Assembly (NCBI GenBank): GCA_001600095.1
Contig: BCIX01000001.1
Location: 2,480,001-2,544,000, forward strand
Length of the DNA stretch: 64,000 nt
Reading direction: 5' to 3'
From: Bullera alba
Lineage: Eukaryota; Basidiomycota; Tremellomycetes; Tremellales; Bulleraceae
A program made the translations under genes and the position numbers. Shown in pieces: positions 1 through 64,000 of the stretch. The notes beneath the pieces were generated by a model that was not told the DNA's origin, did not search any database, and saw only the letters and a list, made by a program, of their open reading frames with translations. The first letter of the stretch is position 1. Each line of letters begins with the position of its first letter.

Positions 1-1369
1 CAGGCTGGCCTTCTAGCGGCTCCTGAATCACCTTGACATCGCGGAACCCAACCGTCTTCGTCACTCGAGCATGTTCCTTGCCCTTGTTGCATCGTCAATT
101 AGATTCTGCCGCTTGTGTCTCAGGGCAAATGCCAACTCACTTTGCTGACCAGTCTGATGTCGACTTCGTAGAGCGGCTGCTTCCCATAGCCGACGGGCCA
201 CCAAGGTTGGACTTCCTTCTGCTTGAATTGGTGCTCCAGCGCGCTGGGAGACACGGCCGACGAGGCACTGTAGATCTCGTCACTCTTGGCAGACCTTTGA
301 CGGATCGACCACTCGAGCAAGAAGTCATCGGACTTGGGAGGTATTGGGTGGACTTCGTATTGTAGACTGATTGAGGCTTCATCGTATTTGGCCCCGGACA
401 AGGTGGTGTCGATACGGACATCCTTCAGTCGATAGTTGTACGATTCCAGGGCGATGTGACCTATTGGATGTCAGCGGCAGCTAAACGGAGATTGCAAGTA
501 GTCCAGAGCACCGCCACAATAGGTATCACTGACGCCAAGGTCCGACAGTCATGACGATTGGCCCCTCAACTTCTGTCAGTACTTCCGCTGCTAGGAGCTG
601 GATGCCCGGTACCCACCCAGTCCCATCCTAGAGTTCAATGTCAGTTAGTATATTTGCTCCACAGTGTCAATCACATACCCCATCCATATTGAGCTTTACG
701 CGAGTACATCCTAGCGGGATCGCCGTTCCCTTGCAGAATCAAGTCAGCTGGTGCGGACATCATCGATGAGAAGAGATACTTACAAGACTTGCGAGGACCG
801 CCATTAGCCTCCTGAAGCCTCCTAGCTTCCGTCATTGGGGCCTTGAACTGAAGGACAAGGTCATTCTGCCCGACTCTCAACTTGCCCTTGACTTCAAAGC
901 GGTGGTGCAGGAACATGTTATCGGTGTAGGCGATATGATGACCATTCTATCGCCTTTGTAAAGGTCCATCACCGCTAGTTGGCAGTCTAAACCACTCACC
1001 AGGGATACCTCACAGTATGTATCCAGACCTTCGAGTACGAGATCGACAATGGCTCGCTCAAGTTGCTCTTGCGTGACCTCGAACTTGTTCTGGAACCGCC
1101 AATCTGCCTCGGCAATCCCTACGCAATAGCAGAATCAGCATTACACCGACCAAGCCACGACCAACAGTGATGCTATATTTACACTGGATCTCCCACTCAT
1201 TCAGACCCTTGTGAAAATGGGGAATCTTGCCGCTCTTAGTGAGCTCGGCCTGAACGCTGGTTGGAAACGAGGCGCATTGATGCCATTCCTCCTTGTCGAC
1301 CTTGATGTTGGTAGAGCTCGTCTGGGTGAAGGACCATCCAGATTCGATCAGGGTCCGATCGTAGGACAT
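1..1369 (-). CDS. Beta-mannosidase (GH2), N-terminal part, cut by left window edge
   Basis: Glycoside hydrolase family 2 enzyme expected to remove beta-linked mannose from the non-reducing end of manno-oligosaccharides and N-glycan cores. The start is the ATG at 1367-1369 (MSYDRTLIESGWSF). Joined exons read an EADW..FEVT stretch, EGLDTYCEVSL, a WGWDW core and VQPWWPVGYGKQPLYEV, all typical of the sugar-binding and immunoglobulin-like domains that precede the catalytic barrel. No signal peptide is visible at the N-terminus, so it resembles the intracellular MndB type rather than the secreted type. At least five short introns are needed. The gene leaves the window near the conserved GFRDV segment, so the catalytic glutamates and the stop lie outside. 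Family assignment is secure; the exact exon edges around the WGWDW motif are not. Confidence 0.9.
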
Positions 1370-1725
1370 GTTGTTGGATGCTTGTACGGGATTGGAGACA
1401 CACTACAAGGTAGACTCAACACCACCTCTGTTCATATACCGTTGACGATCATACGATGGACGCACAAAGGATGAGGCAGGAGCAGGACGGTGGAGGCAAT
1501 CCGGCGATTTGACGGGCCGAGCGTTCGTGCCAATTCGCCGGCGCCGACTACAACCGGGCACCGCGGCTAATTAGATAAAGTCAGTGCAAGCTGGCTGGGT
1601 AGTGGACGATCCCCTAGGGACACCAGAAACGAGGCTGACCATGATGCATTTGCTCATGTCGAGCCTTGACCATAGGCACTAGAAGACGGTACTTGTACTG
1701 CACAACATTGGTTATATGTACCCAT
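1370..1725. other. Intergenic: beta-mannosidase promoter and 3' end of the 5MP gene
   Basis: Both neighbours are on the minus strand. I see no coding signal, RNA gene or repeat here. The stretch should hold the promoter of the beta-mannosidase gene and the short 3' UTR of the eIF5-mimic gene. Confidence 0.6.
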
Positions 1726-3377
1726 CTATTCCTCATCGTCAGACTCTTCCTCCAAGAACTACGCAAATCGTGATCAGCATAGAGCCCCTGACAACTATAC
1801 TTAGCAGCACTCACGTTGACGAGAGCCTCTGTGGCCTTGAGGAAATGCTGTTTGCCCTGAGGCTTGGCACCTTTCTGGTGCCAGTAGATGATGGCCTGGT
1901 CAGAGACGACGTCGGCATTGTAGAGCACTTTGACAATGGCGGCAAAGGCCTTCATCACACGAGTGTCGGTGTAGCAGTAAACCTGAACTGCGTTGAGCAA
2001 GCCGACCTCGGCCTTGGCACCATTGCAGAACGCCTCGAGTATGGGTGCTTGAGCCTGGCGAGAGGTCAGTGACATCACTTTTGAAAATTGGGCGTTCGGA
2101 ATCACCTGAACGAGCTGCACAACGGCAGCGTCGAGCTGATCAGCCCTGGCCGTCCAGTCGACCGACTTCATCAAGCCTTGCCAGATCCATTCACAAAGAT
2201 CCGCCTCTGCGACCGGGTTCTCGGCTTGTTGCGCCTTGAGGACCTCGACGATCTACCGGAAAGTCAGCTTGGAAGTCCCGGTGCAGACGCTACATCATTA
2301 CTCACGGCATCGTTGGTCTCCTCATCGTTGATCATTCGGAAGATGCTGGTGATCGTCTCCTCCTTGACCTCTCCGAGGGCAAGCTTGGCATACCAATCGT
2401 TGACCTGCGGAATGCCTTCTTTCTTGAAATGCTCCTCGAGGTGCTTCCTGTCCCGAGTCTGTTGGGGGAAGATCTGCAGGATGTCCTTCAATCCCGATCG
2501 TCGAATGGTAGCACCAAGCTGATCGATCGTCTGTCGAGCGAGGTATTGCTTGAAGAACGAGGTCAAGAAGGAGACGGAAACGCCATCCTTCACGACGTGA
2601 TCCTTGGCCAAGGACTGCAGGCACTTGGGGGAGATTTGGAGCTCAATGATGAGCAGAGCAGTAGCCGAAGCTAGCTTCTCACGGGCAGAAGGATCCCATT
2701 TGGCCAAGTAGCCCAGCAGGTCTGGAAGAAAGTTCTCCTCGAGCGGCTTTTGTAGGTATTTGTATCGTTGAATGACCCGCTTGAGAGTCTCGACAATCGC
2801 CTTGATGGGCTCTTTCAAGCCGGGCTCCCCTGCTGTCTCCCCGTTGCCTTCGACGGCAGTCTCCTCGTCCGCCTTTAGGATATACACGGGAGATCTTTTG
2901 TCGTCGAGGTAAGAACCTCCGGGTTGGAGCAGTCCTCCAACGAAGAGAAGCTCGAAGAGCTGCTCGTAGTATTTGAGGAATTCGAGGGTGGAACCCGCTT
3001 GGACAAGCTTCGTCACGAGCGCATCGGTGGTTGGGGGAGATGGGAGGGTAGCGAGGTGTAGAAGAAGCGAGTCTCGGAAGGCTGGTAGGGTAAAGGTCAG
3101 CAACTTTGTTTGACATCTGCAGTGATACGAGTAGTATTTGATGGACATGTCATTGTCCGTGCAGGCCCGGACGATTGACAAGCCGACCGTCCTACAGGCA
3201 TCGCGACTCACTCTCTGGCTCGAATTTAGCAGAAGCTTTGGCTTGTCCCTTTCTCTGCTTGATCCTCACACCCGTCAAAGAAGGTTTCTTGTCTTGTTGC
3301 GCAGTGGCAGCTGAGCCTGTCGTAGGGTTCTGAAGCACATTACCCGCTGGGCCGGTGGTTGTTGGCGTGTGTGACAT
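1726..3377 (-). CDS. 5MP: eIF5-mimic protein (BZW/5MP family, W2 domain)
   Basis: Predicted translational regulator of the BZW1/BZW2 (5MP) family. It binds eIF2 and eIF3 through a C-terminal W2 (MI4G/HEAT) domain and competes with eIF5, tightening start-codon selection. Four exons join to about 470 residues. Exon 1 holds the KPSLTG.R.K.RK..AKFEPE motif found at the start of BZW proteins. Exon 2 (about 3082-2306) holds KYYEQLFELLFVGGLLQPGG and IQRYKYLQKPLEENFL. Exon 3 (about 2252-1815) holds the W2 domain with DTRVMKAFAAIVKVLYNADV and AIIYWHQKGAKPQGK. The last exon adds FLEEESDDEE, the acidic/aromatic tail typical of W2 proteins. I chose the ATG at 3375-3377; the open frame continues upstream but without another ATG. 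Baker's yeast lacks this family, so its presence fits a basidiomycete. Confidence 0.92.
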
Positions 3378-3741
3378 ACAATGGAGCCGAGGGGTCTGCT
3401 TCGGTCTGTTGATGTGGGTGGGTAAGAGAGTAGTGGTTCGTGATGATACTCTACAGCCCGTTGTCACCACCTTTTTGCGTTTGCTCACTGTCGCGAACGC
3501 GGAGCCGTCAGCGGCGATAACGTCATCCGGGATTATCTCGCGTTTTTATTAAAATGTGGCATCCTCGCTGGGCGTAACTTAGAGTTTGCTCTATACACGT
3601 CGTCGCAGTCATGCATCAAGCTGATCGGAGCTCAAGCGGAATCGGACCATACAAGGAGGTGAGAAGGAAGAAGATGAGTTGTGTACAAGTAGCTATGAAC
3701 GCCGTGTCGAAGAATGAAGATTGTATAGGTTGAGGCAACGT
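3378..3741. other. Intergenic: 5MP promoter and 3' end of the SNF2 gene
   Basis: Head-to-tail spacing between two minus-strand genes. Nothing beyond presumed promoter and 3' UTR sequence is visible. Confidence 0.55.
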
Positions 3742-6700
3742 TTAATTCGCCTTGAAGAGAGCTGGAGAAGTGTCAGTACTCGACCACGTGGCTTCTGGTA
3801 CAAGGACGACGCACCCATGATATCGTTGAGTGAGAGCTTTGCAATGTTCTTGGCGCCCTCGCCAGACAGAGCTGCTCGGGCCAGCTCTCGCTTCTGGTTT
3901 TGAAGCTCGAGGATTCCTGGAAGCGTGATCAGTTCTGGGTAGCTCGTGCTGATGCAGCCGCAAGGCTTACGGTCTTCCACGGTCTCGTCGATGGTGAGCT
4001 TGTAGATCTTGACATCTAACTTTTGTCCGAGTCTGAGGGTCATCGTCAATGCCCTGCTTCCACTTGGACCTTCCAGTGGGCTCACCTGTGAGCTCTATCG
4101 AAAGCTTGGTCTTCCAGCCTGGATTCGAGATCAGCATATTGTACATTGTAAGCGTTTGGGTCTTGGCACTTACGCTGGGTTCCACCATAGATCCATGAGG
4201 ACTACGTGATTACAGCATGTGAGGTTGAGACCTGAGAACGACATCAGTCCAGTCACTCTCAGGGTCCAAGAACGCTGGACTTACCTGTACTGCCGGCTTT
4301 GAAAGAGATGAGGATGACCCTAATATCAGGCGATGTCTTGATCTTCTCTAGAGACTCTTGTCGCTTGTCGTTCCTCATTGAGCCGTCATCTACCATAAGG
4401 TCAGAACAGGCACTGCTCGCGATTGAACCAAACTCACATCTGACATAGGCGATGCCCGCTTGCTTCAAGAATGGCTCGATCAAGTTGAGGAAGCTTGTGA
4501 ATTGGGAGAAGACGATCGTCTTTTCCTTCTTCCCGCTCGTCTCCTCGACGTTTCTCAGGAGCTTGAGCAACATCCGTATCTTGGCACTGTATGGCGGTAA
4601 ACCATCTTCCGCCTCGACCTCTTTGGCTTTGAGCGCAGCATCGGCTGTGATCTCGGCGCAGGCATCGCAGTGCTTTGCATTCACGCCGGGAGCAAGGCTG
4701 AGCTCATTGCATCAGATAGATCCCACATTGTCTGCTCAAGACTCACGAAGCGAAGCAAATGTCACACTTCTTGGCACCGACACCCAAGCCATCCATGAGA
4801 TTGGCCAGCTCGTCTGCCAACGGATCCTCTTCCGGCTGGTCGTCGGCGGGTTCCGCTGCCTTATTGTCGATCGCATCTTTGTCCACAGTCCATGAGCTCG
4901 TCACGAGGGCGGGATGATCGCAAGCTACTTCACTGTCAGCTGTTGGATTGAGATTGGAGTCTGAACACACCTTGTCTGAGCCTCAGCAGCATTGTCAAGA
5001 CAGAAGTGAAATTGGACATGACGGAGCCGGCTCGCACAAACTGTGTGTGATGATGAGCATCATTGACCTCACAACAGGAGCTGACTCACCTTGTTGAATG
5101 TAACCTGGGTCTGCTTTTGCAAGGCTTCATAGAACTCGCGTTCTTCCGTGTCGAACGGACACTGGATCACATCCACTTGACGGCCGGGGAGATTGAGAAT
5201 CGGTTTGCCATCTATAAAGAATTAGCACCTTGCAACCTGGCTCTTATTGTTGTGACTTACCAATTGTGGCATCCTTCGTCCTTCTCAACATTACAGCCTT
5301 CAAGACCACGTGTAGCCTTTTCATGGCCACGCCAGTCTTTCCGTTCTTGACTTGAACTACAATTCGATCACGGAACGTCTCCCAGTTGTCGAGTGGTTTA
5401 GCCCCAAGGAATTGGAACAGAGAGAACAACTCCTCAACGTTATTCTGCCAAATAGTCAGCAAGTCACAACGGGTGCAAATCATGGAATTGAAGTCCTCAC
5501 CTGGATTGGCGTACCAGTCAAGCACCATCTGTACTTGGCTTTCAGCGCGACCGCAGCTTTGGCTGCCTTTGTCTTCCGGTTTTTTATGTTCTGCGCCTCA
5601 TCTAGGGACGAGGAGCAATCAGCAGATATCCCTTACTCCACACGCAGGAGCACATACCGACGACGATCCTCAGCCATTTGACCTCGAAAAGAGCACTGCT
5701 TGCCTTCTTCGCTTTCCCCTTCACCGGCTTCTTGGTGATCTTCTTGAAGACTGATGACTCGTCGGAGTCGTCAGAGTCGGGTGACGCATCTCGGACTGTG
5801 GGTTGCCTCAGGTGCTCATGGTTGCCGTGTTCCGAGGCCACGGTCTGAAAAGTGGTGATCACGACATCGTACTCTTCAAGTATCTTGCCCACTAGTCAAC
5901 GGTGAGCTATGACATCCTAGCAGAGGGTTGTGCAGCTTACTCTTCGCTCTTGATGGTCCGTGATGTGTGGTGACCTTGAGCAGACCTTTCTTCGTCTTTG
6001 TCCTGACTTCTGTCGCCCACTGCTCCATGACGGCGAGAGGTGCGATGATTCTACAACGGTAAGTACGATTCCAGGTCGTTGATCGACTCACAATGTACCG
6101 CCTCTGAAGCCAGCCTTCTTCTCGGCTGCAGTTGCTACGCCTTCTACGATCCTAGCCAAAGTCTGTACCGTCTTCCCAAGACCCATATCCTGTCACGATA
6201 GGTCAGTATTGATCGAGTTGAAAGGACCAATCCGGTCCAAAGCTACTCACATCGGCAAGAATACCTCCGTACTTTCTGCCAGACTCTCGGTTCCTCATCC
6301 ATCTCACACCTCGCACTTGATGCGGCATCAACCTGATATCCGCAGCGAAGCCTTTGACAATCTCTTCGCCCTCCTTGACGGCATCATCTCCCATTTCATC
6401 CTCTCCATCGCCAATAGCACCTGACAGCAGCTCCCGCATGTGCTTATCTGCGTCCCCATCAAACGTTGCGTAGTCCTCGGCTGTGATACGGGCTGCTCCC
6501 AGGTCGAACTCTTCTGTGGGGTTTGCATCGGGGTCGTCTCGCGATTGAGATGGCTTTGATATGGCTGGAATCTGCTTCTTGGGAGGCATGATACCGGGGT
6601 TGGGCTGGCCGTTCGTCAGCCACGCCGGCCAGTCGTTGTTCGAGACTTCTGGCCGTGGTCGATATGTGGGTGCAAACTTGTTACCAGGACTATCATACCC

Positions 6701-7261
6701 TCTGAAGGCATTTGGCGTCGCTGGCTTGATGAACCCGTCATAGCCTTGACTCCCTCCTCCTCCCATGTGCGGGGGGCGATTTGGTTGACTCCGGTTCGAA
6801 GGTTTCGACTTGATGATGCTCGAGCCAAACGTACCACCTGAATCAGACGGTATGCGCTGTTGAGAATGCTGGGATGCCGGCTGGGAGGAGTTGTGAGTGT
6901 CCGATATGCCCAAGGGTCTCTGGGATGACTGCTTGTAGGACATGTTCGGGTAGTCCTTGTTCACCGCAGGGTTGGTTTGTTGGCCATAGGGACGGGATGA
7001 CTGAGGACGCCATGGACTCCCGGTCAGGGCATGCTGATAAGGCCCGTTGGTCTGGCTGGAGCTTCTAGATCCTTGACTCTGCTGCGACATGATGACGGGC
7101 GAGTTGGAACTCGAAGCGACTGATGCTGGAGAATCGGTCAAGTCGACAAATTCGGGGTATGTGGTCATCTTCTTGAAGTTTGGTAGATTGCGTTGTTGCT
7201 GAGAATGTTGTGGGTCTTTCTGGGCTTTGGAGTGGGGCTGATGGATCTCCAGCGCCTCCAT
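3742..7261 (-). CDS. SNF2-family DNA-dependent ATPase, Uls1/Rrp-like, with SUMO-interacting motif
   Basis: Large Swi2/Snf2 translocase of the Rad5/Uls1/Rrp group, acting on chromatin or DNA-bound SUMOylated proteins. The first 250 residues are Ser/Gln/Pro-rich and carry EFVDLTDSP, a canonical SUMO-interacting motif. The ATPase core follows: [12 protein letters not shown], Walker [22 protein letters not shown] (motif II), [20 protein letters not shown], then the C-terminal lobe with [33 protein letters not shown] and motif [13 protein letters not shown]. Where Uls1 and Rad5 have a full RING finger, this protein shows only C-X2-C-X12-C-X2-C after an acidic stretch. Many introns are needed; motif VI itself is spread over three exons and is intact once they are joined. 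The start is ATG 7259-7261 and the end is LFKAN-TAA. It shares a divergent promoter with the cardiolipin synthase gene. Which of the Uls1, Rrp1 or Rrp2 branches it belongs to cannot be settled by eye. Confidence 0.88.
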
Positions 7262-7614
7262 GTTGCCTGATGCGATCTACTCCTCCAAAGTACGAGCACG
7301 ACCGTGTTATCGATGCAAAGACAGCTAAGCACGGGCCGTTTGTTGACATTTTGAGATCGTGTCGCGCGCGGACAGCAGGCGGCGGAGAAAGGATCGCGGA
7401 TAGCGTAAGAGCTATTCTTATCAGCTCGCTCGTCATCGTTTTCGCGCGTGGAACGGCTGAGCTTTGCTGAGACGCGGACTGGCCGAGGCAGCTGCAGCGT
7501 CCGTGCTATTCATCTTCTGTGCTTCGGCAAAAGGTATATCTAGTCGTACCACTGCTAGGTCCTAGCCGTACCAGCACCTTCCTTCACTCCTCTTGCAGAC
7601 GAGCTCCAACGAAA
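7262..7614. promoter_or_regulatory. Divergent promoter between SNF2 ATPase and CRD1
   Basis: The two genes start 353 bases apart on opposite strands, so this stretch should contain both promoters and both 5' UTRs. A near-palindrome GCTAGGTCCTAGC lies around 7553-7565. No clear TATA box was seen. Confidence 0.6.
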
Positions 7615-8905
7615 TGCTCATCATTACTCCCCGTAGCCCGCTTCGAGCTGTATTCGACTTTGGTCGTGGTGAAACCATCCGGATGGCATTGACCGGCCAA
7701 CACATCAAGTTCAACGTATCACGACCAGGTTGGCGTCCGCTACACATTGCCTGCCGATTGAGCCTAAAAACACCCTCAAGGTCGACTCTGATCTCGAAGG
7801 CGGATCCTGCCTTTGTCAAAAGGTCGTCACGCTCGTTTGTGCGGTATGCGTCAAATCAAGGACCGGAGAACATGGACAAGGGAAAGATGGTCCAGCCGCC
7901 GGCAACACCAGCTACCGAGGATGTAAGTGTCTTACAGCCAATTTCCTTTCCCAGCCGATTCTGATTGCTCTATAGCCAGAATCTGCGGTGCAGGAGAAGG
8001 AGGACTCAGAGGATGTAACCGAGTCGCCATATACGATACCCAACGCCTTGACACTAGCTCGGATCATCGCTTGTCCCTTCCTCGGCTATCAGATTGTGCA
8101 GGGAGACTATGTTTGGGCGACGAGTCTACTTTTCGCTTGCGGCGTTTCAGATTGGGTAAGTGCCATGTGAGCTATCCCGTCGGATCGAGCTGACTACGTA
8201 TAGCTGGATGGATATCTCGCCAGACATTGGGGAGGGAAATCGGTCCTCGGCTCGATATTGGACCCAGCCGCGGACAAGTTGTTGATGACCACTCTGGTGG
8301 TCACTCTGGCCTGGGCGAATTTGCTGCCAGGTGAGGCCATCACGACTCCAGAACCCGGATGCATAGACTGATGATCCCCCTGACAGTTCCTCTTGCTGTA
8401 CTCATCCTGGGTCGCGATGTTGGTCTTAGCTTCTGGGCGTTCTACGTCCGATACACCTCTCTGCCCCCGCCTGTGGGTTCGATCCGAGTATCATTTGTGA
8501 ACTCTTGCTGATGAGGGTGCAGCGCACACTGAGCCGATATTTCAATCCGTCAATTTCATCAGCAGAAGCCAAACCCACACAAATCAGCAAGGTGAGTCAT
8601 CTTTCGCCATCCGCCTCTTAGGACCCGGATCGCTGACCAAATGAACAGCTCAATACGGCCCTCCAGTTGATCCTCATGGGCGTGACGACTGTATCGCCAT
8701 TACTGTCACTACCCCTAGCTGTCCCATTGCAAGCGTTGCAGTGAGTGCGAATACCTATCCGATAGCCTCGGGGCAATGATACTGACTGCATGATAGGTGG
8801 ACAGTGGCTGGCACTACGATCTGGAGCGGGCTGAGTTATGTCAACAAGGCAGGGTTCAAACTTGTGCCGAAGAAGGGTACTTTCAGATTGAAGAAGCGAG
8901 AGTGA
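7615..8905 (+). CDS. CRD1: Cardiolipin synthase (CDP-alcohol phosphatidyltransferase)
   Basis: Inner mitochondrial membrane enzyme that joins CDP-diacylglycerol and phosphatidylglycerol to make cardiolipin. The CDP-alcohol phosphatidyltransferase signature D-X2-DG-X2-AR-X8-G-X3-D-X3-D is complete in joined exons 2 and 3 (SDWLDGYLARHWGGKSVLG, then SILDPAADK). It is preceded by YTIPNALTLARI, typical of eukaryotic Crd1, and followed by hydrophobic segments (LMTTLVVTLAWANLL, VPLAVLILGRDV). The first exon (about 100 residues) is Arg/Ser-rich with few acids and fits a mitochondrial targeting sequence. The start is ATG 7615-7617; seven exons give about 320 residues, ending LKKRE-TGA. It is divergent from the SNF2 gene. 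Pgs1 can be excluded because it belongs to the unrelated phospholipase D family. Confidence 0.9.
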
Positions 8906-9545
8906 TGTAACCTTGGGATTCCAGAGCTGTTTCTTCGTATTCACCAGAGTCCGATTACCTTGACCAGTGATGAGCTGCTTTGCCCATCGACCTGCTGTGA
9001 TCAGCTCGAACTCAGTCCGAGGCTTGCTTGCCTGCTGTCCAGAGTGACCTAGGTGGCGGTGTTGATTTAATTCCGGTTGCGGAAGACGACGGTTACAACC
9101 TCGGCGATGTCCACCTTTGTGACGGGTATCAAGCTGGCTGCAGGTAGCCACTAGCTAGTCGGCCGGTCTAGATGCAGCTTGACAGCTTGTGAAGTACGAC
9201 TGCATGCTTCAGTCCTACAGACAGGTACATCCCAAGGCAGACGCCCCATGATCACCCGCCGAAGATAGTTTGCTGGAGGTCCTTTGAAGACGCCCGCCCG
9301 TCAACGCTCGCACCGGCCTCGCATTCGCAATTCGCTTTCGATCAATAACAAAGTGGAGGTCGCACAGAGGTCGCCGGGAGCGGTCTTGTTGAAGGACTGA
9401 ACGGATCAAGTCGGCCAAAGTGGATAGTACAGCCAGAGTCCAGCCAGTTAAGCACACGCATGGCAGTCCTGAGACTGCTTGAGAGGTGAGTAGGGATTCG
9501 AGCTAGTCGCAGTGATCTTGACTCATCTATGAACAGTTCATCACA
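8906..9545. other. Intergenic: 3' UTR of CRD1 and promoter/leader of ROM2
   Basis: No coding signal. A probable 5' UTR intron of the downstream RhoGEF gene runs from GTGAGT at 9486 to AACAG at 9536, nine bases before its ATG. Confidence 0.5.
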
Positions 9546-12500
9546 ATGACCACTCCGCCGTGGTATCCGCAGAACGGGTCTGTACAGGACTATACATCTC
9601 CCCCACAGCAGAGAGATGCTCAGCGACAGGAGCAAAAGGCTCCGGCACCCCCAGTCCCGAAACGACTATCCGCCGGATCATACGTCACACCATCATACGA
9701 ACGGCATGCGTCCTCGGCTCTCCCTGCTCCGGTCGGAGTTCCAGGAATGCAGGAGTTTGGAGGGGGGTATGGCCATACCGAACCACCTCAGTCCTGCGGA
9801 TCAATGACACGGAGACCACTTCCCTCTCAACCGCCGCTAGGTCAGGCCTCGGGTCTTCCGCCTAATCCATACCCAACGTCCGGCTCTTCTGGTAGTATAG
9901 GTGCTCGAAGGCAATTACCGACACCTCCATCACAGAATGCTCCTCCGCCTCCACCTAGACCCATGGGCGCTAGGCAGTTACCTGCGCTACCACCAGTCTC
10001 CCGACTGGAGCGTATACCTTCAGGCTCATCAGGCAACCAGTCCCTCCCACCCCCGAGACCTTCGTACCCCCCGATCGACAAACCTCTGCCTGTGCCTCAG
10101 TTCACGATGTCCACCCCACCGAGCAGTCAGCAGTCTACGGATCGCTTAGACAGTGTGCGCCAGACACCTCCATGGACATCACAGTCGCCAGAACCGACAC
10201 AGGGATACAGCAGTCCGACCCAGAACGCAGATCTGGGTTCGCTCTCGCAGCCAAGTTCCCTAACCCCCTCCCGGACATCCACCAACACATCATCATATTC
10301 ATCGTTTGTTTCTTCGAACAGCTCTCAGAGACATTCAAGCGGACAATCGGATGAGACTCGGCCGACCAGCGTGGAGGGATCTTCCGGTTACGGGCACGAC
10401 TTTGCACCACTGCAAAAGCTAGATGATGGAGGAGGAACGAATATTACTCTGAGACCCCCCTCCCGAGGTCAAAATGCGACGCCTATATCCGCCTTTGACG
10501 ACGGCAGAAGGACTCCCACCCCGGCGGATCGATACAGAGACGTCAACAGGACGCCGAACCCCGGTCTATCAGTTGATCCGCGTATAAGGACCACAAGCTC
10601 GTCTTCTCTGGGCGTGATGGACGCTGGACTACCGTCGACTCCGTCTGTTGTGCCGGAGCGGACACTTCAGCATCAAATGTCATTCTTGGATGCCCCCATC
10701 TCTCGCTCAAACACTCCTCAGTCGTCGAGCCGAATCAGCTTCCCAGTCCCTCACCTCGCACCGCCAAGTGCCAATGCCGCATCGGGCTCAAGCTCGTCTC
10801 GTCCTGCTTCGACAGAGCATCCCGACCAGACTAGTGCAGACATGGCCAGACTTAGTCTTCAAACCTCAAGCAGACCACCGTCAACTCACAGCGTAGTACA
10901 GCGGCAGCCGTCGGTAAACTCGTCGATACACCCTTCAATTGCCTCGTATGAAAGACGGAGGTCTAGCGCCCTCTCACCATCTTGGGCGAGTCAAACTCAA
11001 CAACCGTCCAATTGGGTGGAGAGAAAGTTGCAGATCCATCAGTCGCACGCAGATGACTTTTACGACGACGACGAGTCTATGCGGCGGCCTAGCATGTATG
11101 AAGAGGACATCTACGAGGAGTACGAGGAAGAGGAAGAAGAGGAGGTCGAGGTCAATGAGATTCGGTTCTTCCAGCCTGCGTACCTATCCGAAGCGGCGCT
11201 GCAGCTACGGGATAGGGTAGAGAGGAGCAGGCAGACTAAAGCTGGTATCGCTTGGGTCGGTGCATTCACTGGGCGGGACATAGTTGTGAGTCGTGAAGAG
11301 CGTCACCCCAGTGTGATGAAGCTGACTGTGACACAGTCAACAATACAAAGCTTTCTACCTCCGTACACTCGTGACGGTCCCAACGACAGGCGGGCTGCAC
11401 TTGTGATGGCCCAATCTTTGCAGAATCAATTGTGGTATGTCGAGGTCGATTGGGATATCAAGCCATTACGAGATTCATCGGAGGACGTCTTCCGGTTCAT
11501 GGGCGAGATCGAAGGCATGGGCGCAGGCGAGGGTCTCGCTTCCGAGCTACCATCTGGTGTCATGACAATGGCGACCAAATGTTACTCGCCAAGTTGTCCC
11601 GGCGACTTCCGGTGTTATGCCTCTCGATGCCCATTCAAGACATCGCCGGATTCCTCCCTGGGTCGCAAGGAGATGACTGCGGCGCCGGCTCCTTCGACCA
11701 GTATTAGAGGAGAATGGACACAGGACGTCGATCCGTTCACCCTTCGAAGCCTCACGGACGCGCAGTACAATCGGCAGAATATCATCAGAAAGGCGATCCA
11801 GGATGAGATTCAGTATGAGGCCGACCTTGCGGCTTTGGAGGCGCTCTACATCCATGGTCTGCGGACAGCAAATCCTCCGGTCATCACTCCGCCATACCGC
11901 TTGGAAATGTTCATACGGGAGATCTTCAGTAACGAGTCGGAACTCCACGAAGCCTGCAAGCGGGTCATTGAGAGCTTTGCCATCAGAGAGAGGGAAAGTG
12001 CCCAACGACCACTTATCCAGCTTGTCGGAGACATCTACCTCCAAGCCGCGGCGGAGTTCAGGAACATCTATCCGGAGTATACAGGTAGTCTTCCGGCGGC
12101 AGAAATCGCTTTGAAGAAGGAGCTGGACGACAATCCCGAGTTCCGCTTCTTCTGTGAGGTGAGCAGCCCTGGGCCATGCACTCCATCACGATCCTGACGC
12201 AGCGTAGCGCATCGTGCGAGAACACGACAGACGGCGGGACATCAAGTATCTGATCACAAGGCCCTCCACGCAATTGCAACGATATCCAGCCGTCCTGGAG
12301 GCCATCCTCAATGCGACCGATGAGGATGACCCAGATAGAGACTTCCTCGTGGAGGCTGTATCCAGCATTCAAAACCTCTCTGCGATCTCGCAATTGAAGC
12401 TCTTCCATGCTAGCAAGGGCAGGGGTCCTGCGGGTAAGATGCAGTGGTTCGATCTGGTGCCTGAAGAACAGCGGAACGCCATCGAGAAGAAAGAGCAAAA

Positions 12501-15500
12501 GCGACAAATGTGAGTCATGGTATCACTGAGAAGGGGTTGTCTGACGGTCTTAGGCAAATCTGGGAACTGATCCAAGGAGAGATGGAGTATGTTGCAGATT
12601 TGGAAACGATCGATCAGCTCTTTGTCAACGGTATTCGAACCGCTGAACGAGGTATCGTCATTGAGCGAACTCGTCAAGAAGTCTTTCTGGATGACGTGTT
12701 TCACAACTATCGATCTCTACTGGAGGTTCATTCCCAATTACTGGACAACCTCCACGCCAGGCAGCTGGAGCAGCATCCCCGCTTTGGCATGATATCCGAT
12801 CTGTTATTTGACGCTGCGCTCAATTGGCAAGAGGCGTACATGGAGTATGTGACCCACTACCCCATCGCCAAGGCCAAGGTCCACGAGGAGGAAGCCAGGA
12901 ACCCAAAGTTTGCGGCTTTCTTAAAGGTGTGTCCCCAAAAATCCTACCCTGCAGAAGGAGAGAGGCGACTGACCAAGCTCTTGCAGGAATGCCTCAAAGA
13001 CCCATCCTCGAATCGACAGGATATCTACCATTTCATCAATCGACCTATCCCGAGATTGTTGAGGTACAATCTGTTACTGGCGGATATCCTGAAATCACTC
13101 AAGGAGACAGGTCAAGAGCATCATCCGGATATAGAGACCATACCCCAGGTGATTGAGTTGATTTCGGATTTGGGTAAGGCGACCCAAAAGGGTGTTGCGG
13201 TCAACGAGTCCAAGGTGGAGCTCTGGACGTACCAGCACTCTCTGGACGGCAGCAGGTATGGCCCTCGAATAGTGAGTGCGATGTGAAGTTCCATGCCATG
13301 CGCTGACTTTGTTGCGTCTAGGTGAAGGATCTGGACCTGCTCAACCCGATGCGTGAATTGATTCATCGAGGCAAAGTCTTCCGACAACCGGAGGGTACTA
13401 TCAGCAGTACCTGGCCCGAGTTGACGGTCTTGTTGTTTGACAATTACTGTGAGTACGCACATCATCAAGAGGAATGAGCTGGAGCTGACGGCTATCAATC
13501 AGTCGTGCTTGTGAAGCCGGAAAAGCAGTCTCGGTCCTCGCGTCGAGAGGAGAAGCGGGTCAGATACATGATCAACCGCAGGGTGAGTTGGATAAGAGGG
13601 TCTGCGGAACACTGCTCACGACTCGTAAGCCTATACCTCTTGAGCTGTTGAGTCTTGGCAACTTCTCCGATGCACCCCGGGCCCGAAGCACCAAAATCTT
13701 CTCGGTCGGCTCGTCTCACGATGCGGATGGACAGACGGAAGTGACCCAGGACAACAAGACAGTATGGCCATTCACAATCTCTTTTATCGGTCAGGGTCAA
13801 CTAGGCGGTCAATACACCCTCTGGACGGACTCATACGCCACCCGAGCGGACTGGCAGGAGAAGCTGTTGCATGCCAAAGTTCTCCGAAACGAAGTCAACG
13901 ATGCGAACAAGGTATTCGAGATGGTTGCCCTGAGCCAAGATACATTCTACATGGCGCCCAACTACGCCACACCCAAGACGGATGGTGATAGCCCATACAC
14001 CGGCCGTGTAACGTGTAGTTGCCCCTTCGGCGAGCTGTTGCCTCTTCCATTATTGTCTGCATACAGCTAACTTAAGCTCAGTCACCCCCGACGGGCGATC
14101 TCTTGTGGCAGTGGGATGCGATGAAGGTGTCTGGATAGGTATTCGCCATGACGCCAAGTCGCTGCGAAAGGTGCTGCACGTCAAGGCAGTGACAAACATA
14201 GCAGTATTGGAAGAGTTTGGTATTTTCTTGGTTCTCCAGGACCGAGTGAGTGAAGGCCACGCGGTGTTCGAAGTAGCGAAGCTGAATTATCATCAGACTC
14301 TGCTTGCATACCATCTTGAAGCTCTTGTGCCTTCTGCGTCCTCACCACAGGTCAGAGCTGCACCGCAACGGCTGAGTCCAGGCAAGGACGTCGTCTTCTT
14401 CAGTGTCGGCCAGCTCTCAGGCAGGACGTTAGTCTTATACATGAAGAAGAAGGGGGTGAGTGACAATGACTTAGGGACATGGATGCTGATCATCGTATTC
14501 ACTAGATGGACTCACTGTTCCGAGTGCTCGAACCGATTCTGGGACGAAATGGCGAAGATGCCAATCGACAACGAAGACCGTTCGGTAACTTGCTCGGTCA
14601 GCGTGCGGAATGGTTCAGACTATACAAAGACTTCTTCATACCTACTGAAGCGCTCAATGTGCACTTCCTCAAGCACAAGTTGGCAGTGGTCTGCACCCGA
14701 GGATTCGAGATAATGGACCTTACCGAGTAAGTCCGGTCACTCGCCTTGGTTTTAGTGCTCAGCTGACCTTGCGATAGTCTCAAGGGCGGTTCGATACCTA
14801 TTTTTGATCCGGCAAAGGTGCGCGACAGACCGCACTTGGCCGAGCTGCAGAGGCGTTGCGAGTCTGGCAAACCATTGGGAATGTTCAGATCCACCGAGAC
14901 AGAGTTCTTACTCTGCTACGACTGTAAGTCACATGAGATCATGTTAGGCGAAGACTGACCCAGTTCGATCTTAGCCTTCGGTATTTATGTCGATCGGTAA
15001 GTCATAGTTAAAGTACGATAGGCCCGGATTTCGGCTGATCTTCCATGACTATAGTCACGGCGAACCAAATAGAGATTGCCAGCCCATCGACTGGGAAGGC
15101 CGTCCTGACTCTGTGGCGTTCCATCCGCCATACTTACTCCTCTGCTCGTCGCCCTTCATTGAAGTCAGGCATATCGACCATGCCAAGCTACTGCAGATAT
15201 ACACCGGCAGCGACATCAGACTCACCTGGGACGGAACAGGTGGTCAGGCAAGACCTTTCACCGACAACCCGGGTCCAAAGTGCGTACAACCTGTTCGTGG
15301 ATCATTGGCTCCGATACTGATCCCTTGTTTTAGTGGTTATGGAGACGAGACGTCGAGTCAGGAGCCACGCTTGCATATCTGTCAAAGACCAGAACGTCGC
15401 GGTGGCTTCACCCAGGGTATCGGTCAGCACGTGTAAGTGGATAGTGTTTACATCATGCAATACAGACTGACTTTGGTCTAGGTTCGAGCTCACGCCGACG

Positions 15501-15887
15501 TTGGCATTGAACAATCCCCTGCTCAATCCCGTTCACACCCACGACTCGAATTACTTCCCTCCTGCCCCGCTCATTTCGCACGTGAGTACAGTCAGCTTCG
15601 ACATATGCCTGCAGTTGTGACAAAAGCTGATCAAGTCCCACCTGCGACAGCGCCCGAGCTCTATCATGACGACGAGCACAAGCGAATTTTACTCCGGAGC
15701 TGGGACACCCATGACCATGATGACGACCAGTGGAAGCGGTGGGTACCCGGGGTACGGATACGGAACGGGAGGAGCCATGGGCATGACGCCTGCGAGAAGC
15801 GAGGTCTCGTTCGAAAGTGGGACAACGGGGACAGGAGGTGGTCATGGCAATGCCGCCGGAGGCGGGCACGTTACTCCAGGATGGTGA
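9546..15887 (+). CDS. ROM2: Rom2-like Rho1 guanine nucleotide exchange factor with tandem DH domains
   Basis: Activator of Rho1 in the cell wall integrity and actin polarity pathway. About 1,950 residues in many exons. The N-terminal 500 residues are Pro/Ser-rich and disordered, followed by an acidic EEYEEEEEEEVEV run. A DEP-like domain comes next (IAWVGAFTGRDIV, LWYVEVDWDIKPLRDSS), then the CYSPSCPGDFRCYASRCP cysteine motif seen in this family. Two DH domains follow. The first has RQNIIRKAIQDEIQYEADL and LITRPSTQLQRYPAVLEAIL. The second is preceded by the usual WFDLVPEEQR linker and has IQGEMEYVADL and FINRPIPRLLRYNLLLADIL. A PH domain (VLLFDNY..VLVKPE) and a C-terminal CNH (citron homology) domain complete it. 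The last exon, read after an acceptor near 15629, gives a Gly/Thr-rich tail ending GGGHVTPGW. Rom2/Rgf proteins that I know have one DH domain, so the duplication is notable. Confidence 0.9.
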
Positions 15888-15947
15888 TGAACAGCAGATG
15901 GAACTTTGTAGTAGTATGGATTTACTTGGACAGTTTGCCGAGATCAG

Positions 15948-15967
15948 CAGCTGGCTCCAGCTGGCTA
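15948..15967. repeat. 10-base tandem duplication (CAGCTGGCT at lag 10)
   Basis: CAGCTGGCTC is followed directly by CAGCTGGCTA in the convergent 3' region between ROM2 and the Gly/Ala-rich gene. It is one of the isolated copies of the 10-base duplication signature described for 43.2-45.7 kb. Confidence 0.8.
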
Positions 15968-16158
15968 TTGCGGCGTCTACGTAACTCAGCTGGGCGGAAT
16001 TCATGCGAAGAACGACTCGATACAGCGCTATGTCACGGAAACTCCATTGTAGCAGGACTCCAAGTGTGACGACCCGCAGCCAACAGATCAAACGATATGG
16101 ATACATCAGGTTTTATACTTTGTGTAAAACAGCTTCTTCCGTAGTCCTCCTGCTACAT

Positions 16159-17315
16159 TTACTTGTGCTCGATGTCGTGTCTGTGCTCGTACTTGCCAGT
16201 GGCCTCGTTGAAGACCAAAGAGTGTTTGTTGCCGGTGTCAAGGTCCTTGGGGTCGGACAATGGGGCTACCAATCGATCGTCAGTGGGTCATACTTAATTG
16301 AGTTCGACTAGACTCACCGCCTCGGTTGAAGTCAGACTCGGACGAGCTGTGCTTATCGGTCGTGCTGGACGAGTTGTTCTCTCGGTTCGATCTGTGGCCA
16401 GCAATACCAGCGGCACCGAGACCAGCGGCGCCAGCTCCGACACCGGCGGCACCCGCACCAACTCCGTGGTGAGAGGAAGTGTCGTTCGACTCTCGGTAGT
16501 GGCCGCCAGCGCCTCCTGAGGCGCCGACTCCAGTGCCGAACTGCTCGCCAGTCTGGCCCGACGAGTAATGTCCAGTACCAGTCTCGTGGCCAGAGCCAAG
16601 GGCGGTCCTGTTCTTCTCACCGGCGGCGAGACCGGTGCCGGCGCCAGCAGCAGCGAGGGCACCGGCAGCACCGGTAGCACCGTGGTGGCTGTGGCTGTGT
16701 CCGGAAGACAAGTTCTCTCCTTGAGGTCCAACTCCGGCACCAGTTCGAAGAGCGTGACCTGACAAGGAGATCAGCACGTGAACTCTGTTCAGGAGAAGGG
16801 GAACAACTCACTCTCTCCGGTCAAGGCATCCGAAGTACCCTGCCCAGCGTAGGCACCGCTGACAGCGTCACCTCGGCTCGATCCGTAATCTCCCGAGGCG
16901 GCACCAGCTCCAGCGGCAGTAGCAGCAAGAGCGGCAGCACCTGGGCCTGAGACGCCGTGACTGTCGTTGTGACCACCGGTGAACTTGTCGGCGATCGGGT
17001 GCGAAGAGTGACCTGGGAGGCCTACAAGGTCAGTACGCTGGCCGTCTAATTGATGTCTCACCTCCGGAGGCGTGTTCACCGCCTAGGCCAGCGTTGAATC
17101 CACTTCGCTCCTCTTGGGCGAACTTGCCAGCTTGCGTGTTCTGCGAGTTGACCTGGCCATGCTAGAGAACAGTCAGATCAGCCAGTCCGCCCTGAGGATA
17201 TTGGGCCAGACACCCAACTTACACCTCCGGAAAGGCCGACGCCGGCGCCGTGCTCTCCCTGGTCGAATCCGTCTCTTGGGGCTGTTCCACCGCCGATTGG
17301 TTTACCGAGCTCCAT
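16159..17315 (-). CDS. Gly/Ala/Ser/His-rich hydrophilin-like protein
   Basis: I do not recognise an enzyme. Joined exons give about 280 residues beginning MELGKPIGGGTAPRDGF and ending with a more ordered tail, NKHSLVFNEATGKYEHRHDIEHK. The centre is low in complexity: GHSHSHH, AGALAAAGAGTGLAAG, repeated GAGAAG and GTGHYSSG blocks, and Ser/Asn-rich stretches, with almost no large hydrophobics apart from Ala. Such composition fits an intrinsically disordered, desiccation- or stress-related hydrophilin, but that is inference. The conserved-looking ends suggest a real gene rather than repeat noise. Introns lie near 17220-17165, 17060-17025 and 16810-16760, plus one near 16310-16260. It is convergent with ROM2 and divergent from LYC1. 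Confidence 0.75.
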
Positions 17316-17712
17316 GTTGATGTGAGTATTGATTAATGTGTAGTTGTAGTGGTTGACGGTGTAGACTTGGGGTCAAGTGATATAGCAGAAGGATGAAGAG
17401 AGATGATCTGCAGTGGCTACTTATGCATGCCCATCCAGCAGCCATTCGCTACGCCTCTCCTTCCAGCTGTCAGCTGGTTTCTGCCTTCCAACGCACTCTT
17501 CCTACGTCATGCAACTCCAACCGCAGCAAGGTTAGTCGCACCCTGTCACACCATAGCAGCATCATCGAAGGACCATCACAGCCGACGCAGCGTCATGTTC
17601 CGGCGATCATCCTCATAACGTCATCAGTCTGGGGTCTCCACGCCAGAGCGGACTTGGAACAGAGTCCGTCGGTCCAAATTGATTCCGGCGACCCACCCGA
17701 TAAACGTTGGCC

Positions 17713-17732
17713 GGTTCGTCCTGGTTCGTCAC
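17713..17732. repeat. 10-base tandem duplication (GGTTCGTC at lag 10)
   Basis: GGTTCGTCCT is followed directly by GGTTCGTCAC, an 8-base exact match at spacing 10. Confidence 0.75.
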
Positions 17733-17851
17733 AGCTCTGGCACAAGCTTTGCATAACGCTCAATCATCCGCGTTTCTCACATCGTAAATGGGAAGGGAGG
17801 ATCGACTTGATGGTCAGGAATCGAGATCCATCAAAGGGAGTCAGTCCACTT

Positions 17852-17871
17852 TGGGCTGCAGTGGGCTGTGG
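17852..17871. repeat. 10-base tandem duplication (TGGGCTG at lag 10)
   Basis: TGGGCTGCAG is followed directly by TGGGCTGTGG, a 7-base exact match plus a further G, at spacing 10. Confidence 0.65.
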
Positions 17872-17963
17872 AATGCCCCGGAAGCCGGCTGATCGAGTAT
17901 TCTGCCTCAACTTTGCAGCTTCTGCCTCAACTCCCACTCATCGTCAACTCTTGGTCCATCGTG

Positions 17964-17983
17964 CATCAGGCCACATCAGGCCA
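17964..17983. repeat. Perfect 10-base tandem duplication (CATCAGGCCA x2)
   Basis: Two identical decamers CATCAGGCCA sit side by side about 115 bases upstream of the LYC1 start. Confidence 0.85.
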
Positions 17984-18096
17984 TCAGCATCAACAATGGA
18001 CGATGGGTGATCGAGTTTGGGTCCCAGCGACGCCGACTGAAGTCTCGCTGAGCTCAATTTTGATTTCGATCTCTGCTTGCATACGTTCTGCGCAAT

Positions 18097-19539
18097 ATGA
18101 TGGACCGACGGGACTTGACAATACGACTCACTAATGAGGATCAGGAGCGGCAATACATCTCCGCAATGCACGACTACGAGCCGTGGTCCCAGGCGCAGGG
18201 ACAGTCATTCGAGGTAAGCACTGATGAACTGCTCGCATGAGAATTGATTGCTGACGACGCGCCAACTTGTTGCAGCAATTCCTCGAGCGGATGGAGGCAG
18301 AGCATCGTGAAGGCGCATGGATCCAGAATGGCAGGGGTCTTTCATGGTGAGTGCTGGCGTCCTGATAGTAGTCAGGTGGACATCTGCGTGGAGATTCCAC
18401 CTGATGATCTCGCCCAGGGCTCTAGTACATCGATCAGATTATGATGGAGAAGTGTTGGCTGCATGTAAGACTCATAGGACTCGCGCTATGGTCAAGCGAC
18501 AAGACGGAGATGCCATAGAGCCAGCTTGGTTCTACGGCGTGACTTCTGTCATTGCTCCGAAGAAACATAGAGGTGAGCAGCTCACTTTAGCCCCATATGG
18601 AACCAGTAGTTTTGTGCTGACACGATCATCACACAGGAAAGAAGTACGCCATGATGATGCTTCAACAATTGCATTACCTCCTCGCCCCAGCGGATGTGTT
18701 GCCCGCCTATCCTTCCTCCTTCCGAATGGGGTCAACCACCCACGCTCTCGTCCGAGGAGAGGTTTTTGGTGCCGCCTGCAATGTGCTCCTTTCTCAGCTC
18801 TGACATTGGCCCGACTTTCTACGAAAAGTGCACTATCGGCCTCGACAAACCGGGCTGGGTGGTGGATTCTGATAATCAACATCAAATCGAATGGTCCATC
18901 AATACAATCACGCGAGACTCCCTTCCTGCACCTGTAGACTCGCCTGGTGGTGTTGACAACTGGTCCCTGCTCTATGACCGAGACATGCAGGATCTCGTGT
19001 TGGACCTATCCGCTCTGGCCAAAGACAGCCTAAACGACATGCAGCCCTCCTTACCCGTCGCTCTGCGCCAGGACCCGGCGTCTGATGGCCTATTGGACTT
19101 TATCCATCGACGCTCGACATTCGGTCCGCAGCCCAGGTGGAGGGACACGTCACACCCAGACTGGCCGGCAAACGAGCATCGAGCCGTGAGAAAGCTCAAT
19201 CAAGTTGGCACGGTAACCATAATCATGTTCACCATCTCGAACTACGAGATCGTCCCTGAAACATTCCTGATCACGTATATCCATAACCTCCTTCCTGGTG
19301 ATGTGAGCAGTCTGCTCGACAAGCTGGACGAGGTGTGTGCGGGCACTGGGTTGAAGAAAGGCCTCGTTTGGGACATCGCACACTCTAGCCCTCTTGGGGA
19401 GGCGTGGCTCGAGGCTGAAGGTAGGAAGGTGGAGTGCAGCCAGAGAGGAGGGATCGATGGGCATCTGCTTGCTCTGGCGTGGTACACCCAAACTGGCGAG
19501 GGTGAATTCGTGGATAGTCAGATGTACAACTGGTTATAG
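18097..19539 (+). CDS. LYC1: Lyc1-like lysine N6-acetyltransferase (GNAT), with probable frameshift
   Basis: GNAT-fold acetyltransferase related to the Lyc1 enzyme that acetylates free lysine in Yarrowia lysine catabolism. Joined exons give MMDRRDLTIRLTNEDQ, FLERMEAEHREGAW, then the GNAT core IEPAWFYGVTSVIAPKKHRGKKYAMMML with the acetyl-CoA loop R-G-K-K-Y-A. The C-terminal part has FLSSDIGPTFYEK, DKPGWVV, TISNYEIVPETF and GLVWDIAHSSPLGEAWLEAEG. The start is ATG 18097-18099 and the stop is at 19537-19539. The frame that reads LLAPADVLPAYPSS ends by about 18722, and the family-like sequence resumes in another frame at EWGQPPTLSSEERF (from 18724). No intron fits between them without losing family sequence, although a 61-base GT-AG intron (18696-18756) would restore the frame with a deletion. 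Either the gene carries a one-base indel in CCTTCCTCCTTCC or the assembly does. Confidence 0.8.
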
Positions 19540-19963
19540 CTTCAACGAGTATGCAGCAACCTACTTCATCTGACAGGAGTGGAGCGTGTGTCAAGTAGTC
19601 ATTGATCCTGCCAGTCATAAGCACGCGATCGTTGTTAGGCGACACCAAAGCATCCCAACGACCTCCCGCAACGACAGCTCCGCGCTCATCACTGGATCCG
19701 ACTGTATCTAGGGTGACCGAATCAAATTGATTCCGTGATTTTGAGTCAGAGATAAGGAATTGACGGAAATTTCTTGCGACGAGTTAAAAACCTGTATCGT
19801 CAACAACGACATCAGTGAGCTCCCAGTCGACGCCGACGACCCAAACCCCGTTCGACGTTGCAAGGGCTGCAGGATACTCGCCGTCTGCTCTCATCTGCCC
19901 GAAAACGAATCCGAGGGAACGATCACCTAACGCCCCGGTGTGGGATATCAACCGTCCCCAAAA
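19540..19963. other. Intergenic: 3' end of LYC1 and promoter of CPA2
   Basis: Nothing coding was found. I saw no convincing upstream ORF of the arginine-attenuator type; that element is known from the small-subunit gene, which is not in this window. Confidence 0.5.
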
Positions 19964-22900
19964 ATGATGCGAACGGTCCGACCAACCTCGGTCGCTGTTC
20001 GACCCCGAACCTTCACGACATTGAGGAATGCCCGGATAGTCCCTCAAAACCTATCGAAGAGGAGCTATGCCGTTGCGGCCCCGGCTGTCGGATCTTATGG
20101 ACCTACAGATGAGCCCACGCTCAACTCCCCATCAGAGTTGGCCAGGCGAATCTCGGCTAAAGTCCTCCCCCGACTAGAAAAGCCAGACATCAAGAAGGTC
20201 TTGGTTGTCGGGTCCGGTGGTCTCAGTATTGGACAGGCTGGAGAGTTCGACTACTCTGGATCTCAGGCGATCAAAGCTCTTCGAGAGTCAAACATCGATA
20301 CTATCCTAATCAACCCCAATATCGCTACTATCCAGACCTCGCATCACCTCGCCTCGCAAATCTACTTCCTCCCCGTCACTGCCGACTACGTTGCCTATGT
20401 TCTTGAGAAGGAGAGACCAGATGGTATCCTCCTGACATTTGGTGGACAGAGTGCCCTCAACGTTGGTGTCCAGTTGGACAAGATGGGTGTCCTTGAGCGT
20501 CTGGGTGTCAAAGTTCTCGGTACCCCAATCAGGACACTGGAGGTCTCTGAAGACCGAGACCTGTTCGTTCAGGCTCTGAATGGTGAGTCACCTCCGGTTT
20601 GTACAGTTCCGAACATTGCTAAATATTCTTCGACTGCCAGAGATTGACATTCCCGCTGCCCAGTCCACTGCCGTGTCGACTATTCAAGCCGCTCTTGACG
20701 CTGCCAAGGTCATTGGCTACCCCATCATCCTTCGTTCGGCCTTCTCCCTCGGAGGTCTTGGATCCGGGTTCGCGCACGACGAGGAGGAGCTGAGGAACTT
20801 GTCCGCCAAGTCTTTGGCTCTCAGTCCTCAGGTCTTGATTGAGAAGAGTTTGAAGGGCTGGAAAGAGGTCGAGTATGAGGTTGTCCGAGATGCCGCCGAC
20901 GTGAGTGGCCATGATGGAGTAGCGATGAGGCATAGCTAATCCCTGATGCTCAGAACACTATCATCTGCTGCAACATGGAGAACTTCGACCCATTGGGCAC
21001 GCATACTGGTGACTCTATCGTCGTCGCTCCATCCCAGACCCTCTCGGACGACGAGTACCACATGCTCCGATCGGCTGCTATCAAGATTGTCCGACACGTT
21101 GGTGTCGTCGGTGAATGCAACGTGAGTCCTGTAGAGCTGCATGAAATAGCTAGTCTGATGCCTTGTAATCAGGTGCAATATGCTCTGGACCCCAACAGCC
21201 GAGACTATCGAGTCATTGAAATGAACGCTCGTCTCTCCCGTTCGTCGTAAGTACAGCCGTAAAATCACGATAGCGACCTTTGACTGATTTCCGGCCGCAG
21301 GGCTCTCGCCTCGAAGGCTACTGGATACCCTCTTGCCTACACCGCCGCCAAGATCGCTCTCGGCCACACCCTGCCCGAGCTTCCCAACGCTGTGACCAAG
21401 TCTACCACTGCTTGTTTCGAGCCATCGCTTGATTACATTGTGACCAAGATCCCCAAGTGGGACTTGGCCAAGTTCCAGCATGTCGAGCGTAATGTCGGAT
21501 CCGCCATGAAATCCGTCGGTGAAGTCATGGCTATTGGAAGGACGTTCGAGGAATCGCTCCAAAAAGCTATCCGACAGGTCGACCCCAACTTTGCTGGATT
21601 TGACGCTTACTGGAAACCCGAGGACATGAAGACTGCTCTGACGGAGAACAACGACAGGCGTCTCTTTGCTATCGCTCACGCCATGCTCAACCTCAACTAC
21701 ACTGTCGACCAGCTGCACGACCTGACCAAGATCGACAAGTGGTTCTTGTACAAGCTGGAGAACATTGTCGCGGTCTACAAGATGGTCCAGAACACGCCCG
21801 TCGAGCAGTGGACAAAGGAGACCGTCATGACCGCCAAGAAGACTGGTTTCTCGGATCTCCACCTCTCGCAACTCTGCGGCAAGACGGAAGACGAGGTCAG
21901 GGCTATTCGAAAGTCGTTCGGCGTCACTCCTTTCGTGAAGCGAATTGACACGCTTGCTGCCGAGTTCCCCGCTTACACCAACTACTTGTACACGACTTAC
22001 AACGCCACTACCCACGACCTCGAGTTCGACGAACATGGAACAATGGTCCTTGGTTCCGGTGTCTACCGAATTGGTTCATCCGTCGAATTCGATTGGTGTG
22101 CTGTCACTTGTTCCCGAGCTATCCGAGCTCAGGGCAAGAGGACCATCATGATCAACTACAACCCGGAGACCGTGTCGACCGACTTCGACGAGGCTGACAG
22201 GCTGTACTTTGAGGAGCTTGGCTGGGAGCGAGTCATGGACATCTACGAGCTGGAAGCCGCCGAGGGTGTCGTTGTCTCTGTTGGAGGTGAGCGGGTTTCA
22301 GTAGATATCAACGAGGTCACACACTAACGAAGATTTAGGTCAATTGCCCCAGAACATCGCTTTGAGGTTGAAGAACTCGGGCGTCAACGTTCTTGGTACC
22401 GACCCCGAGCAGATTGACAACGCCGAGGACCGACACAAGTTCTCGTCGATCCTTGACTCTGTTGGTGTTGATCAGCCAGCTTGGGTCGAGGCTACCAGTC
22501 TCGAGTCTGCCAAGGAGTTCGCCAACAAGGTTGGGTAAGTCATGCGATCGTTTGAGTACTTGGTCATCGGGACTGATGTCGTGGGAACAGCTACCCTGTT
22601 CTCATCCGACCCTCTTACGTCCTTTCCGGTGCTGCCATGAACGTCGTTTACGACGAGTCTGCTCTGCAACACAACCTATCTGCCGCTGCCAACGTCTCGC
22701 CATTGCACCCCGTCGTCATCAGTCAATTCATCGACAATGCTCAGGAAATCGACATTGACGCCGTTGCCCACAAGGGTAAACTCCTCGTTCACGCTGTTTC
22801 TGAGCATGTCGAGAACGCCGGTGTCCACTCTGGAGACGCCACTCTTGTCCTGCCACCATACTCGCTGCCCGAGTCCGAAATGGCCCGACTGAAGGAAATC

Positions 22901-24035
22901 GCCGTCAAGGTCGGAAAGGCATTCGACATATCTGGACCATTCAACATGCAGATCATCCGGAAACCACCCGTGAACGGACAGGAAAGCGAGCTCAAGGTCA
23001 TCGAGTGCAACTTGCGAGCTTCCCGAAGTTTCCCATTCGTCTCCAAGGTCCTCGGCACAAACTTCATCGACATCGCCTCTGCCGCCATCACCGGCGTCAA
23101 CGTCCCAGAACCCGTCGACTTGATGAAGGAGAAGAGGGATTACGTTGCTATCAAGGTGCCTCAGTTCTCGTGGACCCGTCTTCCCGGTGCCGACCCCTTC
23201 CTGTGAGTGCGAAGAGCTTGTAGCGTTGAATGGCTTACTGACACTTGACGTAGCGGTGTTGAGATGGCTTCGACTGGAGAGGTCGCTGCTTTCGGTAAAG
23301 ACATTCACGAGGCTTACTGGACTGCCCTGCTATCTGTCAACGGAATGAAATTGCCCCGACCCAACTCTGGCTTCCTGCTTGGTGGAGATATCTCCAGGCC
23401 CGAGATGATCACCGTCGCCAGCAACTTGATCAACCTTGGTTTCAAGCTCTACACGCATTGTAAGTGCCACACATCGGTGTGTCTGTACTGTATCTAACGC
23501 TATCATAGCGGCCGAGGTCGAGTCTCATATCAACGCCCAGCCATACCTTGGCATCAAGAAGATCATGGTTCCCGTTAAGGACAAGAGGAAGCTGCACGAG
23601 GTGAGCAAGGATATGATGAGTCTTGTGGGAGTGTGACTGACTCGTTCATAGGTTCTTGAGGAGAACGAGATCACTACCGTGATCAACATCTCCCGATCCC
23701 GAGCCCCAACCGTTAACGACCAGGATTACGCCTCTCGACGAGCCGCCGTCGACTTCGGTATTCCCGTAAGTAGGATGATGCGTAGGATCACTGAATCTGT
23801 GTGACGATTTGCTGACTTTCTGGCTCGCAGCTTATCAACAACGCTAAACTCGCTGTCCTGTTCACCGAGACATTGCAGAAGAAGTTCCACCTGAACCCAC
23901 TGCCATACGTCGAGGGCACCAACCCTCCAGAGGTCAAGGTACGTTGAAGTCGACCGATTCGTGTGAACGAGTACTGATCTGATTTCGCTGCAGTCGTGGA
24001 AGGAGTTTGTGCCTTCTGAGAACAACATCCACTAG
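19964..24035 (+). CDS. CPA2: Carbamoyl-phosphate synthase, arginine-specific large subunit
   Basis: Synthetase subunit that makes carbamoyl phosphate from bicarbonate, ammonia (delivered by the Cpa1 glutaminase) and two ATP, feeding arginine synthesis. About 1,170 residues. The first 40 residues are rich in Arg, Ser and Thr with no acids ([20 protein letters not shown]), a likely mitochondrial presequence. Both ATP-grasp halves are visible: [52 protein letters not shown] and [20 protein letters not shown] in the first, then [33 protein letters not shown] and [16 protein letters not shown] in the second. The C-terminal allosteric domain reads [15 protein letters not shown] and TVINISRS. No dihydroorotase or transcarbamylase is fused, so this is not the pyrimidine enzyme. 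About ten introns; the stop is TAG at 24033-24035. Several long antisense frames over this gene are by-products of codon usage. Confidence 0.95.
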
Positions 24036-24760
24036 ACATAGACTCGCAATTTGCTCAGCCTCGCGCCATCTTCGCAGAGGCAAGGCATATCTTTGCACCA
24101 CGATCACGACTCATCACCTCTTTTGTGCTTATATACATACATTCAACCACCATCTCCGCGGCCTGCCACCGTCTTGACTTACAGAGACGAGTCTTGCATA
24201 TACCCATAATCAAATAGCCCATGCGCATGCACCAGGGATCCTAGACACGCACGGTGTTTAGTAGACGAGGTTACCAAAGTGCCACATTGTCAAATACCGA
24301 TTTCGGGCTTTTCGGACTTTGACCCCGCAGCGAAATTCGAGTGCCACAGTGGGAATGTCCGCGCGGGTGAGCGAGTGAGTGGGCGGGGAGGGTGTGAGGG
24401 AGGGGGGAGGTAGCCGGGGGGGGGAATGGACGGGCGAGCAGCGAGCAGTAGTGACATCTCTAGCACAAGTCCTAGTCGACGAGCAACAACCCCCGTCTAT
24501 CAGACAAAACCCCTTTAGCTCTACTCTAGTAGATCAAACAAAGGTGAGTACTGGACGTCATCAACACGGGAGAAGGACAAGGAGAAGGCATGGATTGGAC
24601 TGGAATTTAATTTGGGAGGACATTGGCTGATCTTTTTACCATCCTTCTCTGTATTCTACCGACAACTCAATTGTCGACAACTACTCGTCGTACATCCCAT
24701 CACAACTCGCTCTCGAACCGACTCGCAGACTGCAAAGCAGCAAACAGAGCAACCGCAACA
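24036..24760. other. Intergenic: CPA2 3' UTR and STM1 promoter/leader
   Basis: Contains a G-rich tract (annotated separately) and a probable 5' UTR intron of STM1 from GTGAGT at 24543 to CGCAG near 24730. No other gene signal. Confidence 0.5.
24381..24424 (+). promoter_or_regulatory. G-quadruplex-prone G tract upstream of STM1
   Basis: G runs lie at 24381-83, 24385-88, 24390-92, 24398-400, 24402-407 and 24416-424, with loops of 1, 1, 5, 1 and 8 bases. The first four runs alone satisfy the usual G3+N1-7 rule. The tract is on the coding strand, about 340-380 bases upstream of the STM1 ATG. Confidence 0.7.
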
Positions 24761-26295
24761 ATGTCGGTTGTCTCAAGGAACCCTTTCGACGCTCTTGGTG
24801 GTAAGTGATGTTCGCAATGTCGAAGGAGTTTCGCAGGCTGGAATTAGGAAACCGGAGTACTCTGAGATGGATGCAGAGAGCGCGGACAAACAAGGGGAGG
24901 GTTATGAAGGCTATGAAGAGAGCACAAACTGGGGTGTCATCGCGAACCAGACGAAAGGAACCATGATCTCGACCGGAGCTCAGTGTTGACGACGTACTCT
25001 CAGAGGACGGAGACTCTCCAGCCCCCGTCAAAGCCCCCGCCGCCGCTACCACCGGCGCCGCTGCCAAGAAGGCCACTGAGACCGTCCAGCGAGACGTCCC
25101 AGGATCTGGCCGAGGTGGACGAGGCGGACGAGGCGGACGAGGCGGTGACCGAGGATCGAGGCCATCGCGAGGAACCCCTAGGGAGGACCGAGGCCCAAGG
25201 CACACTGCCCAGGAGCCCGCCAGCGGCGTCGCTGAGGGCTTCGAGGACCCAGCCGGTTTCGACGGAGAGCGAGTCGGTGAGTGGAATATGCGCTATAGTG
25301 TAAATGGTATCGTCAGCCTAACAGTTTCTTAGCTCCCCCCAAGAAGGCCCACCACGGACCAGACAGGCACACCAAGAACCCCAACAACCGAGGTGGCTAC
25401 ACCTCCGGCGGCCACTCGTCCCGAGGATCCGGTGCCGTCCGAGGCGCTAAGACCCCCGCCTTCGGCGGTGAGAGGAGACAGTTCGAGCGACGAAGCGGTG
25501 GTTACCAGGACAGCCAGAAGAAGGTCGAGTCCGGATGGGGTGCCAACGAGGGTTCCGCCGAGCTGAGCGGTGAGTTAATTGTATCATAGTGCCGTCTGTA
25601 CCTTTGCTGACCCATTCACAGCCGAGGTCGAGGGCGAGAAGGACGCCGCCGACGAGGAGACCGCTCCTCAAACCCCAGCTGCTGAGGGTGATGGAGGATG
25701 GGGCGCTTCTGACGAGCCAGCCGCCGCTGCCACCGGAGGATGGGGCACTGACGAGCCAACCGCCGCTGCCACCGGCTTCGGTGACGATGCCGAGGAGACC
25801 CCAGAGGAGCCAGAGGAGGTCCAGAAATCGTACGAGGAGTACCTCGCCGAGAAGGCCGCCGCCGCTCTCGAGTTCGGCAAGAAGGAGGTCCGACAGGTCT
25901 CCGAGGCTGCCCTCGAGGGCACCGCCTTTGTCCGAGAGGGCATTGTCGACTTCTTCTCTGGCAAAGTGAGCAGATCGTTTCCCCTCGTGTGATGCAGGCC
26001 AAAGAGCTAACAACTCCCGTAGGAGAAGACCACCACCAAGGCTGCCAAGCCCAAGAAGGAGAAAGTCTTCATCGAGGTCGACGGACAATTCGCTCGACCA
26101 GCTTCCGACCGACCAACTCGAGGTGGAGACCGAGGACGTGGCGGACGAGGTGGTGGTCGAGGTGGAGACCGAGGTGGACGAGGACGAGGTGCCCCCAGAG
26201 GTGCTCGAGGTGGATTCGGCGGCGCCAACAACCGAGGTGGTGCCCAGGGCCTCAACAGCACCGACGAGAAAGCCTTCCCCGCCTTAGGAGCTTAA
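24761..26295 (+). CDS. STM1: Stm1/SERBP1-family ribosome-binding protein
   Basis: Ribosome-associated protein of the Stm1/HABP4/SERBP1 family. In yeast Stm1 occupies the mRNA channel of resting 80S ribosomes and preserves them in stationary phase, and it also binds quadruplex nucleic acids. The N-terminus MSVVSRNPFDALG matches the NPFDLLG opening of Stm1. Arg/Gly repeats follow (SGRGGRGGRGGRGGDRG), then a basic block ending KKVESGWG, a conserved Stm1 signature. Next come an acidic Ala/Glu/Trp-rich stretch with GGWG repeats, KSYEEYLAEKA (like the LSLQDYL motif), a basic segment and a second RGG region before NSTDEKAFPALGA. The start is ATG 24761-24763. The first intron (about 24790-25006) is unusually long for this genome; three shorter introns follow. 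Confidence 0.9.
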
Positions 26296-27083
26296 AGTGG
26301 ATCTCAGCATCCTCTCGACCCTCTTCAGTCTGCGCCTGCGTCTGTAGTGGAGACCAAAAACTCAACAAAATCATCACACTCGCCTAGCTCACCCATCCCC
26401 GATTCCCCATCTCTGGACATGGTCATGTCCTGTGCATATCGCTCGTCCGTTCCCCTTTCCCTGCACATTCTCATACATCTTCTCTATTGCCTCCACATCA
26501 TGAATACCTGAGCATCTCTTGGAGTACAGAAGGGGGTAGTGGCAGTAGCAGTACATGATACGAGATACTGAAACACAAAAATGCAAACAGTATGCCTGGC
26601 TTGGGGTTCGCATTGTTGGGCCACAGTACCTACCGTGTCCGATCAGTGTGTTATTTCCTGTTGCATCGATCAGCGGTCTCGAAGCTGGGTCCGAGAGCGC
26701 TCCAGCAGGTGAGCGAATTTCTCGGCCGCGCTTGGGTGGTGGAAGTCGCCGCCAAGCGGGAGGACCTGCGACGTTTGACGTTGAACTGCGAGTGGCGTCG
26801 GCCATCCAGTCGTCCTACTATACCACCCTTCACACCCACTGCTGTACCGTGAACCTTTGTCCTGTATCCTTGCATTCAACACGCCCATCAACACGCAGAT
26901 CGCACGAGAGCCTCGGCAAAGTTGCAAGTAATCGCAATAACGACGCACAAAGCACAAGAGGATCACACCCCTCCACCAACTCAGTCACCGCCTTGAAGCA
27001 AAAGGGTGTCTGGATCGAACTCGTGTAGCAAAGTCTCGCTTTGAATACTAGGAGAGCAAAGCATCAGAGGGAATATCGACATC
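26296..27083. other. Intergenic: STM1 3' UTR and RAB5 promoter
   Basis: About 790 bases between two plus-strand genes. A 157-codon open frame (26555-27028) has no recognisable content. No RNA gene or repeat was seen. Confidence 0.5.
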
Positions 27084-28487
27084 ATGGCCGACGATAGCTC
27101 AATGAAGGCCGTCCAGGTCAAGCTGGTCTTATTAGGTACGTCGTATCTGTTCGACTCGACCGCTCCACTCCCTCTTTGTCTATCAGGGTCGCGTCGCGGT
27201 GTCTTAGCGGACTTCCAGAACGTCGGCCTGGATAGACATCGCTACTTCAGTTGTGATACTATTGGGTCTCTGCGCTAACGAATATATCCTTCGCGACTCT
27301 TGTCTCATCACTCGTTCACCTTCACCACCTATCTCAATTGTCAACCTGTATCCTCATATCTTGGCGCTTCTTCTCGCTCGATGCGACTATTGCCCTCGAA
27401 CAGGTGAAGCCGCCGTCGGAAAGTCCTCTCTGGTGATGAGGTTCTGCTCGAATGATTTCAACGAGAACACTTCGCCGACCATCGGCGCGGCGTTCCTTAC
27501 ACAGAGTGGGTCCATGCGGAAGCTTGGCGTCAGATGTGCCGCTTACTGATATTGGTGTCCAGAGTGTAGACTAGAGAACCGGATCGTCAAGTTCGAGATC
27601 TGGTAAGTCAATCGCTCAGCTGCCTCGGTGTGTATTCCTTCTCAGCTGACGCGATAACAGGGACACAGCAGGACAAGAACGTGTGGGTAGATGAACGCTT
27701 CGCTCGATTGGTCTTAACTGATCGTCTTTAAATCAGTTCCACTCGCTGGCACCCATGTACTACCGAAATGCTGCGGCCGCTGTTGTTGTCTACGACATCA
27801 CAAAAGCAGTAGGTTGCCCGGCCGATAAATCGACAAGCGATTTGGGCACTGACTTCAGAGGTAGGCTTCGCTGGAAAAGGCCAAAGCTTGGGTCAAGGAG
27901 TTGCAGAGGCAGGCAAACCCAAACATTGTCATTTGTCTAGTAGGAAACAAGGTGCGCCCATAGCTGTCATGCTAGTGCCTCAATCAGCTAAGTACACCAT
28001 AGCTCGATCTAGTTTCGGATGTCCCCGGCAAGTCGACCACTGCCGCCGTCGAGTCGAGCGAGGTCGAGGAGGCTGAGCGGGAGGAGACTGAGGAGGATGA
28101 CGATGCGACTCCGCCACCGCCATCAAGTGCAAAGAAGGCTGAGGACGTTGAGGCGGACGAGGGAGATGACCTGAGACAAGTATCTACAGCGGAGGCAGAG
28201 GCTTATGCGAAGGAGAGCAACCTCCTCTTCTATGAGGCATCGGCAAAGGTAAGTGAAGGAGCGACGCGGCAGCCAAGTTGAGTCTGATGCTGATACTCCC
28301 TGCGTACTAGACCGGTGCCAACGTCTCCGAGCTCTTCACCGAGATTGCCAAGACCATACCGATGGATGCGATCGCGCCAAAGCCTGCAGCTGGAGCCGCT
28401 GGGAAGAAGAGACAGGCGGGTCAGGCCCAGGACGAGCAGCGGGTCAATCTCGATGGTCAGCAGGCAAAGAAGGGTGGTTGCTGTTAA
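27084..28487 (+). CDS. RAB5: Rab5-type small GTPase with acidic insert
   Basis: Early-endosome Rab GTPase (Vps21/Ypt51 in yeast) controlling fusion and vacuolar sorting. Joined exons give [20 protein letters not shown]-loop [11 protein letters not shown], the Rab5-specific effector region [13 protein letters not shown], switch [29 protein letters not shown], and [14 protein letters not shown] for base binding. The tail ends KKGGCC for double geranylgeranylation. Between NKLDL and RQVS, where Rab5 proteins normally have only a few residues, about 50 residues are inserted, rich in Glu, Asp, Pro and Ser (from VSDVPGKS to EADEGDDL). This part is a continuous open exon, not a retained intron with stops. 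The first intron is long (about 27136-27402) and later ones are 40-80 bases. The start is ATG 27084-27086. Confidence 0.93.
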
Positions 28488-28730
28488 GCGAGCAGTCGGT
28501 GCGGTGCTTTTCTTCTGAGGAGTCGGTGTCGTTAGCTCGCCGGTCTTTCTAGCTTCTGTCCGTTTGATTCTCGTTTCGATTCTGTTTTTGCAGATTGTAC
28601 TATTCGACCTTGATTTCCCTATGATATACGATGAACAGGATGACCGGCTGTACTGCATTGATCCTTGGCGATGCTGCATCATGACAGAACTTCCGGGTCT
28701 CTCGATGTATAAACTCACACTACGGCTGGC

Positions 28731-31700
28731 TCAATCCGAATCGACCACGAGCCCATTGAGCACTGTTGGATCGACATCGCTCTCTGCCAGTTCCTCCTCT
28801 TCTTCCGGGTCTGGCGGATCTGGGGGGTTGAGATCGCCTTCGCCCATCGGATCATCGCCGTCTATCGCATCTGCGTACAGATCGAACACTGCGTCTGCCT
28901 CTGGACCCTCGACCAGAGTCTCCAGCACATCCTGGGCCATCTCTGCAAATCGTCAGCTATCAACCCCAGAATATTATTTGGCGGAAAGGGGCTAGCTCAC
29001 CTTGAATGAGGAGCAGGATATTCTCATTCTCGACATCGATCACATCGCCCGGCACGCCATAACTCAGCAAGCCCATCACAGCGACGAATTGATGTCCGAA
29101 GCCATTGAATTCCCTCGTGCTGTCTGCCTCTCTGACTATTCTTACAAAGTCGACGCCTAAGGGGTATTCGGGGCCTATTGGCGGGTCCAGCTTGTCGAGC
29201 TCTGTATCGGGCCCAGAGTTGGCGTATCCCGGTAAGGGATTTTGCGGAGATTGTGATTGAGCCTGAGAAGCCGGAGGGATGTGAGCCTCGCCGTGAGTCA
29301 AGCTCCGAGGATAGGCTACAGGGTAGATGAGGTGATGCAAGAGGGACAGCGCCTGTTGGACGATCCTCATCGACCTACAGGGGATCCATCAATATGGGAA
29401 GTTCCTCCAGCGGGATAGACTTACCTCTCCGTGTCGTGATCATCGATGCAGATGCCCCAGACTTTATGCGACTCTCGCCGCAGGAACAGCGTCAACGCCA
29501 CTGTCACCAGTGTCTTCTCGCCAATGAGCTGTGTGGCGTCGGGGTCGGCCAGTGTCATCATAGACAGACCGTGGATGAGCAAAGTCGTCATTTCGTACAC
29601 CTAAGTCAAGATGTCAGCGCATCCTCTTCATCCAGCTGAGGGCAACTTGCACGACTTACATAGTCCTCAGATGCGCCTTGGGGCGGGTGAAGTATTAATC
29701 GACTGATGCGCTCCAGTACAGGCTGATCCCCGGGGTACCCGTGTGTCTTACTTGACATGTTCATAGGTCGGAAGTTGGTCCGGTCTATAGATTGTTTTAT
29801 CAGATGACGACTTGTGATCGAGCTCGTTTAGACTTACGGGACCCCGCTGCCCATATTAACTTGACACCCGCCATGATGATTTCCGGCTCGAGTCGATTGT
29901 CCGTTGTCCGCATGATGATCTCCACCAGATCATCTTGGCCCCTTGAGAGGCAATTAGTCAGCCGCAGACTCAGCCAATCTTGTACGACGACTCACCAGCT
30001 TCCCTCTCCTTGAAGACATACCGCAGTGGCCAGATCACATAATGCCTCTCCGAGCTCTTTGTACCAGTAGTGTATCTTTGGATTCACCGGTGGTGGGGTC
30101 ACAGGTCGACGGACATCCTGAGTGCGGACATATGGCTCGATAGCGTCGTCCGATTGTGCCTTGACCTCGGGCACGTTCGCGTCGCTTTTGCGGAGTCGAT
30201 CTGAAAGCTCTCTACGCAGATAGTCGACGAACACGCAAGAGGCAATGAATCGCAGCGTCTCGCTCAGCGGTATTGTCTGCACGAGAATAGGGGCGAAGCG
30301 ATCAAATCGCCATACCGTGCTGCTCAACAGGCGCAACACATTGATCAGAGCGGCGAGCTAAAGATAGCAGATCAGCTCATGCTCAAATGGATCTTCGATC
30401 CCATGGCTCTCACATCCTCGTATGTAATCGGCTTCTCCGGGAATTCTCCGGTGTCCTCCAAAGCATCCTTAGTCTGCAGTATGTCGAGGCACGTCTTTGC
30501 TAGTTGCTCTAAAAGGGCGTCCATGTCCAGGCCGTCGTCTCCACAAGCTTGAAGCAGCCCGACACAATGTGACGAACTTGGATGGTGACTGATGAGCCGG
30601 AACAGAGTCGGCTGTAATGTCGAAGCCTTGTCTCGAGCTGTCTGGAAAGGTGAAAAGGGTGTATCGTTGAAGAGATGATAGAGCAGCTGTGGAAAAGGTC
30701 AACATCGTTGCTATGGGTATGATCAGGCAAGAACAACAAGCTTACCTCCGCCTTGGTTTGCTCCTCTTCGAGGACAAAACCAGCTTCCTGTATATCCGGG
30801 AAATCAAGCATCATGACGTCCCCGCCATCATCATACACTGATTGTACAGGGCTGCTCGGCCCCGCTGCATTCTCATCCTCTGACACGCGCTGCGACAAGG
30901 CGGGGCGCGGAGTCGCGACTTTGACTGGCGAAGGTGTGGGAGTGCGTTGGAATGGAGTTGGCTCTCGTTTCTGTTTCTTGACTTTGACTTGGGGGACTGA
31001 AGCGAAAGCGTCGTTGAAGCCGGCAAACTTGGGCACTGGAGGAGCGACTGAGGGCAGGGCTTTACCTATGCAACCGATCAGCTCGCAAAGTCTCCGGCAG
31101 CGATCGGGTTGCGTGGGATTTACCTTTCCCCTTGATTGTTCGGAGAAGAGATTCTCCGTGGCTTTTGCCTTGAGGTGAGCCATTGCGCATAGGCGTCGAC
31201 ATTGGTCTCTGGCTCGAGGCACGAGTCTTCAAGACCGAATTATGAGCTGCGTGGTTCTTATGCAAAGTCAATTGTGTGCTCCTCAATCATGAACTGGCCT
31301 ACTCACCGCAAAGACGGCCTGAGTCTTTACATTTTCGACCTGTCGCTGAGCCTCCTTGTCCCTCTCTCGGAGTCGGGTCTCCATGTCGGTAATTGTATGT
31401 CGCAATCTCTCCGCCTCGGCGAGGTGTTTGGTGATTTCCTAAGACGGGGACTGGGTCAGCGAGCACTTGTACAGACTGGGCATTAAGCGGGACGTGACTC
31501 GGCTAGTGACACCACTCACTTCCTGTTTCTTTCTCCTGACTTGCTCTGCTTCGCCCTTGGCCGTCCACATTTCCTCCTGTAGCTGCTTGTACTTAGTTGT
31601 CATATCCTCATCGTCCTCTCGGGGCTTATCGCTAGCTCCCTGGCCACGCTCATCCTGGCCATCAAGCTGCCTTCGATCTTCCTCCCGCTCCCGTGCTTCC

Positions 31701-32605
31701 CGCTCTGCCAAGATCCTCTCCTCCTGCTCAGCTACCTTGAGTTTCAGCCGGGCCAGTTCTTCCTCCGCAGCTTCTCGTCGTCGCCTCTCCTCATCCAGCT
31801 CCAATGCGGTCTTTCTAGCCAGGCTACCTTGCGATGAAGGCAATACTTGCTGACCTTGTGAAGAGGATTGCGATTGTATTGCGGACATCTGGCCTCCAAA
31901 TCCACGAGAATTTGTGCGAGCTACCGGGTGATGTCCAGCCGACATTGACCTTGATAAAGTACGATCATTCGAAGGAAACTTGTCCGCTTTTGGAGCTGCC
32001 TTGGCTTGTGACAATGGATTGACAGACTGGAGGATTGGTTTGGCTTCAGGTGCTTTGTGGACATTGGCTGTAGCTGCAGCTATGGCCGCTCGTCGAGCAG
32101 CAGCTCCTTCCGACGCCCGGGCTTGGCTGGCTGCATGTAGCAAAGCTCCGCCACCTTCCCCGAATCCGTACGCCCCATCAGGCTTGACAATCACATCCGG
32201 ATATTCCTCAGTGAGTCTCTTCTTCCCCTGGGCCTGAGTCCCCTTTGCAATCTCGCCCTTCCAGTATGCCTGTCGCTCATCAATGGAAGTGATGTGTCGA
32301 TCGATATTTCCTTCGACCACCCTCTTTCCTCCTTCTTGCCAACCAAATCCTCCTACTCCAGCTCTAGGCTCCGTATTGAGAGGCGCTGGGGCGTTCCTTC
32401 CTCCGAAATTCCCCTTTCCATTCTTCGTAGTGGTCGATGGGCCCGAAGGCCCAGCTTTGGGCTGAGCCATGGTATGGTGGTATTTTTGCATAATCCGATT
32501 TTTGGCAGGGACTTGGGCTGCCTTGGCTTGAGCCTCCAGAGCTGCGAGCGTCTCATTGTCGTTGAAGAGATCGTCGTCGTCGTCGAAGGGGTCAGACGAC
32601 GTCAT
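28731..32605 (-). CDS. ATRIP/Rad26/Lcd1-like checkpoint protein (tentative)
   Basis: A protein of about 1,100 residues whose layout resembles ATRIP (S. pombe Rad26, yeast Lcd1/Ddc2), the partner that brings the ATR/Mec1 kinase to RPA-coated DNA. It opens with an acidic patch, MTSSDPFDDDDDLFND, similar in character to the RPA-binding element of ATRIP. A basic, Ala/Gln-rich linker follows, then a long Glu/Arg-rich coiled coil (ALELDEERRRREAAEEELARL onward), a Pro-rich segment with TPFQRTPTPSPVKVATPRP, and a helical C-terminal half (LAALINVLRLLSSTVWRFD, MTTLLIHGLSMMTLADPDATQLIGE, FGHQFVAVMGLLSYGVPGDV). It ends in an acidic tail, PDPEEEEELAESDVD. About ten introns. The start is ATG 32603-32605; the stop TGA is at 28731-28733. 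The assignment rests on architecture, not on a unique motif; another coiled-coil scaffold is possible. Confidence 0.6.
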
Positions 32606-33574
32606 GTCGCTCTAGGTCTATCCGGTCAGACTGTCTTCTTCCGCAGAGACGAAAGCGTTGATACTTGCAACTCACCAGCGGGGTATACTATAGAAGATCA
32701 TACCGAGGCGCAGATGGTGTTTCAGTCCCCTAGCTGCCGTTTCGTGGCTCCCTTCCTCTCTTTCTACACTTCTAGGTGATGTGGACACTGATGTCGACGG
32801 ACATGAGGAAATGCGATACTTGACCGTCCCGAGTTACGCGACTGTGACTTTTGAGGAGACCTCCACCTCGACCGCAGCGGAATCAAATCCACGTGACTTG
32901 TGGTTGCCCTCCCCAGCTGTGAGCTCCTCGGCCATCGGCGCTGGCTAATTCTTCACCTTGCTCGTCACACCACTATCACAGGAGTACCCGGCTTCCTTAC
33001 TGTATGCAGGTAGTGGGTACACCCAGCCGGACGTCGAGCAAGATACAGCATGGCATCTCATGGCATCTCCTTGGCTCATGGAGTCATGGCGCCGGGGAAA
33101 ACAAAGCAGCTTGGAGGACCCGGACTTTGCCGACACGATGGAAGTCAAGATCAAGAGCTGCTCTGAGACTGAGACTCATGCCAAAAGCAGACTCTGACTC
33201 TATACGACCGAGGCAGGTCGAGCAGCTATCAAGCTTGCTATGAACGATGCGTGCGAGTGCGCAGTTGCCGCCGACGCCGCTCGAGACTCGAGGCAATGCG
33301 AGGATGCTCGGCAGTCTCGGGGACTAATTGTCGTGCCGGTCGCCGAAGTCCGAAAATAAACGAGCTGGCAGAAGAACGAATCGCAATCGACTTATCTGAT
33401 AGCGACAAACAGGGAGTGCTCGACTGACTCAGCTTTGACTTTTGCATCCCATCCCATTGCACCTCATCGCATAAGTTCCACTGGAGCAGGTTCTGTAAGC
33501 AGGTCCGCTAGCTTGCTCCGGTCTACCAAGCATCCCATCAAGAACATCACTATTCGAACAGAGACTACACAGAC
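32606..33574. promoter_or_regulatory. Divergent intergenic region between the ATRIP-like gene and APD1
   Basis: About 970 bases separate the two starts. No coding signal. A perfect 10-base duplication (annotated separately) and several imperfect short repeats around 33180-33310 are present. Confidence 0.5.
33049..33068. repeat. Perfect 10-base tandem duplication (CATGGCATCT x2)
   Basis: Two identical decamers CATGGCATCT lie directly side by side in the divergent promoter region. Confidence 0.85.
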
Positions 33575-34986
33575 ATGTTCAAAAAGCTTACCTCTGCAAT
33601 CTCTTCCCTCTCGGTGTCAACACCCAGCGCTCCCGGACACCGCAACAGAGCAACCGAGTACGTCCAATATGCCAACGAGCTCGCTGCTGCCAATGTCAGC
33701 GTGGATGTGTCCGACTGTGCGGCCTGCGAGGAACCATGCACAGCTCCTAAGGGGGAGGATGCTGCGGGAACGATAGTCGACGGTGGAAATATCTGGAACG
33801 GCAAGTCATACGACGACTACGTCCTGGACACGTATGGAGACCTGGGAGAGCTCCCGAGTGGCTTCGATGTCGATTGGGAGACCGATCTAGCGGGGTCGTC
33901 AACAGTCCCCAAGGGCCGTATCGTGATCATCTCCACGGGCAAGAGCGATTGGGAAAGGGATCATACGGTAAGTCGCGGTACGGACGGAGGTGTCGGCACT
34001 TACGAAGAATGCTGCTGACGACATCGGTGCTAGGATGAGAAGGATGGCCTGCCTCACAAGCTAAACAAGCATATCCAATCCGTTACTTGGCCAAAGATCG
34101 CAGACAAGAAAGGCGACAAGGGATCCTCCCGACCTCCAGTCTCGGACTACGTCGGACCAGCTGCCGATCTCACACAGTCTGTCCCACCGAGCATGTACTC
34201 CTCCTCGCTCATCTCGCAGTCGGACGACCCTGAGGACCAGACTGTACTTGTGTTTCCCGACTGGAAGGTGGTTCACGAGGTAGAAAACTCGAATGACGGG
34301 GCAAAGGCATTGTTCGAAGCCACACTCCAGGGCGGGCTGAGCAGGGGTGGAGCCAAAGTCGGCGAGGATTCGGGTGTTGGTAGATTGAGAAGCTGGACGA
34401 TGCCATATAGAGCAATTGTCCTTCTCTGTGAGTCTGCCCTTAAATTACGATTGTCGACAGATACTGATGACCTCACAGGCTCGCACAAGAGACGAGACAA
34501 GAGATGTCACATTGCCGCACCACTCCTTCGATCAGCTCTGATCACCTGTCTTGCCAAGCACGAGATCACGGTCGACGAGACGGGTTCCTCGTTGATCAAT
34601 CTTGATGGACCGCCAATAGAAGAAGTTGGCGCCGACCCTGAGAGCAGGGACGCAGAGGTCATCAAGCGGGTCAAGGGGATCGAAGGCGTGAGCGGCGGAG
34701 AGGGCGGCGAGGTTGGTATCTTTAACATCAACCACCTCGGAGGGCATCGTTATGCCGGAGTCATGCTGGTGAGTCACCATATATCGTCAACGGTCGTACT
34801 GCATGCTGACCGAAGAACTAGGTCATGTTCCCGAGCGGGGCATATCTCAGCTATGGCCGTGTCACTCCTCAAGAAATTCCACGTGTGGTGGAAGAGACGA
34901 TATTGAAGGGGAAGATCGTGCCGGGATTGCTGAGAAGCGCAGCGGGTGTGCAGAAGGAGAATGGCAAGGGCTTTCTCGGGTGGTGA
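33575..34986 (+). CDS. APD1: Apd1-family thioredoxin-like ferredoxin (sucrase/ferredoxin-like)
   Basis: Cytosolic [2Fe-2S] protein of the Apd1/Aim32 (sucraseferredoxin-like) family, linked in yeast to actin patch distribution and metal or redox tolerance. Joined exons give MFKKLTSAISSL, a Cys cluster DCAACEEPC, and GRIVIISTGKSDWERDH. The C-terminal thioredoxin-like ferredoxin domain contains CSHKRRDKRCHIAAPLL and NHLGGHRYAGVML, with the two Cys and the two His expected as cluster ligands. YGRVTPQEIPRVVEETILKGKIVPGLLR then matches the family tail. The start is ATG 33575-33577, the end GFLGW-TGA. About 420 residues with three introns. No mitochondrial presequence is obvious, which favours Apd1 over Aim32. 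Confidence 0.85.
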
Positions 34987-35305
34987 TTAGTCTTGTGTAG
35001 AAGCTTATGGTATACAGTACCACTGTCTCTCACGAGACTGTGCCAGAGACCGTCATTCGAGCACAGCACGAGCGCATAAGGGTTCCATACCGTACCCTGT
35101 ATTGTACCGTTAGCGACTAGTCGACCGGCATAGTCCGACCTCCACCTCAAGTTGCTGAGTGGACAAGTCGCAAGTTGTGCGTTGATCAATGTTCCTTCTC
35201 TACTTTTCGGTCACACCCCTAAGCTATCATACAGGACCCTTGGTAGTCTGGACTGCGCAACTCAAGCAGATCCTCCAACACGACTCCCACCTGGACACCA
35301 TCCTC
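34987..35305. other. Intergenic: APD1 3' UTR and ULA1 promoter
   Basis: Short spacer between two plus-strand genes. The ULA1 frame is open back to an ATG at 35189, so part of it could be coding if that start is used. Confidence 0.5.
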
Positions 35306-37655
35306 ATGCCTACTCGGCCAACCCCGCCCTCGCCGAACTCACCAGACCGACCGAGAAAGCTGCCAAAGATGGAAGACTCTGTAGACCTGAACGAAGCTGT
35401 CACTGCGACTCAGGAGATCCCATCGTGAGTACATATATCCTTCTCGTAGGATGTGGGCTCGGTGGCTGATGGGACTGCCGCAGATATCGACCAGATGCCA
35501 AAGCCCGTCGTTACGATAGACAACTCAGGTCAGCTACGTTGTCACTGGGCACTCATCGCTGTTCTCAATTGATGTGCTGACGCTTTGAGCTAGACTATGG
35601 GCATCTGCTGGCCAGCGATCACTTGAACAAGCCCGTGTCCTGCTTATTGGCGCCGATGCGGCTGGATCACAGGCTCTGAAGAATTTGGTACTGCCAGGTT
35701 CGTTCATTTGGCTGCAGTTTGGGATAGCGCTGAAATCATGAGCTCTAAACAGGGATTTCCCACTTCACGGTCCTATCATCTCGATTGACCACCGCTCAAG
35801 ATGTCGCTACCGACTTTTTCCTGCATCCCAAGAGCATCGGGGAACCCATAGCCACGCAAACAGTCAGGTGAGCGGTTCCTGCCACTGTGAGCGAGTCAAT
35901 GCTGACTATGCCACTACAGGTATCTCAGCGAGCTGAACCCCTCAGTGGAAGGTGTCTCCCGTGTCCATGTGAGCTCAAGTCCGACATCGATCTGCACTTT
36001 ACTGATCATCGTAGGACCCGGCGGAGCTATTGAAGACGGATCCGGAGTACTTCCTGTCTTTCACCATCATCATTTGCTCGAACGTCGATCCCACACTGGA
36101 AGCCTCATTGGCAGCACTACTATGGCAAGGTGAGCCGTTCAGCCTCGCATACCACTGTTGCTGAGGAGAGCTTACAAAAACAGCCTCTAGCAGTGTTGGC
36201 GGTGCCGACATCCCCCTTGTCTCGGTTAGGACATCGGGATTCATTGGTCGTATTCAGATCCAGCTGCGAGAGCATTGCGGTATGTGTTTCCCACAGTGAC
36301 AAGGCGTCGTCCTGACCATATTGGATAGTCGTCGACACTCACCCTGACACCACTCATACCCTTCGGATGGATCAGCCGTTCGCAGCGCTTGAAGCACACG
36401 CCAGGGGCTTGAATGTCGATGCAATGGACTCCATGGAGTACTCGCATGTCCCGTATGTTGTGCTCTTGGTACGAGCTGGATGCCAGTGGAAGGATGAGGT
36501 AGGTCACGGCAAGGGCCTGCCGGTCGCGAGAGCGCTCATGGAGTCCGCTCTCAGCACGGCGGCAAGCTGCCACAGAGTGACGAGGACAAGGCCGAGTTCA
36601 AGAGCCGACTGCGAAAGGCGAAGAGAAAAGGAGATGAGGAGAATTACGACGAGGCACTAGCACAAGCGTACCACATGTGGAATCCATCGGAGATACCATA
36701 CGACCTGAAGGGCCTCCTAGAGGATGACAGTGTGAAGACTGTGTCCCAGAACGTAAGCATAGAGAAGGGCGATGTGGTATGCGTACTGACTTCGCTTCAG
36801 TCTAAAAACCTCCATATCCTTCTACACACCCTCCGAGAATACCTCAAAACACATCCACTACCACCTACTTCGCCCACGCTTCCCGACATGCACTCGTCAA
36901 CTATCTCGTATGTCCAACTGCAAAACCTCTATCGAGAGCAATTCAAATCCGACCTCGCCGAGTTCCGCGCGATCCTGGATGGAATCTTGGTCGGTTTCGA
37001 GCTGTCAGCCGACGTCATTCCAGATGAAGAGATTGAAGGTTTTGTTCGAAACTCTGGAGGAGTAGCGATCGTCAAGGGCAGGGAGCTCAGCGCGACGAAG
37101 GAGAGCAACGCTATCCTGAGTGAGATCATAGGTGAGTCGATAACCCCTTCCCTGCGATGCTTCGACCGACTCCATCCCTACAATACTTTGACCGAGCCTG
37201 ATGGTGAATCCGCTCGTAGATGACCATCTCATGGACGAATACTCGGATAACCGTCTGGGAGTGGCTCAACACCTTGCTGTCCTGGCCGCTGAGCGTTTCT
37301 ACGCCAAACATGGATCGTGGCCAGGGTCTGGATCCGGTGAAGGCGAGGCTGAGAGGAAAGAGATGGCTGAGCACATTCTGGCCGTCACCGGAAAGCAGGC
37401 AGGCTCGCTGCCGAACGTTGTCGATGAGGCTTCCGCTGAGGTGTGAGTGCAGAGAGCTGCTCGGATGGAAAGATGATGCTGATCGAGAGTCACAGTGTGC
37501 GAGGTGGTTTCGGAACCCCACCCACGACCGCAGCGTTCATCGGAGGTTTGGTGGCTCAGGAAGTCATCAAGCTGGTCACTAACCAGTACGCGCCGTTGGA
37601 CAACACGGTGATTGTAGACTTGGTCCACTCAACGACGAAAGCCTTCAAGCTGTAG
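35306..37655 (+). CDS. ULA1: NEDD8-activating enzyme E1 regulatory subunit
   Basis: APPBP1/NAE1 homologue that pairs with Uba3 to activate the ubiquitin-like protein NEDD8/Rub1 for cullin modification. Joined exons show the N-terminal E1 repeat: [44 protein letters not shown], with the degenerate nucleotide loop usual for the regulatory subunit, then [12 protein letters not shown] and [18 protein letters not shown]. The C-terminus has [29 protein letters not shown] and [21 protein letters not shown], matching the family end. The VVRGG join uses donor GAGGT/GTGAGT near 37443. About ten introns, roughly 560 residues. Three in-frame ATGs are possible (35189, 35306, 35369); I used the middle one, as the family normally starts just before YDRQLRLW. 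Confidence 0.9.
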
Positions 37656-37901
37656 ATGAGGCAGAGGCTGGCCGGGAGTACACGCTGCATCGGAAGACAT
37701 GAAGGATGCATAACCATGATACGGACGAGGGGAAACGGAACAACAAGGCCAAGCGTACGGCACAAGATACACAAGTATCACTACTGCCTGGTCGTGAGGA
37801 CTGCAGCCGGGTTCAGCTTGTGCTCAGAAAGGTCGAACGACCAACTAACGTCAAAAGAATAATCAGCTCATGGCTCTGCAAGCAACTGCCCAAAACAACA
37901 C

Positions 37902-38627
37902 TCACCTCGCGAACATGGCGTCGTTCAGCTGATGATCTCGCTCAAACAGACATGCCGCGTAGAGGATGTTTGTGCGCTCAGTGTCCGAATCCTCGGCACT
38001 CGACCCGGGCGAGGAGATGAAGTTGACCTTGCGATACTCTTTCCATCCGTTCGCCAAAGCGTCGATCGAGTCTTGGAGATTTTCGATACCGGTCTGTTCT
38101 GCAAACTTGGCTCTAACGGACCTGGCGGAGAAATACCCCTCCCAGGCCTTGTTGAGCATTTTGATCGCTTTGGCGAGGTATCGATCGAGATCGGTCCTGT
38201 CTCTTCGAATCTTGACCGGGGGGACGGACTTGTTCTCAACAATGTCAGTGCCGGTAGGTTGTTTGGAGGAGAGATATCCCTCTCTTGGAATGTCTTCGAG
38301 ATCTTTGACGGCCTGACACAATCGCACAATCTGATATGCGATCTCTAGGACCTCGCGGTCGGAGACAATGGCGAGACCGCATATCTCCTCAATACGCTGT
38401 CCAGCATTTTGAAACTCGAGCACGATTCGAGTAAAGGTCTGGTCGGGGCTGACTTTGGGCGGCTCGACTTTGGGGACGAAGGGGAGTTGGATCTCGATGG
38501 GAAGGATCTTGTCAGAAGGAGAATGCGAATGAGCTACCGTGGTCGGCGGCAGGGCGAGGTAGAGAGGGTTGATGGTGATAACCTCGGAGCCGTGGGATGG
38601 CGCAACTTCAGATGGATGAGAGAACAT
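37902..38627 (-). CDS. Conserved-looking protein of unknown function
   Basis: Single open frame of 241 residues, MFSHPSEVAPSHGSEVIT to LNDAMFAR-TGA. I do not recognise it. An in-frame TGA lies just upstream of the ATG at 38625-38627, so this start is well supported. It has a Pro-rich first 75 residues, then mostly helical sequence with regular heptad-like spacing (FTRIVLEFQNAGQRIEEICGL, AYQIVRLCQAVKDL, LAKAIKMLNKAWEGYF, LQDSIDALANGWKEY). No membrane segment or signal peptide. Its last codons coincide with an AG/GTGAGT donor, so the gene could instead splice to a short further exon ending near 37777. It is convergent with ULA1 and divergent from the amidase gene. Confidence 0.65.
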   Translation of the reverse strand: MFSHPSEVAPSHGSEVITINPLYLALPPTTVAHSHSPSDKILPIEIQLPFVPKVEPPKVSPDQTFTRIVLEFQNAGQRIEEICGLAIVSDREVLEIAYQIVRLCQAVKDLEDIPREGYLSSKQPTGTDIVENKSVPPVKIRRDRTDLDRYLAKAIKMLNKAWEGYFSARSVRAKFAEQTGIENLQDSIDALANGWKEYRKVNFISSPGSSAEDSDTERTNILYAACLFERDHQLNDAMFAR

Positions 38628-39246
38628 CCCAGAGGAGGATCAGAGTGTCCGTGTACGGCTTTGTGTGGAATTGGGCTGGATGAAGATAATGGTCTATCTC
38701 GGCTGCCTTACCTGTAGCTGTCAAGTGACGGTCAGAGTAGTTGTGAGAGAGCCAGTATGGGGAGTGAAGATTCAATGCACAGCGATAGGCCAAGGGTGCT
38801 GATGGCGAAGACTGCACTTGGGAGTTGAGACAAGTTTGAGCTGGAGAGTGAAAGGAAGATCGTCGGGTCGGCATGCCAAAGGATTCTGTCGGCCGAGGGG
38901 TGATGCATGATGCGTCTTACTCTGTCCCGAGTTCGAGTAGCTGATGAAGGGCCAGTGAGTTTTCCGTGCACGCCCTCAGTAGCCTGTATAAAGCTGAGTG
39001 GTATGCATGGGATCATGGCTGGGACAGAGAAGGACTGTGCGAAGATGACTTGACCTGCTGGTCAACTTGTCGCCGGCTTTTCGGCTTACCGGGACGAGCG
39101 GGTGATCGTGCTCGATGCTTCTGATGGTCGCTTAGTCCACCTGAGCCTACACACGTTTCACTCTCTTCAAACAATGGCTGATCTTTCTCCTCGTTTGCCC
39201 TTCTCCATCTTCGGAACACCACACCTTTAAGGCTCAATCGATAATC
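38628..39246. promoter_or_regulatory. Divergent intergenic region between the orphan gene and the amidase gene
   Basis: About 620 bases. A minus-strand open frame upstream of the orphan gene (about 38720-38874) ends in a good donor (ACAG/GTAAGG), hinting at a 5' UTR exon. Otherwise nothing. Confidence 0.45.
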
Positions 39247-41752
39247 ATGTCGAGTCTATCCTGGAGGCAGATCGTGCTCAGGAAGCAAGATGAGCGAGAG
39301 GCTCGGGTCGTCGAGATGGAGGAAGAGCTCGGTCTTCTCTCTGATCACCCCGAGGATGCGGTCTTCCTTTCAGCCAGGTAAGCCATCAGCTTAACTTCTT
39401 GCTACAGTCTCACACTCTTATTCAGACCAGAAAAGATCGTTGCCAACCTGAAGTCCATGGAGGACGGCTGGACAGTGGAAAGAGTGATGATCGCATTCGT
39501 GAGCTGATCGTCCAGCAGACCTCCACAGAGTGAGCTGATCTGTGCGCAAGATCAGAGCAGCCTGTGCTGCTCACAGGTCGACAAACTGCTTGACAGAGGG
39601 TATGTGAAGGAAGTCAGGAGAGAAGCGATAGCTCACAACTCGGTAGTGTTCTTCAAAGAAGCGTTGGATGAGGCCAGGTTGAAGGACAAGGAACTCCGCT
39701 CGACTGGTCGTGCCGAGGGCGCTTTCTGGGGTCTGCCATCAAGCTTCAAGGGTACGTATGATTTGGACTACTCGGGAGTGAGCGGTCGAGGCTGATACGG
39801 TCTACAGATTCCTTCAATATCCTTGGGACGGACAACACTGTGGGGTGTACCAGGTATCTGACCCTTCTGATATGACCGACAGAAGGGGTGCTGACCAATC
39901 AGATACTGCTACGACCCGACAACAAAGCTCGAGGATGAGCATGGGGTAAGGTCTGCTGAGGTGTTCAAACCACTGACTCAGGTCTAGATCGTCAAACTGT
40001 ACCGCCAAGCTGGAGGTATACCATTCTGCAAGACCAACATACCACAGGTGATTTCTCCCGCAGATCACTGGACACCGAACGACTCTAGCTGACGAGATGA
40101 CAGACCTTACTGGCTTTCGAAAGCAAGAATCCTCTTTGGGGAGCTTCATCGCAGCCTGAGTTCCCGGACCGAACGCCTGGCGGCAGTTCAGGGGGAGAAG
40201 CGGCGTTGATCAAGCTGCGAGGCACACCATTGGGTTGGGGCTCAGACAGTGAGTATCCCGTTTTCAGTCATGTTCCTCGCTTACTCGAGCAGTCGGCGGA
40301 TCGTTGCGAATCCCCGCACATTACTGTGGGATATACGCCTTGAAGCCAGTCAAGGGAAGATGGCCGTCTCTCGGCAGTCGCGAGAATAAGAAAGGGTTCG
40401 AGACCATCAAGGTGAGTGGTCTGAGATACCTCTGCGAGACGTCAGAGTCTGACAGCTCAGGTATCTTGTGGACCCATGGCGAGATCGGTTGACGACCTCA
40501 TCTTCGCCTCGAAGACAATCACAGAACTCACTCACGCCAGGGACAGAGGAATTGATGGGGAGACACTTTTGCCCATTCCATGGAGAGAGATCAAGTTACC
40601 ATCCAGGCTCAGAGTTGGATATTTCATCGAGACGGGCGGTGTCAAGGTGAGATCGGTCACACCGACCACGAGGACCGTGCTCATATAGCTGCAGACCAGT
40701 CCTGCATGTTCTAGGGCTGTACAAGAGACGGTGGATAAATTGCGTCAAGCGGGGCACGAGGTGGTGCCGTACAAGATGCCGGATCGTGCGTCATTCTGCT
40801 CATATCCGTCCGGACCAGTAGCTGATCGCGATTATAGCCATTGAAGCTTTGAAAGTGAGGATTGATATGTCGATGGCTGTGAAGACATTTGCTGACCCGC
40901 TGCGCTTAGATATTCGTCGCGTCAATATCGGCAGATGGGCATGTCACGATGAAACATTCGGTCGGGAAGGACCCTTGGGAACCGGCACTACAGCTGGTAA
41001 GTACCACATGACCCGCTCGAGATATCCAGTCTCTCACTCCGTTGTCAAGGTCACGATAGGCTCCAGTCTGCCAAGGTTCCTACATGCACTACTCGTTTGG
41101 GTATTGGTGTATCTACTGAAAGATACAATCTTTGCGGCTGTATTCTGTGAGTCTACAAGGCTATGCCGGGCTAATGCACTTCTTTAGCTGTCACCAATGC
41201 CCGTCCGGTCCGAGAGTACTGCGAGTGGGCATATCGCCGCAATATATACGCTCAGAAGTTCAACAAAGCTGTGAGTGCTAAAGGGTTCATGAGACCAAAG
41301 CGCTGATATGGGATCAGGCGTGGGAGGAGGAGAAGCTTGACATGGTTATATGCCCCGTACAGTCTGTACCGTCATTACAACACGGTCGAACCAAGTTCCT
41401 CTCTCCATTAGCGTACGCCTCAACCACGGCTTGTTACGTCGTACTGACGATCGATATCGATAGCATCGCGACCATGCTCTTCAACGTGGCCGACTCGACA
41501 GTCGGCGTGGTTCCCGTCACAAAGGTCGATCGAGAGAAGGACGCGCTGCCGATCGATTTCTTGAAGGAGTCAGAGGGCTCCTGGATACTGGAGAAGCGAG
41601 TGTACAAGGGTTCCGACCCCGCTTACAACGCTGAGAAGATGCACGGGCTGTCGGTCGGTGTTCAACTGGTCGGAAGACCATGGGAGGAGGAAAAGGTGCT
41701 TGCGATGATGAAGGTGGTGGATGATGCGGTCAACTCGGAATCGAGCACCTGA
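39247..41752 (+). CDS. Amidase-signature hydrolase (FAAH/acetamidase-like)
   Basis: Serine amidase of the amidase-signature family, hydrolysing a carboxylic or fatty-acid amide. The Ser-cisSer-Lys triad is visible in joined exons: Lys in GIPFCKTNIPQ, cis-Ser in PGGSSGGEAALI, and the nucleophile Ser in GSDIGGSLRIPAHYCGIYALKP. The N-terminal region has MSSLSWRQIVLRKQDERE, and the C-terminal region has MHGLSVGVQLVGRPWEEEKVL, both usual. A hydrophobic segment around 41080-41145 (FLHALLVWVLVYLLKD) is like the membrane-cap region of fatty-acid amide hydrolases and suggests lipid amides. More than ten short introns, about 590 residues. The start is ATG 39247-39249; the end is SESST-TGA. Substrate cannot be told from sequence. 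Confidence 0.87.
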
Positions 41753-41856
41753 TAATGGGCGTCATGAGTGATAGATATTCAGTACATGCTGGTCATGGCT
41801 GCTCGCAGCCACGCCAATGTGAACTACATCACTGTGATACAAGCATACACACCAGT

Positions 41857-42935
41857 CTATTTGCGCTGCAGCCTCTTCCACTCTTCTTCGATGACTCGGA
41901 CGAAATCAGATGCTGAATGTCCGTCCTGCTCGACTGTCAGCAATGTATGCTTTTCTACGACTCGAGCTCGCTCCAACTTACGTCGCAGCCAATCCATGCC
42001 CCGCCGTCGATAACGCATGTCCTGTTGGTGGACCCCCTACCGGCTGTACTGTCGATAACGATGGTGCAGGACTTCGTGACGCTTGTTTGCTCTGTACGCG
42101 CGACATTCTCCAAGAGCAAACCCCTGGCCTCTTTCCCAAGATGATTCGTCTTCTTGGCCTTCTGTCCATCATCATTCTTCGCCTTCTTGCCCTGTATGCA
42201 CTGCCCCACACCAGAGCCCCACCAATCTAGCTTTGTGGCCTCGACGCAACGGCGGGTGAGTTCGACGTCTCCGATTTTCCCGGGAAACGGAGATTCAAAG
42301 TTGAGACACGCCAGCGCGGCGTACCACTGTGCCGGATCCAGGTGGTTCACCAAGCACAGTTCGTGGGCGTTCCCGATACATTCCAAGGAGCCATGCTTGC
42401 AGGTCACGCCCAAGGGGTCTGAATTGTTCAAACTGCACGTGCTGTCAGGTACAAGGGTCATGGCAATATTGTGATATGTGATTTTAGGTGATCCAGACAT
42501 CGGTGGCGTACCCGGATGTACCAAGCAGTACCAAGCAGACTCACTGTGCTACGATTTGCAGGCTGAGGTCGATTTTATCGCTGACGCCGGAAGTGTGCAA
42601 GACCTGGGATTCGAATATCAGGACACAGCCCTACCGAGGTACCTCACTCGTCGGGACTCACGTCTTCGAATACTGTCTCACACGTTCTCTAAAAGGCGCT
42701 GTCAGCCCAAAAGTCTCTCGTCCTCAGAGTCTGTGCTTACAGCGTCCGGGCATCGAGACATGACATAAAGAGCTACCGGAACCTTGGAGTCACGTGCTTT
42801 GTGGATAGTGAGAGCGGTATCGTCTACAAAGCCAAAGGCCTCCTGGGCGGGCGGCGCGTTCGTGGGTGAGGCAAGCGTGTGAAGCTGGTGAGAGAGCGCG
42901 CTCAGAGCCAATAACCCGGATGTGATGACTCGCAT
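41857..42935 (-). CDS. GILT-family thiol reductase, secreted or vacuolar
   Basis: Member of the gamma-interferon-inducible lysosomal thiol reductase family. It begins with a signal peptide (MRVITSGLLALSALSHQLHTLA), then VPVALYVMSRCPDA, which after splicing (donor at 42740, acceptor at 42689) continues RTCETVFED. The GILT signature C-X-HG-X2-EC-X2-N-X4-C is intact (CKHGSLECIGNAHELC). The C-terminus, joined across an intron near 41900-41960, reads DGHSASDFVRVIEEEWKRLQRK-TAG. Exon 2 is only nine residues. The first redox cysteine sits in C-P-D-A-R-T-C rather than the C-X-X-C of animal GILT, so reductase chemistry may differ. Internal splice sites near 42440-42555 are inferred. Confidence 0.85.
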
Positions 42936-45900
42936 GATCTCTAGCCCGGCCGACGGTAAGGAGCCTGGGAACGCCAGTATTGAAAGACTGTCGATACACG
43001 AGTATAGCTAGGCGAAGTCGAGATGTAGAGTAGTTAGTACGAGTAGCTTGAGCTAGGCGCTAGCCAATTCAGGTTTCTAGTTGTTGCTCTGGTCGAGACG
43101 TGATCGAGACTCGACAGAGCTCGGAGAACGCCGAAGAGCTGCGGATATACGATGACGTCATACCGCTCATCCAATGTTCGCCTCTTCGAGGAGCTTGCGA
43201 GGAGCTGGCCCGAGCTGCAGTAACAGGCAGTAACTTACCAGGACCGTACTTGCGCAGCAACTACTGCTGATCTGGAGCTCTGGAGAGTGGAGACTACTTA
43301 CTGGAGGCAGTCTCCCTGATATGGACGTGGGCCATAGGCGGGCTGTTCGGACTTCGGAAAGCTGGGTGAACGCTCACGGGTCGGGTGCTGCCGGGTGCTT
43401 ACGATAGCGCTCTCCAGTGCCTACCCCGTGCAGGATGTACGTACGTCCGTCGAGGTCGTCGAGGTACGCCGAAGTTCTGAACTGTAACTACGCTACATAC
43501 TGTACGCATAATTCTTCTCGGCCCGTTTACACTGTGATACTTGTACAGCTCTATGCAGCTGGGAACGCCCCGGCGGCCGAGATGCCGACCGGCGTGCACC
43601 GGCGCCGTGGGTGTCTCATCAGTCGATTCCATACTGAAAGGCGAGAGCCTGGTGAGCACTGGGCACTGAAACTCCGAGTCTGCCGGTGAGTTGTGACGTT
43701 GTGACACTACTGTTGTAACGCCCGAGTGGGGCATCTTCGGGCATCTTGCACCAAAGTTACTAAATATCAATGAGGTACACTCGGGTACACTCGTGTCCTG
43801 ATTCTCGGGAGCCTACCGAGACAGGCACTCGGATGCTGCGTGGGCACAGCAGGAGAAGGATTGGTGCCATGCATTCATGTGTAATCGATATGTCGGACAC
43901 GTTATCATCGGAGACCGAATCGATCCTGGCAGATCCTGGCACACCGATGACTGTAGGCTATAAATCTAACAGAGTCCTGACTAGTCTAAGTTAATTTTTG
44001 AAGTTAAGTACGAGTAGTTGAATGAATGTGGTCTGGGCTGGTCTGGGTCCTGGGACTCTAAGCAGATCGACTGAGCTGCGGAGTTTTGCCAGATCTTACG
44101 TGGGGGCCAACCTTACGGCCGGGTCAAGTACCGCCAAGATCTGAGCGACAACGCGCATTGTGGCTTTGCGGCTCATTGCATCGGATTGCATCCGATGCAC
44201 CAGGTCTCCCTTGCCTGCCTTTGCTTCGGACGGCGTCAGAAGACGCCAGCACCTGCCAGCACGCCCCCTCGGAGCCCTTCGGACGGCCAAGCCTCGTCCG
44301 TCACACCTTTGGCTTGGTAAGCGAAGCAAAGTCGGAAAGAGGGTTGGCGTGAACTTCGAGAGTACATCTGCCATAGCAGATGACTACAGGCGCTGACTCT
44401 CGATGGTTGAGGTTCAACGTCAAGAGCACGTACGATCGATCCCGTGAAGGCTGCTGCGAGCTGCTGCGAGACATAAGGCGGTGACGGCAGGTGACACCCC
44501 TAGGGAATCAAGGTACGAGTGACATCCCAGACGCCCGAATAAGTACGAGGAACTGCAGAGGGGTAATTCACTAGTGTGTGCCCGTGAGTGTAACCAGGTG
44601 TAACAGTGCAGCCAGGTGTAACAGCGGTGTAGCAGTGGTGTAGCCCTTTGTGACTTCGCTAAGCGATCAGCCCCATGATGCACTATGATGCATTATGCCC
44701 TATGATGCCTCGTGCTCTCTCATGTCGATCATTTCGTAAGCCCGACGTGTTTGATGTTTAATCAGCTTATGGCTGAATGTCTAGGGAAGGTGCAGGAATC
44801 ATTTGTGGCGTGACGGGCTGTAACGGGGCGCGTTACAAGTGCATCCGAGTAGATCAGAGTAGATCAGAGTCTATCCGAGTGATGCAACCCTACTACTGGT
44901 CCCTACTTTCTGCTTGCTCGTCGATACTACTCCATGGATGCAAATATTCCTGAATCTGAGCCTCCTGAACAAACCCGCGATCCTCCATTATCCCCTAGTA
45001 TCCCTCTTGAACATGGTAAGCGTCTCTGTAGCGATTACGGTCTATTACGGTTGAAGCAGGTTGAAGCCTGTTGAAGCGGCTATAGAAGCGGGGTAGAGCA
45101 GGGTCGGACCTGGTCGGACCTGATTGTGCCTAGTAGTGTTTCGGCGAAACAGGGCGAAACAAGCATGCTTTTGTTCTTTCAGGGCAGGCATGACATCCCG
45201 AGATCGCGGAACGGCGAAAATTGCCATTAAGAGAAGATCGTTCCCAGCTGTCGTTTTCGCCGGGTCAGTCCAGGTCACTCTGCCACTGCGCCCCCGATAG
45301 CCACTACTCCGCCGATGCTTGGCTCCAACAAGCTCCTGCTCTCTCTCTGTACTTACTCAGCACCGCTCAGGACTCCCTCCTCGCGCGCCCTAGTTCGGAC
45401 CATCGGCCTCCTGTCTGTCCGATGAGCTCATGGTGCCTCACAGGGAGAACCCTCAAACATGGTCCAGCTCGAACCTGCTCGAACCGTCGTTTTGGATCAG
45501 CTCAGCGCTCAGGACTCAATCCTGACCAAGCTCACCATACCTCACCCTGTCTTTCCCTGCTCTGCTCTGCCTCTCCTCTCCTCTATTGCAGCCGGGCTTA
45601 GATGGTGGCGGGCGCTGACTGATGCTGACTGATGCTGACTGATGCTGAGTGCTGAGTGATCGCTGGTGATCGCACCGTACGTCCGGGTGCCCATCTGCGC
45701 CTTTCTGCGCCCATCTCGATCCTCCTCTCTCTCGAGGGAACTCCAGGGTCACATGGCAGTACCGTAATTGGGGGTTTGAGCTAGAGCGCATTAAGCATGA
45801 ACAAGGTTATAGCCACCGTCCGCCAGCAGGAGCCATATGGTGTTATCGGAAGACGAGGTGATAGTCATCGTTGCCGTGGCAGAGAGCTCATCAGAGACAT

Positions 45901-46964
45901 CCTGCGGCTCTGTGCGGAAAGAGACACTCCGCAAACGATCCGAGATGATATATCGAGTATCCTGGCCAAGGAAGGCAGAAGCTATATCTATATACTATGG
46001 TCCCTCGACTCGATCCTCCTGCTCTTCGTACTGTTGCATCGCTCTCTCGCCAACTTTTGCTTCACAGATCGACGAAAACACCCGCATCAACGGTGAGTGC
46101 TGTCGGGGTTTTGCTCTCTTTCCGCCCGAGTGTTGGCCGGTCGTCGCCGAACGGGTGTGGCCGAGGAGGAGTAGGTGAGATACACCAACGTATTGGACGA
46201 ACAAAAGGCGAGATGCGAAACAGGAACGAAGATGCACCATCACCGCCCTCAAATCCTCCCCTGATCTCCATCACATGTACACTCGTCTCATCCGAAAGCC
46301 TTTTGTCGTCGTTGTCGATGCGATTCCAGATTAGCGCATCATCTGTCACCCGAGTCTGAGCCACCGGGCAGGAACACGGCTGATGGGCAATTAGCTTGCC
46401 TCGGCACCCTCGACTCTACATCATAGACGCATAGACTGTCCGACGGACACCCTCGCCTTGCTTGATCTTGACATACCATCTTCGTTCGCCACCTATCCCT
46501 TGCTCTCTTCGCACGTCGTGCCGAACAGCGCACATGGAGAGATCCTCGCTCGCGTTGAGTCTAGAATAGAAGTCTGAAAAGAAGCTCGAGAAGGACAACT
46601 AGACAGCAAACCGGAAATTTAGCGCCATAGACGTTGCGGGGTTGGGCGACTGTATCTACACTCGGCCTGGGCGATTGCAATCAGATCAACACATTCACCC
46701 ATCAACAGTCTCAACAACAAAAGACTCCTGGTGATCCCTTTGACCTCAAGGTAACCTCGTTCTCGACGGCGACTCACGGCAAAGCGAGAGACGAGAACAG
46801 CAGCGTTTCAGCGAACGACGAGGGATACAAAGCACCAACGACTTTGCCTCACATCGGCTCTTCTCCCCCCTCCTGATCCGCCACCTCTCGATTGTCTTCC
46901 TATTGTATCGTTTCAGACAATAGTCAAGTGCGACCGCTACCACCTCTCGACTCAACTGCGCACA
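42936..46964. other. Gene desert of about 4 kb upstream of the HMG-box gene
   Basis: No protein that I recognise is encoded here. Short open frames (for example 45797-46096 and 45837-46178 on the plus strand, 46062-46364 on the minus strand) overlap one another and have no family motifs. The part from 43217 to about 45711 is dominated by 10-base duplications (separate entry). The last 900 bases probably hold the promoter and a leader for the HMG-box gene, with a possible leader intron beginning at the GTGAGTGCTG near 46094 and CAA-rich leader sequence near 46700. Confidence 0.6.
43217..45711. repeat. Island of unrelated short duplications spaced by 10 bases
   Basis: Over 20 places show a word repeated at a spacing of exactly 10. 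Perfect or near-perfect decamers: GGTACACTCG at 43774 and 43784; GATCCTGGCA at 43922 and 43932; CTGCTGCGAG at 44451 and 44461; AGATCAGAGT at 44851 and 44861; GGTCGGACCT at 45102 and 45112; GCTGACTGAT three times from 45614. Shorter matches at the same spacing: GCAGTAAC 43217, CGGGTGCT 43382, GGGCATCTT 43729, TGGTCTGGG 44029, ATTGCATC 44175, GCCAGCAC 44245, ATGATGCA 44675, GGCGAAACA 45143, GCTCGAACC 45467, GTGATCGC 45656, TCTGCGCC 45694. Around 45031-45090 six successive decamers are related in turn. A few spacings of 8, 9 or 11 also occur. The repeated words have no common consensus. Confidence 0.85.
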
Positions 46965-49900
46965 ATGTCAATCGTGTCAACCTCACCGATCAGGACGAAT
47001 CCCAATCGTGGCAGTCCCGCTCGGCCCCGGGCTACCGCTCGATCATTTCCCAAGTCCGCCTTACCACTCAAGATACCGGACGTTCCTGCAGCACCATGGT
47101 CGGTCAATGACAAGCTGACTCCATCGCCATCACCCCTTGGCCCCCATTCGCCCTCCCAGTATCTCCCGGCTCCGACGCCGCCTTACACCGGCACCGACGA
47201 GATCTCGGGTTACCCCTACCATCAGTCTCCGCTCGGAGCGCCATGGCAGCAACTTGGTCCCAGCGATCTCATGCCGCCTCCAACATTCTCTCCCTCGGGC
47301 AACTACTCTTCTCCAGTCGGTTACAACATATCCTCTCCAGCTATCTCCGGTCTTTCCCTCTCAATGTCGCCTTCCGGCTACGCTATGAACCAGGACTCGT
47401 ACGGTCTCTATCCCGCATCTTATCCAAGTAGCGTGAGTCTATCTGGCCGGATGGACTCCCACCTCTCGAATTGCAGCTCTCCCATAAAGTCCGAAGCCGC
47501 CACCTACATGACGGGAGACGCCTCGACCTCATACGCCTCTGGGTTCGACACGGACGGAGGCGAGCTCTACTGGACAGATTTCGCCGAGTACACAGAGCCC
47601 GATGCTATAGGACAGAGTGGTATGGATATCGCCGATGCCGAGTTCACCGAAACCAAGAAGGCGGATGTGGTGAAGACGCCTCGACCACCAAACGCCTGGA
47701 TCCTGTATCGATCAGACCAACTCAAAGCCATTGGCTCCGGTCAGCTCATTCCTGGTCTGGAGGCTGTTCAAGCGGAGATCGCTGCCTCTTCATCCGCTTC
47801 AGCTAGCTCGGGTCCGGAGAAAGAGGACAAGATTGGCCCAGTCAAGAAGAAGGAGAAGGCAAAGAAGGGCGCCAAGGAGCCGACAGAAGGCATGTTGGCA
47901 TTAGGACGAGGTAAAACTGGTCGTGGTATCCCTCAAGCCGATATCTCCAAGATGATCAGTATGCTCTGGAAGCGAGAGTCTCCGGTTGTGCGAGCAGAGT
48001 ACGAGAGACGAAGCGAGGAGAAGAAACAAGAAGTGAGTGTCGAATTCCATCTTTCCAATCTGAAACGACAGCTCGAAAACATTTCGATTTCGACTGGACG
48101 GTTTCGTAACTTTCAAAACCATATGCTTAATCCATGTCGGCGGCTATATGCTTATCTATGACGACAGCATCGACGACTCTATCCCGGCTACAAGTTTCAG
48201 CCGCAGCGCAAGGCCGACAAGATCAAGATGCGAGAGGAGAAGGAGCGAGAGAGGGAGGCTGCTAAGCGAGAGAAGGCTCTACTGAGGAGTGGAGGTACAA
48301 GTCGTGAGTATAGCCGGTCCAATCCGTTGGAGCGTGACTAACATGCTCTATCTTCCTCTCCCTTCCTCTCCGCGCCTCCCCTCCTCGAACGTCCGATCCA
48401 TTATGCTTCACCCAATAGGTGGAGGTCGAAGAGTGCGTACACGTACCAGGGTCTCACCAAGCACTCCATACACCGCCCCAGGTACCGGGGAGAGTAGGGC
48501 CATGGGTCGATCTCTCTCCTATGGAGGGGCCTCTGGAACCGAGAGCTCTCTCACTAGTGGTCCTTCCTACAGCACGGACTCTAGGGAACAAGGCAAGTCT
48601 CTTGCGAAAGTAGATCACTTGGCTATAACTCACCCACTCGTAGCCATGTCCAGTCGAACCTTCCCGTCCACACCCTCACACTCCAGTCCCAGCCTGGCTG
48701 GAAACGCTGAGGACCCCCGATTTCGATCATACCCCTTTCCGATGCCGCCAACCTCCTTACCCTCCATGCGACGAGAGGACCATGCGGCGTTGTTCACAGA
48801 CTCGTTTGCGATCCCACCAGGAACGTCCGCTCGCTCCAGCTCGACTATTCCCCCTGATCCCAGTGCGCATGGGGAACCATTGCGCGCTCACGCTGCCGGA
48901 TCTGCCGGATTGGAGGCTCGAGAGTCGAACAGCTCCAACAGCACTTTCGACAGATCTTCTTCTGCCGCCTCCCAACCGGACCATGCCCAAGTAAACGACG
49001 GTGCTTCCAATGGTGCAGGTCGAGTGGTGCGCAATGGTTTCCCCGCCAGCTCCTCGGACACTGGTATTGCTGCGACTCCAGCTCTCATGAGCGTTGATCG
49101 AGGAGAGGTCAACGTCGGCAATGCCGACCGCACGAGACAAGGCGAGTCGGCACCTCCACACGGTGGCCAGAGTCTCGGTGAAGAGGCCGAGACCGAGAGT
49201 GGAGAGATCCTGAACCCTCGTCCAGTTCACGCGAGACGCGCTTCCAGCCTCGTCGAAGAGTGGGGTGAGATCACCAAGTCGGCCAGTGATACCGCCGGAG
49301 ACTTCAACCCCGCCAAGCAGCCTGCCCAAAGTGGACCTCCTGCACCAGCATCTGTACCACCTCTCAATCTCGGCAATAGGTCTCAGCGACAAGTCCGATT
49401 CAAACCTGTCGGTCCACCCAGTGAGTACCTGTAACGAGGTTAGCGCGACGAATGCATACCGGCTGACACGTACCTCTCTTTCAGCTCCCATCGCTACTTC
49501 GTTCGGCAACATCGAGATTCCGGACGGCGGACGAACTCCCACCCAGATGTTCTATCCTGTCATGCCGACAACAGAGGGTGATGTACCCTTACGAGGAGCC
49601 TTCCAGCCAGAGCACCAAGCGTATTGGTACAACCCTGCCGACGCCATCGTGTACTACATGCCCACCTACACCACTGTGCACACCGACAATGGTGATATGT
49701 TGATACCCGCCGCGCCATTCGGACAGCCAAGCAGCCATCGTCCAGCTCAGAGCGACGGAGAACACACCCAGAACTTACCGATGGTCCCACCTCGAGGTCC
49801 TGGTGAGATGGACGTGTCCGCCGAGCAAGCGAATCTCGACCAATTTGGCAGCCAATACATTGACCAAGCGTACTGGGTGACCGACGACAATGGCCAGGTC

Positions 49901-50455
49901 CTGGGTCTACCGATGATGCCCGCTGCCATGGGTGACTACATTCCGATGAACGCGGTCGTCGAAGAAGAGACTGGTCCTTTCCTCTCGGAACGACCCATGT
50001 TCTCGCCAATGGACGGCAGTTTCGCTCTGCAGCAGTCTGGTCCCAACTCTAACTATGGTCGACATGAGCGAGACTACGAAGGATACACTCACCAGGATGG
50101 GTTGACTGTTCCAATGGAGAATGTCCCTCGACACGTCTCGTCCTCCGCCTATCCGCCTACTCCGCATTCGATGGGTGGAAACCCCAGCTCCGGCATGTCC
50201 GCCTGGACCGATAGATCGACCTCGTTCGCACTCGCTGGTTCAATGAGCAATGGCTTCGATTTCAACATCGGCGAGGACCTCATCGTCTGGGACGAGAATG
50301 ACGAGTATGACCGAGCCGACTACCGCTCAGTATCCGGTGCGAGAAGGCCCAGCAAGTCGATCGAAACTTCCACCAGTAGTCAAAGTCAAAGCCATTCCTC
50401 TTCCAGAGTCTCCACGCCTGCCAGTCATTCCGGGGAACCCACTACGGCCACATAA
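46965..50455 (+). CDS. HMG-box transcription factor (MATA_HMG type) with split box
   Basis: DNA-binding regulator with a sequence-specific (MATA/Ste11-type) HMG box, the class that includes pheromone-response and mating factors of basidiomycetes such as Mat2 and Prf1; which one this is cannot be decided. About 1,060 residues. The N-terminal 240 residues are Pro/Ser-rich. The box begins RPPNAWILYRSDQLKAI, is broken by about 55 residues rich in Ala/Ser and then Lys (PVKKKEKAKKGAKE), and resumes IPQADISKMISMLWKRESPVVRAEYERRSEEKKQE. Across an intron it ends HRRLYPGYKFQPQRK. A basic helix and a long disordered C-terminal half with RASSLVEEWGEI, WYNPADAIVYYMP and IGEDLIVWDENDEYD follow. The start is ATG 46965-46967; the end is GEPTTAT-TAA. 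A long gene-free region upstream suggests complex control. Confidence 0.88.
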
Positions 50456-51261
50456 GCTTGTCCCGCCCGGATCAAGTCCAGTTACCGCAACGCGACTGGT
50501 AATGATTCTCCAACCACGCTCCCGACCAGGGACGACCTGTGTAAAAGTATTCAGTTATCTCTTGTACATTACCTGTACATTTGGATCTTGTACTGTAATA
50601 GCATGCTAGGATCATCGGACAAAACACGGCCTATCCTTCTTCCCCATCTCTCGATGTATCTCTTCACCTAGGTTCCCCCTAGATTCCCTTGCTGTTTATA
50701 GATCGCATTTCCACTGAACCTTACGTTCTTGCTTGCCTGGTGGAGACTCGTGCCGGGTAGTGTATACTTTCGATATTGGTCCAAGGTTGTACATAGCTGT
50801 CTATGCAAGTGTACAGAAGTGATTACCGAGGGATGGATGGGCTAGAGACGTGGTGCAAGGGCGAGGAGCAGGCCAGAGAGTGAGCTGGATCGGGAAGGGA
50901 AGCCTAGTGAATGCCACGTCATTCTATTCCAGCCCTTATCACCGCCTTGTTTCATCTCTCAAACGCAGATCCACCCATCCGAGATTTTCGAGTCACCAGA
51001 CGCACGAGCTATCTCAACGTGCAAGCATACAAAGAAGCGATCACACGGACTGATTAACGAGGAGATCCAATCTGATCCTTTGTATCTCACGACTCGATAT
51101 ACCAACAACAGACGTCGAGTCGACAGACAAGGACGACTTTCAAGATATCGCTACGACCGCTCTTTGGCGGTTCGCGCATCTCCCACTTTCGCATTTCACA
51201 CTCTATAGCAATAACCCGAACGCTTCACAGCACTGCATCAGCGAGGAAAGACACAACCAAG
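50456..51261. other. Intergenic: HMG gene 3' UTR and LeuRS promoter
   Basis: About 800 bases between two plus-strand genes, with Pumilio-type motifs annotated separately. No coding signal. Confidence 0.5.
50563..50795 (+). promoter_or_regulatory. Cluster of Pumilio/PUF-type sites downstream of the HMG gene
   Basis: TGTACATT occurs at 50563-50570 and 50574-50581, and TGTACATA, an exact UGUANAUA Pumilio element, at 50788-50795. All are on the coding strand within 110-340 bases after the stop, where a 3' UTR would lie. Function is inferred. Confidence 0.5.
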
Positions 51262-54200
51262 ATGGCCGCAACCATACAGCACGACGCCGCGGCGGGCTCT
51301 GTTGTCGTCATGGAGAAGGTGAGTGTCTTGGGAGATTCTCCATCCCGAAAGGGCCCCTCCAAGCTCTGGAGATTAGGATGGATACAAGTAAGGGTGACCT
51401 GAACTGACATAAACCTCGTAGACGGACAAACGAGACTATCTGATCAACTTGGAGAAGTCTGCTCAGACGACATGGACCGAATCCAGCTCGTTCGAAGTGG
51501 ACGCCCCTCCCCTGCCTGAGGGTATTGCCTCTTACGCCGAGTTCTTCGCCAAAGGCAAAGCCGAGGGCAAAGACCTGATGGATGAGATCAAGGAGAAACA
51601 CCCGAAATGGTTCGGAACGTTCCCTTACGCCTACATGAACGGTACTTTCCACTTGGGTCACGCATTCACTATCTCCAAGATCGAGTTTGCAGCGGGTTTC
51701 GAGAGGATGAGGGGAAAGAGAGTTCTCTTCCCAGTCGGCTACCACGTCACCGGAATGCCTATCAAGGTGAGCTTCAGACGAAACCCAGCTGGTTCCCCAA
51801 GTGGAGCTGATCTAATTACATAGACTTCCGCGGACAAGCTAGTCAGGGAGATCGAGATGTTCGGAGAGGACTTTGCTGGATATTCGGAACAGGCAGAGGA
51901 AGCAGCTGCTGAGCAAAAGGCCGCTGCGGCTGCGAACAAGCCCGCAAAGTCCCTTGAATCAACAGATCCGTCAAAAGCGAAGAAGGGGAAGCTAAATGCC
52001 AAGTCCACTGGATTGACGTACCAATTCCAGATTATGGAGCTCATTGGGGTGCCCAAAGATGAGATCAAGCAGTTTGCCGATACGAGCAAATGGTTGGAAT
52101 TCTTCCCTCCGCTTGCCAAGGAGGACTTGAACAACCTTGGTTCAAGGGTTGACTGGAGAAGACAGTTCCTGACCAGTAAGTTCAGTCGAATCAAGTCTAA
52201 AGAGTTCCGCTGACTCCTGCACAGCCGACGCCAACCCTTACTACGACTCGTTCGTCAGATGGCAGATGAACAAGCTACACCAACAGGGAAAGATCAAGTT
52301 CGGAGAGAGGTACACCATCTACTCGCCCAAGGACGGTCAGCCCTGTATGGACCACGACAGACAGAGTGGAGAGGCCGTCAACCCACAAGAATACACGGCT
52401 GTCAAGATGGAGGTTCTAAAATTCGGCCCAAGTGTGTCTAGCGAGTTCACCCAGGCTGTTGGAGGTAGAAAGGTTTGGATGGTCGCTGCTACCCTCAGAC
52501 CAGAGACCATGTGAGTGAAGCTCTTCGTTCTCGCCCAAATTAGGTGAGCTGACTCCCGGTTTGACAGGTACGGCCAGACCAATTGCTTTGTCGGACCAAC
52601 CCTGAAATACGCCGTGTTCGAGTCTGCCGAGAAGGAACTCTTCCTAGTCACCGAGCGAGCTGCCCGGAACATGGCCTTCCAGGGCACCTTTGCGTCTGAG
52701 CGAGGCGTCATCAACAAAGTCGCTGATGTCATTGGCGCGGACCTCATCGGAACCAAGGTCAGACCACCCATGGGTATCGCCGAGGCGGTGTACGTTTTGC
52801 CCATGGAAGGCGTCCTCGCGACTAAGGTAATCACCGTTCTCTCCTACACATGTGATAGGTACTTATGCTTTGACAGGGAACTGGTGTTGTCACGTCCGTC
52901 CCATCCGACTCGCCCGATGACTACAGGACCCTCATGGATCTACGCAAGAAGCCCGAAATGTACAAGATTCAGCCCGAGTGGGCGGCTGTCGACCCAATCC
53001 CTGTTCTGGCCACCCCAAAATACGGCAACCTGGTCGCCGAGGCCCTGTGCACAGAGTTCAAGATCCAGTCGCAGAGGGACGTCAAGCAGCTTGCCGAGGC
53101 CAAGGACATCGCCTACAAGGAGGGCTTCTACAATGGAAAGATGATTGTCGGAGACTTCAAGGGAGAGGCAGTCGCCGATGCGAAACCCAAAGTCCGACAA
53201 CAGATGATCGACCAGGGTCTAGCAGTGGCCTATGCCGAGCCAGAGTCCGAGGTCATCTCTAGATCTGCCGATGTCTGTGTGGTCGCCCTGGTCGACCAAT
53301 GGTATCTCGACTACGGAGAGGATGAGTGGAAGGCCGTGGCCAAGAAGCTCCTGGCTCAGATGAACACGTACCTGCCCGAGACTAGGAACGCGTTCGAGGC
53401 CGTTCTCGACTGGCTCAACCAGTGGGCTTGTGCCCGATCATATGGTCTCGGCTCGAAACTACCTTGGGACCCTCAATTCCTGGTCGAATCTCTCTCCGAC
53501 TCGACCATCTACATGTCCTACTACACTGTCGCCAACTTGCTGCACGAGGACATGTGGGGATCCAAGCCCGGCCCATTGGGCATCAAGCCAGAATCGATGA
53601 CCGACGCCATGTGGGAGTACGTTCTTGGAAACGGAGCGTTCCCCAAGGATTCGGACATCACGGAGGAGAAGGCCTCTCAGCTCAAGTACAACTTCCAGTA
53701 CTTCTACCCGCTCGACGTGCGATCATCGGGTAAGGATCTGATCCCCAATCACTTGACATTCTGGATCTACAACCACGCTGCGCTATTCGAAGAGAAACAC
53801 TGGCCAAGAGCGGTCCGAACGAACGGTCACCTCATGTTGAACGGAAAGAAGATGTCGAAATCGACAGGAAACTTCTTGACAATGAGGGAGGCGACCAAGA
53901 AGTACGGTGCGGATGCCATGAGACTCAGTCTCGCGGATGCCGGTGACGAGATCACCGACGCAAAGTGAGCATTGTCGGAAGTGCCTGGCATTGGCACCGC
54001 TGAGCTTGTTCTAGCTTCGAAGAGACCGTCGCCAACGCCGCTATTCTTCGTCTTCACACAGCCGCCATCTGGGCAGAGGTAAGTACTTAACGCTCTGTAA
54101 TTGTCGTATGTGAACTCACGACTGCCCTGTAGGAGATGAAGGCGACAGAGTCGACGCTGAGGACAGGCGAATACAACCAGTTTGACAAGGGTTTCCAAGC

Positions 54201-55174
54201 CGACATGGACTACCTGTGTGAAGCCGCGTACGAAGGGTTTGACAAGTAAGCGAATCTGAAAGATGACATCCATACAGCATACTGATGGGCAATCCGTCTC
54301 TTAGGATGGAGTTCAAGGAAGCCCTGAAACGAGGTCTTTACGACTACGAGTTGGCACGAAACTGGTACCGAAGCGTCTGCTCGCCCGACAACGGCGGACC
54401 TGGTATGCACCGAGACCTGGTGTTCAACTACATCCGAACATCTGCGCTTCTGATTGCCCCCTTCACGCCTCACTTCTCCGAGCACGTCTACAAGAACGTC
54501 TGTGGCGAGCAGGGATCGATCCAGAACGCGCCATTCCCCCGGTCGTCAGGCAAGATCGACACTGCGGTACTCGCTCAACTGGAGTACATGCGAGGTGTTG
54601 TCGACACCTTCCGATCCGCCGAGGCCCTCATGTCGAAGAAGAAGGGCAAGAAGGGCGTCTCCACGGGCGCTTTCGACCCCGCTCTGCCCAAAGGAGCGAG
54701 ATGTTTCGTTGCGACGCACTTCCCAGAATGGCAGACCACCTGTGTCGAGGTTGTCAAGAGCGTCTACCAGGACGGCAAATTTCACGAGGACGCCCTCAAG
54801 AAGAAGATGGTCGAAGGTGGCTTCATGAAGGACAAGAAGGCGATGCCCTTCGTCCAGACTATCAAGGTAGGTCCACCAGTGGAGGTTTGGTTCGTCGATC
54901 TAAGATGCTGATGGCTTATCTTCTCTTCCAGCGAAAAGCCCTGGATATCGGACCAAAGGCGTTCGAGAGGACCCTGCCCTTCAACGAGCTTGAGACGATC
55001 TCCCTGCTGAAACCCTTCATCAAGTCGTCTCTCAAATACGAAGAGTTCGACGTGGTCTCGGTCGAGGATGCGCTCAAGCACATTGAGCACAATGGTGACC
55101 AGAATGGCTGGGCCAAGGAGAAGGTCGAGTCGAGCGAGCCCGGAGCACCGGCCGTCGTCTTCTGGAACGTCTAA
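51262..55174 (+). CDS. CDC60: Leucyl-tRNA synthetase, cytosolic
   Basis: Class I synthetase charging tRNA-Leu in the cytosol; in yeast the enzyme also reports leucine to TORC1. About 1,100 residues. [19 protein letters not shown] is followed, after an intron, by [13 protein letters not shown]. The HIGH-type signature is [13 protein letters not shown], then [13 protein letters not shown]. The CP1 editing domain includes [14 protein letters not shown] and [37 protein letters not shown] precedes the KMSKS loop [12 protein letters not shown] (about 53840). The anticodon-binding and C-terminal eukaryotic domains complete it, ending [11 protein letters not shown]. About ten introns. The archaeal/eukaryotic type of insertion and the lack of a presequence exclude the mitochondrial enzyme. 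Confidence 0.96.
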
Positions 55175-55441
55175 GGGCGTAAAGAAAGGGCAAGACGAGT
55201 GTGCGATAGCAGGTGTCGGTAGTACTCGTAGATCATCATGGACATCAAATGCACATCACATTGATTCACTCCGCGATACCCCGGTCACTAGAATTACAAC
55301 ATGATGCATCGGCCTCTTCAACTTGAACAATCACATGCTGTGTCCGATAACTATACCTTCCGCTGGCTCCTTGGCATCCAACTGCATCCAGCACTCCCCG
55401 GAATCGCCGCTGATCGGTATTAGGATGTAACCCGATCGGGT

Positions 55442-56086
55442 CTACGATGGGCGTCTGGCTCCTCCCTTCGGCGGTGTCGAAGCGAAATCGTCCGCCCATA
55501 CTATCTTGTCCTCCTTTCCCGCAGCCTGTGAATTGATGGCGTCAGTATCATGATCCTGGAGGAGAGCGAGCCAGTCCTTTCACAGTCTCCAGGTGACACA
55601 CGATCGCGACAGCGCTTTCATTGTCCTCCAGGTGAGCAACACTTGTATCCAGGCCTCTCGTGTAAATCATGTTGTGCCTCGCAGATCCGCTTCCCGCCAG
55701 ACACCGCAGAAGATCACATCGTACGATGCACTTACATTGAGGGTCTCCGTTATCGACTCCCTAGCCAGTCGATCCCGCTTGGCGGCATCGACCTTTGCTT
55801 TCAGTTCGGGCGATAGGGCCTGTACAGCGTCAATGATCCCAGACTTGTTCTAGCGGCGATACGTCCTGCTCACATTGTAGAACTGCTCATCGGTTGGTGT
55901 TGCCCACTTCATGATTCCATATCCCGAACCGGTGACTGCGAGTCACAGGTCTTAGAACTAAGATCTGCCACTGCCGATCTTCACTCACTGACGGTGAACA
56001 TGATCATGAACCTGATGAGTGAATATTGAGCTAAGATCTGGTGTTGGGATAGGAGCCACTCACTTTCCCCATTGTACCTGTGCCAT
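55442..56086 (-). CDS. CBP4: Cbp4-like cytochrome bc1 assembly factor
   Basis: Small inner-membrane mitochondrial protein of the Cbp4 family, which binds newly made cytochrome b with Cbp3-Cbp6 during complex III assembly. Tiny exons join to about 85 residues: MAQVQWGKFMIMFT, then VITGSGYGIMKWATPTDEQFYN, then ALSPELKAKVDAAKRDRLARESITETLN, then AAGKEDKIVWADDFASTPP and a short end. One hydrophobic helix near the N-terminus is followed by the family block TPT.EQ.Y..LSPEL..KVD. The ATG is at 56084-56086 and the stop at 55442-55444. The last intron (about 190 bases) is much longer than the others and might hide another small exon. It is divergent from the 6-phosphogluconolactonase gene and convergent with LeuRS. 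Confidence 0.78.
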
Positions 56087-56665
56087 TGTGCGCAGACGGT
56101 ATTGAGTTGATGTCGAGTCGACGATGCCAGCTGATCTCAATTCGAGCGACGTCGATTGGATCTCAGCCAGCAGAGGCTGATGATGAAAGTGCAGCGGCGA
56201 TGGCCGAAGCCCTCTGTGCCAATTTAAGATTCCCACGGTATCATCACTCTCTTCCCTTCTTTCCCATGATGACGACGCTAGTGGAAGGGCCTGCTGCTGG
56301 TGCTGGTGGTCCCCCTTCTCCATCCCTTCTCCTGATGGGAATCACATATCGTTGACAGCAAGCAGTGATAGCATTCTGAATAGCGACATCATAGAGCTCG
56401 ACTCCTTATTGACAGAGTCACCTGACGCTCAGCACCTCACGCAAATCCCATCAAAGGACCTCGCTTTCGCCCGACCCCATCCGTGATCCGCACTCCCCCG
56501 GACGAGCACGCCGAGGACAACAATACGGCCTTTTGTCCTGCAACAAACGCTGCACCGCTTCGCTCTGCACGTTCCCTCAGTCCAGGCGTCCAATACCAGG
56601 CTATCATCGAGGTTCGCCTAGATTGACATACGACTCTCGCCCAAGCCATCCCCACCAACTCCACC
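56087..56665. promoter_or_regulatory. Divergent promoter between CBP4 and 6-phosphogluconolactonase
   Basis: About 580 bases separate the two starts. No coding signal beyond short unsupported frames; no clear TATA box. Confidence 0.5.
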
Positions 56666-57706
56666 ATGCCTCCCCAGCCACCCGCGCCCCCTGTATTCTA
56701 CAGGTTCAAGGAGACGGACACGCTGGTCGACTCGTTAGCCAACTTCGTGGTCAAAGCCCAGCGAGATGCAGTTGACAAGAGAGGGAAGTTCACGATCGCC
56801 CTGTCAAGAGGTACGCTCGCCGCGAATCTTCGAGGGCTAGTAGGGCAGGAGAATGTACAATGGGATAAGTGGTACGTGACAAGGCAACCGTAAAGCTATT
56901 CTAGCTGACTTCTATCATAGGGAAGTCTTCTTCTGTGACGAAGCGGCTGTACCGCTAGACTCTGAAGACTCAAATTACCACTCCAACTATCTCTCCTTCC
57001 TCTCAACCGTGCCCATTCCGCCATCACAGATCCACACGATAGACGCCTCACTGCTAGACGACCCAGAGGAGCTGGCCGACGAGTATGAGAAACAGCTCAT
57101 TGGCCACTTTGCAGCGTCAAACGCTGCCAGGTACCCCACCTTCGACCTGATGCTGCTGGGTATGGGCCCTGATGGAGAAACTGCGTCGCTGTTCCCGGGA
57201 CACGAGATACTCAACGAGCGGGACGCCTGGGTCAGCTTCATCGAGGACGCCCCCAGAGGTCCCAAGAAGAGAATCACCATGACGTGAGCTATCATTCCCG
57301 ATATGCAGGTGGTGTGCTGAAACGTCATTTTAGCCTTCCCGTGTTCACACACTGCTACCGAGCCGTCTTCGTAGTATCTGGAAAGGAGAAGGCCGAGATG
57401 CTCCATGCTATTCTGGATGAGCCTCAGGCCGGTTTGCCATGTTCAAGAGTCCGACCCGCGTGAGCAAAGCAGCTGCCGCCTGTCGGCCCCTTCTCCCGTA
57501 ATTGAGCTGACACGCGGATTCTTAGCGCACCCGGTCTTGTTTTCTGGTTCGCCGACGCTGATGCGGCTTCTCAAACCACCTACCCGCCAACTCTGTTCAG
57601 ATGGATCGACAACCAGAAGGAAGCGGAAGAAGCCGTCGCCGCCGCCCAGCGCAAGGCTGCCAAGCGACTCGCTCAGGAAGAGTCAGGAGGCGAGGACTGG
57701 AACTAG
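56666..57706 (+). CDS. SOL: 6-Phosphogluconolactonase
   Basis: Second enzyme of the oxidative pentose phosphate pathway, hydrolysing 6-phosphogluconolactone. Five exons, about 265 residues: [18 protein letters not shown], then [43 protein letters not shown] (a stretch of the glucosamine-6-phosphate isomerase/6PGL fold), [22 protein letters not shown] with the catalytic-region [15 protein letters not shown] signature, then [27 protein letters not shown]. The C-terminus ends in an Ala/Lys helix, [11 protein letters not shown]. In the signature the usual His is Glu here (DGETAS), which is also seen in some family members. The start is ATG 56666-56668. Confidence 0.93.
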
Positions 57707-58158
57707 GCTTGATTGTGGGAGTTTTCAGTGCCGAGCACACAGAAGTCTTGACGGCTTCAACAGGAGTGGAGAGCTGCTTTGGAATAGATGGAAGCGAAGG
57801 AAGCGTATGATGGTATGCGGAGTGTGCGATAGTCGAGGCGCCCATCAGAGTTGAAGCGTTCTCAGAGGATGGAGAAGTACAGATAGAAATCAGATAATGC
57901 CAAATCCTCTTTCTACTGGTGTTCAATGCAAGTTATCCAATCGCAAAGGAGCGTGTGATCACCGTCTCGCAGGATTGAGCTCGTGGTTTGCGTTCTGTGA
58001 GCAAGCCGCAGAGGGAACCCCTACAATTGTGCGGCTCTGCTCGATCATCCAAACTCCAGTAAGCGTGTCCCAGCATCGGTCGGCGATCGCACGCAACTGA
58101 GAGCGGGACACGTTCGTCCGAGGAGGAAGGATCATGGAAACGGCTATATTAACATAGC
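57707..58158. other. Convergent 3' region between 6-phosphogluconolactonase and YOS1
   Basis: Two 3' UTRs face each other here. I see nothing else. Confidence 0.55.
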
Positions 58159-58686
58159 CTATCCCAAGGCTAATTCGTACAAGATCCTATGAAAGACGTT
58201 AGTCCTTAATGCGCTCAGCATCCGCCAAATCACTCACACGACGATATTCACCACTATTAGAGGCACTAGACGGACACAAGTATCAGCTAGAATTCCAAGC
58301 CTATCAAGTACCATAGTGCCGGAATCGCTCACTTCTCATTAAAGTCCTTGTTGCACTGATCAAATTGACCAACTTCGCTTTGATGCTCGTTCCCTCGTTC
58401 CCACCCGATCCGCTGCCTCCGGCCCCGAAGGATCCATCGTATATGTTGGGATTACTGGCGTTTCCAAAGCCAGAGTTTGCCGATTGCGACGACCTGGTGG
58501 ACCATCCGACTGCGAAGAGAGAAGTTAGTATGTCAGTGCGGGCGGTGAACATGGGATATAAGAGGAACGACCAAATCCAAGCAGGAGCTCACTCTTCGCT
58601 AGGAACCGCTCCTCGTTCAGGATTGCAATAGCGTTCGTGAATAGCAAGGCGATGTAGAAGATGTTGCCAAAGTATCCGAAAACCAT
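58159..58686 (-). CDS. YOS1: Yos1/IER3IP1-like ER-Golgi transport protein
   Basis: Small membrane protein of ER-to-Golgi vesicles that works with Yip1 and Yif1 in COPII transport. Joined exons give MVFGYFGNIFYIALLFTNAIAILNEERFLAK, a middle loop, then KAKLVNLISATRTLMRMPLIVVNIVVILYELALG-TAG, matching yeast Yos1 at both ends with two membrane helices. The loop between them, read VGWSTRSSQSANSGFGNASN and onward, contains a Gly/Ser/Asn-rich stretch of about 30 residues that is longer than in yeast. The last two exons are tiny (about 29 and 23 bases). The ATG is at 58684-58686. Confidence 0.88.
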
Positions 58687-59074
58687 GGTGTGTCGTTGTT
58701 GCCCCCTTAGTCGACGCGGCTGCAGAACAGCTGAGGAGCTGGAGGTGACTCTGGTACAACTCTGCTGTGGAGCTGTGTGCTGTGGACACTGGACACCCGG
58801 ACAGCGACGTGTGACGAAGATCCCAGAGGTCAAGTCGGGATGCCACGTGGGCGTGTTGGGATCAATTACGTAATGATTCTCGTTGTTGCCAGCGTTTACC
58901 AGAATCGTCCAGGCCTCTTGTGCTTGCCTCCACTCGCTTTCTCCAACTTTCCGTGGTCGAGCGACAGTCTCGCGAGCATCTCTCAACACTACATCACAGC
59001 AACAAGCATAGATCAGACAACGCTGGCAAATCACCGGTCACCAGACACACTCATCAGATTTGTACGCTGGCAAT
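58687..59074. promoter_or_regulatory. Divergent promoter between YOS1 and SIS1
   Basis: The two starts are 388 bases apart on opposite strands. A 7-base duplication (TGGACAC x2 near 58783) is present; nothing else stands out. Confidence 0.55.
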
Positions 59075-60477
59075 ATGGTGAACAACACGGAATACTACAA
59101 GGTCAGTCGAGCGTAGATCCGCATGATGGAGAACGAAGCTGATGCCGGGTCGTAGACTTTGGGAGTGGGCAAGGATGCTACAGAGGCCGAGCTGAAGAAG
59201 GTGAGTAGCTTTCGGGAGTCCTCTATCTGCTGTTGATCAAATGACTCTAGGCGTACAGAAAAGAGTCGCTCAAATGGCATCCGGGTCAGTCGAAACATCT
59301 GTCGTATTCTGTGACGCTTCCTTCAGTTAGCTGACCAGACTTTCAGACAAGAACCCAGGAGACAAACGCGCGGCAGCCGAGGAAAAGTTCAAGAAGATCG
59401 GCGAGGCTTATGAGGTCTTGTCGGATCCCAACAAGAGAGAGGTGTATGATCAAATGGGCGAAGAGGGCCTCAAGGGCGGAGGCGGTGGTGGACCAGGGGG
59501 AGGGTTCGGTGGATTCCCTGGTGGTGGAGGTGGCGGCTTCAACTTCCATGACCCTAATGACATCTTCAAGTGAGCCAACACCATCTCCCGAATCCAAATA
59601 CATCAGCTGACCGTATTCCAGCGCGTTCTTCTCCGGGGCTGGCGGTGGTGGTGGAGCCGAGGACTTCCTCGGGGGTATGGGAGGTATGGGAGGCGGAAGG
59701 GGCAGATCTTCGCGGATGGGAGGAGGTATGCCTGGAATGGGCGGCATGGGCGGTATGGGAGGAATGCCCGGAGGTTTCGGAGGTGGTCCAGCCGAATCAT
59801 CAGCACCCCCACCCCCCGGTGAAATCAGCAAACCGCTCGCTCTGACCTTGGAAGAGCTCTACAAGGGTGGCACAAAGAGGTTGAAGTGTACGAGGCATTT
59901 GAGGAATGGTAGTCAGGAGGAGAAGATCCTGGAAGTGGCTTTCAAAGCTGGATGGAAGAAGGGCACCAAGATTAAGTTTGCCGGCGCGGGTAATGAGGAC
60001 GAGTACGGACAGAGCCAGTAAGTTGGACGTCATCGCGTGTGACTTGATTTGATCGCTGATGAATTGCAGGACGGTCGCATTTGTGGTTGAGGAGAAACCT
60101 CATCCTCGATTCGAGAGAGACGGCGACGATCTGATTGTAAAACTCAACATCACCCTCTCGCAGGCATTGCTAGGTCCCGATGGCGGAGGTATGATCACCA
60201 AGGAAGTTGATCAGCTGGACGGCAGGAGGATCCAGGTTGAGCTACCCGAAGGCGTGAGTACGGATACTCCACAACGTGCGTACAAAATGCTGACATTCTG
60301 TGGCAACAGCAAATCGTCCACCCGGGTCAGGAAACGAGGATAGAGGGCGAGGGCATGCCGATCTCGAAAGCCTCGTCGGTCAAGCGCAAAGGCGATCTTA
60401 TAGTCAGGTGGAATGTCGTCTTCCCAAACCGAATCACGCCTGCGCAGAAACAGGAACTGAGAAAGGTTCTGGGATAG
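59075..60477 (+). CDS. SIS1: Type II HSP40/DnaJ co-chaperone, Sis1-like
   Basis: J-domain partner of cytosolic Hsp70, needed in yeast for translation initiation and protein quality control. [13 protein letters not shown] begins a J domain with the HPD motif (LKWHPDKNPGD) and [26 protein letters not shown] Gly/Phe region ([24 protein letters not shown]) and a Gly/Met region ([20 protein letters not shown]) follow. The C-terminal substrate-binding domains start [18 protein letters not shown] and end [15 protein letters not shown]. There is no CXXCXGXG zinc finger, so it is type II, and the Gly/Met block is typical of Sis1. Five introns, about 370 residues. Confidence 0.95.
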
Positions 60478-60756
60478 ACGGGGGGAGGTGGAAAATCGAA
60501 CAACGCTGGCCCGAGAGAGTGGGAGGAGGATTGTAAGTACTCGGCCATCTTGTCATAGAAGCGCTAGTCGGATGCAACGCATGTAGCCATCACGTACACG
60601 CCAGGGCCTGCGCGTCACCCTCAGTCCTTAGTAACTCAAATCCACTGCCCATGCGATGCTAGCTGTGTTTGGATCACAATACATGCTAGGCTTGGTATGT
60701 GGATGGTGAGAGATGCTGGGTATATACAACAATGCGGGCGAGCCAGAAATACCGTC

Positions 60757-62340
60757 CTAAGCCAGATTGATGTCGTTCAACGCACAACACACTGCAGCCC
60801 TATTCAAGCGTATCAGTCAAGACTCACGGAATGCATCCTTCCGTTCACACTTACCTATGATGACCATCATACTGCCTGACAGTCTCGCCCGAGCTGAGAT
60901 CCCACAACCGCGCAGCGTGATCCGACGAGGCTGGGCATAGTGATCAGCTGATGAAAACCAAAAAAGAGCAAAGCTCACCCGTGACGAGATATGCCGAGTC
61001 TGCGCTGAATGCAGCGTCCCACACCCAGCGCTGATGTCCTTGCAATGTACGGATGAGGGTGTAGTCGTAATTGGCAGTAGACCATATCTTGACCGTAGAG
61101 TCCGCCGAGCATGTCGCAAGATGTCTAAGCGCGACTAGGGTCAATCGGTGCAGGGATTGACCTAGGTGAGCAAGGAGGCTTACTTTGTGTCCGGAGAGAG
61201 TAGACATCTAGTTATATATTTCCCATGAGCTTGGAAGGATGTCACCGGTTGCAGAGTAGTCGATTCTGCCGAGGCATGAATCCTCCACACGTAGACCATT
61301 CCCTGCAAGAAGGTCAAAACGGGAGTCGACGAGCCCAGGATACCACTTACTAGGTCGTTCCCGGCGACTAATGTCCCGCCATCCGACGCTATTGAGACGC
61401 TTCTAATAGCGACATCCTCATCTGGGACCTATGAGGCCCAAATCAGCTCTACTGGTGGGGAGGGCGAGGAGACGGACGAACCAGTTCATGGGTGCAGGTG
61501 TTCTCGCCCAGGTCCCAGATTTTGACACTTCCCAATTGATCACAACTGATCAGTTCACCCTGATTGGGATGTATGACCACGTCGTTGACAGGAGCGTCAT
61601 GATTGTAATTCCGCTGCACCTGGGCGGTCCTGGGCGAATAGGGCTCAGCTTAGCTAGATATTGGACTTTATACGATCACATACCTAGTGTCCCATACTTT
61701 CACATTACCGTCTTCACTTCCTGTCACGATCCATTTCCCCTGTGCGGAATATGCAAGAGCCGTGACATTCGCAGTATGCCCTTCTAACGTTGCAACCTGA
61801 GAAGCGTCAGACCGGTAGATCCGGGTTCGTGACTTGGCTCGGCATTCTCACTGGTGTATTGCTCATTGAAGGTATGTCCCATATCCTGAGAGTAGACAGA
61901 TCAGCGGAGGCTCATCCCCTTCCCGACAGTCGTCCTCTCCCTTCTATCAGGTCGAGAAACTTACCGGACCGTTGGGTTGCCTGCCGCAGCTAGGAAGTTC
62001 TTGTCTGGACTGATTGCCAGGCGATTGACTTGTTTCTTGCGACAGTGTCAGCGTTATATCCCAGTGACGATTGTCGAGTCAAACTCTTCCTCCTTCGTAG
62101 TCCAGCCTGCCCTGTATGGCTACATCGTGCGGACTCATCGCACTCACCCATTGTGGCTGAAGGGTGATCTGTCGATAGCAAATACCGCTCCAGGCCTCCC
62201 AGAACCGTATCGAGTGGTCATCTATGCACGTGAGCAGTCAGTAACTCCACCTTCTTACTCAGCGGGGCTTTCCTTCAGACGCCTTGACAGTGTCTCATGG
62301 ACAACTACTCACAACCTGCGGTACACAATATCACGCTCAT
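60757..62340 (-). CDS. LST8: Lst8/mLST8 WD40 subunit of TOR complexes
   Basis: Seven-bladed WD40 protein that binds the kinase domain of TOR in TORC1 and TORC2. Exons join as [28 protein letters not shown], then [28 protein letters not shown], later blades with EDGTVKVWD-like and SCDQ-like segments, and a distinctive end: [47 protein letters not shown], then [20 protein letters not shown] and [10 protein letters not shown]. These last blades are nearly invariant in Lst8. The start is ATG 62338-62340; the stop is TAG at 60757-60759. About ten introns. It is convergent with SIS1. Confidence 0.93.
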
Positions 62341-62962
62341 TTCCGGCTGTCCCTGCTGTTGCGTCTGTTCCGGCGCCGCCGGCATGTCGCACTCGACGGT
62401 TCAACGACAGCGGTGGTGCGGGGCTGAGATGGCTGAGTGCGGCAGCAGTAATGAGCAGCAGGTTAGCGTATACATCGACCCGTTCTTGCAGAGATCGTTG
62501 ATGCACACACCGCACACACCGGCGGCACCGCACAGTGACTCTGGCGCCAAGGAGGGGGACCGGAGATTTGGTTCCTTCATCTCGGTCTCCACCGAAGCAG
62601 TGCCACGTGGCCGCAAGGCCTTAAGCTTACTGACACTGTCTACGGGGGGTAACTTCTTCCCATCCACCTTCGTGTACGTTGCACAGGGGATACTTGGGTT
62701 CCGACACGGTCCAATGATTCAGAATTCAGTGTTCGAACGTCGTCCAGGACCTCGAGACTAGCCAGGATCGACAATCTGCACGGCGCCGAAGATATCTGAC
62801 GAGTTCAATCACTCTTCGACAGTCGTGCACAGCAGAAGCAGTCAGGAAGAGAACAGCAAAGTGTTGGAGGATGGAGAACATGTGATACATCGTATAACGC
62901 TACATTCTAGCTAGATAGGTAACTGCATTATTATGTTTTACATCGTCAAGTGACACAGTCGT
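62341..62962. other. Intergenic: LST8 promoter and hydrophilin 3' UTR
   Basis: About 620 bases. A 9-base duplication GCACACACC (62503 and 62512) lies in a CA-rich stretch. No gene signal. Confidence 0.5.
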
Positions 62963-63736
62963 TTAGACGTGGTTGGTGTTGTCTCGGGTACCGTCCTGAC
63001 CGGCACCACCGACTCGTGGAGCACCCTCGTAGTGCTGGTGAGAGTGGTTGCTGTCAGAGTGCGAGTGGGGTCCGGTAGCCTTCTGCTGCTTGAGGAAGTC
63101 CTCGTGCGAGATGGTTGGGAGGGTGGTGGCCTCGTGAACGATAGGAGCGTCGTGAATCTTCTCGTGGATAGCAGTGGTGTGGTGGACAGTGGTTGGCTGG
63201 ATGGTCTCCTTCTGGATGACTGGTTGGACTGCCAAGACGTCAGAGAAGGTCGCAGGGAGGTAGTTGACATTACTCACCAGTCTCATGGATGTGGTGGTGC
63301 TCGTGCTCGTCGACGAACTGACCAACGTGGGCAGCCGATCGCTCAGTCTGGGTGGTGGTCTGGGTGTTCTGGAAGGCGTTTCGCTGCTCGTGTAACTTGG
63401 CCTGGTGCTCTGGGAGCATGTCCTCCTTGACCTCCCTGACCTGGCCCTCAGCCACGGTGTTGACGTGCTGGGTTGGCAGGACCTCCTTGGCAGCGACTGG
63501 CTGGACTCGGTGCTGGTGGTGGTGAATGTGCCTCTCTCGGTCGATGGCCTCGGCGGTCTCGACGTGCTCCTTGGGTCTGACGGTCTCCTGGGTCACTTCT
63601 GGGGCGACCTCGGAGCAGACCTGGAAGGAGAGTTAGCTGTTGTTGAAAGATGCTGGCACGGCCAACTCACCTCGGTAGAGTCAGCCTTGTGGGATCCCTT
63701 GAGGAAGTCTTTCACACCTTGCGTAAGTCCGGACAT
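62963..63736 (-). CDS. His/Glu/Thr-rich hydrophilin-like stress protein
   Basis: I do not know a defined activity. Three exons give about 225 residues, from MSGLTQGVKDFLKGSHKADSTE to HQHYEGAPRVGGAGQDG and a short end. The body consists of charged, His-rich segments with imperfect repeats: HIHHHQHRVQPVAAKEVLP, HEHHHIHETVQPVIQKETI, VHHTTAIHEKIHD, each joining a His cluster to a QPV or hydrophobic turn. LPTISHEDFLKQQ is a conserved-looking motif near the end. There is no signal peptide or membrane segment; it is very hydrophilic, as in LEA-like or desiccation-related proteins of fungi. The His clusters could bind metal. The ATG is at 63734-63736 with a TATA-like element about 105 bases upstream. 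Confidence 0.8.
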
Positions 63737-63840
63737 GTTTGCTGAGTTGATTTGTTTTGGTTTGGGAAGTGGATGGAAGTTGTTTGAGCTGATTCTTTTG
63801 TGGATGAAGAAGAGGGCGATTTCTCTAGAGGTGTCCAAGC

Positions 63841-63848
63841 TATATATG
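63841..63848 (-). promoter_or_regulatory. TATA-like element of the His-rich hydrophilin gene
   Basis: TATATATG on the plus strand reads CATATATA on the minus strand, about 105 bases upstream of the ATG. A TATA-type promoter fits a stress-induced gene; this is inference. Confidence 0.5.
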
Positions 63849-63960
63849 CTCCCACAAGACGTCGTCGCTGACTGCGAGTCTGAGCTAGTCGCCTCGAGGT
63901 CTAGCCCGACGTCATATGTTTTGTATGACCGGTACGTCACTGGCAGCCAGAAAGCAAAGG

Positions 63961-63980
63961 CCAGCGGCCTCCAGCGGCTA
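63961..63980. repeat. 10-base tandem duplication (CCAGCGGC at lag 10)
   Basis: CCAGCGGCCT is followed directly by CCAGCGGCTA near the right edge of the window, another isolated copy of the 10-base signature. Confidence 0.8.
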
Positions 63981-64000
63981 GCTTTCGCGGATGATCGTCA

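Follow-up and report, generated by a model that had tools for sequence, protein, structure and literature searches.

The intergenic island at 43217..45711 of the window, the whole 64-kb stretch of DNA analysed here (G000:C1:2480001-2544000, from an assembly of 19.4 Mb in 7 contigs, C1-C7), is probably an accumulation of excision footprints. They would stem from a cut-and-paste DNA transposon that duplicated 8 bp of its target and whose departure left 2 bp of its end at the site. The typical unit of the island is a duplicated 8-mer around a fixed dinucleotide, AG or CT, and not a 10-base duplication. Units of the same build occur across the genome, with a palindromic preference in the 8-mer, and are nearly absent from predicted coding DNA.

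A ten-base step composed of 8-mers around AG or CT

The island occupies the gap between two genes, of which the following features were recognized:

43217..45711, no strand assigned: footprint island in the gap from the GILT-like gene to the HMG-box gene, with 20 lag-10 runs of at least 8 bases
41955..42548, minus strand: left neighbour, open frame encoding part of a GILT-like thiol reductase (PF03227, E 1.4e-9)
46755..48161, plus strand: right neighbour, open frame encoding part of an HMG box (PF00505, E 2.2e-8)

As the GILT-like frame lies on the minus strand and the HMG-box frame on the plus strand, the gap is a divergent one. The longest stop-to-stop open reading frame within the island comprises 137 aa, and our crude gene model assigned 41748-46939 to noncoding DNA, missing the GILT-like gene. 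No RNA families were found within the 64-kb window, and a self-BLAST of 264 kb for repeat families yielded only one short tandem pair (25693-25775). The host is probably a member of Tremellales: for one conserved protein of the window, the eight best-scoring named relatives share 68-72% identity and come from Papiliotrema, Naematelia, Kwoniella (three), two further Tremellales and Cryptotrichosporon, a genus of the sister order, while the closest relative outside this genome reaches 75%. Kwoniella was not favoured above other Tremellales by this comparison.

The 20 lag-10 matching runs of at least 8 bases within the island compare to 0.03 expected from order-1 Markov sequences, and 25 runs of at least 6 bases to 0.57 expected; at word length 8, lags 9 and 11 gave one run each. 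The 10-base step in the island is therefore real and not a product of chance, as an earlier sequence-only reading of this DNA had claimed for words repeated at a spacing of 10. Another 9 runs of at least 8 bases occurred in the remaining 61.5 kb of the window. A set of 20 systematically placed 10-kb stretches (200 kb) gave 45 runs at lag 10, 19 at lag 9 and 16 at lag 11. The larger sample of 324 kb consisted of the window, 25 systematic 10-kb stretches and one stretch fetched for a hAT gene, and was split into coding and noncoding DNA by a home-made 7-state model, which misses some genes (e.g., the GILT-like gene) and splits others. Its noncoding part contained 87 runs at lag 10 compared to 13 and 25 at lags 9 and 11, respectively, the opposite of the flat lag spectrum which the sequence-only reading had named as evidence against itself. 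An excess at lag 10 was also present at other sampled places, e.g., in stretches L016, L020, L022 and L024. The signal is patchy, as 8 of the 25 systematic stretches were devoid of any lag-10 run, which we count against the interpretation as footprints.

The spacer between the two copies revealed the underlying unit. Among the exact 8-base pairs at lag 10 in the 324-kb sample, 34/47 had AG or CT as spacer where about 6 would be expected by chance (binomial p 8e-20), and 32/43 did so when only noncoding DNA was considered. For other words of 6-11 bases separated by gaps of 1-4 bases, no comparable spacer preference occurred in this sample. Runs in AG/CT phase had lengths of 8, 9, 10 and 11 bases in 34, 15, 8 and 4 cases, respectively, which fits a unit of 8 bp with chance extension. 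The 59 sites with one readable phase were divided almost equally between AG (30) and CT (29), and since CT is AG on the opposite strand, one type of event in either orientation accounts for both. The signature did not extend to neighbouring spacings: at lag 11, three-base spacers starting with AG or CT were found in 2/15 cases, about as expected by chance (noncoding DNA of the 324-kb sample), and at lag 9 only one base separates the copies of an exact 8-mer, which leaves no room for AG or CT. The few spacings of 9 and 11, which had been taken to fit a lost element, thus do not belong to this signature.

Within the island, 14 of the 20 runs contain an N8-(AG or CT)-N8 phase, with the qualification that runs longer than 8 bases have several chances to fit; the impression that the words lack any consensus did not hold. 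Exact runs of 8 bases had AG or CT in 5/9 cases compared to about 1.2 expected, and that it was only 5/9 was again counted against the footprint interpretation. A shift of the frame by 1-2 bases brings four more island runs (at 43380, 43727, 45655 and 45693) into this form, each with one mismatch. With 8 bp plus 2 bp, the unit has the general form of an excision footprint, i.e., a direct duplication of fixed length flanking a short remnant. The individual footprints in the window are:

43217..43234, plus strand: GCAGTAAC-AG-GCAGTAAC, exact 8-mer pair with AG spacer
43923..43940, plus strand: ATCCTGGC-AG-ATCCTGGC
44030..44047, minus strand: GGTCTGGG-CT-GGTCTGGG, AG on the minus strand
44245..44262, minus strand: GCCAGCAC-CT-GCCAGCAC, exact run of 8
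44451..44470, no strand assigned: CTGCTGCG-AG-CTGCTGCG or GCTGCGAG-CT-GCTGCGAG, 11-base run of ambiguous phase
44675..44692, minus strand: ATGATGCA-CT-ATGATGCA, exact run of 8
44843..44880, no strand assigned: array ATCCGAGT-AG-ATCAGAGT-AG-ATCAGAGT-CT-ATCCGAGT, both spacers on one target
45034..45051, minus strand: ATTACGGT-CT-ATTACGGT, exact run of 8
45050..45077, no strand assigned: array GTTGAAGC-AG-GTTGAAGC-CT-GTTGAAGC, identical 8-mer with AG, then CT
45102..45119, minus strand: GGTCGGAC-CT-GGTCGGAC
45143..45160, plus strand: GGCGAAAC-AG-GGCGAAAC
45467..45484, minus strand: GCTCGAAC-CT-GCTCGAAC
45617..45648, minus strand: multi-copy array, e.g., GATGCTGA-CT-GATGCTGA-CT-GATGCTGA, within a 25-base lag-10 run, phase ambiguous
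17713..17730, minus strand: lone footprint GGTTCGTC-CT-GGTTCGTC, outside the island
33049..33066, minus strand: lone pair CATGGCAT-CT-CATGGCAT, outside the island, 11-base run
42519..42536, plus strand: TACCAAGC-AG-TACCAAGC, overlapping the GILT-like open frame, 11-base run
63961..63978, minus strand: lone footprint CCAGCGGC-CT-CCAGCGGC, outside the island

Target preference, probable re-use and genome-wide placement

When the 59 sites were read on the strand carrying AG, the 8-mers displayed a palindromic preference, G-Y-Y-n-n-R-R-C. Of the 6 informative positions, 5 or more were matched in 31% of the sites; among random noncoding 8-mers this was the case for 5%, and among 71 control repeats at other lags for 7%. 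These figures apply to a consensus that was derived from, and scored on, the same 59 sites. Two results are independent of this derivation, a half-against-half test and the count of identical 8-mers given below. A matrix built from the left halves scored 0.23 on the reverse-complemented right halves, a value which none of 3000 random noncoding sets reached (mean of these sets -0.42, SD 0.14), and -0.73 on the right halves read directly. Accordingly, the preference is mirrored around the midpoint of the 8-mer, which is what a transposase acting with two subunits would produce. Complementarity of the two halves within single sites was about that of shuffled pairs (1.20 compared to 1.14, SD 0.11), which speaks against a stricter palindrome; the symmetry of the target is visible in the average preference only.

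A search of the whole genome with the pattern GYYNNRRC-AG-GYYNNRRC, which places no demand of equality on its two 8-mers, resulted in 279 matches (134+145), whereas the reversed control gave 96 (53+43). Among the 100 matches listed, which are the first of the 279 and all lie on C1:102789-4411620, the two 8-mers were identical in 66 where 0.4 would be expected from a chance of 1 in 256, and differed by one base in another 18 (4 expected). The 84 listed matches with at most one mismatch fall into 68 loci, and 9 neighbouring pairs of loci lie within 2 kb of each other, compared to 2 expected. Two stretches fetched because of their pattern hits, L036 (1.2 kb) and L037 (301 bp), contained 12 and 7 lag-10 runs, respectively, and none at lags 9 and 11. 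Together, 10/11 of their exact runs of 8 bases had AG or CT; without the four pattern hits this was the case for 6/7, and the one miss overlaps a pattern hit in another phase. Exact AG/CT pairs were present in sampled stretches of C1, C2, C3, C4, C5 and C7, and none was found in the two sampled stretches of C6.

Either spacer can occur beside one and the same 8-mer. In addition to the two mixed arrays of the island, GCTTAGAC-CT-GCTTAGAC-AG-GCTTAGAC-CT-GCTTAGAC in stretch L037 carries CT, AG and CT consecutively. Sixteen ten-base links occurred among the 100 pattern matches listed, 5 between opposite spacers (4/5 with identical 8-mers) and 11 between the same spacers, which is no significant departure from equality (p 0.21). 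Where AG and then CT stand between successive copies of one 8-mer, the array is not what copying of a 10-base unit alone would give. Many sites look as if they had been struck more than once, and repeated insertion and excision would yield mixed AG/CT arrays; some same-spacer arrays may have grown later by slippage.

The number of recognizable footprints was estimated in two ways, from the 49 AG/CT-phase sites in the 25 systematic stretches (about 3,800) and from the 183 pattern matches in excess of the reversed control, corrected for the fraction of exact windows fitting the full pattern, 4/90 (about 4,100), both estimates resting on few or clustered sites. The genome may thus hold some 4,000 recognizable footprints, concentrated in intergenic islands. 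Predicted gaps of at least 300 bp harboured 52/75 merged exact footprints; divergent gaps (42 kb in total) accounted for 28 of these, tandem gaps (75 kb) for 23 and convergent gaps (31 kb) for 1, corresponding to 0.67, 0.30 and 0.03 footprints per kb, figures dominated by a few islands and based on a crude gene model. As this model missed the GILT-like gene, the island of the window was tallied under the tandem gaps. In the 123 kb of predicted coding DNA there were 4 lag-10 runs, and one of these lies within what is probably an intron of the hAT gene. This scarcity is as expected if selection removes 10-bp frameshifts, and target choice may add to it.

Proposed origin of the footprints

We infer the following course of events from the anatomy of the sites. 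On landing, a transposase would cut the two strands of a loosely palindromic G-Y-Y-n-n-R-R-C target 8 bp apart, so that an 8-bp duplication would flank the element. On excision, one strand would be cut at the element end and the other 2 nt inside, which would leave two element bases on each flank. Because the ends would be inverted repeats, the 2-nt overhangs of both would share the same letters; they could be joined overlapping and mismatched, and mismatch repair would keep one strand, giving AG or CT equally and typically exactly 2 bp. The net gain per visit would be 10 bp. As the target would now be present twice at the site, it could be hit again, which would produce N8-AG-N8-CT-N8 arrays as well as islands where insertion is tolerated. 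Tandem G-A mismatches are stable and would be formed by AG overhangs, which would favour element ends of the form 5'-AG...CT-3'. If both overhangs were sometimes kept, 4-nt spacers would be expected; AGCT occurred as a 4-nt spacer in 5 cases at one mismatch or less, not above other 4-mers, which counts against the proposed course, and neither AGCT nor CTAG spacers indicated the orientation of the ends.

Duplications of the target site by a lost element, as the sequence-only reading had proposed, hence provide the best explanation, with the difference that their length is 8 bp plus a constant remnant of 2 bp and not 10 bp. Its suggestion of a Mutator-like element with duplications of 9-11 bases is not compatible with the 8 bp found. 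A 10-bp duplication with hairpin-complemented edges was considered as well and rejected, the predicted spacer being present in just 2/43 cases.

The sampled DNA contains one element known to be capable of 8-bp duplications:

C1:1280504-1285107 (L029 3004-7607): hAT element, terminal inverted repeat TAGGGATGT, perfect 8-bp duplication GTGGGTAG on both sides

Its open frame of 727 aa includes a hAT C-terminal domain, and its ends look intact. It is the only hAT element found: searches by DNA, protein and end pattern gave a single copy, the one exception being a lone 12-mer on C3. That this element or its kin produced the footprints by ordinary hairpin excision is unlikely, even though hAT elements duplicate 8 bp and a single copy that is still moving could conceivably leave many scars without copies accumulating. 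The footprints of hAT elements are short deletions or palindromes of flanking bases and not pieces of the element, according to the available parts of PMC5873905 and PMC4561436, but the spacer was the complement of the bordering bases in 0/43 noncoding pairs. The ends of the resident element, TAGGG...CCCTA, neither begin nor end with AG or CT. The target signature of hAT elements, nTnnnnAn with T at position 2 and A at position 7, is weak in the footprints (T at 2 in 15/59, A at 7 in 18/59).

We also considered a nuclease or an abortive transposase which cleaves with a stagger of 8 nt, the breaks then being filled in and joined under addition of 2 nt, without any insertion ever taking place. 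Such a process would give the same anatomy without requiring thousands of lost elements, and a scan of 314 kb (<2% of the genome) detected no convincing filled site, i.e., an 8-bp duplication with inverted ends, a result that also counts against the transposon explanation. The constancy of AG or CT, equal on either strand, is hard to obtain without a template or an element end, however, and we regard this explanation as improbable. In the scan for inverted ends, the best candidate (window position 24172, 6796 long) was rejected: its terminal match of 10/12 was the maximum, and its ends, TAC/AAC, do not fit.

The sequence-only reading had also put forward a slippage or repair process with a fixed step of one helical turn, which we considered in the form of 10-bp steps at replication or repair with some sequence preference. 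The sharpness of the step at 10 is what such a process would give, a few homogeneous arrays (e.g., C1:2815760-2815807) could be secondary slippage, and the same-spacer links exceed the opposite ones among the matches listed, if only at the p value given above. But run lengths centre on 8 and not on 10, the spacer is fixed though the 8-mer is free, and AG and CT alternate inside arrays of one 8-mer, which makes slippage as the primary cause very improbable. One degenerate minisatellite, or selected paired binding sites one helical turn apart, can practically be dismissed: the concentration in divergent-gene gaps would suit regulatory sites, but the 66 identical pairs among the matches listed represent 41 distinct 8-mers with no common word, in line with the earlier denial that a single word had been expanded, and the exact AG/CT pairs are spread over six contigs.

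The genome was searched for the responsible element, with scores given for the best candidates only. Among the families searched, the only trace besides the hAT element was a MULE-like fragment of 75 aa at C1:2060496. DDE_3 (PF13358) had 0 matches in the genome, with the control positive in 3 genomes. Searches for the KDZ domain, Plavaka, the P-type transposase (PF21787) and the Mutator DNA-binding domain gave no match either, nor did they in the control genomes, so that for all four these were weak tests of absence. The author of the footprints is therefore extinct here, too diverged, a member of a family outside those searched, or retained at low copy number somewhere in the other 98% of the genome.

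There is a fair chance that the element belongs to an undescribed group. More specifically, and as a tentative proposal that we consider possible rather than probable, it could represent a group of DNA transposons which has a palindromic target of 8 bp but is excised like Tc1, with a stagger of 2 nt, keeps almost no resident copies, writes 10 bp per move and has built intergenic DNA over the long term, with perhaps 4,000 recognizable insertions. If true, such a nomadic group would insert preferentially between divergent genes and into scars that it had left before, and its islands would grow unseen by repeat-finding programs. Footprints are usually studied singly and at known elements. Here, many of them can be read without a known element and give the length and symmetry of the target and the probable offset of the cut, suggesting that the influence of a transposon on a genome can escape repeat annotation. 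A count of N8-XY-N8 words for every spacer XY would be a simple test for lost or nomadic transposons, applicable to any genome. Should the footprints be polymorphic between strains, 10-bp insertions between divergent genes would provide a direct route to regulatory change.

Comparison with known systems

Excision footprints as such are already known, and islands of scars almost without a resident element appear to be unusual. Among the titles and opening lines of abstracts in the literature surveyed, none reports footprints of the form N8-AG/CT-N8, which is no proof of their absence from print.

Several systems share the length of the duplication. The hAT elements (Ac/Ds, Hermes and the copy found here) have the same 8-bp target duplication, whereas their scars come from the flanks via hairpins, a prediction that fails in 43/43 pairs here. 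Mutator-like duplications of 9-11 bp do not correspond to the footprints, as words of 9, 10 and 11 bases show no spacer-specific excess. Muta1 excises mostly precisely when duplications of 8 or 9 bp are present (PMC5225508, available part). The KDZ elements would fit with respect to length, as the footprints have the target duplication of about 8 bp that is looked for in this group: KDZ1 makes 8-bp duplications, KDZ2 and KDZ3 duplicate 4-8 bp, and KDZ elements are active in the related genus Cryptococcus, as reported in the available part of PMC12810828. Two Kyakuja families from Laccaria are reported to have duplications of 7 bp and ends CA..TG (PMC12730594, available part), which would not leave AG or CT. 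The accessible portions of PMC12810828 and PMC12730594 contain no description of the chemistry of KDZ excision footprints.

With respect to the target, the consensus GYYnnRRC fits that of the P element, GTCCGGAC, and the P element likewise has an 8-bp duplication and a palindromic target; what remains of its end after excision is much longer than the 2 bp observed here.

The principle of the remnant is that of mariner and Stowaway elements, in which a short region of the element end stays behind between the two copies of the target duplication after excision (PMC4561436, available part), and in Mos1 one strand is cut 3 bases inside the end (PMC4344528, available part). While the duplication of Tc1/mariner elements is the dinucleotide TA, it spans 8 bp here, of a sequence that is free but for a weak preference for palindromes. 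The footprint of Tc1/mariner elements is derived from the element end, and the constant AG or CT would fit such an origin from a putative element end. Excision of Tc1 has the outcomes CA and TG, which are reverse complements of each other. These are the counterpart of AG and CT at the sites described here, in both cases two mutually reverse-complementary outcomes.

Transposon sequences in the genome

The features below lie in other stretches of the same genome (L024, L028 and L029, each in its own coordinates; C1 is contig BCIX01000001.1), footprints being 8-mers duplicated around AG or CT and read as putative transposon excision scars.

L029 3004-7607 (C1:1280504-1285107): hAT element, single copy
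L029 6227: footprint CCCTTTGC-CT-CCCTTTGC, inside the hAT element
L028 about 1438-1662 (C1 near 2060496): part of a MULE transposase, matched at 31.5 bits
L024 7574-7609: CCTCTTGT-AGCT, three repeats, adjoining GCCTCTTG-CT pairs

The hAT element has a perfect 8-bp duplication, terminal inverted repeats TAGGGATGT and subterminal repeats TGATTGTGATTG. The top-scoring relative of its protein shows 35% identity with 77% of the query covered, and weaker-scoring relatives include those of Rhizophagus, Tilletia and Tetrapyrgos, among others. No inverted ends were found in the 3.1 kb examined around the MULE fragment.

Footprints and their distribution

The footprint inside the hAT element appears to lie in an intron of the hAT gene, and the AGCT array possibly represents a footprint with both element ends retained. 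At least 100 of the 279 genome-wide matches to GYYNNRRC-AG-GYYNNRRC fall within C1:102789-4411620, and as these first 4.4 Mb represent 23% of the genome, footprint density may differ among chromosome regions.

The giant contig

C1 is one of seven contigs and spans 8.0 Mb of a 19.4-Mb genome. While the host's protein comparison gives no pointer towards Kwoniella, the size of C1 resembles the giant Kwoniella chromosomes, reportedly products of chromosome fusion (PMC11185503).
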